Positions 1 to 43,590 of a DNA stretch of 43,590 nt are shown in pieces. The position numbers and the translations under genes are program-made. This DNA is from an uncultured Coriobacteriaceae bacterium (GTDB lineage Bacteria; Actinomycetota; Coriobacteriia; Coriobacteriales; CADBOM01): contig CADBOM010000195.1 of the NCBI GenBank assembly GCA_902796325.1, positions 1 to 43,590 of the forward strand, given 5' to 3'. The notes under the pieces are model-generated. The model was not told the origin of the DNA, searched no databases, and saw only the letters and a program-made list of their open reading frames with translations. How positions within the stretch are numbered: the first letter of the stretch is position 1; the number at the start of each line of letters is the position of its first letter.

Positions 1-368
1 CCGCATCTGCTCAGGGCAGACATGTAGTTGGCAATATCCTTGCGGTCGATTCCGTCAACACTGCGTACGCCGCCTTCGTAAACATAGGCGAGATATCTTC
101 TGACATCTCTCAGATAAGCTTCCAAGGTGTTGTCCGATGCGCCCTTCTCAAGCAGCAGGTATGCCGAATATTCGGAAAAGGCTTCTTCGAATTCCCTGGG
201 CACCTCCCCATCCAGATACTTGGCATCTGCGTTGTTCTGCAGGATATTGTTCTGGCTGCCTTTGTGTCCTTTGCGTCCGCGACCCCTCCCTGGATGCAGG
301 TTTTGAGAGGCGGACGCCATACTCTCGCCGATGGGTGGTTTCTCGTTTCTTTCCGAATCCGTTGTCAT
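1..368 (-). CDS. xerD: Tyrosine recombinase XerC/XerD, N-terminal part (cut by window edge)
   Basis: Site-specific tyrosine recombinase of the kind that resolves chromosome dimers at dif with a Xer partner. Only about 122 N-terminal residues are in the window; the catalytic domain lies beyond base 1. The translation has a ~50-residue hydrophilic, basic leader (GRGRKGHKG), then a typical Xer SAM-like core-binding domain containing FSEYSAYLLLEKGASDNTLEA and YLRDVRRYLAYVYEGG, ending near NYMSALSRC. The start is ATG at 368, preceded by AAGGAGG about 9 nt upstream. Its ATG overlaps the TGA of the upstream DUF3866 gene (ATGA), so the two are probably translationally coupled. XerC and XerD cannot be told apart from the N terminus; xerD is favoured from gene content seen in other actinobacteria. 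The basic leader is longer than usual for the family. Confidence 0.85.
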   Translation of the reverse strand, partial: MTTDSERNEKPPIGESMASASQNLHPGRGRGRKGHKGSQNNILQNNADAKYLDGEVPREFEEAFSEYSAYLLLEKGASDNTLEAYLRDVRRYLAYVYEGGVRSVDGIDRKDIANYMSALSRC

Positions 369-1735
369 AAGGCCCTGCCTCCTTGCCGTCTGTAACTTGC
401 TATCATCTTCGCCATGCCTATGCCGGAGCAATACGCGCTCCAGAAGAACTCCGGATCCTGTTCGAAGGTCCTTCCCATGGTCTTGATTTCTATGCCTCTG
501 GTATCTATCGGGTTACCATCCGGGTTTCCGTAAACCGCGTTGGGATCGATCGAATCGTCATCAATCTGATTGTCGTTGGCCCAACTTGTCTCAGACTGAC
601 TGGCTTCGATCGCATCGCTGGCATTGCTGATATCGGCCGGATTCTCTTGAGGGCACTCCTCAATGCCGATGTGCAAGCTGTTCGGCCTTGCCAGCACCAT
701 CATCTTCACGTCGTGCTTGCGAATTATCCCGGATTCTTCCAGCTGTTTGCCAACCAGCTCCATCTGGTCTTGGTCCATCGTATTCGGGATGAAGATGGTC
801 GCCTTTGCGAGCGCGAGCTTTCCCATGGCGGTTGCAAAATGGTGGCTAACCCCGTAGTGCCTTTCGCGTTTGTCGGCAAACGAGATTCGCGCAACAGCAA
901 CCGGGTTTGCCCCCAATGCCGCTGCGGCGTTTACGGCCTCTGCCTGCGCCACTCCGCCGTTGCCGAGTGCCGTGCCGGTTCCAACGATTCCCGGGCCCAT
1001 GGAAACTATCACGGCATCGGCGTCGAGAACGCACTTGCATGCTTGCAGTGCCGAATGCAGCGTGACCGCCTCCAGGTTTCCACCCATTGCCTGCCCGCAG
1101 GTGATCGTGAGGTTCACCAAGCCTTTATCCACTGCGGATGTGGCCAGCTTGGAAAACGGCAGCATGAGAGATGCCTGGTCGGTCATCACATACACGATCT
1201 TGGCATCGGACATCTCGCGTCTTATTCCTGCGGCAACGAGAGGGAACTGACTGTGCAGCCCGCAGCATGCAACCGGAAGTCCATCCAGGTTCTGTGACTT
1301 CTCCATGGAATCATGAAATGGAGATTCCGGATCTTCGATGCAGTTGACGTTGGTCTGCATCGGGGTATATCTGAGCTTCATGATGTGCCCGCGGAACTGC
1401 TGGGGGAGAAAGCCCTTTGAGGAATCGCACCGTTCATCTTCGGTTGCGCGCGGCACCTCCGAGCTTGCAACGTTTGTTACGCTTGCGGTGCTTGCGGTAA
1501 AACGCTCGATTACGAAATCGTAGCCGCCCGTGCCAAGCGAGAGGTTTGCAGCTGTGGTGTTAACCAATACCACGTCGCCCACGCTGCATGCCCCAGAAAG
1601 ATCCTTGTAGCACATGGCTTTGCGAACTCGGGCTTCTGCTTCTTTAGCGTCAGTGGTGCCGGTTTCGATATCGAGAACCTGAATCTTCTGGTTCTCGTAG
1701 ATGATTGCCCGTACTGTGGCAGTTTCTTTGTCCAT
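365..1735 (-). CDS. DUF3866 family protein
   Basis: A 456-residue protein of the actinobacterial DUF3866 family; its biochemical function is unknown. Family-like segments include the N-terminal beta-rich part (GDVVLVNTTAANLSLGTGGY), the middle part (KLRYTPMQTNVNCIEDPESP, then GLHSQFPLVAAGI) and a Gly-rich stretch (GPGIVGTGTALGNGGVAQAE). I chose ATG at 1735 because a near-perfect Shine-Dalgarno, AAGGAGGTG, sits 3-8 nt upstream; the frame stays open further up but with no better site. The protein ends in ATGA overlap with the xerD-like gene, so they form one operon. No signal peptide or membrane segment is seen. A TTGACA at 1815-1820 (minus strand) could be a -35 element, but a good -10 at normal spacing is lacking. 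Confidence 0.85.
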   Translation of the reverse strand: MDKETATVRAIIYENQKIQVLDIETGTTDAKEAEARVRKAMCYKDLSGACSVGDVVLVNTTAANLSLGTGGYDFVIERFTASTASVTNVASSEVPRATEDERCDSSKGFLPQQFRGHIMKLRYTPMQTNVNCIEDPESPFHDSMEKSQNLDGLPVACCGLHSQFPLVAAGIRREMSDAKIVYVMTDQASLMLPFSKLATSAVDKGLVNLTITCGQAMGGNLEAVTLHSALQACKCVLDADAVIVSMGPGIVGTGTALGNGGVAQAEAVNAAAALGANPVAVARISFADKRERHYGVSHHFATAMGKLALAKATIFIPNTMDQDQMELVGKQLEESGIIRKHDVKMMVLARPNSLHIGIEECPQENPADISNASDAIEASQSETSWANDNQIDDDSIDPNAVYGNPDGNPIDTRGIEIKTMGRTFEQDPEFFWSAYCSGIGMAKMIASYRRQGGRAL

Positions 1736-1896
1736 CGGCACCTCCTTACGCGTGCTCATGTTTCCATAAGTATTGCACATTAGTAGACATAATGAGCTAA
1801 GCAAAATTATCAAATGTCAATGTTTTTGGTGCGAGTGTATACGGGCGTATGAAAACTTGTCTGAGCAACCGCCTCGGGGTGTTGGAATGCGCGCAA

Positions 1897-1963
1897 TCTG
1901 GTCATGCAATTTGGTCGCGCAATCTTGCCACGCGGTCTTGTCACGCAAACTGGTCACGCAGAC
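1897..1963. repeat. Degenerate 13-14 bp tandem repeat, five units
   Basis: Units begin at 1897, 1911, 1925, 1938 and 1951 and share the pattern TTGGTCACGCAAT with substitutions. The period is 14, 14, 13, 13. No function is evident. It lies beside the TGGGN array but has a different sequence and period. Confidence 0.65.
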
Positions 1964-1980
1964 AGCTTCCGATCTGCGCC

Positions 1981-2052
1981 TCCCATTTTGTCCCATCTTC
2001 CCACTGTGTCCCATGTTTCCCACCTTGACCCACAGAACATGAATTCATCCCA
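1981..2052 (-). promoter_or_regulatory. Array of seven TGGGN elements, candidate MraZ-binding array
   Basis: Read on the minus strand, TGGGA or TGGGT occurs at (plus coordinates) 1981-1985, 1991-1995, 1999-2003, 2009-2013, 2018-2022, 2028-2032 and 2048-2052. Steps are 10, 8, 10, 9, 10 and 20 bp, so the elements lie on roughly one helix face. E. coli MraZ binds TGGGN direct repeats separated by 5 nt (10-bp period) at the mra promoter, and mraZ is the next gene here. The array points toward the divergent DUF3866-xerD operon and lies about 245-320 bp upstream of its start codon. Binding is inferred. Confidence 0.5.
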
Positions 2053-2289
2053 CCGAACATGAATCGGGCGCAGGCAACGAGCCCGATGAAATCATCCATC
2101 TGGATTTCTCATACAGCTTTCACAATCTCGCACGCATGATTTGGCATTTATGAAGATTTAATGCGGAAAAGTTTTTCAGCGATGCTCCGAAAAAATAAAT
2201 TTTTCGCCGTTCCCGAAATTCGGCAAAACACCCCACAGTGTTGTGTATCTGAGCGGTAAATCCTGATGGTCATCCCTATATATTGTATG

Positions 2290-2303
2290 AGAACAGATGT
2301 TCT
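2290..2303. promoter_or_regulatory. Candidate LexA (SOS) box upstream of mraZ
   Basis: AGAACAGATGTTCT has perfect inverted half sites (AGAACA/TGTTCT) and fits the Gram-positive LexA core GAACnnnnGTTC. It lies just downstream of TATATT (near 2279), where it would overlap a transcription start. The outer base is A/T rather than the consensus C/G. No experimental support is available from sequence. Confidence 0.4.
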
Positions 2304-2411
2304 GTACTAAATAGGGCTTTCAGGTTGGCATATCACCGATTCCGATTGGCTCGATGGCCGTTTTCGAAAAGGTCGTGAAGTGGCATTCGGGTGCAAAATA
2401 ATGTCATCCAG

Positions 2412-2457
2412 TGGGATGAAGTGTTTGTAAAAAGTCATGCTGTGGGATAAAATCCCA
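2412..2457 (+). promoter_or_regulatory. Promoter-proximal TGGGA boxes and palindrome (candidate mraZ autoregulation site)
   Basis: TGGGA occurs at 2412-2416 and 2443-2447, 31 bp (three helical turns) apart, and inverted at 2453-2457. The last two form the 15-bp dyad TGGGATAAAATCCCA (2443-2457). The first box lies just upstream of the -35; the dyad covers the -10. MraZ is known to repress its own operon through TGGGN repeats, so this fits autoregulation. Confidence 0.5.
2425..2453 (+). promoter_or_regulatory. Sigma70-type promoter for mraZ-rsmH
   Basis: TTGTAA (2425-2430), 17-nt spacer, TAAAAT (2448-2453). The -10 lies inside the TGGGA dyad. Predicted start near 2460, giving a leader of about 50 nt before mraZ. 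Confidence 0.55.
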
Positions 2458-2510
2458 TTTGTCATGAATTTGAAGAGGCATACCTGGCGAAAGAGAGGGG
2501 GCAAGAGGCG

Positions 2511-2933
2511 ATGGCCTATCTGTTCGGTGAATACGAGCACACGATGGATGACAAGGGCCGCGTTTCCATGCCTGCTAGGTTTCGCAAGGAGCTTCCGAGA
2601 ACCGTGGTTCTGGCTCCAGGTCCAAATGGCCAGGTGAATGTGTTCTCAGAGGAAGGGTTTGTGGAGTGGCTCCACTCTCTATTCGAGGCGGACGGCGGTT
2701 ACAGCTCCATAAACAAGAAGCACGTGAGAGCACGCCAGTACTACAACGAGAAGGCTTGCAGCGTGGACATCGATAGCGCGGGCAGGATCAACGTTCCGGC
2801 TTCGCTTCGCGAATACGCTGGCTTGAGCAAGACCGTCCTTCTCAATGGCGATGAGGACCACGTTTGCATTTGGGACAAGGATCGTTGGAACGAGTACATT
2901 GGCGATTTCGATCCGTCCGAGATGTTCTCGTAA
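2511..2933 (+). CDS. mraZ: Transcriptional regulator MraZ
   Basis: A 140-residue AbrB-like DNA-binding protein, first gene of the dcw cluster and repressor of that cluster in E. coli. Both internal repeats are visible: FGEYEHTMDDKGRVSMPARF near the N terminus and CSVDIDSAGRINVPASLREY in the second half, each with the family signature DxxGRxxxP. Length is typical (about 140-150). Start ATG at 2511 follows a purine-rich stretch (GAGAGGGGGCAAGAGG). Its likely targets, TGGGN boxes, occur at its promoter and as an upstream array. rsmH starts 27 nt after the stop. Confidence 0.97.
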   Translation: MAYLFGEYEHTMDDKGRVSMPARFRKELPRTVVLAPGPNGQVNVFSEEGFVEWLHSLFEADGGYSSINKKHVRARQYYNEKACSVDIDSAGRINVPASLREYAGLSKTVLLNGDEDHVCIWDKDRWNEYIGDFDPSEMFS

Positions 2934-2960
2934 CCCGGCCACGTCTTGGGATTTGAGTTC

Positions 2961-3938
2961 ATGATGCGCGACCTGAAAACCGAATATCGGCACATTCCAG
3001 TGATGGCGAACGAGGTGATCGAGAACCTCGGGCTAAAACCGTCATCGATCTTCGTGGACTGCACCCTGGGTGGTGCGGGACATTCGATCCTTGCGGCCGA
3101 GAAAATTGCCCAGAGCGGAACTCTCGTTGGAATAGACGAGGACCCAATGGCAATCAAGGCGGCATCGCAAAGGTTGGAGGAGAAGTTCCCCGGCATGGAC
3201 TTCAGGCCCATGCAGGGAGATTTCGTGGACCTCGACCAGATTTTGGTCAGGGCCCAGGTTCCGGGGATCGATGCGATTCTGTTCGACCTTGGTCTTAGCT
3301 CGCCGCAGATCGACTTTCCCGAGAGGGGCTTCTCGTACAGAGTGGACGCCCCCTTAGACATGCGGAGAAATTCGGGTAAACACACCAAAACAGCAGCAGA
3401 GGTCATAGCAACAACAAACGAAACAGACCTCGCCCGAATTATCCGAGAGTACGGGGAAGAAAAATGGGCCAACCGCATTGCCCACTTCATTGTGGAGAGG
3501 CGTGCGGAGCAGCCGATCGAGACCACGATGCAGCTTGTGGATGTTATCAAAGCGGCGATTCCGGCTTCGGCTAGGAGATCGGGCGGCCATCCGGCCAAGC
3601 GAACATTCCAAGCGCTGAGGATCGAGGTCAACCATGAGCTGGACGAGCTGGGCACCGCGTTGGACGCTGCCATCAGGTGGCTTAACCCTGGCGGCAGGAT
3701 ATGCGTGATCAGCTACCACTCGCTGGAAGACAGAATCGTGAAGGAGACCTTCGCCAACATGGCAAAGGGCTGCATATGCCCGCCGGACATTCCGGTTTGC
3801 GTTTGCGGCAACAAGCCGAAGGTGAAGATCGTCACGAGGAAGCCGATAACGCCGAGCGACGCCGAGTTGGAGGAAAATCCAAGGTCGCGGAGCGCGAAGC
3901 TCCGAGTGGCCCAGAAGCTCGACACAACCAGGGACTGA
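2961..3938 (+). CDS. rsmH: 16S rRNA (cytosine-1402-N4)-methyltransferase RsmH (MraW)
   Basis: SAM-dependent methyltransferase that modifies the ribosomal P-site base C1402. About 325 residues, normal length. The N terminus EYRHIPVMANEVIENLGLKP leads into SAM motif I, FVDCTLGGAGHS. Further family blocks are FDLGLSSPQID, the FSYRVDAPLDMRR segment, GGHPAKRTFQALRIEVNHEL and ISYHSLEDRIVK. A Cys-rich stretch (CICPPDIPVCVCGNKPK) near the C terminus fits the family. I favour ATG 2961 (or 2964). TTG 2946 is in frame but has no better ribosome site. Second gene after mraZ, as in nearly all dcw clusters. Confidence 0.97.
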   Translation: MMRDLKTEYRHIPVMANEVIENLGLKPSSIFVDCTLGGAGHSILAAEKIAQSGTLVGIDEDPMAIKAASQRLEEKFPGMDFRPMQGDFVDLDQILVRAQVPGIDAILFDLGLSSPQIDFPERGFSYRVDAPLDMRRNSGKHTKTAAEVIATTNETDLARIIREYGEEKWANRIAHFIVERRAEQPIETTMQLVDVIKAAIPASARRSGGHPAKRTFQALRIEVNHELDELGTALDAAIRWLNPGGRICVISYHSLEDRIVKETFANMAKGCICPPDIPVCVCGNKPKVKIVTRKPITPSDAELEENPRSRSAKLRVAQKLDTTRD

Positions 3939-3974
3939 CGGTCCCGGCAAGGCGGGCGAGGGTAGATAGCTGGG

Positions 3975-4021
3975 AGCCCATGGGGCGCATCGCTTGATGC
4001 AGGCGCCTTCACGGGCTTTTT
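3975..4021 (+). terminator. Nested hairpin with T-run after rsmH
   Basis: Outer arms AGCCC (3975-3979) and GGGCT (4013-4017), inner arms GCATC/GATGC around GCTT, plus GGCGC pairing, followed by a run of five T (4017-4021). It could be an intrinsic terminator or attenuator separating mraZ-rsmH from ftsL. Confidence 0.5.
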
Positions 4022-4151
4022 GTTACGGCGAGGTGTTTGGCATGGGGTGCGCCGTCAATCGCAGGCGCAAGAGCAGGCATTGGTTAGCGCAGGCAAGTTA
4101 AAAACAAAACGTCTAATCGAAGATTAAACAGCAGCAAGGACGTGTATTTAG

Positions 4152-4754
4152 ATGGCAGGAGAGGCCAGAGCATATTATTCGCCAGACGAGATGGCATGTT
4201 CCGACAGGGCATATTCGTCGCCTTCCAGGAGGCGCGTTGAATCTCCAAGTCGGCAGCCGCGCATCGAGGTGCATCCTGGTCAGGGACGCAGGGCCGATTC
4301 CGCGCAGTACGCCCGCGTCATGTCGATCTTCAAGATCGCCGGCGTGGCATTGGCTCTCATCGCCGTTATCGCTGTCGCAAGGATCTGGTTTACCAGCGCA
4401 ACCATGGATGTGCTCACGCAGTCCGATGCCGTGGCGTCTTCGATAGAGGATGCCAGGCAGCAAGGGTCTTCCCTCGAGATGCAGTATTACTCGCTTGCAA
4501 ACCCATCGAAGGTCAAGGAGTATGCGAGCACGTCTCTTGGAATGTCTGCAAATACGGAGGCTGCAGTTGTGATCGACTTTACTCCGAGCTTCGTCGGCAG
4601 TTCCGTGACGGGTGCTGTGGAGAAGGCCCAGCTTGGTAACCAGACGCTGCAGAATCAGGCGGCGGCCGCAGCTGCACAGCAGCAGGCTCAGTTTGAGACG
4701 CAGCAGGCCCAGGCCAGAGCCGTTGGCTCCCTTGTAACCGGGGGCGCACAGTAA
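4152..4754 (+). CDS. ftsL: FtsL-like division protein (bitopic, coiled coil)
   Basis: Called from position (between rsmH and ftsI) and topology, since FtsL is poorly conserved. 200 residues: a ~58-residue cytoplasmic part with Ser/Arg/Pro clusters (SSPSRRRVESPSRQPRIEV), one membrane helix at about 59-80 (IFKIAGVALALIAVIAVARIWF), then an external helix-forming region and an Ala/Gln-rich tail (AAAAAAQQQAQFETQQAQAR). FtsL normally pairs with FtsQ and a FtsB/DivIC-like protein to activate FtsW-FtsI. No FtsB is visible here. The protein is longer than classic FtsL (about 120), at both ends. A hairpin upstream and a strong terminator downstream suggest it is transcribed rather independently. AAGGA lies 11 nt before the ATG. 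Confidence 0.7.
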   Translation: MAGEARAYYSPDEMACSDRAYSSPSRRRVESPSRQPRIEVHPGQGRRADSAQYARVMSIFKIAGVALALIAVIAVARIWFTSATMDVLTQSDAVASSIEDARQQGSSLEMQYYSLANPSKVKEYASTSLGMSANTEAAVVIDFTPSFVGSSVTGAVEKAQLGNQTLQNQAAAAAAQQQAQFETQQAQARAVGSLVTGGAQ

Positions 4755-4769
4755 AGTTTTGCTGAGGTG

Positions 4770-4820
4770 AGCGCTGGGTTCGGTGGGAAATGATTTTCCT
4801 GCCGGTCCGGCGCTGTTTTT
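4770..4820 (+). terminator. Strong intrinsic terminator between ftsL and ftsI
   Basis: Long hairpin: AGCGC (4770-4774) pairs with GCGCT (near 4810-4814), inner CGG/CCG and GGGAAA/TTTTCC pairs close a small loop, followed by GTTTTT (4815-4820). It would end the ftsL transcript inside the dcw cluster. Confidence 0.65.
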
Positions 4821-4841
4821 ATATAGGCGATATGGGCGCTT

Positions 4842-4870
4842 TTGCGCGACATACGTGTGATTTTTATAAG
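4842..4870 (+). promoter_or_regulatory. Candidate promoter for ftsI
   Basis: TTGCGC (4842-4847), 17-nt spacer, TATAAG (4865-4870), directly after the terminator and about 50 nt before the ftsI start. The -10 is good; the -35 is weak. Confidence 0.35.
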
Positions 4871-4923
4871 ACCGCATGCCATTACGACGGGCGGTTGGAT
4901 GAGGTATCTGGGAAAATATCCAT

Positions 4924-7131
4924 ATGGCTAACAGATATTCCGACAACAACCATGGAAACCGTAGCCGCGGGAGCAGGGATGGGCGGTCGAGCTCTAACGG
5001 CGGTCGCTACGGTAGCAGCTCCCGCGATTACCGTGACAGCTACCGCAGTTCACGCGACAGCTACCGAGATTCCAGAAATTCCTATGGCAGCGGAAGCGGA
5101 TATGATAGCGATTATGACGAGAGGCGCGCCAGCCGCGCGAGCAGCCGCAACCGCAGCAGCCGTGGCAATCGAGACCGCTACGGAGATTCCAGCAGGAGCA
5201 GCCGTTCCCGCGTAAGTTCGAGGAATGGATATTCCGAGTCTAGAAGTTCGCGGGGCAGCAGCTCGCGGGGAAGCAGCTATCGAGGCTCCGACAACTCCCG
5301 TGGCGCGGGCCGCGGCGACAATCGCGATCGCACGAGCAGGTCTTACGGCTCCACTTCCAGATACGATGGCGGGAGCTCGAAAGGTCGCATAGAGAGCGCG
5401 ATTTTCAACGACGAGAAAGCCATCAAGAATTCAAACCGCGCTCCATGGATCCTGGTGTTCTTCCTGGTGTTTGCGGCAATCCTCTTTGGAAGGCTGTTCT
5501 TCCTCCAGGTAATCGTGGCTGGAGATTACAGCTCGCAGGCGCATGCGAGGATGACCGACGACAGCGTGGTGTACGCCAAGAGGGGCACCATCTACGACAG
5601 GAACGGCAATGTTCTTGCCACGAGCGTTCAGGCAACCTCTATCTACTGCAATCCAAAAGAGGTAACCGATGCCCAGCAGGCCTCGCAAATCCTAGCCGAG
5701 ATACTCGGCGGCGATCAGCAGGAATACCTTGACGACCTCACCAAGGACAGCACGTTCGTGTACATCCTCAGGAAGGGCGATTCCGAGAAGGCCGAGCAGC
5801 TCAAGAACAAGTACACCGAGCTGCAGCAGCAAATCGATGCCGAGCCCGTTGCCGAAGGCCAGGAGGCTAGGTCGAACCCGCTTACGGGAATTCACTATCT
5901 CGACGATATGAAGAGGGTGTACCCATACGGGCGCGTGGCCGGCCAGGTAATTGGCTACGTTGGAACCGATGGCGATGGCTTGTCGGGCTTGGAGCTGGAG
6001 TACAACGACATTCTCAAGGGAACCAATGGCCACAGGGTGGTGGAGTATGGCAAGGGTGGAATAGCCATACCCGGTGGAACCAAGGTGGACGAAGAGGCCG
6101 TTGATGGCCAGGACATCATGATATCGATCGACATTGACCTTCAGCAGCATGCCGAGGAGCAGCTCGCGGCATATGCGGCCGAGGGTGGAACCAACAACGC
6201 CAGCATCATCATCGAGGAGGGCTCCACGGGAGAAATCTATGCTGCCGCCTCGCTTCCTTTCTACGACCTCAACGATGTGTCGAATGCCGAGGAGGGCGCG
6301 TCGTCGCTCAAGGCCATCTCCACGATTTACGAGCCAGGATCCGTTTTCAAATCGGTTACCGCAGCTGCGCTTCTAGAAGAGGGCAAGGCCACCCCTAGCG
6401 AGGGGTTGTACGTTCCCCCGTCTCTCAAATATGGCGATAGGACCATCACCGACGCCCATGCCCACGGCGGCGAGTACCTCACGTTCCAACAGGTGCTGGA
6501 GCAATCGTCCAACATCGGAATCAGCCTCTTGGAGGAGCGCTTGGGAGATGCCACGTTCTACTCATATCTCACCAAGTTCGGGTTTGGCAGCGCCACGGGC
6601 GTGGATTACCCGGGAGAGTCGGCCGGAATCCTGCAGGAATACTCCAACTGGTCCGATGTCCACGAGGCCAACATCTCGTTTGGACAGGGCATCAGCGTAA
6701 CATCCATGCAGATGGTGTCTTTCTACAGCATGGTTGCCGCTGGTGGCACGTATGTGAAGCCGCATTTTCTCATCGGGTATCCAAGCTCCAACCAAACTGT
6801 GGAATACGACAAGACCCAGGTGCTCAGCCAGAGCTCCTGCGACCAGCTTACCCAGATGCTCATCGGCGTTGTTGAGAACGGAACCGGTAAGGCCGCCGCA
6901 ATCCAAGGGTATGACGTGGCTGGCAAAACCGGTACCTCGCAGAAGGTGCTAGACGACGGATCGTATTCGGACAACCAGTACTGGATCGATTTCGATGGAT
7001 TCATCGCCAACACCGACAGCACCCTTGCCTGCGTGGTGATGATGGACAATCCGTCGACATCTGCGGCAATGCCAACCTTCAGGGGAGTCATGGGATACGT
7101 TGCCACGAAGTACGGCTTGGTTGCCAAGTAG
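4924..7131 (+). CDS. ftsI: Septal class B penicillin-binding protein FtsI (PBP3), with long Ser/Arg tail
   Basis: Peptidoglycan D,D-transpeptidase that cross-links septal wall with FtsW. 735 residues, about 130 longer than usual. Residues 1-155 are a low-complexity Ser/Arg/Gly/Tyr/Asp tail with many SR and RDSYR units. One membrane helix follows (about 173-198, APWILVFFLVFAAILFGRLF), then the PBP dimerisation domain (RGTIYDRNGNVLA at about 220) and the transpeptidase domain. All three catalytic motifs are present: S473-VF-K476, S528-S529-N530 and K668-T669-G670. There are no PASTA repeats. ATG 4924 has only a weak upstream site (GGGAAAATATCCAT). Own promoter likely (4842-4870). Confidence 0.95.
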   Translation: MANRYSDNNHGNRSRGSRDGRSSSNGGRYGSSSRDYRDSYRSSRDSYRDSRNSYGSGSGYDSDYDERRASRASSRNRSSRGNRDRYGDSSRSSRSRVSSRNGYSESRSSRGSSSRGSSYRGSDNSRGAGRGDNRDRTSRSYGSTSRYDGGSSKGRIESAIFNDEKAIKNSNRAPWILVFFLVFAAILFGRLFFLQVIVAGDYSSQAHARMTDDSVVYAKRGTIYDRNGNVLATSVQATSIYCNPKEVTDAQQASQILAEILGGDQQEYLDDLTKDSTFVYILRKGDSEKAEQLKNKYTELQQQIDAEPVAEGQEARSNPLTGIHYLDDMKRVYPYGRVAGQVIGYVGTDGDGLSGLELEYNDILKGTNGHRVVEYGKGGIAIPGGTKVDEEAVDGQDIMISIDIDLQQHAEEQLAAYAAEGGTNNASIIIEEGSTGEIYAAASLPFYDLNDVSNAEEGASSLKAISTIYEPGSVFKSVTAAALLEEGKATPSEGLYVPPSLKYGDRTITDAHAHGGEYLTFQQVLEQSSNIGISLLEERLGDATFYSYLTKFGFGSATGVDYPGESAGILQEYSNWSDVHEANISFGQGISVTSMQMVSFYSMVAAGGTYVKPHFLIGYPSSNQTVEYDKTQVLSQSSCDQLTQMLIGVVENGTGKAAAIQGYDVAGKTGTSQKVLDDGSYSDNQYWIDFDGFIANTDSTLACVVMMDNPSTSAAMPTFRGVMGYVATKYGLVAK

Positions 7132-7275
7132 GAGCGGCTAATGATTTCTGCTTGGGTGCTTGTGGAATGAAGCAAATGTGCCAAACATGGCACGCTTAGA
7201 TAAACGAGAATGTAAGAGGTTTCCAAAGGAAATCGAGAGAAACGCCTTCGGGGGCAAACGAAAAGAGGATGCATC

Positions 7276-8796
7276 ATGGGCCAGGAAACAAAAATCAAGG
7301 TTTCAGATCTTCTTGCAGACGTGTCGTTTAAGGCATTGGGAGATCCCGATGCAGAGGTTACGGGCATCGCGTTCAGCTCCAATATGGTGAAGCCGGGCGA
7401 TGTGTTCTTCTGCGTGCAGGGCTTCAAGAGCGACGGTCACAAGTACGCGCCGGACGCGGTGTCGAAGGGTGCCAGCGCTCTCGTGGTACAGCGCAAGCTC
7501 GACCTAGACGTTCCGCAGTTCGAGGTGGAGGATTCCAGGTCTGCCCTCGCACTGGCATCGGCTAGGTTCTATGACATCCCGTCGTCGAAGATGAAGGTAG
7601 TTGGTGTTACCGGCACGAACGGAAAGACCACCACCACATATCTCGTAGATTGGGTTGCGAAGTCGTTTGGTGAGAAAACCGGAATTATAGGCACTGTTGA
7701 AACCAGGATCGTGGACCAGAAGATCCACGCCGACCACACCACGCCGGAGTCGCTCACCTTGCAGGAGCTTTTCTCCCAGATGGTCGATGCCGGCTGCACC
7801 GAGGTGGCCATGGAGGTGTCGAGCCACGCAATCGACCTGCACAGGATCTTGGGAACCAAGTTTGCGGTTGTGGCCTTCTCCAACCTTACGCAGGACCACC
7901 TGGACTACCACAAGACAATGGAGAACTACTTCAATGCCAAGGCGGCCCTGTTCACAAAGGAGTACTCCAACAAGGCTGCCATCGACATCGACGGAAGCTA
8001 TGGAGTGGAGCTGGCAAAGCGCGCGAAGAACAACGGGCTCGATGTTGTAACCGTTGGGTTCTCGGAAGATGCCGACATCAAGGTCGCGAACGTGGACTAC
8101 TTCTCAACCCACACCTCGCTCGATATCGACGCATTCGGCAAGTCATACAAGATCGACTACCCGCTGATCGGGCACTTCAACGTTGAGAACATGCTGCTGT
8201 CCATCGGCATCTGCTACCAGCTCGGCTACCCGCTGGAAGAGGTTTGCAAGGCCATGGAGAACGCTCCGCAGGCACCCGGAAGGCTGGAGAGGGTTACCGC
8301 TGGCGGCATGAGCGTGAAGGAACTGCACTCCAAGCTGGGGTTCTCCGTGTTCGTGGATTACGCCCACACTCCAGATGCCATCGAGAACGCCATCGGGGCT
8401 GTTAGGCCCATTACCGACGGCAGGCTCATCATCGTGTTCGGATGCGGCGGCGACCGCGATAGGACCAAGCGTCCCAAGATGGGTGCTGCGGCATGCGCGG
8501 CCGACCACCTGGTGGTTACGAGCGATAACCCCAGGACCGAAGATCCCATCAAGATTATCGAGGACATCATCCCGGGTCTTACCGAGGGCGAGGGTCGCTA
8601 CGAGGTGCTGCCCGACAGGCGCGAGGCCATAAGGAGTGCCATCAGGTATGCGAAGCCCGGCGACTCCGTGCTTATCGCCGGCAAGGGACACGAAGATTAC
8701 CAGCTGGTTGGAGACAAGGTTCTTTCGTTCGACGACAGGGTGGTTGCAGCCGAGGAGCTGGAATCGCTTATGAACGACAACGACAAAGAGGAGTAG
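7276..8796 (+). CDS. murE: UDP-MurNAc-L-Ala-D-Glu:meso-diaminopimelate ligase MurE
   Basis: Cytoplasmic ligase adding the third stem-peptide residue. 506 residues with the Mur ligase order: N-terminal UDP-binding part (SSNMVKPGDVFFCVQG), ATP-binding P-loop TGTNGKTTT at 112-120, EVSSHAIDLHR, and the C-terminal domain with DYAHTPDAIENA. The substrate motif DNPR (residues 417-420, in SDNPRTEDP) is the one known for meso-DAP-adding enzymes, so the wall should carry meso-DAP. ATG 7276 follows AAGAGGATGCATC. The 144-bp gap after ftsI holds a small hairpin (TGTGCCAAACATGGCAC) but no clear terminator. The stop is 3 nt before murF. Confidence 0.97.
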   Translation: MGQETKIKVSDLLADVSFKALGDPDAEVTGIAFSSNMVKPGDVFFCVQGFKSDGHKYAPDAVSKGASALVVQRKLDLDVPQFEVEDSRSALALASARFYDIPSSKMKVVGVTGTNGKTTTTYLVDWVAKSFGEKTGIIGTVETRIVDQKIHADHTTPESLTLQELFSQMVDAGCTEVAMEVSSHAIDLHRILGTKFAVVAFSNLTQDHLDYHKTMENYFNAKAALFTKEYSNKAAIDIDGSYGVELAKRAKNNGLDVVTVGFSEDADIKVANVDYFSTHTSLDIDAFGKSYKIDYPLIGHFNVENMLLSIGICYQLGYPLEEVCKAMENAPQAPGRLERVTAGGMSVKELHSKLGFSVFVDYAHTPDAIENAIGAVRPITDGRLIIVFGCGGDRDRTKRPKMGAAACAADHLVVTSDNPRTEDPIKIIEDIIPGLTEGEGRYEVLPDRREAIRSAIRYAKPGDSVLIAGKGHEDYQLVGDKVLSFDDRVVAAEELESLMNDNDKEE

Positions 8797-8799
8797 CTT

Positions 8800-10227
8800 A
8801 TGTGGCTTAGCCGCGGCGAGATGATCGATTGCCTCGATGGCGAGGTTCTCGTGGAGCCGGCAGATAAGGATGCCCTGGTTCGAAAGATCGTATGGGACTC
8901 CAGGCAAATTGAACCCGGATGCGCTTTTCTGGCCATCAGGGGCGAGCGCGTGGATGGAAACACGTTTATAGGGAAAGCCGTGGAAGATGGCGCTGCGTTC
9001 GTGGTGGCAACCGCCAATCCAGGCGAGGACGCGCTGGAGAAATGCCGCAAGGCAGATGCCGCGGTTGTTCTTGTAAGCGACCACATTGCCGCTATGAGCC
9101 AGCTTGCGGCTCGCAACAGGGACAAGGTAGATGCCAACGTGAAAGTGGTTGGCATTACCGGCTCCAGCGGAAAGACCACGACCAAGAACCTGATCAGAGA
9201 TGTTCTTTCCGCAGAATTCAAAACCGTGGCCACGCAGGCGAACCAGAACAACGAGCTCGGTGTTCCCAACACCGTGCTTGGCGCTGATGAGAACACCCAG
9301 ATGCTCGTGGTCGAGATGGGCATGAGGGGCTTCCATCAGCTGGATAAACTGTGCGAGTTCGTGAAGCCAACCATCGGCGTGGTAACCAACATCGGAACCG
9401 CGCATGAGGAGCTTCTGGGCTCTCAGGAGAACATTGCCAAGGCCAAGTCCGAGATGATAGCCGCTCTTCCCGATGGCACTGGTATCGCGGTGCTGAACGG
9501 AGACGACCCGTTCACCCCGAAGATCCGCGAATTTGCCTCGGTGGATTCGCGCGGTGTTCGTGTGATCACCTACGGAGTTGGAGATGGCAACGCGGTTCAT
9601 GCCATGAATATCGATTACGACCGCATTGGCAGGCCGTCGTTCGATATCGAATTCCCCGATGGTAGGGTGTCGCACGTGGATCTTGCCCTCATGGGCGCCC
9701 ATAACGTGATGAACGCCTGCGCAGCTGCCGCTGTTGGATACGTTTGCGATATGCCGATCGAGCGCATATGCAATGCCCTTGGTAGCGCCGAGGGCCAATC
9801 GATGCGCCAGGAAGTCGTCACGGCAAGAAACGGGGCGACCGTTATTAATGACACCTACAACGCCAACCCCGATTCCATGGCCGCGGCGCTATCCTTGCTC
9901 CATATGATTGAATGCGATGGCAAGCGAATTGCGGTTCTGGGAGACATGGGAGAGCTTGGAAACCGCGAGGTGGAGGCCCACGAGAAGGTTGGAAAGCTGG
10001 CCCACGAACGCGGGGTTGACCTGCTCATATGCGTTGGGAGCCTTGCCCGCAACATAGCCGCTGGTGCGATGAGCGCAGGGATGCCACAAGATAAGGTCGT
10101 AGAATGTCAAGATGTTGCGGCAGCCAAGGAAGTGCTCGACTCTGCGCTGGAGCCGCACGATGTAGTGCTTGTCAAGGCTTCCAGGTTCATGGAACTCGAG
10201 AAGCTTGTGAAAGGGTTGGTTGATTGA
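8800..10227 (+). CDS. murF: UDP-MurNAc-tripeptide:D-Ala-D-Ala ligase MurF
   Basis: Completes the UDP-MurNAc-pentapeptide in the cytoplasm. 475 residues, normal length. The N-terminal domain has DSRQIEPGCAFLAIRGERVDG; the ATP-binding loop is GITGSSGKTTTKN with G124-K125-T126; LGVPNTVLGADE and VVEMGMRGFHQL match the MurF core; VINDTYNANPDSMAAAL is the typical C-terminal block. ATG 8800 is preceded by AAAGAGGAGTAGCTT, and murE ends just upstream, so the pair is coupled. The stop codon shares a base with the mraY start (TGATG). Confidence 0.97.
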   Translation: MWLSRGEMIDCLDGEVLVEPADKDALVRKIVWDSRQIEPGCAFLAIRGERVDGNTFIGKAVEDGAAFVVATANPGEDALEKCRKADAAVVLVSDHIAAMSQLAARNRDKVDANVKVVGITGSSGKTTTKNLIRDVLSAEFKTVATQANQNNELGVPNTVLGADENTQMLVVEMGMRGFHQLDKLCEFVKPTIGVVTNIGTAHEELLGSQENIAKAKSEMIAALPDGTGIAVLNGDDPFTPKIREFASVDSRGVRVITYGVGDGNAVHAMNIDYDRIGRPSFDIEFPDGRVSHVDLALMGAHNVMNACAAAAVGYVCDMPIERICNALGSAEGQSMRQEVVTARNGATVINDTYNANPDSMAAALSLLHMIECDGKRIAVLGDMGELGNREVEAHEKVGKLAHERGVDLLICVGSLARNIAAGAMSAGMPQDKVVECQDVAAAKEVLDSALEPHDVVLVKASRFMELEKLVKGLVD

Positions 10228-11276
10228 TGCTGGGAACAGCTACCTATCCTACGTTTCAGGTTTTTCTCGCCATGTTCGTTACCATGGCGATCACGATGGT
10301 TCTCCTGCCGTTTTTCATCAAGCTGCTAAAGGTCAAGGGAATTGGCCAGCAGGTTAGGGCCGATGGCCCTCAGAGGCACCTTGTAAAGCAGGGCACTCCC
10401 ACGATGGGAGGCGTGATCATCCTCATCGCCGTAACTGTAACCGCGGTGATATTCGGAGCGCTTTCCGAGGGCGTGGAACAAACGGCGATGTTCCTGGTGC
10501 TCGCGGCAACCCTTCTCACGGGACTGCTCGGACTTGTGGACGACGCCACCAAGGTGTTCAAGCAGCGTTCCTTGGGCTTGAGCCCCAAGGCAAAGCTCGT
10601 GGGCCAGTTTGCAATCGCGATAATCTTCTGCCTTCTTGCTGTCAACTTCTGCGGGGTCTCGCCCGTTGTGGATATCCCGTTCGTGGTGTCGTTTGACCTT
10701 GGTGTTCTCACCACCGTCATTCCAATCGGCGGGATGGAGTTCCAAATTCCATGGCTCTACGTCATCTTCGTGGTATTGCTAATGGCCGGAATGTCCAATT
10801 CCGTGAACCTCACCGACGGCCTGGACGGCCTTGCCGGAGGTTGCGTGATGATTGCCATGGGTGCCATGGCGGCAATCGCCTATAGGTCGGACATGCTGTC
10901 GATGGCAACTTTTTGCGGCTCCATCGCGGGCGGCTGCATCGGGTTCCTGTGGTTCAACACCTATCCTGCGAAGATCTTCATGGGTGACACCGGCTCGCTT
11001 GCTTTCGGAACCGCCCTCGCCGCCGTTGCGATAATCACCAAGACCGAGGTTATCTCGCTGGTCATCGGTGGTTTGTTCGTGGCCGAGGCGCTGTCGGTTC
11101 TCCTGCAGGTGGTGCACTTCAAGCGCACCGGCAAGAGAATCTTCCTTATGGCCCCGTTCCACCATCATCTGGAAAAGAAGGGCTGGTCGGAGCCCCAGGT
11201 TGTTACCAGGCTTTGGATCGTCTCGGGATTCCTGGCTTGCATCGGCTTTGCATGGTTCTTCCCAATCGGGATGTAG
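10227..11276 (+). CDS. mraY: Phospho-MurNAc-pentapeptide translocase MraY
   Basis: Integral membrane enzyme that makes lipid I from UDP-MurNAc-pentapeptide and undecaprenyl phosphate. 349 residues with about ten membrane helices. Family signatures: GPQRHLVKQGTPTMGGVIIL near the N terminus, GLVDDATKVFKQRSLGLSPK with the Asp pair, NSVNLTDGLDGLAGG, and the C-terminal FKRTGKRIFLMAPFHHHLEK. ATG 10227 overlaps the murF TGA by one base; TTG 10224 is in frame but less likely. Followed by a repeat-rich 190-bp gap and a hairpin before murD. Confidence 0.97.
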   Translation: MLGTATYPTFQVFLAMFVTMAITMVLLPFFIKLLKVKGIGQQVRADGPQRHLVKQGTPTMGGVIILIAVTVTAVIFGALSEGVEQTAMFLVLAATLLTGLLGLVDDATKVFKQRSLGLSPKAKLVGQFAIAIIFCLLAVNFCGVSPVVDIPFVVSFDLGVLTTVIPIGGMEFQIPWLYVIFVVLLMAGMSNSVNLTDGLDGLAGGCVMIAMGAMAAIAYRSDMLSMATFCGSIAGGCIGFLWFNTYPAKIFMGDTGSLAFGTALAAVAIITKTEVISLVIGGLFVAEALSVLLQVVHFKRTGKRIFLMAPFHHHLEKKGWSEPQVVTRLWIVSGFLACIGFAWFFPIGM

Positions 11277-11301
11277 CGCACGGGTTCTAGCGTGGCTGCG
11301 T

Positions 11302-11384
11302 GCGGGCTGCATGTGCGCTCGCGCAAGCCGCACGTGTGCGCGTGCAAGCCGCATGAGCATGTGCAATCCGCATGTGCGTGCAGG
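11302..11384. repeat. Degenerate ~20-bp tandem repeat, four units
   Basis: Units begin near 11302, 11323, 11344 and 11363 and share GCAAGCCGCATGTGCGCG with substitutions (steps 21, 21, 19). It lies between mraY and murD, just upstream of a hairpin. No coding potential is credible. Confidence 0.65.
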
Positions 11385-11394
11385 ATGAATTTTC

Positions 11395-11423
11395 GCGCGG
11401 CCCGCGAACCGGGCCGTGCTTTC
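11395..11423 (+). terminator. GC-rich hairpin between mraY and murD
   Basis: GCGCGGCCCG (11395-11404) pairs with CGGGCCGTGC (11410-11419, one G-T pair) around a 5-nt loop, followed by only TTTC. It could be a weak terminator or processing site. Confidence 0.4.
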
Positions 11424-11424
11424 A

Positions 11425-11462
11425 TATAGCAGAAGGCTTAGGGTATAGCGGAAGGCTTTGGG
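11425..11462 (+). repeat. 19-bp tandem duplication carrying the murD ribosome site
   Basis: TATAGCAGAAGGCTTAGGG (11425-11443) is followed directly by TATAGCGGAAGGCTTTGGG (11444-11462); 17 of 19 bases match. The second copy's GGAAGG lies 11 nt before the murD ATG (11467), so the duplication may have doubled the Shine-Dalgarno region. Confidence 0.75.
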
Positions 11463-11466
11463 TATT

Positions 11467-12975
11467 ATGTCCCACATACATTACGAGAACGTTGTGATAG
11501 TTGGCCTGGGTAGAAGCGGCAGCGCTGCTGCCAAGTATTGCCTTGCTCATCTGAGCTCCAATCCAGATAGGCCAGACGATGGCTTTACGGTTGGAAACAT
11601 CACCGTTTATGGAGGAAAGTCCAATCCGGGTGCCGAAGCCGTGGCCAAGACCATACGCCAGGCAGGTTGCGAGGTTATCTTCGATTCAGAGGACGTTAAA
11701 GGGTCGTACGACCTTGCTGTGGTGAGCCCTGGAATCTCGGAGAACTCAGATTTCTACAAGGCCGCCAAGTCAGCTTCCAAGGAGATAATCAGCGAGCCCG
11801 AGCTGGCATACCGCGTGTCCCCTCAAAGGTGGATTGGCATTACCGGCACGAATGGCAAGACCACAACTACCACGCTCACCGAGCATCTTCTCAACACCGC
11901 TGGAATTACCGCCAAAGCCTGCGGCAACATCGGGCTACCCTGCATCAGCACGGTGGAGGATCGCACGGACGGAGATTATCTGGTGGCCGAGCTCTCGTCG
12001 TTCCAGCTGGCTTCGACCTCCCGCTTCAGGCCAAAGGTTGCCGTTCTTCTCAACATCACCCCGGACCATGTGGAATGGCATGGCTCACTCAAGGCTTATG
12101 CTGCAGCCAAGGCCAAGATCTTCGCAAACCAGGGTCCGGACGATTTCGCAATCGTCGACTGCACCGCAAAGCCCACGCTCGAGGTTGCTCAGCGCTTGGT
12201 TTCGAGCGATCGCTCGGTAATATGCATCGGAGGTCCCGAGGGCATGGAAACCGGGTATCACCCCAGCGACTTCATCGGCATGTCCAATGCCCCAATCCTG
12301 AAGCACAAGGGATATGCCTTCATCTTCCATGGCCAGCTCGTGGTGGAGATTGACGGATTCGAGCACGACCTCGCTATGGTCGACGACATGCAGATCAAGG
12401 GCTCGCACAACATGCAGAATGCACTCGCGGCGGCTGCAGCCGCAATCGTTGCAGGTGCAAGCGACGAGGATGTTACCAAGGGTCTTTTGAGCTTTGCCCC
12501 GCTCGAGCACAGGGTAGAGCCCTGCGGCGAGCTCGATGGAGTGAGCTTCTACAACGATTCCAAGGCAACCAACACCGATTCTGCCGCCAAGGCTCTCACC
12601 GCATTCGTTGGTAAACCCGTGATCATCCTTCTCGGAGGCCACGATAAGGGCACCGACCTCACCGACCTTGTAGATGACGTGCTTGGGCAGTGCAAGGCTG
12701 CGGTTTGCTTTGGCGAATCCCGCAATAGGTTCGTGGGAGCATTCGAGGATGGGGCCAAGAGGTACGAGGAAGCCAAAGGCGAGCAAACGGCTTGCAAGCT
12801 AATCCAGGCAGAGCACCTGCAACAGGCGCTCGATGCGGCTGTTGATTTCTCTGAAAGCGGTGACATCGTGCTGCTCTCCCCGGCATGCTCGTCTTTCGAT
12901 GAATTCAAATCGTTCGAGCAACGCGGCGAGGTTTTCAAGCAGATGGTGGCAGACATCATAGCGGCGGCAAAGTAG
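11467..12975 (+). CDS. murD: UDP-MurNAc-L-alanine:D-glutamate ligase MurD
   Basis: Second stem-peptide ligase, cytoplasmic. About 502 residues. The N-terminal Rossmann part starts VVIVGLGRSGSAAAKY and continues DLAVVSPGISENSDFYKAAK; the ATP-binding loop is GITGTNGKTTTTTL with G130-K131-T132; AELSSFQLASTSRF and LNITPDHVEWHGSLKAY follow; the C-terminal domain has PLEHRVEPCGELDGVSFYND and SKATNTDSA. Chosen start ATG 11467 (MSHIHYENVVIV) with GGAAGG upstream; TTG 11458 is in frame. Slightly longer than E. coli MurD (438). ftsW follows after 33 nt. Confidence 0.96.
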   Translation: MSHIHYENVVIVGLGRSGSAAAKYCLAHLSSNPDRPDDGFTVGNITVYGGKSNPGAEAVAKTIRQAGCEVIFDSEDVKGSYDLAVVSPGISENSDFYKAAKSASKEIISEPELAYRVSPQRWIGITGTNGKTTTTTLTEHLLNTAGITAKACGNIGLPCISTVEDRTDGDYLVAELSSFQLASTSRFRPKVAVLLNITPDHVEWHGSLKAYAAAKAKIFANQGPDDFAIVDCTAKPTLEVAQRLVSSDRSVICIGGPEGMETGYHPSDFIGMSNAPILKHKGYAFIFHGQLVVEIDGFEHDLAMVDDMQIKGSHNMQNALAAAAAAIVAGASDEDVTKGLLSFAPLEHRVEPCGELDGVSFYNDSKATNTDSAAKALTAFVGKPVIILLGGHDKGTDLTDLVDDVLGQCKAAVCFGESRNRFVGAFEDGAKRYEEAKGEQTACKLIQAEHLQQALDAAVDFSESGDIVLLSPACSSFDEFKSFEQRGEVFKQMVADIIAAAK

Positions 12976-13008
12976 TTCCCGATACATCGGCAATCAGGCA
13001 GGAAACGC

Positions 13009-14223
13009 GTGAAAGAAGCAGAAACGAACAACATACGCGCCCGCTCCAGATTGGGCTCGGACTCTCGTCCAGATGTATCCATCCTCATACCAAGGCTGGT
13101 GCTCATCGGCATCGTTGCCGTGCTCATGGTGTTCGGCACGGTGATGATCTACTCCGCCTCGTCGGTAGAGGCCTATTCCACCTATGGCGACTCCATGTAC
13201 TTTTTCAAGCGTCAGCTAGCCCTAGCTGCGGCGGGCGTCGCTGCAGCGGTGGTTATAACGCGAATTCCGCTCAGCTTCTGGTTGAAAGAGTACGTTGCCT
13301 GGGGATTTTGGGCAGTAGTGGTTCTGGTGTTGGGCGCTAACCTGGCGATGGGATTCGTTGGCTTTGGCGCCAAGCGTTGGATTGCAGTTGGAGGCTTTAC
13401 TTTCCAGCCCTCGGAATTTGCAAAGATATCCGTGATGATTCTATGCACGTTCCTGCTGGTTAAATACAGGTCTGGTGGATACAGGAGCTTCTGGATGTTC
13501 CTCCTGCAGTTCGTTGGTGCTGTTGTTTGCCCTGCGGCTCTCGTTCTCATTCAGCCAGACCTTGGCACCACCATCGTGATCATGGTGGGGGTTCTCGCAA
13601 CGATGTGGTTTGGAGAAGTGTCCCGAAAGATGGTGGGCGTCATCCTCGTCGCTGTGGTTTTGGTTGCGGTAGTTGCAGTTACGGCCAAGGGATTCCGAAG
13701 CTCGAGGATAGAAGCTTGGCTAGACCCATGGAGCGACCCGTTGGGCAACGGATACCAGATCATCAACTCTTTCTATGCGTTCTCTAACGGAGGGTTGTTT
13801 GGAGTTGGCCTTGGCAATTCCACCCAGAAGTACCTGTACCTGCCATTTGCCTACAACGACTTCATCTTCGCCGTGGTGGGCGAGGAGTTTGGGCTTCTCG
13901 GATGCGTGATCCTGATCGGACTTTTCTTCGCGCTGCTTTTTGTGAGCTTCAGGATCGGCAACATGGCTTCAGACATGTTTGGAAAGATCATCGCCAACAC
14001 GTCGGCTCTGCTCATAGTGTTCCAGGCGTATCTCAACATGGCATGCGTAATAGGCGTTCTGCCCGTAACGGGTAAGCCGCTGCCGTTCATCAGCTATGGT
14101 GGAACTTCGATTGTTACCACGATGATGCTCGTGGGTTTCATCCTGGCGGTTTCGATGCAAGATACCTTCGATGCTCCAACCAAGAGGAGAAACTCCATCA
14201 AGGTGTATTCCGGAGACCGCTAG
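13009..14223 (+). CDS. ftsW: Septal peptidoglycan glycosyltransferase FtsW (SEDS family)
   Basis: Membrane polymerase that builds septal glycan from lipid II together with FtsI. 404 residues, about ten membrane helices after a ~25-residue basic cytoplasmic start. SEDS signatures: MIYSASSVEAYSTYGDSMYF, GAKRWIAVGGFTFQPSEFAK, LVLIQPDLGTTIVIMVG, the GNGYQIINSFYAFSNGGLFG loop, and PVTGKPLPFISYGGTSIVTT near the end. GTG 13009 is preceded by AGGAAACGC. Family RodA is excluded on context (between murD and murG). The C-terminal tail is short and basic. Confidence 0.95.
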   Translation: MKEAETNNIRARSRLGSDSRPDVSILIPRLVLIGIVAVLMVFGTVMIYSASSVEAYSTYGDSMYFFKRQLALAAAGVAAAVVITRIPLSFWLKEYVAWGFWAVVVLVLGANLAMGFVGFGAKRWIAVGGFTFQPSEFAKISVMILCTFLLVKYRSGGYRSFWMFLLQFVGAVVCPAALVLIQPDLGTTIVIMVGVLATMWFGEVSRKMVGVILVAVVLVAVVAVTAKGFRSSRIEAWLDPWSDPLGNGYQIINSFYAFSNGGLFGVGLGNSTQKYLYLPFAYNDFIFAVVGEEFGLLGCVILIGLFFALLFVSFRIGNMASDMFGKIIANTSALLIVFQAYLNMACVIGVLPVTGKPLPFISYGGTSIVTTMMLVGFILAVSMQDTFDAPTKRRNSIKVYSGDR

Positions 14224-14494
14224 AGCCTCCGCTGTCGCTGATAGCTGGGCTGTTCATGCAGAGCCTGAATTCATGTCCGGGGCAGGCGTTAAGATATAGT
14301 TGAGCAAACGGTTTGGGTTTCTCGAGAGGTTATGGCTGCGAAAAGCAGCCGCGAGAAGTTAGCCGCGCAAAGGGTAGCCGTGCAAAGGCAACCTTGAAAA
14401 GGCCGCAGCAAGAAGGCAAACGCGGCGGTCCCGCTCAAAGGCTGTTGCTAAAAAGATTGCGGGAGCAACCGCTTTTCTTGATAAGGAGTATGTT
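14224..14494 (+). other. 271-bp spacer between ftsW and murG, repeat-like and Lys/Arg-coding in several frames
   Basis: The stretch 14335-14400 has imperfect ~16-bp repetition (TAGCCGCGCAAAGGG then TAGCCGTGCAAAGGC). Reading frames give basic peptides (for example MAAKSSREKLAAQRVAVQRQ from ATG 14331, then a stop). The murG frame is open upstream from about 14382 without a start codon. No promoter, terminator or gene is convincing; it may be a decayed basic coding tail. Confidence 0.4.
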
Positions 14495-15667
14495 TTGAAG
14501 TTCGTAATTTCCGGCGGTGGAACCGCTGGCCATATATATCCGGCAGTGGCTGTTGGAAAACAGCTGCAGTCTATGGGGCACGATGTGATTTTCGCGGGCA
14601 CTCCACACGGGCTGGAAGCAACCCTTGCTCCACAGGCCGGGTTCCCGTTCGAGGCCTTCGACGTATCCGGATTCAATCGCAACCATCCCACCACTCTCTT
14701 CAAGTCTTCTGTGAAGGCTTTAAAGAGTTCCTCCAAGGCCAAGAAGTGGCTTAAGGAGATAGATGCCGACGCCGTGGTTGGCTTCGGAGGATATGTTTCC
14801 ATACCAGTTGGAAAGGGAGCAGAGGACCTTGGCATTCCGCTCATCATCCACGAGCAGAACTCCGCTTGCGGCATGGCCAACAAGTATCTGGCCCCGCACG
14901 CTTCGGCCATAGCCCTCACTTATGAGGCGGCTCTAAAGGACCTCGACGCAAAGTGCCCGGTGTTCATCACCGGAAACCCGGTTAGGCCCGAGATGCTCAC
15001 GGTGGAGAGAATTTCCGCTAGGGAAATGCTGCGCATACCTCAGGATGCAGAGTTCCTGTTCGTGTTCGGCGGTTCGCTTGGCGCAAGGCACATCAACACA
15101 GCGATATCCAATCTTGCTCCCAAGCTGCTGGAGAGGCAGGATCTCTACATCATCCACGTAACCGGCCCCAAGGAATACGACACCGTGAAGGCCGATCTAG
15201 ATGCAAAGGGAATCGCAACCTCTGGTCCCGATTTCGATGCCGAGGGCGGATGGAGCAACCCGGGCCAACGCTACATGCTCACGGGTTATTTCAACCATAT
15301 GGGAGAGGCACTGGCTGCAAGCGACGTGATCGTCTCCCGTGCAGGTGCAACCTCTCTGGCCGAGATAACCACGGTGGGAGCCGTTGCCCTTCTGGTCCCA
15401 TACCCATATGCCACCGACGATCATCAAACAAAGAACGCATCGGCTCTCGTGGAGTCCGGGGCAGCCTACATGTGCTCCGACGATGTGGTTGAAACCCAGG
15501 AATTCGAGGACAAGCTCAACGACCTTCTGGATAGCCCAGAGAAGCGCGAGCAAATGAGAGAGCTAACCAAGAAGCTTGGTCGCGATAATGCAGCCGCCAA
15601 GGTTGCAGATCTAGCGGTCGAGGCTGCCAATGGAGAGGTTAAGGGCGGTGACTTCAATGCGCGATAA
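14495..15667 (+). CDS. murG: Lipid II synthase MurG (GlcNAc transferase)
   Basis: Peripheral membrane GT28-type transferase that adds GlcNAc to lipid I, forming lipid II. 390 residues. The Gly-rich loop GGGTAGHIYPA is at residues 7-17; GFGGYVSIPVGKGAEDLGIP and IIHEQNSACGMANKYL follow; the C-terminal donor-binding half has FGGSLGARHINTA, VIVSRAGATSLAEI and LLVPYPYATDDHQTKNASAL. The start is TTG at 14495, fixed by AAGGAG 7 nt upstream; the nearby ATG at 14490 runs straight into a stop in its frame. The C terminus overlaps murC by 11 nt. Confidence 0.96.
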   Translation: MKFVISGGGTAGHIYPAVAVGKQLQSMGHDVIFAGTPHGLEATLAPQAGFPFEAFDVSGFNRNHPTTLFKSSVKALKSSSKAKKWLKEIDADAVVGFGGYVSIPVGKGAEDLGIPLIIHEQNSACGMANKYLAPHASAIALTYEAALKDLDAKCPVFITGNPVRPEMLTVERISAREMLRIPQDAEFLFVFGGSLGARHINTAISNLAPKLLERQDLYIIHVTGPKEYDTVKADLDAKGIATSGPDFDAEGGWSNPGQRYMLTGYFNHMGEALAASDVIVSRAGATSLAEITTVGAVALLVPYPYATDDHQTKNASALVESGAAYMCSDDVVETQEFEDKLNDLLDSPEKREQMRELTKKLGRDNAAAKVADLAVEAANGEVKGGDFNAR

Positions 15668-17060
15668 CGATTTTGGAAACACCGATTTTCACCGTGTGCA
15701 CTTCATCGGCATAGGTGGAGTTGGAATGAGCGGCATTGCGTCGGTTGCGAAGAAGGAGGGGATGTACGTTAGCGGTTCCGACCTCAAGGAATCCAAGTAC
15801 ACCATGACCCTTCGCAAAGAGGGCATAGACCTCTTCATTGGCCAGGCTGCCGAGAACATCGCGAAGGCAAACCCAGATGTAGTGGTGGTTTCGAGCGCCA
15901 TTCATGACAACAACCCCGAGCTCATCGCCGCAAAGGAGGCTGGGCTTCCAATTTGGATGCGCGCCAAGATGCTGGCATATGTTAGCCGCAACTACAAGGT
16001 CATAGCCTGTGCGGGAACCCACGGCAAGACCACGACCTCGTCCATGCTTTCTTCGGCCCTGTACCAGCTAGGTGCCGATCCGGCGTTCCTGGTTGGGGGA
16101 ATCCTCGATGGGTTCGACACCAATGCACGCTATGGCAAGGGCGATTACTGCGTCATGGAGGCCGACGAGTCCGATGGGTCGTTCACCTATCTCGACCCGT
16201 ATATCGCGGTTATCACAAATGTCGAGGAAGACCACATGGACCACTATGCCAACCTCGACGAGATCAAGCAGGCCTTCTCCGACTTCATCAAGGACATTCC
16301 CGAAGACGGCGCAGCCATTGTTTGCGGCGAAACCGATTTTCTGCCACAGCTGGCACGCAATGCCACGAAGGCCAACGTGATTGTTTACGGCATGGGAGTC
16401 AATGCCGACGTTAAGGTGGCGCCTGGCGAGGGCACTACCTTCGCCATCACCATGCAGGATGGCGAGAAGGCAACGGTAACCCTGGCTGCAAATCCAGGCG
16501 TTCACAACATGCTTAACGCCGCAGCCGTGATTACCTCCCTCATGTACGTTGGGTATAGCCTCGAGGAAAGCGTGCGTGCCGTAGAGGGATTCAGCGGCGT
16601 CAGGCGCAGGTTCGATCTTGTGGGCAAGGTTGACGGCGTAACCATCGTGGACGATTACGGACATCACCCAACCGAGATTGCCGCGACGATCGCTGCTGCC
16701 AGACGCATGGGATACAAGCGCATCCACGTGCTGTTCCAACCGCACCGCTATTCTCGCACCGAGAGCCTTGCAGCTGAGTTTGGACCGGCGTTCGACCAGG
16801 CCGATCGCGTGACGGTTATGAACATCTACTCCGCTGGCGAGACCCCCATTCCAGGCATCACCGGAAAAACCGTCGTGGATGCCGTGCTTGCTCACGACCC
16901 CGGCAAAGACATCTCCTGGGTTGAGAACAAGGCCGACATCGTGGAGTACCTCGCAGATTGGCTGCAGGACGGGGATTTGCTCATCACCATGGGAGCGGGA
17001 GACGTCACCGCCATGGGTCCGCAGGTTCTCGACGCCCTCGTTCAAAAACAGCACGGATAA
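15657..17060 (+). CDS. murC: UDP-MurNAc:L-alanine ligase MurC
   Basis: First stem-peptide ligase, cytoplasmic. About 467 residues. Signatures: HFIGIGGVGMSGIASVAKKE at the N terminus, ATP loop AGTHGKTTTSSM with G123-K124-T125, EADESDGSFTYLDP, VTNVEEDHMDHY, and C-terminal GVRRRFDLVGKVDGVTIVDD followed by YGHHPTEIAAT and LFQPHRYSRTESL. I chose ATG 15657, which overlaps the end of murG and has AAGGGCGGTG 6 nt upstream; ATG 15630 is in frame but lies deeper in murG. murB starts 12 nt after the stop. Confidence 0.96.
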   Translation: MRDNDFGNTDFHRVHFIGIGGVGMSGIASVAKKEGMYVSGSDLKESKYTMTLRKEGIDLFIGQAAENIAKANPDVVVVSSAIHDNNPELIAAKEAGLPIWMRAKMLAYVSRNYKVIACAGTHGKTTTSSMLSSALYQLGADPAFLVGGILDGFDTNARYGKGDYCVMEADESDGSFTYLDPYIAVITNVEEDHMDHYANLDEIKQAFSDFIKDIPEDGAAIVCGETDFLPQLARNATKANVIVYGMGVNADVKVAPGEGTTFAITMQDGEKATVTLAANPGVHNMLNAAAVITSLMYVGYSLEESVRAVEGFSGVRRRFDLVGKVDGVTIVDDYGHHPTEIAATIAAARRMGYKRIHVLFQPHRYSRTESLAAEFGPAFDQADRVTVMNIYSAGETPIPGITGKTVVDAVLAHDPGKDISWVENKADIVEYLADWLQDGDLLITMGAGDVTAMGPQVLDALVQKQHG

Positions 17061-17072
17061 CGGTATTCGCTT

Positions 17073-18071
17073 ATGGGAGTGAAGGACGCATACACCAGGA
17101 TTGCCGAGCAGAAGATTGCCAGCGTTTACGAAGGCGAGCGTCTTAGCAGGCATACCACGTTCCGGATAGGCGGGCCTGCTGCCGCGCTCGTGGAGTGCGA
17201 CACCCTTAGCCAGCTCACTAACGTGATCGATATAGCCAATGGGTGCGATTGCCCGTGGACTGTGATAGGCAAGGGCTCCAACATCCTCGTGGCGGATTCC
17301 GGTTACGACGGGATCGTCATATCGCTCGGGCGCGACTTCAAGCGGTTCGCATTCGTGGGTATCGATGACGCCGTTATGGGCGAAGCCGGCGTAGATAGCG
17401 ATGCAAATGGCGATTCCAACGACGATGGCGCTCATGACAAGAACGGTCAGTCGGGGGTCATGGTTTGCGGCGCCGGGATGTCTCTTGGCAGGCTCGTTCA
17501 GGAGACGTTCAAGCGCGGGTACACGGGATTTGAGTTCGCGGTTGGAATTCCGGGCTCGTTCGGCGGTGCCGTGTGCATGAACGCTGGCAACAAGCTCCAT
17601 ACCGCGGGGCAGGTCGTGCGATCCGTTTTGGTGTACAGGCCAGGAGAGGGTCTTAACAGATACTATTCCGAGGATCTGCCATGGATTTACCGCTATGCGG
17701 GCATTCCGCGCGGCGAGGTTGTCTTGGAGGCCGAGGTGAGGGTTGCCAAGGGCAACAAGGCCAAGGTTCAAAGAGATATGGAAACAGAGCTCTCCCTTAG
17801 GAAGGTAAGGCAGCCCAAGGGGCTTAACGCAGGGAGCATTTTCAGGAACCCAGTGGGCGACTCAGCGGGTAGGCTGATAGACCAGGCCGGGTTCAAGGGC
17901 TATAGGATTGGCGGCGCGATGGTGTCCGACGTGCACGCCAACTTCATAATCAATGTAGACAACGCGACGGCGCGCGATGTGCTGTCGCTGATCACTGTAA
18001 TTCGCAATCGGGTGAAAGAGCTTTATGGCATCGAACTCCAACCAGAGATCAAATTCCTCGGCTTCGCGTAA
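17073..18071 (+). CDS. murB: UDP-N-acetylenolpyruvoylglucosamine reductase MurB
   Basis: FAD- and NADPH-dependent enzyme giving UDP-MurNAc, cytoplasmic. 332 residues. Signatures: HTTFRIGGPAAALVE, VIGKGSNILVADSGYDG, GIPGSFGGAVCMNAG, the catalytic Ser segment LNAGSIFRNPVGDSAGRLID and VSDVHANFIIN. Residues about 104-127 are an Asp/Asn/Gly-rich insertion (VDSDANGDSNDDGAHDKNG) between two FAD-domain strands, not usual for the family. The last 47 nt overlap the start of ftsQ in another frame, an unusually long overlap. Confidence 0.95.
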   Translation: MGVKDAYTRIAEQKIASVYEGERLSRHTTFRIGGPAAALVECDTLSQLTNVIDIANGCDCPWTVIGKGSNILVADSGYDGIVISLGRDFKRFAFVGIDDAVMGEAGVDSDANGDSNDDGAHDKNGQSGVMVCGAGMSLGRLVQETFKRGYTGFEFAVGIPGSFGGAVCMNAGNKLHTAGQVVRSVLVYRPGEGLNRYYSEDLPWIYRYAGIPRGEVVLEAEVRVAKGNKAKVQRDMETELSLRKVRQPKGLNAGSIFRNPVGDSAGRLIDQAGFKGYRIGGAMVSDVHANFIINVDNATARDVLSLITVIRNRVKELYGIELQPEIKFLGFA

Positions 18072-19464
18072 TGGCTCGGGCAGGAGACCTTCTGGCTCGT
18101 CTGGTAGGGTTGGAAGCTCGCGCTCCAAAAGCCCCAGTTCAAGACAGTCGGGTTCCGGGTCTAGGTCTGCGCAGAGAAGACCGAAGGCCCCGCGCAATTC
18201 GGCTTCTCGTGGTGCCGTGTCATCTAACGGACGCCAATCGGGGCGCCCGGTATCGCCGTCTGGCTCATCCAGACGCGGGTCAAGCCGCAATAGCGCCTCT
18301 AGGATTTCCGTAGAGGGCGGCAGCAGGAACAGTGGAACCTATAGCTCCAAGCAGAGCCGCTTGAAGCCGGCGGATCTGGGAGACTCGCGCGACTCTCGAG
18401 CAGCTGGAGTTGGAAAGGGCGTCGACAATCGTTCCCGCAGCAGAAGAGGAGCCAAAAGCTCGGGCTCAGGAGCAGAGCGGGGTCAACGCCCAGGCTCGGG
18501 ACCATCGAGCAAGCTCAAGCGCATCGTGATCATCGTCGTGATCGTGTTGGCTGCATTGTTTGGAACATACGTCGTGCTCTCCAACACCGATGTGTTCGAA
18601 ATCCAATCCATCGAGGTGGAGGGGTCCACAAGGCTTTCCGACGAGTACCTCACGACTCAGGTGGCGGTGCAATCGGGAACCAATCTCCTGAACGTCGACA
18701 CCAGTTCGGTGGTATCGAGATTGTCCGCGAATCCATGGGTGAACTCCGTTGACGTGCACAGGAGTTTCCCACACACGCTGGTCTTGAACATCAATGAGAA
18801 CTACCCCTGCGCAGTGGTGCAGATAGACCCGTCCACGGCAAACGGGACAGTGCATTATTGGCTCATCGACGACGATTGCATGTGGATGAGCGAGGTATCT
18901 GCAGATGGCGTGGCCCGGGCTAAGGAGATAGTGAAGAACTCAACCGGAGATTCAGGTGCTGCCTCTGGTACCGATGCTTCGGCTGCAAGCACCGATGGCA
19001 GCGCTGATGCGGCTGCATCGACGGATGGCTCCACATCGTCTGATGGAACTCAGGCAGCCGATGGGTCGGACGCATCCGCTCAAACCCAGGTGGAGCAGAG
19101 CGTGTGCACCGATGCATATCTAACTGCCGAGGAGCTCTCCAAGATCCCCATCATCTCGGGAGTCTCCACTTCCATCTCGCCAAGCTCCGGAACCGTTGAG
19201 TCCGATAGCGGCATTGCCAACGCAATGTCCATCCTCAAGGGTGCAAGCGAAGACTTCAGGAACACGATAAGGCAGATAAATTCCCCAACCGGCAATACCA
19301 CCAACCTCACCCTTGCCAACGGAATCGAGGTATCGTTCGGCGATGCCAGCGACATCCAGAGCAAGATCGACATCATAGAGCAGCTCGAAACTCAATATCC
19401 AGACCAGATTTCGTACATCAACGTGAGGTCTGTGGATAATCCTTCGTGGAGGGGGTTGAAGTAG
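18025..19464 (+). CDS. ftsQ: FtsQ-like division protein with long Ser/Arg tail
   Basis: Bitopic divisome protein linking early and late division proteins. 479 residues, far longer than usual (about 250-300). Residues 1-162 are a Ser/Arg/Gly low-complexity cytoplasmic tail. One membrane helix lies at about 166-186 (IVIIVVIVLAALFGTYVVLS), then a POTRA domain (about 191-260, FEIQSIEVEGSTRLSDEYLT and LSANPWVNSVDVHRSFPHTL) and the FtsQ beta domain, interrupted at about 305-358 by a Ser/Thr/Asp/Ala-rich insertion (SAASTDGSADAAASTDGSTS). ATG 18025 lies inside murB (47-nt overlap); ATGs further down the tail are absent, and AAAGAG precedes this one. Confidence 0.88.
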   Translation: MASNSNQRSNSSASRNGSGRRPSGSSGRVGSSRSKSPSSRQSGSGSRSAQRRPKAPRNSASRGAVSSNGRQSGRPVSPSGSSRRGSSRNSASRISVEGGSRNSGTYSSKQSRLKPADLGDSRDSRAAGVGKGVDNRSRSRRGAKSSGSGAERGQRPGSGPSSKLKRIVIIVVIVLAALFGTYVVLSNTDVFEIQSIEVEGSTRLSDEYLTTQVAVQSGTNLLNVDTSSVVSRLSANPWVNSVDVHRSFPHTLVLNINENYPCAVVQIDPSTANGTVHYWLIDDDCMWMSEVSADGVARAKEIVKNSTGDSGAASGTDASAASTDGSADAAASTDGSTSSDGTQAADGSDASAQTQVEQSVCTDAYLTAEELSKIPIISGVSTSISPSSGTVESDSGIANAMSILKGASEDFRNTIRQINSPTGNTTNLTLANGIEVSFGDASDIQSKIDIIEQLETQYPDQISYINVRSVDNPSWRGLK

Positions 19465-19466
19465 AG

Positions 19467-20441
19467 ATGGGGCTCAAGGTTCTCGAATGGGATGATGCGA
19501 AGTATGCATCTCTCCTGCCCAAGATCGACGATGAGGCCAGCAAGTACAGCCGGGGCTCCGTTGCGGTTCTGGGAGGATCCCAGCGCTTTACCGGCGCCCC
19601 GATTCTCTCCGCCCTTGCTTCTGCACGTGCTGGCGCTGGGTATACCACGCTAATCGCCCCTTGCGACATGGAGCTGGTGGCCCGCATGCACCTGCTGTCG
19701 ATACCGGTTGTCGGCGCCCCCTCGCACGATGGCACGTTTCTAGCAGATTCCTCCGATGTGGCGGCGAAGACACTGCGCCATCTGGACGCCGTGGTGCTGG
19801 GCCCCGGAATGGACGTGAACATGCAGACCGCAGGGTTTTGCGAGAATGTGCTGCGGGCTTACGATGCGCCCATCGTTGCAGATGCCGATGGCCTGAATGC
19901 CATTGCCGGGAGGCATCTTGGAGCCGATCCATCCAAGTGGGGCGGGTGCGAGAACACCGTGATGGACGCTTTGATGCAACGTGCCGAACGCGGTGCCAAG
20001 ACGGTCCTTACCCCGCACGATGGCGAGCTCAAGCGACTTGTGCGGGCGGTGGAGCATGTTGGCTTCGAGCTGCCGGAAACCGTGGCGGCGGAATACAGGG
20101 ATTATTCCGAACGCGCGTGCAACGCACAGTTTGTCGCTGCCGCAACAGGAGCCGTGGTAGTTGCAAAGGGCCATGAGACCCTGATCGTTGCCGACGGCGT
20201 GGTGCTCAGCTCAAGGCATGCCACATCGGCCTTGGCAAAGTCTGGCACCGGAGACGTTCTCAGCGGGATCATCGGTGCGCTCCTTGCCCAGGGGCTCGAC
20301 GCTTTCGATGCGGCGGCTCTGGGAGTGAGAATTCACGGTGAGGCTGGAGTTGCAGCAGAGGCAGAGCTTGGCAGGGCGTCCGTTGTTGCAGAGGATGTGG
20401 TGGAGTCTATCCCGCAGGCAATAATGACGTTGGAAAGCTAA
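19467..20441 (+). CDS. nnrD: ADP/ATP-dependent NAD(P)H-hydrate dehydratase NnrD (YjeF C-terminal type)
   Basis: Ribokinase-fold repair enzyme that dehydrates damaged NAD(P)HX back to NAD(P)H. About 324 residues. Signatures: GSVAVLGGSQRFTGAPILSA, ARAGAGYTTLIAP, VVLGPGMDV, ADADGLNAIAG, VLTPHDGELKRL, VVAKGHETLIVADG and the anion-hole motif KSGTGDVLSGIIGALLAQG. The epimerase (NnrE) domain that is often fused at the N terminus is absent. It sits between ftsQ and ftsZ, where ftsA or nothing is normally found. ATG 19467 lies 3 nt after the ftsQ stop; GTG 19446 is in frame inside ftsQ. Confidence 0.9.
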   Translation: MGLKVLEWDDAKYASLLPKIDDEASKYSRGSVAVLGGSQRFTGAPILSALASARAGAGYTTLIAPCDMELVARMHLLSIPVVGAPSHDGTFLADSSDVAAKTLRHLDAVVLGPGMDVNMQTAGFCENVLRAYDAPIVADADGLNAIAGRHLGADPSKWGGCENTVMDALMQRAERGAKTVLTPHDGELKRLVRAVEHVGFELPETVAAEYRDYSERACNAQFVAAATGAVVVAKGHETLIVADGVVLSSRHATSALAKSGTGDVLSGIIGALLAQGLDAFDAAALGVRIHGEAGVAAEAELGRASVVAEDVVESIPQAIMTLES

Positions 20442-20554
20442 CGATTGCATCCCATTTGGCAAGATAATGCGCCGGTAAAAGGCCGTTCATCCATTCGTTC
20501 GACCACATACTAAGCCCTTCAAAAACTAAAGTTATGTACCCTCACAATAAACTG

Positions 20555-20583
20555 TTGTAAAATCAGTTAGATTGATTTAAAAG
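20555..20583 (+). promoter_or_regulatory. Candidate ftsZ promoter
   Basis: TTGTAA (20555-20560), 17-nt spacer, TAAAAG (20578-20583), about 55 nt before ftsZ. The -35 and spacing are the same as at the mraZ promoter. The 195-bp nnrD-ftsZ gap is AT-rich, which suits a separate ftsZ transcript. Confidence 0.4.
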
Positions 20584-20636
20584 CAAGGCCCAGTTGGCCA
20601 GGGATAGCTGGGTAATCAGATACGAAAGGTGCGGAT

Positions 20637-21788
20637 ATGCTAGAACCATCCGGAACGGATCATCTCGCCGTCATCAAGGTCGTCGGAGTCGGCGGCGGCG
20701 GCACAAACGCAGTAAACAGGATGGTCGAGGCTGGAATCAAGGGTGTTGAGTTTATCGCAGTCAATACCGATAAGCAGGCGCTCCTGATGTCCGATGCAGA
20801 CCAAACAGTCCATATCGGCGAAGACTACACGAGGGGCCTGGGTGCAGGCGGAAATCCCGAGATTGGCGCACGCGCTGCCGAGGAGTCCCGCAACGAGATC
20901 CAGGAGGCTCTCGCAGGTGCCGATATGATTTTCGTTACGGCAGGCGAGGGCGGCGGAACCGGTACCGGTGCTGCTCCAGTGGTTGCAGAGATTGCACGCG
21001 AGGAGATTGGCGCTCTTACCGTTGCTGTCGTTACCAAGCCGTTCAGCTTCGAGGGTCGCAAGCGCACCCAGCAGGCTGAGGAGGGAATCGCCGTTCTTTC
21101 CGAGAAGGCCGATACCCTCATCACCATCCCCAACGACAGGCTTCTCCAGGTTATCGAGAAGAAGACCACGATGCTCGATGCATTCCGCATCGCAGATGAT
21201 GTGCTGCGTCAGGGCGTCCAGGGAATCACCGACCTCATCACGATTCCTGGTCTCATCAACCTCGACTTCGCAGATGTTCGCACCGTCATGAAGGACGCAG
21301 GTTCCGCAATGATGGGCATCGGCGTTGCAAACGGCGACAACAGGGCAGTGGACGCGGCAACTCAGGCTGTCTCGAGCAAGCTGCTCGAGTCCTCGGTTTC
21401 CGGTGCTCGCAGGATTCTGGTTTCCGTTGCAGGTGCAAGCGACATGGGACTCGTCGAGGTTTCCGATGCTGCAACCACCGTCACCGAGGCTGCAGATCCC
21501 GATGCAACGATTATCTTCGGCTCCGTCATCGACGACAGCCTGGACGACGAGATCAGGGTCACGGTTATCGCAACCGGATTCAACGACATTGCTGGTCAGG
21601 ATTCCTTCAACTTCGATCAGGAAGAGGCAAGGGGAGTTGCATCTTCCTCCAAGATGCCTCCGGCGGCTGCACCGGCTCCTTCGAGGAACGTCCAGTCCAA
21701 GGCCACCCCAGCACCGGCTCCTGCTGCAAGCGAGCCCTCGATTCTCGACGAAGACTACATCCCGGACTTCCTCAAGAGGGACTTCTAA
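20637..21788 (+). CDS. ftsZ: Cell division protein FtsZ
   Basis: Tubulin-like GTPase forming the Z ring. 383 residues. The tubulin signature GGGTGTG is at 105-111, the nucleotide-binding start is [15 protein letters not shown], and the synergy (T7) loop region is [14 protein letters not shown]. After the core comes a linker of about 45 residues rich in Ala/Pro/Ser, then the conserved C-terminal peptide [10 protein letters not shown] that binds SepF or FtsA. With no ftsA present, SepF is the likely membrane tether. ATG 20637 follows AAAGGTG. The pgeF start is 21 nt downstream of the stop. Confidence 0.98.
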
Positions 21789-21809
21789 TACTTCTAAGGG
21801 AGACGGACA

Positions 21810-22847
21810 TTGTCCGAAATGGATATCCAAACACTACCGCTGCCCAGGCTCGCAATCGCGGGTCCGGGCAGCGACTGTTTTACCGGAGAGAATTCGAGCT
21901 TGAGCTCCGGTTCCAAACAGTCTCCCAAACCTGGCATTGCCTATCTAACCGACGACTCTCTCTTCGACGCCACGGGTACCAGGCTTGCGTTCTCGTTTAG
22001 GACTGGCGGCTACAGCAATCCTCCATTCGACACCCTCAATCTGGGTCTAAACGTCAACGACGATCCCGCCGTTGTGGAAGCCAACAGGCAGGCCCTCATG
22101 CATGCCATGGGTTTAGGCGGCGAGCCTGATGGGGTTGGCGGCTCTGACGGAATCGGAAAATCTGATAACCCTGCGAGCTGCCCTGCCGGTCGCTATGTAA
22201 ACCCGCTGCAGGTTCACGGAGATGCCATCATCGAGATTCTCCCGTCCATGGACAGCCACTCCGGTGGCGTTAGCTCGGGTGGCATCAGCTCCGGCGTCGT
22301 CAGCGTCGACGGACCCGAGAGTGACGGAATCATCAAGGTCGACGCACCGAGCAAGCCACTTGTGGGCATCGAGGCCGACGCCGTGATTTCGTGCGTCCCC
22401 GGCGTTCCCGCGCTTCTGTGCTATGCCGACTGCGTTCCCGTGATAATAGTGGCTCCTAGCGGGCAATTTGCCGTGGTGCATTCCGGATGGAAAGGGACCA
22501 TCAAGCGAATCTCCGCCAAGGCGGTGAGTGAGCTTGCAAAGCTCAGCGGATGCAAGCCCTCGAGCATGAACTCCTACATCGGCCCCCATATTGGAGCATG
22601 CTGCTACGAGGTTAGCGCAGATCTTGCCCAGCGCTTCGCAATGGAGTTCGGAAGCGAATGCATTAGGGGAGAGCGCAACTTGGATTTGGAATATGCGGTG
22701 GTGGCCGCGCTGGAATCGGCTGGAATTTCTCCCGATAGAATTGCCTCGGCTGGACTATGCACCGCAGAGAACACCCACAAGCTGTTCTCGCACAGAGCCG
22801 AACACGGCAAAACCGGAAGATTTGCGGCTGTTTGCTGCAAAATTTAG
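21810..22847 (+). CDS. pgeF: Peptidoglycan editing factor PgeF (YfiH, laccase-domain)
   Basis: Purine nucleoside phosphorylase-like/laccase-domain protein; in E. coli it keeps wrongly built precursors out of peptidoglycan. 345 residues against about 245 usual. Metal ligands are visible: H136 (LQVHGD), C208 (YADCVPV) and H224 (VVHSGWKGT); IGPHIGACCYEV completes the family pattern. The excess length comes from a ~45-residue N-terminal extension and two Gly/Ser-rich insertions (about 102-123 and 147-182). TTG 21810 has GGGAG about 8 nt upstream; ATG 21819 is the alternative. Position after ftsZ is standard. Confidence 0.92.
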   Translation: MSEMDIQTLPLPRLAIAGPGSDCFTGENSSLSSGSKQSPKPGIAYLTDDSLFDATGTRLAFSFRTGGYSNPPFDTLNLGLNVNDDPAVVEANRQALMHAMGLGGEPDGVGGSDGIGKSDNPASCPAGRYVNPLQVHGDAIIEILPSMDSHSGGVSSGGISSGVVSVDGPESDGIIKVDAPSKPLVGIEADAVISCVPGVPALLCYADCVPVIIVAPSGQFAVVHSGWKGTIKRISAKAVSELAKLSGCKPSSMNSYIGPHIGACCYEVSADLAQRFAMEFGSECIRGERNLDLEYAVVAALESAGISPDRIASAGLCTAENTHKLFSHRAEHGKTGRFAAVCCKI

Positions 22848-22936
22848 TGGAAGTTTTTTTGGAGAGACAAAGCTCGCCATTCAAGACCGGCTGCAATCGG
22901 GCAGTCGGGTAGATTACGAAAGGCAGTGTACCGGTA

Positions 22937-23635
22937 ATGTTGGATCAGGAAACCAGGGACAGGATAACATCGCATATCGAGCAGGCGAGGGAGGGTATCG
23001 CGCAGTCTCTTGCGAAGTCCGACGACCCCAGCCGGTCCGTGCTCCTGATGGCGGTTAGCAAGACGGTTGGGATCGAAGAGGTGCAGGCGGCAATCGACGC
23101 CGGGGTTCACGATTTTGGCGAGAACCGCGCGCAGGAGCTGCAGAAGAAATCCGCCGCATATCCAAACGAGAACTGGCACTTCATCGGCAGGATTCAAACC
23201 AACAAGCTCAAGGAAATCGTCGGCACAGCCTGCATGATTCATTCGGTCTCGTCCATACATGTTCTGGATGCCATACAAAAGCAAGCTGCCAAGAAAGACG
23301 TCGTGCAGAAGGTTCTCATAGAGGTCAACGTGTCCGGCGAGGAGTCCAAGGACGGATTCGTGGAGGCAGACGTGGAGGATGCTCTCGAGCATGCCACCGA
23401 GCTGCCCAACGTGGAGGTTTGCGGATTCATGACAATGGCACCGCTGGGTGAGCTGGACGTGGCACGCCAGGTGTTCCGCAGATTGCGTGAAATACGCGAT
23501 AAATACAAAGTTTTATTTGTGAACTCTGATAATGTAAAATTAACTGAATTATCGATGGGGATGACCCAGGATTACACCGAGGCCGTGGAAGAAGGCGCTA
23601 CGGTGGTAAGGCTCGGCCGCTCCATATTCGCTTAA
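22937..23635 (+). CDS. yggS: PLP homeostasis protein YggS (YlmE/PROSC family)
   Basis: Single-domain TIM-barrel protein that binds pyridoxal 5'-phosphate and keeps PLP and amino-acid balance; no enzyme activity is known. 232 residues. The PLP lysine is K42 in LLMAVSKTVG. Other signatures: DFGENRAQELQKK, WHFIGRIQTNKLK, VNVSGEESKDGF, FMTMAPLG, LSMGMTQDYTEAVEEGAT and VRLGRSIF. The ATG at 22937 has AAAGG about 13 nt upstream, a weak site. Standard ylm-cluster place between ftsZ/pgeF and sepF. Confidence 0.95.
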   Translation: MLDQETRDRITSHIEQAREGIAQSLAKSDDPSRSVLLMAVSKTVGIEEVQAAIDAGVHDFGENRAQELQKKSAAYPNENWHFIGRIQTNKLKEIVGTACMIHSVSSIHVLDAIQKQAAKKDVVQKVLIEVNVSGEESKDGFVEADVEDALEHATELPNVEVCGFMTMAPLGELDVARQVFRRLREIRDKYKVLFVNSDNVKLTELSMGMTQDYTEAVEEGATVVRLGRSIFA

Positions 23636-23710
23636 AGAAGGTAAGCCTAGCTGGAGGCAAGCGGCAAGAAGCCTGGTTACCGCCAACGGGATTAGTCTGG
23701 AGAATATACG

Positions 23711-24499
23711 ATGGGAATTTTCAGCAACGTTAAGGACAAACTCGGATTCCAGAGAAAAGACGATTGGGACGATTACGACGATTACGATGAGGATTACGAC
23801 GACTTCGACGATTACAGCGATGACTATGACGATGATTACGACAATAGCCACCAGCAGTCCTCTCGCGATCGTTCCAGGAGCTCCCGCCAGGACGATGTAG
23901 CCGATTGGCCATCCGATCTTAGCGGTGGTCGCCGCAGGGAAAGCCGCGTTAGCACCGGTACCCCGCTCGTGAGCAATGCCGATGTAAGGTCCAAGGCTTA
24001 CGACGACAGGCGCCAGCAGAGCCGTGCCAACATGACTCCCGATTACGAGTCTTCGCTCCAGAACTACAAGATCGAGCAGCGCGATAGCTCCAATTCCCGC
24101 CAGGCTCGTACACAGGAGTCTCTCCAGGCAGCCCGCGAGGAGCTTGAATCGCTGAAGAGGGGCATTCCGGTGCCAACCTCCGGTGCTTCTAGCGAGCCCA
24201 GGCAGTCCGACTTCACTCCGTCTACCGTGAGCCGCAGGATCGTCACCGTGATCCCAACTTCCTATGCCGACGCTGAGCAGGTATCCGATGCATTCCGCAG
24301 CGGATCCTCTGCTGTAATCTCGTTCGCAGCGGTTAGCCCAGAGCTGGCCAAGAGGCTCCTCGACTTCTCGTTCGGAGTTGTAAGCGTCAGCGGTGGTTCC
24401 GTGCAGAAGATCGGCGACAAGGTGTTCTTCCTAAATCACGGCGGAGTTGCCATCACCGAGTCCGAGAAGCAGCAGCTTCGCGATGCGGGTGTTCTGTAA
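23711..24499 (+). CDS. sepF: Cell division protein SepF with Asp/Tyr tract
   Basis: FtsZ-binding membrane tether. 262 residues against about 150-200 usual. The N-terminal amphipathic helix MGIFSNVKDKLGF would insert in the membrane. Residues 17-44 are almost only Asp and Tyr/Phe, then a short Ser/Arg patch (RDRSRSSRQ) and a disordered linker. The SepF fold is at about 176-245 (RRIVTVIPTSYADAEQVSDA, VISFAAVSPELAKRLLDFSF, VSVSGGSVQKIGDKVFFLN). ATG 23711 follows GGAGAATATACG. proC begins at the base after the stop. Confidence 0.95.
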   Translation: MGIFSNVKDKLGFQRKDDWDDYDDYDEDYDDFDDYSDDYDDDYDNSHQQSSRDRSRSSRQDDVADWPSDLSGGRRRESRVSTGTPLVSNADVRSKAYDDRRQQSRANMTPDYESSLQNYKIEQRDSSNSRQARTQESLQAAREELESLKRGIPVPTSGASSEPRQSDFTPSTVSRRIVTVIPTSYADAEQVSDAFRSGSSAVISFAAVSPELAKRLLDFSFGVVSVSGGSVQKIGDKVFFLNHGGVAITESEKQQLRDAGVL

Positions 24500-25345
24500 A
24501 TGTATAGCGCAGAAGAGATATCGCAAAAGCTCGGCAAGATTCTCATCGTCGGCGGCGGCCACATGGGCACTGCCATTTTGGCGGGGCTTATCTCGTCAAG
24601 CGTTGTAGCGTCTGAAGATGTGGTGGTTGCCAACCCGGGGAAAGAGAAGAGGGACAACATCACGGCAACTTACGGTGTCGCATGCGTTGCGGATTCCTCG
24701 GAGGTCGAAGAATCTCCCGACACCTGCATTTTGGCCGTTAAGCCGCAGATTCTCCGCGAGGTAATTGCCAAGCTTGCAAGCGAGGGTCTTGAGAATGGCA
24801 AGGCCTTTGCGCCGAAGAGGATTATCTCGATTGCCGCTGGAATTACCACGCAGACAATCTTGCAGTACTTCCCAGAGAGCTTCGTGATCAGAGCAATGCC
24901 GAACACGCCGCTTATGGTTGGCAAGGGCATGGTTGGTCTGTCGGCAGGCGAGGGAACTCCCAATGAGGAAGCCGAGCTTGCAAAGCAGATGTTCGAGTGC
25001 ATGGGCTCTGCGGTTGTCGTCGACGAATCCATGCAAGATGCCGTGGTTGCTCTCAGCGGGTCTGGTCCTGCGTATTTCGCGCTGTTCGTAGACGAACTTG
25101 CAAAAGCTGGGGTAAAGCTTGGCTTGCCCGAGGACAAGGCGCTGGAGCTTTCGCTCGAAACCATGATTGGTGCCGGTGAACTGCTGAAGCAAACCGGGCA
25201 ATCGCCTGCTCAGCTGGTCGAAGGAGCTTGCACGCCAGGTGGAACCACGATCGCTGCACTCGACGCCCTCAAGGCCGACGGCATCTCGAAGGCAATCGAA
25301 GATTGCGCGTTCGCCTGCGCCAAGAGGTCCAAGGAGCTTTCGTGA
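24500..25345 (+). CDS. proC: Pyrroline-5-carboxylate reductase ProC
   Basis: Last step of proline synthesis: reduction of pyrroline-5-carboxylate with NAD(P)H, cytoplasmic. 281 residues. N-terminal Rossmann motif ILIVGGGHMGTAILAG; CILAVKPQILREV; VIRAMPNTPLMVGKG; C-terminal substrate region ALSGSGPAYFALFVDELAKA and LVEGACTPGGTTIAALDAL. It starts directly after the sepF stop and ends in GTGA overlap with yggT, so it is part of the division-associated operon, as in other ylm clusters. Confidence 0.97.
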   Translation: MYSAEEISQKLGKILIVGGGHMGTAILAGLISSSVVASEDVVVANPGKEKRDNITATYGVACVADSSEVEESPDTCILAVKPQILREVIAKLASEGLENGKAFAPKRIISIAAGITTQTILQYFPESFVIRAMPNTPLMVGKGMVGLSAGEGTPNEEAELAKQMFECMGSAVVVDESMQDAVVALSGSGPAYFALFVDELAKAGVKLGLPEDKALELSLETMIGAGELLKQTGQSPAQLVEGACTPGGTTIAALDALKADGISKAIEDCAFACAKRSKELS

Positions 25346-25596
25346 TAGGCGGTACCATTGGCATGGTGGTCCGCAGCATAGCGGACCTTTACGTCGCGGT
25401 AATCATCATATATTGCCTGATGTCCTGGCTTCCGCACAGCTCGGGAATCGTCTACGACATCTACGAGGCGCTTGGAAAAATCTGCGAACCGTTCCTGGGC
25501 CTGTTCAGAAAGATCATTCCACCTGTCGGTGGTGTAGATTTCAGCCCGGTCATTGCAATACTTGTACTACAATTAGTCGTTAGATTGTTATTCTGA
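25342..25596 (+). CDS. YggT family membrane protein
   Basis: 84 residues, two membrane helices (IADLYVAVIIIYCLMSWLP and SPVIAILVLQLVVRLLF) separated by the family loop GKICEPFLGLFRKIIPPVGG. YggT/YlmG proteins are implicated in division and nucleoid or chloroplast membrane organisation; the mechanism is unclear. The start is GTG 25342, overlapping the proC stop (GTGA) with AAGGAG 5 nt upstream. A longer open frame extends back into proC but is the shadow of that gene. Confidence 0.92.
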   Translation: MIGGTIGMVVRSIADLYVAVIIIYCLMSWLPHSSGIVYDIYEALGKICEPFLGLFRKIIPPVGGVDFSPVIAILVLQLVVRLLF

Positions 25597-25670
25597 CCTT
25601 AGTGGCAACAACGCATTTGCCAATAAACTTTGCCGGTTTGGATATGTAAACGGCGGAAGGGATATAAGAG

Positions 25671-26375
25671 ATGAGCATTTCCAGCGTTGACATTCAGGAG
25701 CAGGGCTTTGGCACTGCGCGCAATGGTTACGATATGCAGGAGGTCGATGTTTTCCTGGAGCGCGTAGCCAGCGAGATCGATCAGATGCAGGAAGATTTCA
25801 AGACTCAGCTGGACGAGGCTGTTAGGAAGGCGGCTGCAGAAGCTGCTGGCAAGCCCAATCCAGAGATGGAAGCCGAGATGAATCGCATGCGCGAGACCAT
25901 CAGCAAGCTTCAGGCTCAGCTTCAGAGCAGCAAGACCGACGAGGCTGTTATCTCCGAGGCCTTCATCGCAGCTCAGAAGAGCGCCAACAAGATGAAGGAA
26001 GATGCACGTCTTGAGGGCGAGAGATACGTGAAGGAAGCCCAGGATAAAGCAAGCCAGATCGTTGGAGAGGCTGCAAACGAGAGGCAGCGCATCAGCGACG
26101 AAATCGAGCGCCTCAACAACTCTCGTGCTTCTTTCGTAGAGGAGTACAGCAAGCTGATCCAGCACTTCATGGACGATGCCAAGAAGGTGTTCACCACCAA
26201 GGGCCTGGTCAATGACGATGGCTCGTTTGCCAGCGTGGCACCTAAGAGCTATGGAACCTATCCCAGCGCTGCCGATGAGGCTGTCCGTCCGGTCGAGAGC
26301 ATTCCGGCGGCAGCTCCCAGCAACAACGAGACCGGCTTCGGCGAGGTTGACGGAGTGGACTTCGACATCGACTAG
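25671..26375 (+). CDS. divIVA: DivIVA domain protein (Wag31/septum-site type)
   Basis: Coiled-coil scaffold that senses curved membrane at poles and septa. 234 residues. The N-terminal DivIVA lipid-binding motif contains SSVDIQEQGFGTARNGYDMQ and VDVFLERV. Two coiled-coil stretches follow (about 30-60 and 66-150, with ANKMKEDARLEGERYVKEAQ), then an acidic, Pro/Ala-rich tail. ATG 25671 follows GGAAGGGATATAAGAG. TGTAAAC at 25645-25651 is in the leader. Last gene of the dcw/ylm cluster, followed by a strong terminator. Confidence 0.93.
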   Translation: MSISSVDIQEQGFGTARNGYDMQEVDVFLERVASEIDQMQEDFKTQLDEAVRKAAAEAAGKPNPEMEAEMNRMRETISKLQAQLQSSKTDEAVISEAFIAAQKSANKMKEDARLEGERYVKEAQDKASQIVGEAANERQRISDEIERLNNSRASFVEEYSKLIQHFMDDAKKVFTTKGLVNDDGSFASVAPKSYGTYPSAADEAVRPVESIPAAAPSNNETGFGEVDGVDFDID

Positions 26376-26437
26376 CTTCTCGAGCTAATTGCCAGGGCCC
26401 ATGTAGATGCGGGCGACGATGTAAGTTGAATTGCATG

Positions 26438-26472
26438 AAAAAGAGCAGCTCCCATGTGGAGCTGCTCTTTTT
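26438..26472. terminator. Bidirectional intrinsic terminator
   Basis: A 15-bp perfect stem, AAAAAGAGCAGCTCC (26438-26452) with GGAGCTGCTCTTTTT (26458-26472), around a 5-nt loop, A-run on one side and T-run on the other. It ends the divIVA transcript and could also stop transcripts from rnpB on the minus strand. Confidence 0.9.
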
Positions 26473-26525
26473 ATGTATCGGGGTCGTTGGAGCCTCGCGT
26501 GCATCGCGTTGCGCGGCAGTGCGCT

Positions 26526-26581
26526 GCACGGCATCGCGCCGAGCGGAATCGCACCGCACGGCAGTGCTCCGAGCGGTGTCG
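26526..26581. repeat. GC-rich 30-bp tandem repeat, about two units
   Basis: GCACGGCATCGCGCCGAGCGG (26526 on) and GCACGGCAGTGCTCCGAGCGG (26556 on) are 30 bp apart. Related degenerate bases (GCGCGGCAGTGCGCT) precede it. It fills the space between the terminator and the 3' end of rnpB. Confidence 0.6.
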
Positions 26582-26660
26582 TTTTGCGCACGCTGCGCAC
26601 CGTTGCGCGACCATGACGCAAATGTTTTGCCAAGGGCCTTTTGAAGCGATGGCTTCTTGA

Positions 26661-27014
26661 AGCGGCGGAGTGGGGCTATAAGCCGGGTTCTGTCCTTTGG
26701 ACGGCCATTTATCTCGACTGCATGTTGCCAAGCAGCTCTAGCAAGCAACCCGAGCACGGACCGGGCCAGCCCTCTGTGCTCCTATTTGCTCTTGCTTCGG
26801 ATGGGGTTTACCAAGCCGCCACGTTACCGTGGCGCTGGTGCGCTCTTACCGCACCTTTTCAGCTTTTCTCCGTATAACCGGGGAGTTTTCTTTTCTGTGG
26901 CACTGATCCGTTACGTCGCCGTACCCAGCTGTTAGCTGGCATCCTGCCCAGTGAAGCCCGGACTTTCCTCATCATGGTCTGGCCATGACGCGACCGCCTG
27001 TCCCGCTCCGCCGG
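26661..27014 (-). ncRNA. rnpB: RNase P RNA (bacterial class A-like)
   Basis: Catalytic RNA of RNase P, which matures tRNA 5' ends. On the minus strand the 5' part GGCGGAGCGGGACAGGCGGT starts near 27012; the universally conserved GAGGAAAGTCCGGGCT lies at 26955-26970, followed by CACTGGGCAGGATGCC and CAGCTGGGTACGGCGACG. The 3' signature ACAGAACCCGGCTTATAG is at 26676-26693, then CCCCACTCCGCC, which pairs with the 5' GGCGGAG (helix P1). Size of about 350 nt is normal. TAGAAT lies about 10 nt before the 5' end as a possible -10. Ends are good to a few bases. Confidence 0.95.
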
Positions 27015-27321
27015 ATTTGGATTCTATCACACGCAATAGCGCCACTGCTTGCCGCTGCGCTATGCGGCCCTCTGTTCCATGCAGCATGCGATTGCTCACG
27101 GGGTAATGCCATCTAGCGCACAGGGTTACGCATAATTTGAACGTGTTATATTTACATGAGGAAAAAAGCCGGGATGGCAGGGCATCTGCAATTGCACCAG
27201 ATTCCCGTGCTAGACGAGACCTGCTGCTGTATGAGCTTCGAGCACTTTGCTTGAGCTCCATCGTTGGCAACTCCATCGCTGGCTGCAGGTATTTGCAAAA
27301 ACGAGAAAACGAGGAGAAGAC
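27015..27321. other. Intergenic region between rnpB and the DUF169 gene
   Basis: 307 bp without a gene. The left end should hold the minus-strand rnpB promoter (TAGAAT at about 27020-27025). TTATATTT near 27145 could be a -10 for the rightward DUF169 gene, with a poor -35. The DUF169 reading frame stays open back to 27247 but has no ribosome site there. Confidence 0.4.
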
Positions 27322-28083
27322 ATGGTAATTCCCAACGACTACGATGCATTGGACCTTCTGGAACTCGAGGATTCGCCGATTGGCGTTAAGTACAGCTTCT
27401 TCAAGCCAAAGGACATCGAGCATTTTGACAACGCTGACGAAAAATCGCTGTGCGAGATTTTCCGCACCGCGCAGGTAGAGGACAGGGCTTTCTACATCTC
27501 CCATGAAGATAAGCAGGGTTGTGTGGGAAAGATCTTCCTTGGCATGGAACCCATGACTCCGTTTGCCGAGAGCGGTCAGATTGGCGAGAGGCTCGGCGTG
27601 TTCGATGATGCCCGCAACAACGCCAAGCTATATCCTCAGATTTCGACCTTCAAAGAGGGGGATGTGAATTTCGTCTCGTTTGCCCCGGTTAAGAAGATGA
27701 ACTTCGAGCCCGACGTGCTGGTGATAAGCACTACTCCCGACAAGGGCGAGATCATCATGCGCGCCGCAACCCGCTCCACCGGAATGGCCTATAAGTCGGT
27801 GTGCACTCCGGTTATGGGATGCACCTGGTTTCTCATCTACCCATATCTCGAGGATCAGGTGAACTTCATCCTGCCGCAGCTCGTGCATGGGCTGCATGGT
27901 CGCGAGGTGTACCCGGATCCCTCCACTATGCTCATAAGCATTCCGTACAAGTGGATTCCGACGGTTCTCAACAACCTGCGCAATATGCCGCTCGAGCTTG
28001 AGGGTCATAAGAGCCGCGAGGCGTATTTTGCGGAATTCAACGGGATAATGGCAGACCTTGCGGAAGAGATGAAGCAGATTTAG
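27322..28083 (+). CDS. DUF169 family protein
   Basis: 253 residues, DUF169 family, function unknown; such proteins are common in strict anaerobes and archaea. Family-like features: the N-terminal LLELEDSPIGVKYSFFKP, a Cys in EKSLCEIFRTAQ (family members often have a Cys here), GCVGKIFLGM, FAPVKKMNFEPDVLVIS, and MGCTWFLIYPYLEDQVNFIL then IPYKWIPTVLNNL. No signal peptide or membrane segment. ATG 27322 follows GAGGAGAAGAC. It is separated by 376 bp from the next gene, so it may be a single-gene unit at the edge of the accessory block. Confidence 0.82.
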   Translation: MVIPNDYDALDLLELEDSPIGVKYSFFKPKDIEHFDNADEKSLCEIFRTAQVEDRAFYISHEDKQGCVGKIFLGMEPMTPFAESGQIGERLGVFDDARNNAKLYPQISTFKEGDVNFVSFAPVKKMNFEPDVLVISTTPDKGEIIMRAATRSTGMAYKSVCTPVMGCTWFLIYPYLEDQVNFILPQLVHGLHGREVYPDPSTMLISIPYKWIPTVLNNLRNMPLELEGHKSREAYFAEFNGIMADLAEEMKQI

Positions 28084-28459
28084 CGGGCGCATCGACGCAT
28101 TGGTACATCGGTGCAACGAAAAGGCTGGCTTGCACAATGCATCAGACGGACGAGCTGCGTGGCGTGGGCAGCTCAGATGCTATAGTTATTTGCCGGAAGA
28201 TGTTCATGATGTAGCGACGCTAGCATCCGGAATCATTGACGCTGACAAGCTCTATGATCGGCAGAATCGGAGTGATCATCATTTCCGGTTCTGCTGATTA
28301 TTGCAGCTAGGATGGAATCGCGGCTGGGACAGCGCAGCTGCAGCGGTCGTGATTGCAGCTATGACAGGATTGCTGCTGGCATAGTTCAGATGCAGCAGCC
28401 GTGATTTCGGCTGGGGATTGTGCTGGAGCCGTCGCTAGGAAACGCAAGGTGGGACGGGC
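28084..28459. other. Intergenic region with hairpin and GCAGC-rich degenerate repeats
   Basis: No gene is seen. An 11-bp inverted repeat, GCAGAATCGGA (28261-28271) with TCCGGTTCTGC (28284-28294), could end the DUF169 transcript although no T-run follows. Downstream, GTGATTGCAGCT and GTGATTTCGGCT head two similar stretches (about 28348 and 28400). A clear promoter for the next gene is not visible. Confidence 0.4.
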
Positions 28460-29737
28460 ATGGCCAACCAGGCACTCGAGAATGCATTGGGCGAATACGA
28501 GAAGGTAGAGCAAAGCTATGTGGAGCGCCTGGAGGAGCGAGGGATAAAGTTTGCTCCAAGGGGCGAGGGCCAGGAACGTGTTGACGAGCTGCGCAAACAG
28601 CTCAAGTCTCGCGGTGCCGAGTTTAGAAATGCCGGGGCATCCATAAGGTACGGATGGCTTTCGCAGGCTTGCGTGGACTGCACGGGAAGCGAAGGGTCAG
28701 AGACCTTCGCCACTACTTTCAAATGCCATAGAGACTGCTTCTTCTGCTTCAACCATAACCAACCCGACTACGACACCTTTGTTGCAGATGACTGCCCGTG
28801 GGAGCAGGTCCTTGCCGATTCCGTGCGCGTCAACCATGGGAAGATCTCGTCCGTGGGGCTAACCGGCGGCGAGCCGCTGCTAGATGTAGACGAGAGCATC
28901 AGATTCCTCGATCGTGTGGCCGAGGTTTTTCCCGGCGCACACACTCGCATGTACACCACCGGCGATCAGCTGACCCCCGAAGTTGCGCAGCGTTTGGCCG
29001 ATGCTGGACTTCACGAGATTCGCTTCAGCATAAAGCAGGAAGACAACAGCGGCGCGCTCGACCGCACGCTGCAGAACATGAGGATAGCCAAGGATTACAT
29101 CCCCGATGTGATGGTTGAGATGCCGGTGATTCCCGGCACCCGCGACTTCATGGAGAGAGTGTTCGGAGAGCTAGATTCAATCGGAATTAGCGGCATTAAC
29201 CTCTTGGAGTTCTGCTTCCCATTCTGCAATTGGGAGGAATTCGACAAGCGCGGGTTTGTGATGAAGAACCCTCCGTTCGACATCATGTACGACTACGACT
29301 ACTCCGGCGGCCTCGCCGTGGCTGGGAGCGAGGAGCTCTGCCTCGAGCTCATGCTGTACGGGATTGAACAGGGAGTGTCGTTTGGCATGCATTATTGCTC
29401 GCTGGACAACAAGCACAGGAGCCAGATGCGGCAGCAGAACGAGCCTGGCGCGAAGATGAACCGCTGCTTTGAGTTTGATAAGGGCGATTTCTTCCTCAAG
29501 ACCGCAAAGGTGTTTGGAGAAGATCGCGAGCGTGCAATGAAGGTGCTGCAACGAGCCGGATGCCATGATTTCATTCAAAATGATTCAGAGCAATCGGTAT
29601 CGTTCAACCCTCGATATCTGCGCAAACTTCGCAGCGTCAAGGCTGATCCGGCAATGAGCTTCAATGTGCTGGAGCACGATGCCGGCGGGCGTTATCTGCG
29701 CGAGGTTGGGATGAAGCCATTGGAGCAGGCTAAATGA
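28460..29737 (+). CDS. Radical SAM protein, function unknown
   Basis: 425 residues. The radical SAM cluster motif is CHRDCFFC (C89, C93, C96), followed by the GGEP-type SAM motif (SVGLTGGEPLLDVDESIRFL) and the barrel strands DAGLHEIRFSIKQE and VEMPVIPGT. An extra Cys pair upstream (ACVDCTG, C71 and C74) and Cys further on (LEFCFPFC, HYCSLDN) leave room for a second cluster, but this is not certain. The ~85-residue N-terminal part is helical and charged. ATG 28460 follows AAGGTGGGACGGGC. Its stop overlaps the J-domain gene start (ATGA), so the two are coupled. Substrate unknown. Confidence 0.85.
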   Translation: MANQALENALGEYEKVEQSYVERLEERGIKFAPRGEGQERVDELRKQLKSRGAEFRNAGASIRYGWLSQACVDCTGSEGSETFATTFKCHRDCFFCFNHNQPDYDTFVADDCPWEQVLADSVRVNHGKISSVGLTGGEPLLDVDESIRFLDRVAEVFPGAHTRMYTTGDQLTPEVAQRLADAGLHEIRFSIKQEDNSGALDRTLQNMRIAKDYIPDVMVEMPVIPGTRDFMERVFGELDSIGISGINLLEFCFPFCNWEEFDKRGFVMKNPPFDIMYDYDYSGGLAVAGSEELCLELMLYGIEQGVSFGMHYCSLDNKHRSQMRQQNEPGAKMNRCFEFDKGDFFLKTAKVFGEDRERAMKVLQRAGCHDFIQNDSEQSVSFNPRYLRKLRSVKADPAMSFNVLEHDAGGRYLREVGMKPLEQAK

Positions 29738-30429
29738 AGCGAAGCGAGGCATTGGAGCTGCTGGGGTTAACCGGGAACCCCTCCGATGGGGAGATAACCA
29801 GTGCCTGGCGCAGCACCATCCGCAAGGTTCATCCCGATCTGTTTCCAGACGATCCCGACAAGAGGGAGTGGGCCAGCAAACAGGCCGCACGCGTGAACGA
29901 GGCCCACGACGTTCTGCTGTCTGGCCATTGGGAGCCAGAAAGCGCGGGCACCGGTTCTGCGGGATCTTCCTCGAATGGCTCCTACGCTGGTGCTTATAGA
30001 GACACCACAACGGTGTCTTCCGGAGCGTACGGGACTTACAACACTTGGGATGGCTCGGGCGCGGGCAGCTACTACAGCGCCAGCGCTTCTGCCGTTCCGG
30101 ATACCAGGAGCCGCAAGTTCCACATTGCCGGCATCGTTTTGCGTGCGGGAATTGCGTTTGCACTTTGCTGTGTTTACGCGATATTCGGCAACCTCGAATT
30201 CTTGACGCTCGATTTCGTGCTGGATTTCATGGCAGTTGGTGGCATCGTGTGGACTATCAACTGGTTGTGCGTTCGATCGCCTGAACGCGGCATTGCCGGT
30301 GTGATTTTCTCGGTGATACTGGTTCTGCTATCTCAGATGCAGTTTTTAACTGGGATATTCAGGGTTGTCTTCGCCATGGTTGCCGTGGTGGCCACGGTTT
30401 ACGATATCAGGCGATATGTGATTGACTAG
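29734..30429 (+). CDS. J-domain membrane protein
   Basis: 231 residues. N-terminal J domain with H33-P34-D35 (RKVHPDLFPDD) and a normal helix II/III pattern, so it should stimulate an Hsp70 (DnaK). A Ser/Gly/Tyr-rich linker (about 68-125) joins it to a C-terminal membrane part with about four helices (for example LRAGIAFALCCVYAIFGNL, VILVLLSQMQFLTGIF). It would recruit DnaK to the membrane. The start ATG 29734 overlaps the TGA of the radical SAM gene, and the next gene starts 28 nt after the stop. Confidence 0.85.
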   Translation: MKRSEALELLGLTGNPSDGEITSAWRSTIRKVHPDLFPDDPDKREWASKQAARVNEAHDVLLSGHWEPESAGTGSAGSSSNGSYAGAYRDTTTVSSGAYGTYNTWDGSGAGSYYSASASAVPDTRSRKFHIAGIVLRAGIAFALCCVYAIFGNLEFLTLDFVLDFMAVGGIVWTINWLCVRSPERGIAGVIFSVILVLLSQMQFLTGIFRVVFAMVAVVATVYDIRRYVID

Positions 30430-30457
30430 AAAATTCCAGAAGGGACAGTGCGCAAAC

Positions 30458-31402
30458 ATGGTTACTAGAAAAAGGATGGATAGGCGCTGGTCGCAGCTTA
30501 CGGCTGCAGATGTGCAGTCTATTGCCGACGCTGCAACTGTGGAGCAGTACAGCAAGAGCGTGTTTGGCAGACAGTTTTCTCCGGAGTTCACGGACGCTCT
30601 CGTGGGCAGGCCGTTGCTGATCAAGCTCGATGACGGCAGAACCTACGAGTACACGTTCAGAAGCTTGCACGAGCTTGCATGGAAACGCACTGACGAAGCG
30701 GCGTTCAGCGCCGATGGCGATGCGGCAACTCTCACAGACGATCGAAATGCCTGGGCAAAGCAGGGCGGTCCAGAGCGCTTGTCCGATACCGACGAGCATG
30801 TGGAATATTACGAGGCCCTTCCAACTCCGGGTGCAGAGAATCTGATTTTCTTGCAGCATTACGTCAAGGGGTCAGTGCCTCCGACAGCCCATATGCTGGT
30901 CATAGACACTGATAGCGGCCTGGTTACCTTCTGCATTAGCAGGATTGGCGTTCCGGCATCGGCTATCGAGGTTTCCAGGGAGTTCGGGTTTGGAATTCTC
31001 GATGGCTATGACGATACCGGAACGCGCCATGGCTTTACCGAGGAACTGGTTGGCAATGCGATCTACTGGACCTACAGCGATGCCGATGCCGTGAAGGTGA
31101 AGCACATCTACACAGCTCCTCTCTATTACACATACTCTATGGCTGTTCCCGATGGACGTTGCTGGGTGGCATCCAATCCGGCCGACTATGTGAAGCTGTC
31201 AGACGGCATTTACCTGTTCGCTTTTACCGAGGAACGACAAGCTGGTTACCAGGGAATGTTCGTTATCAACTTGCCGCTTTTGCACGACGTTGCCTCGTTC
31301 TTCGGTGTCAATGCCCAGGGGATGTTCCTCAGCACCACAGGTGCCAGAGGAGAGCTCTCGGATGCCTATTCGTGGGATATGTGCGACACGAGGGATTGCT
31401 AG
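30458..31402 (+). CDS. MoaF-like protein (N- and C-terminal MoaF domains)
   Basis: About 314 residues resembling MoaF, a small-barrel protein first linked to molybdenum cofactor genes; its real role is unsettled. The N-terminal half contains LVGRPLLIKLDDGRTYEYTF; the C-terminal half contains ELVGNAIYWTYSDADAVKVK, then HIYTAPLYYTYSM, typical of MoaF_C. No other molybdenum cofactor gene lies nearby. No signal peptide. ATG 30458 follows AGAAGGGACAG; a TTG at 30422, overlapping the previous stop, is in frame but less likely. Probably in one unit with the radical SAM and J-domain genes. Confidence 0.75.
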   Translation: MVTRKRMDRRWSQLTAADVQSIADAATVEQYSKSVFGRQFSPEFTDALVGRPLLIKLDDGRTYEYTFRSLHELAWKRTDEAAFSADGDAATLTDDRNAWAKQGGPERLSDTDEHVEYYEALPTPGAENLIFLQHYVKGSVPPTAHMLVIDTDSGLVTFCISRIGVPASAIEVSREFGFGILDGYDDTGTRHGFTEELVGNAIYWTYSDADAVKVKHIYTAPLYYTYSMAVPDGRCWVASNPADYVKLSDGIYLFAFTEERQAGYQGMFVINLPLLHDVASFFGVNAQGMFLSTTGARGELSDAYSWDMCDTRDC

Positions 31403-31640
31403 GGCGTTTGCTAAGGCATACGCCGGGGTATCCGCGCGGCTGTCCGCTTGCATCGCCACGATTTTGCTGCTCTCGGGGCGCTCTTGTCCTCGTGCACCGG
31501 CGCAAGCTCTGTAGACAGTACATCGAAGCCGCCAGATTATCTATAAAATTCGTACTTCTTGGCTCCAACCTCCAACTTTCGCGCTATCATGTCTCTGTAA
31601 ACATTAAATGCGCTCAAAAAGTGTAGAGGAGGAGTTAAGT
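31403..31640 (+). promoter_or_regulatory. Upstream region of the double-cupin gene
   Basis: 238 bp. TATAAAAT at 31542-31549 is a good -10-like element, but its -35 is poor. TGTAAAC lies at 31596-31602, a heptamer also found before other genes here. GGAGGAG (about 31628) sets the start of the next gene at 31641. Confidence 0.35.
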
Positions 31641-32906
31641 ATGCAGGAGAAGTTCGAGAATCTTTTCTACGAGTTCGAGCCGGACAATACCGATTTTGGT
31701 GATTGGTGCCTTAAGCCGCAGATGTTCTTCCATGGAAGCAAGGACATTCCAGAGTCCAATCTGTTCGCTGGGTTCCAGGTGATAACCAAACCGGTGACCA
31801 TGGAGGATGAGCCTATTTTCCACGAGGTGGAGGAGAACCTCTTCTTCCTCGGTGCCACGCTTCCCGACGTGTTCAAGTCGTTCGATGCGGAAATTCAGTT
31901 CTACATGGGTCCCTCGCTCGACAAGATGGAGAAAATCGTCATCACGGAGCCTACGGTTATTCGCGTGGCTCCCGGTTGGTGGCATGGCCCCCTCAAGTTC
32001 GTGCGTGTGGACAAACCAGTGCTGTTCCAAGCGTCGCTGCAGCAGGGTACCCCTGGATCTATCAAGCTAACCCAGCCTCATGAGGGATACGATCCCATCT
32101 ACGTGTATTCGAACCAAGACCCGCATAGATACGATGCGGCTCACATCAAATCCATGAAGTCCGTCCCGTGGACCGTGATAAACGAGGATGGAGTCGAGTG
32201 CTACACGGTAACAGGCGCATACAACTATGTGGAAGCTCCCAGCTCCCTGGATACCGTGATAAGGCCGGGGTACAAGTCCAAGGCATATTCCGATGCCACT
32301 GCGCTTCAGCATCCGAAGCCAACTCTTACGGACGAAACCACCAAGAGGGTTCTGGCCCTTCCTAGGGAAGAGACCAAATGGGGAGATTGGTGCCCGTCTC
32401 CACAGACGTATTTCAGGGGCGACATCTACATGGAAGATGCCTCGTACAACGTGGGCTGGCAGGTGTTCGCCGGCGCAAACGATATGGAGGAGCCGCATTT
32501 CCACCTAGGCGTTGACGAGTACATTTTCTTCGTGGGTGCCAACCCCATGGATATGTTCGACTTCGATGCCGAGATCGACTTCGCGATAGGCGAGGATCCC
32601 GATCACATGGAGCACCGTATGATCACGAAGCCAACCGTTGTGAAGCTCCCGCCAACCACATGGCATTGCCCCATCCTGTTCAGGAAAATGAACAAGCCGC
32701 TGATGTTCCAGTCGGTGTTCCTCGACGGTACTTGGGGAACCATCACAAGGTCGAAGGAAGAGCCGGTGGACAAGGGGTTCTTTGCCAGGACCTACATGTA
32801 CGATTACATGGGAGATAACGTGAGGTTCTGCCGTTTCAACGAGAAGAAGCGCTGCAACATCTGCGGAGCTTGTTTCCCGAGGATGGAAGGGCTTGAGGAC
32901 GAGTAA
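31641..32906 (+). CDS. Duplicated cupin-like protein with C-terminal CxxCxxC
   Basis: 421 residues, no function recognised. Two homologous halves: about 18-140 (DFGDWCLKPQMFFHG ... PGWWHGPLKF) and about 246-372 (KWGDWCPSPQTYFRG ... TTWHCPILF). Each has beta-rich blocks like cupins, with an EENLFFLGA/DEYIFFVGA strand. The second half has H286-x-H288 and H342, a plausible metal site; the first keeps only H61 and H115, so it may be the degenerate copy. The last 20 residues hold C405-x2-C408-x2-C411 (a zinc or Fe-S motif). No signal peptide. ATG 31641 follows GGAGGAGTTAAGT. The next gene points the other way. Confidence 0.7.
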   Translation: MQEKFENLFYEFEPDNTDFGDWCLKPQMFFHGSKDIPESNLFAGFQVITKPVTMEDEPIFHEVEENLFFLGATLPDVFKSFDAEIQFYMGPSLDKMEKIVITEPTVIRVAPGWWHGPLKFVRVDKPVLFQASLQQGTPGSIKLTQPHEGYDPIYVYSNQDPHRYDAAHIKSMKSVPWTVINEDGVECYTVTGAYNYVEAPSSLDTVIRPGYKSKAYSDATALQHPKPTLTDETTKRVLALPREETKWGDWCPSPQTYFRGDIYMEDASYNVGWQVFAGANDMEEPHFHLGVDEYIFFVGANPMDMFDFDAEIDFAIGEDPDHMEHRMITKPTVVKLPPTTWHCPILFRKMNKPLMFQSVFLDGTWGTITRSKEEPVDKGFFARTYMYDYMGDNVRFCRFNEKKRCNICGACFPRMEGLEDE

Positions 32907-33039
32907 TAAATTGGCCGCGCGTTAGGGTGTCGATTTGTCGAGCATGCGTGCGGGTGCGCGAGAACGCAAGCCTATCGAGCGGACCAATGTTTGCGAGCTA
33001 ATGCTTGCTGGCTAATGTTCCCGCCGCCATAAAGGCGAA

Positions 33040-33071
33040 AGCGCCTGCCAGATTCGATTCTGGCAGGCGCT
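33040..33071. terminator. Hairpin between convergent cupin and UroD-like genes
   Basis: Perfect 13-bp arms AGCGCCTGCCAGA (33040-33052) and TCTGGCAGGCGCT (33059-33071), loop of six. On the minus strand it is followed by TTTCGCCTTTAT. Likely a shared terminator for the two convergent genes. Confidence 0.7.
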
Positions 33072-33114
33072 CATTGCTTGCAGGCGCTCGTTGTTTGCAA
33101 GTACTCGTTATATG
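33064..33114. repeat. 17-bp tandem repeat derived from terminator arm
   Basis: CAGGCGCTCATTGCTTG (33064-33080), CAGGCGCTCGTTGTTTG (33081-33097), then a degenerate third unit (CAAGTACTCGTTATATG). The first unit begins inside the 3' arm of the hairpin at 33040-33071. Confidence 0.75.
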
Positions 33115-33172
33115 GCTCGCTCTATTGCATTTGGTTTAGCGTGCAGCTTGGCTTAGCGTGCGATTTTGGATT

Positions 33173-34162
33173 CTACTCGCTCTTCTCCGCCTTGATCTTC
33201 TCTATAAGCTCGTGGCCGTACTTTACGGCCTCGTTCGTCATAACGGGGTCGATCATCTTCTTCAGCTTGAAACCCATGAAGCCGTACGAATGTCCGAACT
33301 TACCGTATTCATCAAGGCAACGGTGAACCTCGGCAATCGTAACCTCGTCGCTGGCATCGGTGGCGCCTGGCGCTCCCTGGGTGTCGTAACCTCCCATGAT
33401 GGAGAGCTTGTCGCCATACTTCTCAATAATCCCGGCGATGTCGTTAGAGGGCTGCGCAACTTGCCAGCACACGCTACCCTCCTCGATGATGTCGGGGATT
33501 ATGGCCTCGCATTTCCCGCAAATGTGGATGATGGGCAGCATTCCCAGGCTCTTTGCACATTCGTTCATCTTGATGTGGCCGGGCTTTATGAACTTGCGGT
33601 AGATATCTGGGGACATGAACAGCGATCTTTCGGTGGCCACGTCGTCCAGGTGCACGTAGGTTTCTGGGTGAATGTACTCGGCAACCCGCTCGAGCAGGCG
33701 GCACTTGTAGTCAGCGATGGCATCGCATAGAGCCTTGCTGGCTTCGGGCTCCTCGTAAAATGCGCATAGGGCGTTTTCGAACCCCAGCAGATGGGTGAAC
33801 CTCAGGAACACCGAGTTCCAGGTGTAGTACTCTATCACGCGCCCATTGGGCTTCCAGATGCCGTACTGCTCGTCCGAATACTTCTGCCAGTCTATGGCGT
33901 CGAGGTCGGGGAATTTCACCACATCTTCCCAGTCACATACATCATCGAGCGGGATGTTCGCTGGATCGAGCGCAGGCTGCCCTCCGGCCGACTCCGTTGG
34001 AATCCACCCGTTGCCAAATCCGTCGAGGCCTCCCTCCATTGGTCCATTCTCCCAATACTCGAACTGACCTCCAAAGAGCGTGTTGTCCACTCCGAACACC
34101 GGGATCCAGTCCACGGGCTCGTGGTTCAGAAAGGCCATGTAGTTGTCATGCGCGTCCATCAT
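33173..34162 (-). CDS. Uroporphyrinogen decarboxylase-fold methyltransferase-like protein
   Basis: 329 residues, UroD family TIM barrel of the MtaA/MtbA and O-demethylase type rather than a heme-pathway HemE, judged from the N terminus (NYMAFLNHEPVDWIPVFG) and the zinc-type motif H213-x-C215-GKC218 (IIHICGKCEAIIPDIIEEGS). Other family blocks: VHLDDVATERSLFMSPDIYR, FIKPGHIKMN and SIMGGYDTQ. Such proteins move methyl groups between corrinoid proteins and coenzyme M, tetrahydrofolate or aromatic methoxy donors. No corrinoid protein is encoded in the window. ATG 34162 follows GGAGAGGGGTACCCAAG. Transcribed opposite to its neighbours. Confidence 0.82.
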   Translation of the reverse strand: MMDAHDNYMAFLNHEPVDWIPVFGVDNTLFGGQFEYWENGPMEGGLDGFGNGWIPTESAGGQPALDPANIPLDDVCDWEDVVKFPDLDAIDWQKYSDEQYGIWKPNGRVIEYYTWNSVFLRFTHLLGFENALCAFYEEPEASKALCDAIADYKCRLLERVAEYIHPETYVHLDDVATERSLFMSPDIYRKFIKPGHIKMNECAKSLGMLPIIHICGKCEAIIPDIIEEGSVCWQVAQPSNDIAGIIEKYGDKLSIMGGYDTQGAPGATDASDEVTIAEVHRCLDEYGKFGHSYGFMGFKLKKMIDPVMTNEAVKYGHELIEKIKAEKSE

Positions 34163-34570
34163 CTTGGGTACCCCTCTCCAAGTTATGCGAATCTATCTAT
34201 ATGTCGGGTTAAGCCAACCTGCCAAAAGCAGACCCCAGAGAATATTTCCTAAAAGCATTTAAAAATAATCGAATTCAATTTACAAGGAGCCCGATGTGCT
34301 TGCATGGCCATGCAAAGGTTTCCAGTGTGTTTTAGAGCTTCGGCTCGAGATGATGGAGAGAATGTGGTGGACTGCGATGTTTATATCCAGGTGATGTAGA
34401 TGTAAACTATCCCGGTATAAATTTTTTAAGTGCGGCCAAACCATCGCATGAGGCAAGTCTAGTGACATTGGTGCCCTGGCTGCACGTGGGGATGCGCTCT
34501 GGTGCTCGTCTCGTCTATCCGCGGGAATGCACTGGAGGGCATACGGGAACATATGGAACAGGAGCAAGGT
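34163..34570. other. Divergent intergenic region with 16-bp palindrome
   Basis: 408 bp between the leftward UroD-like gene and the rightward ABC importer. It contains ATCTATATGTCG at 34195-34206 (also present before the marR gene), an AT-rich part (34245-34285), the perfect palindrome at 34300-34315, TGTAAAC at 34401-34407 and TATAAATTTTTT near 34416 as a possible -10. No TPP-type riboswitch is seen. No gene. Confidence 0.5.
34300..34315. promoter_or_regulatory. Perfect 16-bp palindrome, candidate operator
   Basis: TTGCATGGCCATGCAA is fully self-complementary and lies between two divergent promoter regions, where an operator for both would be expected. Confidence 0.4.
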
Positions 34571-35551
34571 ATGAAGAAGGGAAAGATTGCCGGCAAGATC
34601 GCTGCGATAATTTGCGCGGGTGCGCTGGCCCTCGCGTGCTTTGGATGCTCGAGCTCGAGCACGCCCGAGACGGTGGAGAACCCAATCAACATCGTGGCGC
34701 TGAACGGACCAACTGGCATTGGCATGGCCAACCTCTCGGAATCCACCGGAAAGTACAACGTGCAGTTCGTTAGCCAGCCGGATCAGGTGGTAAGCGCTAT
34801 CAGCAATGGCTCAGTGGATATCGCTGCTGTGCCAACCAACCTGGCAAGCGTTCTCTACAACAAGACTCAGGGTGGCGTGAAGGTCATATCGCTAGACTCC
34901 GAGGGATCTCTCTACATACTCGACACCACGGGCACGGTTTCGAGCATCGCGGACCTCAAGGGCAAGACGATCTATGCTACTGGCCAGGGTGCCAACCCGC
35001 AGTACGTGCTGGAGTACCTGCTCCAGCAGGCTGGCATGACTCCAGGGCAGGATGTGACCATCAACTACCTGGCACAGCATTCCGAGCTGGCTAGCATGGT
35101 TGCTTCCGGCGAGGCGCAGATCGCAATGCTACCGGAGCCTTTCGTGTCCGTAGCGGAGACTCAGAACTCCAACGCCAAGGTTGCCATCAACCTTAACGAC
35201 GCTTGGAAGCAAACAACCGGAAATGACATGGCTCTTGGCTGCGTGATAGTGCGCACCGATTACCTCGAGGCAAACGGCGACATGGTGGATATGTTCCTCA
35301 AGGACCTGAAGACCTCCGTTGATGCTGCCAACAACGATGTGGATGCAACGGCCCAGCTTTGCGTTGACAAGGGCATTTTGCCAAACCTCAATGTGGCAAA
35401 GGCCGCCATTCCGCGTTGCTCCGTGGTCGACATCACGGGAGACGACATGGTGGAGCCCATCAACGCTTTCCTGAACGTTCTGTACAGCTCCAACCCCAAG
35501 GCAGTTGGTGGAACGGTTCCAGCCGAGGATGGCTTCTACTTCAAGGGATAA
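34571..35551 (+). CDS. ABC transporter substrate-binding lipoprotein (NMT1/SsuA type)
   Basis: 326 residues. Signal sequence of lipoprotein type: MKKGKIAGKIAAIICAGALA, then LACFGCSSSS with candidate lipid-linked Cys. The mature part is a type II periplasmic-binding fold of the NMT1/THI5, SsuA/TauA group: PINIVALNGPTGIGMANLSE, VDIAAVPTNLASVLYNK, LKGKTIYATGQGANPQYVLE and EAQIAMLPEPFVSVAE. Substrates in this group include alkanesulfonates, nitrate, riboflavin and thiamine precursors; the substrate here is unknown. ATG 34571 is set by AGGAG 6-7 nt upstream. A terminator follows, then the permease gene. Confidence 0.88.
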   Translation: MKKGKIAGKIAAIICAGALALACFGCSSSSTPETVENPINIVALNGPTGIGMANLSESTGKYNVQFVSQPDQVVSAISNGSVDIAAVPTNLASVLYNKTQGGVKVISLDSEGSLYILDTTGTVSSIADLKGKTIYATGQGANPQYVLEYLLQQAGMTPGQDVTINYLAQHSELASMVASGEAQIAMLPEPFVSVAETQNSNAKVAINLNDAWKQTTGNDMALGCVIVRTDYLEANGDMVDMFLKDLKTSVDAANNDVDATAQLCVDKGILPNLNVAKAAIPRCSVVDITGDDMVEPINAFLNVLYSSNPKAVGGTVPAEDGFYFKG

Positions 35552-35575
35552 ATGACGAAGGACCAAAGCTAGTCT

Positions 35576-35615
35576 GCAGCCCCGGTGCCCGAGATTTCGG
35601 CGGCATCGGGGCTGC
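35576..35615 (+). terminator. Hairpin after the substrate-binding protein gene
   Basis: GCAGCCCCG (35576-35584) pairs with CGGGGCTGC (35607-35615); inner TGCC/GGCA extend it; a T-rich tail (TTCTATCTGTTGGC) follows. It allows more substrate-binding protein than transporter to be made. Confidence 0.7.
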
Positions 35616-35665
35616 TTCTATCTGTTGGCTTTATCTGTTTCCTCTGCCTGTTTCCTCTGTCTGTT
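35614..35665 (+). repeat. Tandem duplications of the terminator tail
   Basis: GCTTCTATCTGTTG (35614-35627) is followed by GCTTTATCTGTTT (35628-35640). Then CTGTTTCCTCTGC (35635-35647) is followed by CTGTTTCCTCTGT (35648-35660) and CTGTT. Periods 14 and 13 bp. Confidence 0.65.
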
Positions 35666-35764
35666 GTTTTTAACTGGCATTTCTATCTGGCCTATTTTGC
35701 CGCATGTAGCCGTGCGGCCGTGCATTGCTGGGATGATGCCAGCCAATAATGTAAACTTTCTCGT

Positions 35765-36649
35765 ATGTTCAACGACTCATCGAAAAACCAGCGCAAAGGC
35801 AGTTTCGAGGGCGGTTCCAATGCGGACAAGTCCAAAATGCCGCGTTGGGCCAGCATCCTAATATTCCTCGTTGTCTTGATCGGCGGTTGGCAGATTTCTG
35901 CCATGCTGGTTGGAGCTTCGTATATCTTGCCAACTCCAGTGGAGGTATTGGTTCGGGCGGGAGAGCTTGTAGTTACCGCAGACTTTTGGGCATCGGTTGG
36001 AATGTCGGTTCTCAGAATCTTCGCGGGATTCGCCCTCGGCATGATCATCGGCATAATCCTTGCCATAATAATGCACTCCATGCCAAGGGTGCGAAGCGTG
36101 TTCGCCCCGTTCATAAAGATAATTCGCACAACCCCGATCGTGTGCTTCATCCTTCTCGCACTCCTGTGGGTTAGCAACGCCCTCATTCCCACCTTCATGG
36201 TTGCCCTCATGGTCATGCCGGTTGCCTGGACCAACACGATAGAGGGGCTGGATGCCGCCTCGGAAAGATACCGCGATGTGATTTGCGCCTACCGCATCAC
36301 CCTCTCCACCGCTCTGCTCAAGATCTACATGCCCGCGATATCCGTGCAACTGCTTTCCGCGGCGGGAGTGGGCATGGGCCTTGCATGGAAATCCGGTGTG
36401 ACGGCAGAGGTTCTCTCATTGCCCGCTTTTGCAATCGGAACCAACGTGTACCAGGCAAAGATGGTGCTGGATGCACCCGACATCTTCGTATGGACCATCG
36501 CCATCATCCTTATCAGCCTTGTCTTGGAATATGTCATCAGGAGAATTTCTGATAACGTCTCGAGCGAGCGTGCTTCAGACACTGCCCCCGCAACAGCTGG
36601 CGCAAATTATGGGGTTGACGGGCCATCCGATGGGCAGGTGAGTGCATGA
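35765..36649 (+). CDS. ABC transporter permease (SsuC/TauC type)
   Basis: 294 residues with a ~28-residue cytoplasmic start and about six membrane helices. The inner-membrane component signature is near EGLDAASERYRDVICAYRIT (EAA-like loop), and GVGMGLAWKSGVTAEVLSLP fits SsuC/TauC. It pairs with the ATPase that overlaps its stop by ATGA. The ATG at 35765 has no Shine-Dalgarno; TAATGT/TAAACT (35747-35757) lies only 7 nt before it, so a leaderless transcript is possible. Few alternatives exist downstream before the first helix. Confidence 0.88.
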   Translation: MFNDSSKNQRKGSFEGGSNADKSKMPRWASILIFLVVLIGGWQISAMLVGASYILPTPVEVLVRAGELVVTADFWASVGMSVLRIFAGFALGMIIGIILAIIMHSMPRVRSVFAPFIKIIRTTPIVCFILLALLWVSNALIPTFMVALMVMPVAWTNTIEGLDAASERYRDVICAYRITLSTALLKIYMPAISVQLLSAAGVGMGLAWKSGVTAEVLSLPAFAIGTNVYQAKMVLDAPDIFVWTIAIILISLVLEYVIRRISDNVSSERASDTAPATAGANYGVDGPSDGQVSA

Positions 36650-37230
36650 GGCTATCGAATGTAACTCGCAGGTATGGGGAGAAGACGGTGCTCGCTGGAT
36701 TCTCTCTCAAGATTCCCGATAACGGGATCACGGCCATCATGGGGCCATCTGGTTGCGGGAAAACCACCATCATGCGCTTGCTGGCCCAGCTTGACCAGCC
36801 CGATGAGGGGACGGTCTATGGCGTTCCCAAGAACAAGGCGGTGCTATTCGAGGACGACCAGCTCTTTCCTTGGATGGATGTTCTTGGAAACATCATGCTC
36901 ACTTGCCCAGATGAGGGATTGGCAGTCCGCATGTTAGGGTGGCTTGGGCTTGCAAACGAGATTCACGCGAAGCTCGGCCAGATTTCGGGAGGACAGCGCA
37001 GAAGGGTTGCCATTGCCAGGGCTCTCACGTTCCCAGCCGACCTCCTCCTGCTGGACGAGCCAACGCAGAGGCTGGATTTTGCCACTGCATCGTCTGTGAT
37101 GCAGCTGGTTAGGCAAGCGTGGGCCGACAAGCCGGTTGTGGTGATCACGCACGACCATGAGATAGCCGGAATGTGCGACTATCTGGTGAACCTGCATCCA
37201 GACTCCAATGGCATTTGCCGGTTGGTGTAG
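36646..37230 (+). CDS. ABC transporter ATPase (SsuB/TauB type, short)
   Basis: 194 residues, about 50-60 shorter than usual for the family; the C-terminal part after the H-loop is minimal. Motifs: Walker A GPSGCGKTT (33-41), signature ISGGQRRRVAIARAL (from 113), Walker B LLLLDEP (133-139) and H-loop H169 (VVVITHDHE). The Q-loop region reads VLFEDDQLFPW, with Glu (E69) where Gln is usual. The D-loop is QRLD. It starts ATG 36646 overlapping the permease stop. Together with the permease and lipoprotein it makes one importer. Confidence 0.9.
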   Translation: MRLSNVTRRYGEKTVLAGFSLKIPDNGITAIMGPSGCGKTTIMRLLAQLDQPDEGTVYGVPKNKAVLFEDDQLFPWMDVLGNIMLTCPDEGLAVRMLGWLGLANEIHAKLGQISGGQRRRVAIARALTFPADLLLLDEPTQRLDFATASSVMQLVRQAWADKPVVVITHDHEIAGMCDYLVNLHPDSNGICRLV

Positions 37231-37631
37231 AGTTCGGAAGACTCGGGCGTCCGGGCGTTAGCTCGTCTTGGGCAACACCGCGTTCGAGACTGCGGCGTGC
37301 CCTGTGCAAAAACATGTCCTTTGTGCCGAATTTCCGGGCAATTCTTCCCTAATGTCCTTATCAATATGCACTGCAGGTGATAGGATTTTTCATTGAGTCC
37401 GAATTCGTACTTAATTCTTTCGATATGTTGTTGAGCTGACCGGCTCATATGCTGCTTTCGAGCAAATCGAAAAAGCGTATCTATGGGACTTTGATAGGTC
37501 AGTCGATCTATATGTCGTGAGATGCCCGTGAAGATGCCCGTGAAGACGCCCGGAGGCTCGGGATTTATCTTTGGATTTAGACGCTCGAGGCGATTCGACT
37601 CGATAACTGCAAGCAAGCGTGAGGGCTACGA
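37231..37631. other. Intergenic region upstream of marR
   Basis: 401 bp without a gene. It contains TTGATAGG and ATCTATATGTCG (37506-37517, also at 34195-34206) and a 12-bp tandem repeat GATGCCCGTGAA (37521-37532 and 37533-37544, then GACGCCCG). The inverted and direct arrangement of TCTAT/ATAG near 37480-37517 could be a MarR operator. No clear terminator for the ABC genes is seen. Confidence 0.45.
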
Positions 37632-38150
37632 ATGGAAAATTTGGGTCGGGAACGACTGGATAACCTCAACCATCTGCTGAGCGAATACAACTCCCTGTAC
37701 GCATTAACCGCAAGGCGGATGGGTATATCGCAGAGTACGTTCGATATCCTTTATGCGCTAACCGGAGAAGATGGAATCACGCAAAAGCAGATCTGCGACA
37801 TGACGTATTCGAGCAAGCAAACCATCAACTCGTCGGTGCGAAACATGGTGGCCGATGGACTCGTGGCTATGAAGCCTGGCAGGGGCCGCGAGGTCCATGT
37901 ATTTCTCACCGATAAGGGTAGGGAATTGGCTGGGCGGACCGTTGAGAGAGTGATGGCAGCGGAGCAGAGGGCTCTTGAAGCGATGACGCAGCAGCAATCG
38001 GATATCGTTTACGGCTTGCTGAGGCAGAATGTGCAGATGCTGCGGGAAGAGCTCGATGGGATATTCGAAGAAGGCAACGCAGAGGGCGAGCACTGCAGCG
38101 CAGGCAGCGAGCGCAGCAGTGCAGAAAGCGCCGATAACAAGCACGTATAG
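37632..38150 (+). CDS. MarR family transcriptional regulator
   Basis: 172 residues. Winged helix region at about 30-110: GISQSTFDILYALTGEDGIT, KQICDMTYSSKQTINSSVRN (recognition helix) and MVADGLVAMKPGRGREVHVF (wing), with LTDKGRELA. The C-terminal tail (about 148-172) is Ser/Glu/Ala-rich and probably disordered. Typical MarR proteins repress a neighbouring exporter and their own gene and are released by phenolic or drug ligands. The MATE gene starts 88 nt downstream. ATG 37632 follows GAGGGCTACGA. Confidence 0.9.
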   Translation: MENLGRERLDNLNHLLSEYNSLYALTARRMGISQSTFDILYALTGEDGITQKQICDMTYSSKQTINSSVRNMVADGLVAMKPGRGREVHVFLTDKGRELAGRTVERVMAAEQRALEAMTQQQSDIVYGLLRQNVQMLREELDGIFEEGNAEGEHCSAGSERSSAESADNKHV

Positions 38151-38238
38151 CATGGCTGGCGAGCGGCAAGCTTTGCGGTGCTTGCAAGCTTCGCGGTTGC
38201 CGCACACAGTGCAGACGGCAAGTTAGGAAGGAAGATCA

Positions 38239-39639
38239 ATGGCACAAGCGACCGACATGTCGCAGCATTTCACGGCAGGGCATCTGGTTAAATATTCGAT
38301 TCCGTCGATTTGCATGATGATCTTTATGTCCATCTACAGTGTGGTTGATGGATTATTCGTATCGAACTTCGCGGGATCCACCGCATTCGCTGCCGTGAAT
38401 CTCATAATGCCTTTCATCATGGTGTTGGGCACCGTGGGTACCATGATTGGTAGCGGAGGTGCTGCCATTGTTGGAAAGATAAGAGGCGAGGGCGACGCAG
38501 TTGGAGCTAACAAAGCATTCTCGCTGTTTGTCTTCACCTCTCTTATCGTGGGCATCATCTGCGGAATCGTCGGATTTGCCGTGATGCGCCCGGTGGCCTA
38601 TGCCCTCGGAGGCAGGGGAGAGCTACTCGATATCTGTGTTCTCTACGGATCGATCTGCATGATATCGGTTCCGTTCTTCATCTTGCAGTTCGCCTTCCAA
38701 ACGCTGTTCATCACAGCCGGGAAGCCAAAGCTCGGGTTTGCAGTTACCGTCGTATGCGGGTGCGCGAACATCGTGCTTGACGCTTTGCTTGTAGGTTTCC
38801 TGGGATTCGGTGTGGTAGGAGCAGCTATCGCGACAGTCACCAGCGAGACGATAGGCGGTGTCGTTCCGATTATCTACTTTGCCATGAAGTCGAATACAAG
38901 CCATCTTCACCTGGTGCGTCCACATCTCGATTGGAGGATGCTGGGAAAGGCTTGCGTAAACGGATCGTCCGAAATGGTTGCCAACATTGCCGTTTCCGTT
39001 GTGAACATGCTCTACAACATCCAGCTACTGGCATACATCGGTGCAGATGGAGTAGCCGCATACGGCGTGATAATGTACGTGTTCATGATCTATGCTGCCA
39101 TATTCATGGGGTATAGCCTTGCCGTTCAGCCACTCATAAGCTTTCAGTATGGTGCGCAGAACAAGGTTGAGGTTAACAGCCTCCTGCACAAGGGCGTGGG
39201 CTTCATGCTGGGTGCCGGAGTGCTCATGCTCATAGCTGCAGAGGCATCTGCTTATGGTGTTTCGTACATATTTGTTGGATACGATCCAGGGCTGCTCGAT
39301 CTCACGGTGTATGGATTCAGGATTTATTCCATCGCGTTCGTTCTAATGGGCGTGAACATGTTTACATCGGGATTCTTCACTGCATTGAACAACGGCAAGA
39401 TCTCTGCCATTGTCTCGTTCCTTCGCACCCTGGTATTCGAGGTTATATCTGTATTGCTGCTGCCAACGATCTTTGGAATCGACGGCATCTGGTTCTCCGT
39501 CGTGGTAGCCGAGATTGCAGCCCTTGCTGTGAACTTCACGATGCTTGCCACGCACGCGAAGCGCTACGGGTACAACGTCAAATTCTGGCCGAAATCCAAG
39601 TCGAGGGCTGTCGTCAGCGCATCTGATGACAGCGAATAG
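38239..39639 (+). CDS. MATE family multidrug/metabolite exporter
   Basis: 466 residues, 12 membrane helices in two related halves (first half from SIPSICMMIFMSIYSVVDGL, second half from NGSSEMVANIAVSVVNMLYN). MATE proteins export cationic drugs or metabolites using Na+ or H+. The N-terminal half contains VVDGLFVSNFAGSTAFAAVN and the IGSGGAAIVGKIRGEGD loop seen in the MepA-like branch. ATG 38239 follows AGGAAGGAAGATCA. It probably shares a promoter with marR and is followed 9 nt later by the aldo/keto reductase gene. Confidence 0.92.
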   Translation: MAQATDMSQHFTAGHLVKYSIPSICMMIFMSIYSVVDGLFVSNFAGSTAFAAVNLIMPFIMVLGTVGTMIGSGGAAIVGKIRGEGDAVGANKAFSLFVFTSLIVGIICGIVGFAVMRPVAYALGGRGELLDICVLYGSICMISVPFFILQFAFQTLFITAGKPKLGFAVTVVCGCANIVLDALLVGFLGFGVVGAAIATVTSETIGGVVPIIYFAMKSNTSHLHLVRPHLDWRMLGKACVNGSSEMVANIAVSVVNMLYNIQLLAYIGADGVAAYGVIMYVFMIYAAIFMGYSLAVQPLISFQYGAQNKVEVNSLLHKGVGFMLGAGVLMLIAAEASAYGVSYIFVGYDPGLLDLTVYGFRIYSIAFVLMGVNMFTSGFFTALNNGKISAIVSFLRTLVFEVISVLLLPTIFGIDGIWFSVVVAEIAALAVNFTMLATHAKRYGYNVKFWPKSKSRAVVSASDDSE

Positions 39640-39648
39640 GACAAGCTA

Positions 39649-40780
39649 GTGACTGGTTCTCCCAATGACAATTACCTAGGTCGGGACATTCCCAAGCTCG
39701 GGTTTGGCTTGATGAGGCTTCCAAAGAAGGGGATCTTCACCGACACCAAGCAGGTGGAGAAGATGGTGGATGCCTTCATGGGAGCGGGCTTCACTTACTT
39801 CGACACCGCATATGTGTACCCAGGCTCGGAGCAAGCCATTCGCAAGACCCTGGTTAAGCGCTATCCGCGAGAGAGCTTCCAGCTTGCAACCAAGCTAAAC
39901 GCTTGGATGGTTCCCAACGCGCAGATGGCCAAAGCCCAGTTCTACACAAGCCTACGGCGCACGGGAGCAGGGTATTTTGACTATTACCTGCTGCATGCTC
40001 TTATGAAGAGCAACTACAAGATATACGACAGGCGGGGCATCTGGGAGTTCGTGCAACAGAAGAAGGAAGAGGGGCTGATCAAGCACATCGGGTTCTCGTT
40101 CCATTCCGACCACGAGCTGCTGGACCAAATTCTCACAGACCATCCCGAAGCTGAATTCGTGCAGTTGCAGCTCAACTATGCGGATTGGGAGAGTAGCAGG
40201 GTGGAGTCTCGCGCCAATTACGAGGTGGCGCTCGCATGGCAAATCGATTGTTGTGATGGAGCCCCTGAAGGGCGGGAAGCTTGCTAATCCTCCGAAGAAA
40301 GTTCGCGAGATACTCGATTCGTATGGTGCTTCGAAATCAAGCTACGCCTCTTGGGGCATTAGGTTCGTGGCTGGACTGGATGGGATCATCACGGTCCTCT
40401 CCGGAATGTCCAACATGGGCCAGATGCTCGACAACATAAGCTATATGCGCGATTTCAAGCCGCTTAACGCTGCGGAACACGAGATTATCAGGCAGGCACA
40501 GGCAGCCATGAGTGGAAGCAACATCATCCCCTGCACCAATTGCCACTACTGCATGCCCGGATGTCCCAAGGACATTAAGATCCCGGATATCCTTGATGCC
40601 ATGAACATGCGGATTGGCGATGGCCTTATAGAAGAGTCTCAGGCGGCTTATAACAGGGCTGTGGCCAAGCACGGATGTGCGAGCGACTGCATAGAGTGCG
40701 GCCAGTGCGAGCGGGCATGCACGCAGGGGATCGAAGTCATGAGCCTGCTCAAGGATTGCGCGGAGACCTTCGAAAAGTAG
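39649..40780 (+). pseudogene. Frameshifted ferredoxin-type aldo/keto reductase
   Basis: Two overlapping frames together give one protein of about 376 residues: an aldo/keto reductase barrel (GFGLMRLPKKG, D52 and Y55 in TYFDTAYVYPGSE, NYADWESSRVESRANYEVA) in frame one to about 40230, then RSHGKSIVVMEPLKGGKLAN onward in a second frame to 40780. The C-terminal part has two 4Fe-4S motifs, CTNCHYCMPGCP and CIECGQCERAC. The change is best explained by loss of 2 bp in a GCGCGC run at 40228-40233, which would otherwise read GAG GTG GCG CGC TCG CAT. It is either a real inactivation or a sequencing error. GTG 39649 with AGGA upstream. Confidence 0.8.
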
Positions 40781-40833
40781 GGGCCCGGGCAAGATGGGAT
40801 ACGGGTGACGAGCTCTCCCACTAGAAGAATGCT

Positions 40834-40938
40834 CCTAGCAAAGTATCCCCAGCAAGATGTCCCCAGCAAGATGTCCCCAGCAAAATACCACCAACAAAAA
40901 ATATCCCCAGCAAAATAACCCCAACAAAAAATATCCCC
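40834..40938. repeat. 14-16 bp tandem repeat array, about seven units
   Basis: Units are centred on CCCCAGCAA or CCCCAACAA, beginning at 40847, 40861, 40875, about 40889, 40905, 40919 and 40935 (steps 14, 14, 14, 16, 14, 16). On the minus strand the unit reads TTGCTGGGGATATTTT, i.e. the 3' arm plus T-run of the adjacent metF terminator. Confidence 0.8.
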
Positions 40939-40968
40939 AGTGCCTCTCAGACGAGAAACACTGGGGAT
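40931..40968 (-). terminator. metF intrinsic terminator
   Basis: On the minus strand ATCCCCAGTG (40968-40959) pairs with CACTGGGGAT (40942-40933), with inner TCTC/GAGA pairs, followed by ATTTTTTG. About 75 nt after the metF stop. Confidence 0.85.
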
Positions 40969-41043
40969 TTGATTGCTTGGCTATGCTGCCATGCTGGCAA
41001 TGCCATGCCTGGCTAGTGCGACGGGCGCTGCGAATGCCGCGGA

Positions 41044-41973
41044 TTAGATGATGTCGCGGATTCCGGAATCCTTCACCAGGGTCATGACATCCTCGGCCTT
41101 GTTCAGCGAGTAGATGTGCAGACCGTCGATGTCGAGCAGACGATAGCGGTCGATGGCGCCGATGGTGTACTCGATTCCAGCCTTGCGGAAATCGTCGAGC
41201 TTGCGCTTGATGGCGTCCTCTTCCTCGGTGGGTGCAAACGGGTTGGGGAAGATCCAGTACTTGGTGAGCAGCCTTGCAAGGTCGCGCGGGATAACGCTTC
41301 CGTTGCGGGACAGCGACTGCGTGATCACAGCGGTGGGGCTGAGGACTGGCATGATTCCCACGTCGATTGGCATGGTGATGCCGGCGCGCCTGATGAGCTC
41401 CAGCCAGCGCTCGAACTGGGTGAGGTCCCAGCACAGCTGCGTCATGATGTAATCTGCGCCCATATCCTGCTTCTGCTTGAGATAGGTGATGTCTGCTCGC
41501 AGGCTGCGGCTTGCGATGTGGCCCTCGGGCGATCCGCTGACTGCAATCGTGAACTTATCGCCATATTCCTGGCGAATGAACTTCACAAGCTCGGTTGCGT
41601 AGTGAAGGTCGCCGTTGGTTCCGGTCCATCCATAGGGGAGGTCGCCACGGAGTGCCAGAACGTGATCGATGCCATTGTCAAGATAGGTCTGGAGCTGCTG
41701 CTTCATGCCCTCCTTGGTATTGCCGATGCAGGTGAAGTGGGTCATCGGAATGGTCTTGCCACTTGCCTTGATGGCCTTGAGAACCTCTAGGTTAAGACCG
41801 ACGTTGGTTCCACCGGCTCCGTATGTGCAGGAGATGTAATCGGGCTCCATCTGATAGAGGTCGTCAAGAACGCCGCCCTCTTTGGTTAGCTTTTCCATTC
41901 CGTCTGGGGTCTTGGGAGGGAACACCTCGAATGAGAACAGCATCCTGTTCTTCATGATGTCGGTGACTTTCAC
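41044..41973 (-). CDS. metF: Methylenetetrahydrofolate reductase MetF
   Basis: Reduces 5,10-methylene-THF to 5-methyl-THF, feeding methionine synthesis or a methyl branch. About 309 residues, TIM barrel with FAD. Signatures: RMLFSFEVFPPKTPDGMEKL, YISCTYGAGGT, MTHFTCIGNTKEGMKQQL, NGIDHVLALRGDLPYGW, ISGSPEGH-like VSGSPEGHIA, GADYIMTQLCWDLTQFERWL and PIDVGIMPVLS. GTG 41973 is set by AAGGAG 8 nt upstream; the frame is open to 42051 but without a ribosome site. A hairpin lies in the leader and a strong terminator follows. Confidence 0.95.
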   Translation of the reverse strand: MKVTDIMKNRMLFSFEVFPPKTPDGMEKLTKEGGVLDDLYQMEPDYISCTYGAGGTNVGLNLEVLKAIKASGKTIPMTHFTCIGNTKEGMKQQLQTYLDNGIDHVLALRGDLPYGWTGTNGDLHYATELVKFIRQEYGDKFTIAVSGSPEGHIASRSLRADITYLKQKQDMGADYIMTQLCWDLTQFERWLELIRRAGITMPIDVGIMPVLSPTAVITQSLSRNGSVIPRDLARLLTKYWIFPNPFAPTEEEDAIKRKLDDFRKAGIEYTIGAIDRYRLLDIDGLHIYSLNKAEDVMTLVKDSGIRDII

Positions 41974-42257
41974 GCTATCAACTCCTTGTTTGATTTCTCT
42001 GTTTCCCTTGGCGCCTACGTTTGAAATGTGGCTGTATGTGGAGTTATCCACTTCAAACTTTTAACGATAAACGCAAGACTCTGCAAATATATCAAGGAGT
42101 AGGTATTGCCCCGTGAATGAACCGGCAAGTTGAATATATAAGCCGTAAACGTTCAAAATTTATAGAATTTTATTGAAATGTAGTGAAATATGGTAGTTCG
42201 ATTTAGTGAAACATAAAATATTAGTCACTGATAAGGAAACGAAAAGTTGCAAAATGG
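41974..42257 (-). other. metF leader and upstream region with alternative hairpins
   Basis: On the minus strand GTTTGAAGTGG (42058-42048) can pair with CCACATTTCAAAC (42031-42019, 2-nt bulge), while GTGG can instead pair with the nearer CCAC as GTGGATAACTCCAC. The two structures exclude each other and lie about 40 nt before the metF ribosome site. No known SAM or cobalamin riboswitch core is seen. Further upstream the sequence is AT-rich (TTTATAGAATTTTATTG) and may hold the promoter. Confidence 0.4.
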
Positions 42258-42307
42258 AAAGCCCGCTGCTGGCATGTGCCAATGACATGCATCCAGAAGC
42301 GGGCTTT
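42258..42307 (-). terminator. Terminator of the flavoprotein gene
   Basis: AAAGCCCGCT (42258-42267) pairs with AGCGGGCTTT (42298-42307); inner CATGT/ACATG and CTGG/CCAG extend the stem. On the minus strand TTTCCATTTTGC follows. About 25 nt after the stop. Confidence 0.8.
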
Positions 42308-42332
42308 GTGAATTCGGATCTGTTCCTTGGGA

Positions 42333-42875
42333 CTAGAACTTATCCGCCAGCGCTGCAGCGCGTTCGCAGCCATCCGTCTGCTCAATCGCGCCCTCGCCGC
42401 CAACTCCAGGGACCAACACGTTGCCCACGAAGTTCCATCCCATGAGCTTGCCACCGCGCTCGAAAGGTCCAACAGCGTGATCGAACACCGTCATGTCCTT
42501 TTCCTCGCAGCAGGAGAGGATTGACACTTTCTTGCCCTTAACGTCTTTGTGACCTACTGCAAAGCTGAAGATGTTGTCGAGAATGCACTTGGTCTGCCCT
42601 GGCATCGTGTACCAGTAAACCGGGAACGCGAACACCCATCCGTCGGCTTCCAGAAGGTCGTCGGCGATGCCATTGAAGTCGTCGTCGTAACAGCATGCCT
42701 TGCCCGTGGAATAGCATTTCATGCAGCCGTGGCAGCCGTTGAGATTCATGTTCGTGGCGTTGTAGACCACGACCTCGTTGCCCTTCGCCTCGGCCGCTTC
42801 CTTGAATGCTTGCGCCATCGCATTGCTGTTGCTGTTCTTGCGTGAGCTTCCCTCGATAACCACTATCTTTCCCAT
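42333..42875 (-). CDS. Flavodoxin-fold iron-sulfur flavoprotein / NADPH-dependent FMN reductase family
   Basis: 180 residues. FMN phosphate loop GSSRKNSNS (9-17) and the isf-type Cys motif C48-x2-C51-x2-C54 with C61/C62 before YDDDF suggest an iron-sulfur flavoprotein or a multimeric flavodoxin-like electron carrier. PVYWYTMPGQTKCILD is the second flavin loop. Such proteins pass electrons or reduce quinones and nitro compounds in anaerobes. ATG 42875 follows AAGGAGAAGCT. Monocistronic, with its own terminator. Partner unknown. Confidence 0.85.
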   Translation of the reverse strand: MGKIVVIEGSSRKNSNSNAMAQAFKEAAEAKGNEVVVYNATNMNLNGCHGCMKCYSTGKACCYDDDFNGIADDLLEADGWVFAFPVYWYTMPGQTKCILDNIFSFAVGHKDVKGKKVSILSCCEEKDMTVFDHAVGPFERGGKLMGWNFVGNVLVPGVGGEGAIEQTDGCERAAALADKF

Positions 42876-43094
42876 AGCTTCTCCTTGTTCATATACGAGG
42901 CAATCGAGTTGTCCTGCCTGCAGGGATCTACCTCATTTGGTCTCCTCCGGATCATGCTCTCCAAAGGGGGCTCCTCTTCGCCAACAAGTATACCGGCTAT
43001 GGCCAATCGGTTTGCCAGATGGATATTTGCATTATTGGTATTTAAGATATTGGCCCGTTGAAGGCATTGGGGAAGGAAGTCAATTTCATAAGAC
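42876..43094. other. Upstream region of the flavoprotein gene
   Basis: 219 bp. TATACT on the minus strand (42987-42992) is a good -10-like element for the flavoprotein gene, with no clear -35. GGGGAAGGAAG near 43070 looks like a ribosome site left from the DUF2000 gene on the other strand. No gene is supported. Confidence 0.35.
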
Positions 43095-43294
43095 ATGCCG
43101 ATACCTATAAGCTCGTTGTTCTCGTGAATAAGAAGTTCGATGCAGGCTGGGCGATGAATGCGGTAGGACATTCGTGCGCGAATTTGTTTGCCCTTGTTCC
43201 GGATGAACTTCGAGTGAAGATGAACTTCATAGGCTTCACCGACAAGGACAGAGCTGTCCATCGCAGCATTTCCGGGCTTTTGTCCTGGCATTAA
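43095..43294 (+). pseudogene. DUF2000-like gene remnant
   Basis: The translation contains YKLVVLVNKKFDAGWAMNAV, then GHSCANLFALVPDELRVKMN and FIGFTDKDRAVHRSIS, which resembles the first half of DUF2000 proteins. ATG 43095 (MPIP), behind GGGGAAGGAAG, is out of frame with this by one base near 43105, and the frame stops early at 43294. After the stop another frame gives AFVLALSLSYRRLL, so a second shift near 43275 is possible. Both suggest a decayed gene; a short real protein starting at a TTG near 43058 is less likely. Confidence 0.6.
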
Positions 43295-43590
43295 GCTTGT
43301 CTTATCGCCGTTTGCTGCGAAGCGCATAAACTGCAGCCATGACAGTCGTTGGTGTCCCCGTGCTCGCACTATCCCAGAGATCCGGTTGCACATAGCTGGC
43401 AGCGCTGTCATATGAGTGGTGCCAACTTTTGGTGAATCCGTATAATGCCAACTTATAGCATCAAATGCATAGCGCCAAATAATGATTAGTTATCTTCGGT
43501 GGCGTAACTTTTCCCAGTTTGTGCGGGTCGAGAGCCCCAGATATGGCTTTTCGCTTAAACTTTCCCCGTTTGTGCGCGGCGAGCGACCGG
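43295..43590. other. Right-edge intergenic sequence
   Basis: 296 bp with no gene. TATAAT at 43441-43446 is a perfect -10-like hexamer but lacks a -35. GTGCCAACTT (43419 on) and ATGCCAACTT (43445 on) form a short direct repeat. Two longer similar units lie at 43505 and 43556. Confidence 0.4.
43505..43590. repeat. Direct repeat running into the window edge
   Basis: TTCCCAGTTTGTGCG (43511-43525) and TTCCCCGTTTGTGCG (43562-43576) are 51 bp apart, each preceded by TAACTTT-like bases and followed by GGTCGAG or CGGCGAG. About 30 bp are similar. The array may continue beyond 43590. Confidence 0.6.

Follow-up and report, generated by a model that had tools for sequence, protein, structure and literature searches.

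A predicted distal, promoterless MraZ operator upstream of mraZ and its probable pairing with the promoter boxes in Coriobacteriales

MraZ is ring-shaped and belongs to the most conserved bacterial regulators, and its operator in E. coli reportedly lies at Pmra, as Eraso et al. are said to have described in 2014. The locus studied here lies in a window of 43,590 nucleotides, the whole stretch of DNA analysed, from contig CADBOM010000195.1 of an uncultured Coriobacteriaceae bacterium. Upstream of its mraZ gene, which together with rsmH opens the dcw cluster, are TGGG boxes at the promoter and, further away, an array of seven TGGG boxes oriented toward a divergent DUF3866-xerD block, with 775 bp between DUF3866 and mraZ. 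This arrangement raises the question of which genes the distant array serves. The features concerned are the following.

3 to 368, minus strand: xerD, 5' part only, running off the contig end (Phage_int_SAM_1)
365 to 1735, minus strand: divergent DUF3866 gene, its start being placed at the ATG at 1735 behind GGAGG (Pfam PF12982)
1890 to 1960: imperfect 13/26-bp tandem repeat (CGCGCAATCTGGT, 5.5 copies) adjoining the TGGG array, with no second genome copy by BLAST
1981 to 2052, minus strand: predicted distal MraZ-box array of seven TGGG boxes
2049-2052, 2029-2032, 2019-2022, 2010-2013, 2000-2003, 1992-1995 and 1982-1985, minus strand: the single TGGG boxes, read on the plus strand as CCCA starting at 1982, 1992, 2000, 2010, 2019, 2029 and 2049
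2273 to 2288, no strand assigned: NrdR-like box TCCCTATATATTGTAT, matching at 13/16 positions with the core CWAYATRTWG complete, conserved order-wide
2412 to 2415, plus strand: promoter-side TGGG box 1
2425 to 2453, plus strand: mraZ promoter TTGTAA-17-TAAAAT, whose spacer in relatives is filled by two boxes (AGTGGGATGAAGTGGGA)
2443 to 2446, plus strand: promoter-side TGGG box 2, abutting the -10 hexamer
2454 to 2457, minus strand: single reversed box beside the -10
2511 to 2933, plus strand: mraZ (Pfam PF02381)
2961 to 3938, plus strand: rsmH/mraW, the next dcw gene (Pfam PF01795, scanned as 2946-3938)

The earlier note had described seven TGGGN elements upstream of mraZ, mostly 10 bp apart. 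All seven boxes are present, 462-529 bp from the mraZ start (2511), and six of them read TGGGA; "mostly" was slightly generous, since the gaps are, in order, 10, 8, 10, 9, 10 and 20 bp, and 10 bp thus accounts for three of the six. Elsewhere in the window the number of same-strand TGGG boxes per 71 bp is at most four, 12 Mb-strands of Markov sequence never gave more than five per 71 bp, and overlapping three-box matches are found at this sole place in the whole 2.4-Mb genome, within which BLAST of positions 1885-2065 revealed no second copy. A strict search of the window for TGGGN6TGGGN6TGGG gave no match because the spacing alternates between 8 and 10 bp, and the boxes are less regular than those of relatives, with spacing of 8-10 bp and weak flanks. 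This irregular spacing, the adjoining 13-bp tandem repeat and the fact that the array is not conserved in the nearest relative, G002, could be explained if the array were a degenerate and functionless minisatellite like its neighbour, but a reversed box upstream of mraZ is conserved order- and class-wide, which makes such an origin improbable.

A promoter scan of positions 1700-2530 identified one promoter, that of mraZ at 2425-2453, and no promoter toward DUF3866. The promoter-side array is degenerate in the window, as the sequence 10 bp before the box at 2443 is TCAT, not TGGG. With its TGGG boxes at 2412 and 2443 lying 31 bp apart and a reversed box at 2454, this proximal array is weaker than its counterparts in relatives.

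Since the genus is represented by one genome and the family by three, one of which is cut at a contig end, the comparison was widened to the order, in which 377 of 399 genomes contained MraZ and 129 mraZ upstream regions from nine families were taken; this search superseded an earlier contig scan with MraZ that had given four distant loci. TGGG pairs were counted by spacing in noncoding DNA with expected counts obtained from first-order Markov sequences, and boxes, spacing, orientation, conservation, the absence of distal promoter signals, genome-wide specificity and the NrdR box were all observed in the sequences themselves. Reverse TGGG pairs exactly 10 bp apart number 63 in the 129 regions as compared to 1.8 expected (100 simulations gave 6 at most), and forward pairs 91 as compared to 3.5. 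The reverse pairs form a sharp peak at this distance, with 6 pairs at 9 bp and 7 at 11 bp in the same regions, and when all 256 tetramers are ranked by 10-bp self-pairing TGGG (91) comes first and CCCA (63) third, the second-ranked GTGG overlapping the TGGG box. Counted per genus, which lessens shared ancestry among unevenly sampled relatives but leaves some of it, the strict reverse pair occurs in 24 of 68 genera versus 1.9 expected (no more than 6 in any of 200 simulations). At the level of loci it is present in just 41 of 129, and in G002 10-bp pairs are missing in both orientations. In genera g46 and g43 (loci L061, L063 and L129) the orientations are swapped, such that the forward pair is distal and the reverse pair nearer mraZ.

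Alignment on the pairs yielded a unit common to forward and reverse arrays, G-TGGG-R-N-R-A-A-G-TGGG-R; the strict 16-bp unit is absent from the window even when one mismatch is allowed. In forward arrays TTG precedes the first box by 6-8 bases and TAnAAT directly follows the second, and hence the two boxes fill the spacer of the mraZ promoter. In reverse arrays no -35 or -10 could be recognised, the information at those columns being at most about 0.35 bit, and these arrays are predicted operators without a promoter. Exact matches to GTGGGRNRAAGTGGGR in 30 whole genomes number 28, all of them upstream of mraZ and often as an inverted pair of one forward and one reverse site, with no other exact target in these genomes; the reversed array therefore belongs to mraZ.

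The GGG tracts could also act as a G-quadruplex, with loops of 5-7 nt. Canonical motifs (G3N1-7 four times) are indeed present at 1982-2031 on the minus strand, and a G-quadruplex has been reported in the S. aureus mraZ promoter (PMC11796246), but just 12 of the 41 relatives with a reverse pair contain a canonical motif. Such a structure needs neither an exact spacing of 10, nor a T before and an R after GGG, nor a conserved AAG. Protein boxes are the better fit to both the exact 10-bp period and the bases around the tracts, and a G-quadruplex as the functional element is highly improbable.

The orientation of the boxes toward DUF3866, at 246-317 bp upstream of that gene, had led to the suggestion that MraZ controls the divergent DUF3866-xerD operon, and an array longer than in most relatives could reflect co-option for this purpose. 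However, the gene order in relatives points elsewhere. xerD lies upstream of and codirectional with mraZ in 84 relatives and is divergent in three, and three genomes of family f9 have DUF3866, xerD and mraZ in this order and all codirectional. At the reverse-pair loci a codirectional xerD ending upstream of the array is found in 31 of 41 and a divergent xerD in none (0/41), and on these counts the array is no promoter element of xerD or DUF3866. The window itself counts among the ten reverse-pair loci for which the examined stretch gave no xerD match, DUF3866 being interposed. Given the codirectional order in relatives, the divergent placement of DUF3866-xerD in the window is explained as a local rearrangement and the array can be accounted for without it. 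No DUF3866-facing promoter overlapping or abutting the array was recognised, and the reverse arrays of relatives likewise come without promoter signals. Together with the gene order this leaves control of DUF3866-xerD by MraZ unlikely, and the suggestion was not supported.

Forward pairs are enriched at reverse-pair loci of the order (32/41, Fisher p=0.011), and in Actinomycetes a forward pair is present at 9 of 11 such loci (p=0.0007). The distance between forward and reverse pairs is usually 125-220 bp, clustering near 160 bp, and is 159-161 bp in five genera (g87, g63, g79, g61 and g60), although the intervening DNA can hardly be aligned, if at all (z-scores mostly below 3, highest 3.9). 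In the window the two arrays are separated by 363-430 bp, which is longer than typical, and no helical phasing was observed over 26 distances (p=0.23-0.67). A single multimeric protein that bridged the two pairs would require such clustering of the distance and such enrichment of the forward pair. As most relatives have the reverse array placed between xerD and mraZ, MraZ bound to it could instead serve as a roadblock insulating dcw from upstream xerD read-through. However, nothing upstream reads toward mraZ in the window, where the array is nevertheless long, and a roadblock would not account for the distance of 159-161 bp seen in five genera, so that it is quite improbable. A distal operator bridged to the promoter operator probably describes the array better.

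The DNA between the arrays contains a further conserved element. Across the order, mraZ upstream regions contain the palindrome ACACWAYATRTWGTGT, in most cases at 160-300 bp ahead of the gene start. It corresponds to the NrdR-box palindrome acaCwAtATaTwGtgt, with at least 13 of 16 positions matched in 67 of 129 loci as compared to about one in simulations. Relative to the palindrome, reverse boxes are concentrated 20-80 bp on its upstream side and forward boxes 40-120 bp on its downstream side, and promoter-like hexamers in its neighbourhood have no consistent position. The exact 14-bp core occurs in one to four copies per genome in nine genomes and is absent from a tenth. Of the copies located elsewhere than at mraZ, those examined stand before nrdD, nrdR, dnaE and topA; the one at nrdD is found in the own genome as well, and this genome encodes NrdR. 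In relatives the palindrome adjoins dnaE (L142) and overlaps the 5' end of a topoisomerase I reading frame (L139). An exact NrdR-type palindrome is also located about 500 bp upstream of a gene for a PcsB-like peptidoglycan hydrolase (own genome, C153 near 4530; L146, motif 1501, gene 2013), a possible second division or cell-wall member of the NrdR regulon. In the known NrdR regulon the tandem boxes follow each other at 31-32 bp (PMC2892513), and the order resembles it both in the same palindrome before nrdD and nrdR and in the commonest offsets of a second box, +31 and -31 bp (12 and 9 versus 1.2 per offset), although no tandem second box is recognisable in the window. The box of the order differs in lying upstream of mraZ and about 100-150 bp before the promoter, not over it. 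The conservation upstream of mraZ of a palindrome common to nrd genes predicts NrdR control of dcw.

Beyond the order, 69 upstream regions of Actinomycetes contain 15 reverse 10-bp pairs as compared to 0.7 expected, and hence the reversed distal operator, as predicted from such pairs, seems widespread in Actinomycetota. None of these 69 regions has an NrdR box above 11/16, and the placement of this predicted box upstream of mraZ seems peculiar to the window's order. Actinomycetes loci L195 and L196, whose mraZ promoters appear Mycobacterium-like by eye, also have reversed distal boxes.

The E. coli K-12 record, used as positive control, has three forward boxes at -43, -33 and -23 and resembles the order in carrying TGGG boxes at 10-bp intervals immediately before mraZ. 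However, no reversed box is present upstream of E. coli K-12 mraZ, whereas the order combines forward boxes in the -35/-10 spacer with a reversed array further upstream. In the two-operator repression loops of lac and gal a main operator at the promoter cooperates with a distant auxiliary one through a multivalent repressor, and the proposed MraZ layout of a promoter operator with a distant operator is alike. It differs in that the MraZ arrays consist of short direct boxes and are inverted relative to each other, and looping is here a prediction. The MraZ operator of Burkholderia cenocepacia, for which its authors performed EMSA, consists of 7-nt repeats with 3-nt spacers near the promoter (PMC7761207) and shares the 10-bp period, but it is one operator downstream of the -10, whereas the order has two arrays. 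The literature searched, which excluded the E. coli study of MraZ and many papers under subscription, contains no description of a distal reversed MraZ operator and no paper with both "NrdR box" and mraZ.

The window thus presents TGGG-type boxes with a 10-bp period, located upstream of mraZ, and belongs to an order in which a distant second operator is conserved as a pair with the first. The earlier note had suggested a second MraZ target or a bridging loop, and a predicted distal reverse operator paired with the promoter boxes is indeed conserved well beyond this genome. From this layout we infer binding of MraZ and NrdR, formation of a loop and repression as the outcome. With a probability of roughly 0.6, the array is a distal, promoterless MraZ operator that serves the mraZ/dcw promoter in cis and is looped to the promoter boxes, tightening autorepression. 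The ring-shaped MraZ would occupy the promoter-spacer boxes and the reversed upstream boxes simultaneously, and such bridging would form a DNA loop leading to tighter autorepression. In Coriobacteriales the NrdR box would lie inside the predicted loop, and dNTP status may hence modulate the mraZ promoter. A broader and more tentative proposal, held at somewhat less than even odds, is that the dcw operon of the order constitutes a MraZ-NrdR switch, in which inverted MraZ operators loop around an NrdR site and the dATP/ATP sensor of dNTP synthesis gates the division genes, with the two-operator MraZ loop common to many Actinomycetota. A conserved inverted second operator would provide a direct reason for the multivalent MraZ ring, namely the bridging of two DNA sites, and the NrdR site in the mraZ upstream region would link dNTP supply to division-gene expression.

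Follow-up and report, generated by a model that had tools for sequence, protein, structure and literature searches.

The window, i.e. the entire 43,590-nucleotide stretch of DNA analyzed here, contains at positions 31641..32906 of the forward strand (+) a gene for a 421-aa double cupin protein with a cysteine tail, which was delimited by its open reading frame and translation, an alignment of orthologues and a check of the ribosome-binding site. An alternative in-frame ATG is present upstream at 31608, but the start at 31641 is favored because an AGGAGG-type ribosome-binding-like site lies just 5' of it and the six other double orthologues begin at the aligned position, one of them (L002) with GTG. 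The N-terminal cupin unit, which lacks a Cys tail, occupies 31650..32120 (+) as judged from half-versus-half alignment, unit comparison and a core tree, and the C-terminal cupin unit including its four-cysteine (Cys4) tail occupies 32340..32897 (+) according to alignments and the predicted model. The Cys4 motif itself, C397-x7-C405-x2-C408-x2-C411, is located at 32829..32873 (+) by translation and alignments. A gene encoding a protein with MoaF and MoaF_C domain matches (30422..31402, +) directly precedes the cupin gene on the same strand, with a gap of 238 bp, and a gene for a URO-D / MtaA-like protein (33173..34162, -) is convergent with the cupin gene at a distance of 267 bp downstream. Domain matches also identified a DUF169 protein (27247..28083, +) as a possible further member of this neighborhood, and a DUF169 gene is likewise present in L005, located some 6 kb away from the double cupin gene. 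A radical SAM protein, assigned by domain matches with no NCBIfam match above cut-off (28460..29737, +), is encoded between the DUF169 gene and a gene for a J-domain protein; it is a neighbor with no shown tie to the cupin. Base composition shows no trace of horizontal transfer of the cupin gene (GC 0.539 in the cupin gene vs. 0.553 in the window).

The two cupin halves are homologous, as a reading made from the sequence alone had proposed, with 54 of 132 residues identical (41%; BLASTP E 2e-31) and a half-versus-half local score of 254, whereas 500 shuffles averaged 31 and never exceeded 59. The same sequence-only reading had assigned a metal site to the second half only, and the complete metal set, H286-x-H288-x4-E293...H342, is indeed restricted to the C half; however, the N half retains H61, E65 and H115 and has I59 in the place of the first metal His, and judged by its residues its metal site is incomplete rather than ligand-free. 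The core of cupin motif 1, given as HxH(x)3,4E in PMC3765361, is present in the C half and lacks its first His in the N half, while the region of cupin motif 2, PxG(x)2H, is represented by a proline-rich stretch preceding W341-H342 in which the Gly is not retained. In addition, the C half possesses both R259, the Arg of the YFRG motif, and C343, which directly follows the last metal His, H342. The N half carries H31 at the position where most tailed units have Arg, shows WHGP in the second motif and has no Cys tail. The orthologues retain the metal site, Arg, C343 and tail of the C half, whereas the N half has decayed. The earlier designation of a 'regulatory half' is not supported as stated, since what is shown for the N half is degeneration.

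The tail had previously been described as three C-terminal cysteines, with C397 overlooked; it consists of four, all of which are kept in 7/7 double orthologues. In L001, L002, L003, L004 and L006 a tail follows both halves, and the N-half copy is absent in the window protein and in L005. By these alignments the Cys tail belongs to the repeat unit, not to the protein end alone. When 58 of the 61 units were compared (those shorter than 130 aa were dropped), the family motif of a cupin unit followed by C-x5-9-C-x2-C-x2-C was found in 43, the window C half among them. A Cys after the last metal His (WHCP) occurs in 35 units, 33 of which are tailed, compared to 8 tailed units among the 20 that have Gly or Ser at this position (WHGP type), and three units could not be assigned; the resulting association between this residue and the tail (Fisher P 1.8e-5) is optimistic because the units are related by descent. 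In some tailed family units Asn replaces the first metal His, so that neither the metal site nor its ligand set is fixed across the family. In a unit tree built from the cupin core with the tail excluded, the N halves of the window protein and of L005 form one group (97/97), and the window C half joins the C halves of the other doubles (100/100). The duplication therefore predates these orthologues, since N and C halves group separately in the core tree. Units that lack both the Cys and the tail are located on several branches and require at least 3 to 4 changes on this tree, a pattern which suggests that the tail may have been retained in catalytic units and lost from units that turned non-catalytic.

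Searches against known families agree with the earlier statement that the protein has no characterised relative by sequence. Neither the window protein nor its C half matched any Pfam or NCBIfam family at E values up to 1, phmmer gave no match of the window protein to PDB sequences, and the family profiles produced only chance-level matches to PDB sequences. When 17 double proteins and 42 units were scanned singly, only weak matches to GPI, Cupin_2, WbuC and Fer4-type models were obtained. The best E values among family members were 0.01 for Cupin_2 and 0.00089 for GPI, and the window protein matches neither. The Fer4-type matches were likewise weak (1-2 of 42 units, best E 0.0019; none for the window protein), the match in L006 reaching 11.9 bits compared to a cut-off of 27; a cluster of a non-standard type may still be present. 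Searches of the family libraries and the literature turned up no description of the Cys4-tailed unit, of its expansion or of its association with MoaF. The protein represents a new family within a known fold, the bicupin plan itself being already known.

AlphaFold2 predicted a bicupin for the full-length protein (pLDDT 83.1, pTM 0.85; alignment of 17 double proteins) and yielded a pLDDT of 89.1 for the C half alone (42-unit alignment). The best Foldseek matches in the PDB were MncA (E 1.5e-14) and oxalate decarboxylase (E about 1e-13), both within 10-14% identity, followed by seed globulins and quercetinase, so that the matches span decarboxylases, dioxygenases and seed storage proteins. In VIA-align the oxalate decarboxylase OxdC (5hi0) reached a Z of 17.9 with an rmsd of 4.6 over 287 residues, and seed globulins reached about 16. 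For the C half alone the best match was ABP1 (Z 10.5, rmsd 3.4, 140 aligned), followed by KduI, MarH, DddK, MncA and KdgF (all Z 9.0-9.5), and a BFVD search with the C-half model returned generic cupins only. The cupin beta-barrel and the bicupin fold are established by these predictions, with no enzyme family singled out among the matches listed. The sequence-only reading would have been refuted by placement of the protein in a well-studied cupin enzyme family, but the fold matches have low identity and belong to mixed families. The monocupins KduI, KdgF, DddK and MarH resemble the single C unit in fold but share only 8-18% identity with it. They are O2-independent metal cupins that carry out isomerisation, ring opening, elimination or epimerisation, and to our knowledge they have neither a Cys tail nor a MoaF partner. 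Although ABP1 gives the top Z for the C half alone, ABP1 and germin oxalate oxidase are plant proteins with 10-12% identity, for which we know of no Cys4 tail.

A scan of an 84,980-species genome collection for orthologues identified six loci (L001-L006) with double proteins 58-62% identical to the window protein. All are from MAGs, labeled Oscillospiraceae (four), Lachnospiraceae (one) and Clostridiales (one), with sheep or water buffalo given for three. The family comprises cupin units, single or double, most of which end in a Cys4 tail, in 10 genomes (G000, which is that of the window, G298-G303, G525, G692 and G878), and each of the six clostridial orthologue genomes contains 5-11 unit-profile matches. 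A single-unit paralogue of about 212-220 aa is encoded directly upstream of the double in L001, L003, L004, L005 and L006. The window genome has its single-unit gene (L008) on another contig, the L002 genome (G299) has one (L037) on a separate contig, and 7/7 genomes with a double orthologue also carry a single orthologue. The family was detected in 2/295 genomes of the order of G303, and full-length tailed units in 3/398 Bacillota genomes (6/398 at E 1e-10), a count in which the weak matches of G842, G923 and G981 (best E 1.3e-24) were taken as negative; no tail was found in L081 of G923, the one weak match read among these three. Among 296 genomes of the window's class the full-length family is present in the window genome alone; at E 1e-6 nine were positive, the other eight having short, distant cupins that were counted as negative. 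Distant short cupins of about 150 aa were observed in other genomes of the same order (L012-L017), one of which (L012) adjoins an Oxidored_FMN-type flavoenzyme.

The distribution of MoaF closely follows that of the cupin family. MoaF_C (PF17409) was found in 10/10 cupin-family genomes vs. 0/14 control genomes, and in the Bacillota sample it occurred in 3/398 genomes, the same three that hold full-length tailed cupins (2/2 vs. 0/395 with the centre genome removed, P 1.3e-5). Only the window's own genome had it among 149 genomes of the window's class, and in the order of G303 it was present in 2/117 genomes, G303 itself and G402, the latter being an exception with MoaF but without a cupin match. 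These counts are not independent events, as the cupin genomes are probably partly related; the window genome falls outside the clostridial set. Since the family is almost confined to MoaF genomes, its members probably act in an anaerobic breakdown pathway that has yet to be described, and the near-perfect co-occurrence supplies a concrete partner for the cupin. Queried against PDB sequences from an inner start at 30458, the window MoaF protein had as its best match the uncharacterised protein 4q51 (E 1.8e-7), and phenolic acid decarboxylases gave E values of 0.3-0.42, which are not significant.

Recurrent neighbors were counted within 8 kb over 29 loci. URO-D/MtaA-like genes were found at four loci in four genomes, the window included, at 18, 197, 267 and 299 bp from the cupin, and glycyl radical enzymes occurred at five loci, SDRs at four, and FAD_binding_2 and PucR genes at three each, with FAD_binding_2 genes at 0 and 46 bp from the cupin in two loci. 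Proteins to which the name solute-binding lipoprotein was assigned are encoded 46-1651 bp from the cupin in four loci; that of L064 has no Pfam match, and its name is a reading. Adjacency of the cupin to any single enzyme type proved modest in a density test that was limited to full-length or tailed cupins and ignored contig ends. URO-D genes were located within 1 kb of the cupin in 3/31 loci (0.68 expected, P 0.03), the fourth URO-D-adjacent locus, L071, being absent from this count since it escapes the Pfam model. For glycyl radical enzymes, 100 of the 103 matches entered the test, the second parts of three split genes being omitted; proximity within 8 kb was found in 5/31 loci with 2.5 expected (P 0.11), and a dedicated glycyl radical enzyme partner was rejected on these numbers. 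The cupin genomes, roughly 2 Mb in size, each contain 6-17 glycyl radical enzyme matches (split genes included; 17 in G000) and 8-19 URO-D-like matches; for comparison, G402 has one and three, respectively. In L058, L064 and L074 two to three cupin units, including units with Asn for the first His, are arranged in a row as tandem genes (L058, L064) or as one double gene (L074), and genes for a solute-binding lipoprotein and a PucR regulator flank them. We read the neighbors, which include transporters, glycyl radical enzymes, flavoenzymes, URO-D-like proteins and sugar genes, as a catabolic setting, and we take the cupin genomes to represent a guild of gut anaerobes whose unusual catabolism involves the cupin family. 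Because the neighbors vary between loci, family members may act on different substrates or have a general role.

Taken as a whole, the proposal that the window protein belongs, as a double-unit form, to a hitherto undescribed family of cupin metalloproteins with Cys tails and acts as an O2-independent catabolic metalloenzyme of gut anaerobes is one to which we give about even chances. Of the earlier suggestion of an oxygen-independent enzyme, the anaerobic setting is borne out, since all 10 genomes contain matches to glycyl radical enzymes, and an enzymatic role is the leading idea that we infer. The C-terminal barrel would bind a metal on H286, H288, E293 and H342 and be the site of catalysis. 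Its chemistry would probably be of the Lewis-acid type, i.e. isomerisation, elimination or decarboxylation of a carboxylated substrate for which the conserved R259 is a candidate anion contact. The N-terminal barrel, without the first His, the equivalent Arg and the tail, would be non-catalytic and probably structural or assembly-related. The Cys4 tail may hold a 4Fe-4S cluster or Zn and may be tied to the catalytic unit, in which C343 follows the last metal His. Short Cys4 sites often bind Zn; the CxxCGxC core and the weak Fer4-type matches make us lean toward Fe-S. The double cupin would work beside the single-unit paralogue and a MoaF-type protein, and the setting leads us to guess at plant-derived phenolics or sugar acids as the substrate class.

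Several other roles have to be weighed against a catabolic metalloenzyme. If the protein served flavoenzymes or glycyl radical enzymes as an accessory partner in electron transfer or assembly, with its tail as a 4Fe-4S relay, this would suit the resemblance of the CxxCGxC core to ferredoxin half-sites, the Fer4-type matches (the best of them in 1/42 units), the close FAD_binding_2 genes of two loci and the position of the window genome's single cupin gene after those for a transporter and a glycyl radical enzyme. However, those matches are weak, that of L006 being far below its cut-off, proximity to glycyl radical enzymes does not clearly exceed the expected level, and a relay would not need a complete conserved barrel metal site, which makes such a role unlikely. 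We regard as somewhat less probable again a metal or redox sensor or regulator, in which the cupin would bind a ligand, the Cys4 tail would sense and nearby transporters or enzymes would be controlled. PucR-type regulators beside the cupins of L058, L064 and L074 and the nearby solute-binding lipoproteins of four loci are consistent with it, but the PucR loci already possess their own regulator, the many paralogues have differing neighbors, and no DNA-binding or signalling domain was found in the domain scans, which speaks against the metal sensor offered as an option in the sequence-only reading.

MncA and many seed globulins are among the fold neighbors and would suggest a non-catalytic bicupin that binds or stores a metal or small molecule as they do. 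A pure store would nevertheless not be expected to keep the tail, C343, the Arg and the metal site of the C half alongside a decaying N half, and the 5-11 family matches per genome also count against it; we consider storage improbable, slightly more so than sensing. Oxalate decarboxylases convert oxalate to formate and CO2, and the top whole-chain fold matches of the window protein are one such enzyme, OxdC, and MncA, with which it shares the bicupin fold. Its C-terminal HxHx4E...H equals the C-terminal site of B. subtilis OxdC, where the Mn ligands are H273-H275-E280-H319 (PMC3765361), a likeness that counts in favor of the catabolic metalloenzyme. Yet the same text characterizes oxalate decarboxylase by two 3His-1Glu Mn sites (PMC3765361), of which the window protein has only one complete, owing to I59. 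In OxdC, catalysis is placed at the N-terminal Mn, which is covered by a SENST lid loop, and both occupied sites and O2 are needed (PMC8254039). Such a mechanism fits poorly because the N site of the window protein lacks one His and its genome abounds in matches to glycyl radical enzymes, i.e. in oxygen-sensitive enzyme types; together with the 10-14% identity to OxdC and MncA, the extra Cys4 tail and the anaerobic host, this renders an oxalate decarboxylase-like decarboxylase very improbable, far more so than any of the other roles.

The catabolic metalloenzyme could be part of a more specific arrangement, namely a two-protein anaerobic system in which the barrel metal, C343 and a 4Fe-4S cluster on the Cys4 tail would form one redox unit that acts with the MoaF-type protein on plant-derived compounds and is shared horizontally in a gut guild rich in glycyl radical enzymes; this extended version is speculative, and we rate it as unlikely as the relay. 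We know of no cupin enzyme with an integral Fe-S cluster, and the two-protein system, if true, would be the first. A multi-copy family without a Pfam or NCBIfam model of its own points to an unnamed piece of anaerobic metabolism, the association of C343 with the Cys4 tail supplies a chemical hypothesis, and an Fe-S cluster in the tail, if true, would widen the known O2-free abilities of the cupin fold.

Some further observations concern the MoaF proteins and the glycyl radical enzymes of these genomes. The clostridial MoaF proteins (L125-L138) are mostly about 580-600 aa long, several of them with a second, weaker MoaF-like module, and three MoaF genes have a glycyl radical enzyme gene no more than 360 bp away. 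Proximity of MoaF and glycyl radical enzyme genes within 3 kb was seen in 3/14 cases, with 0.43 expected (P 0.01). On one strand of L076 (1783-6931) in the window genome, genes for a transporter and a glycyl radical enzyme (GCVEP, RIAGFSAYF) are followed by a single-unit cupin gene. For nine of the 135 URO-D-like matches a glycyl radical enzyme is encoded no more than 3 kb away, compared to 4.4 expected.
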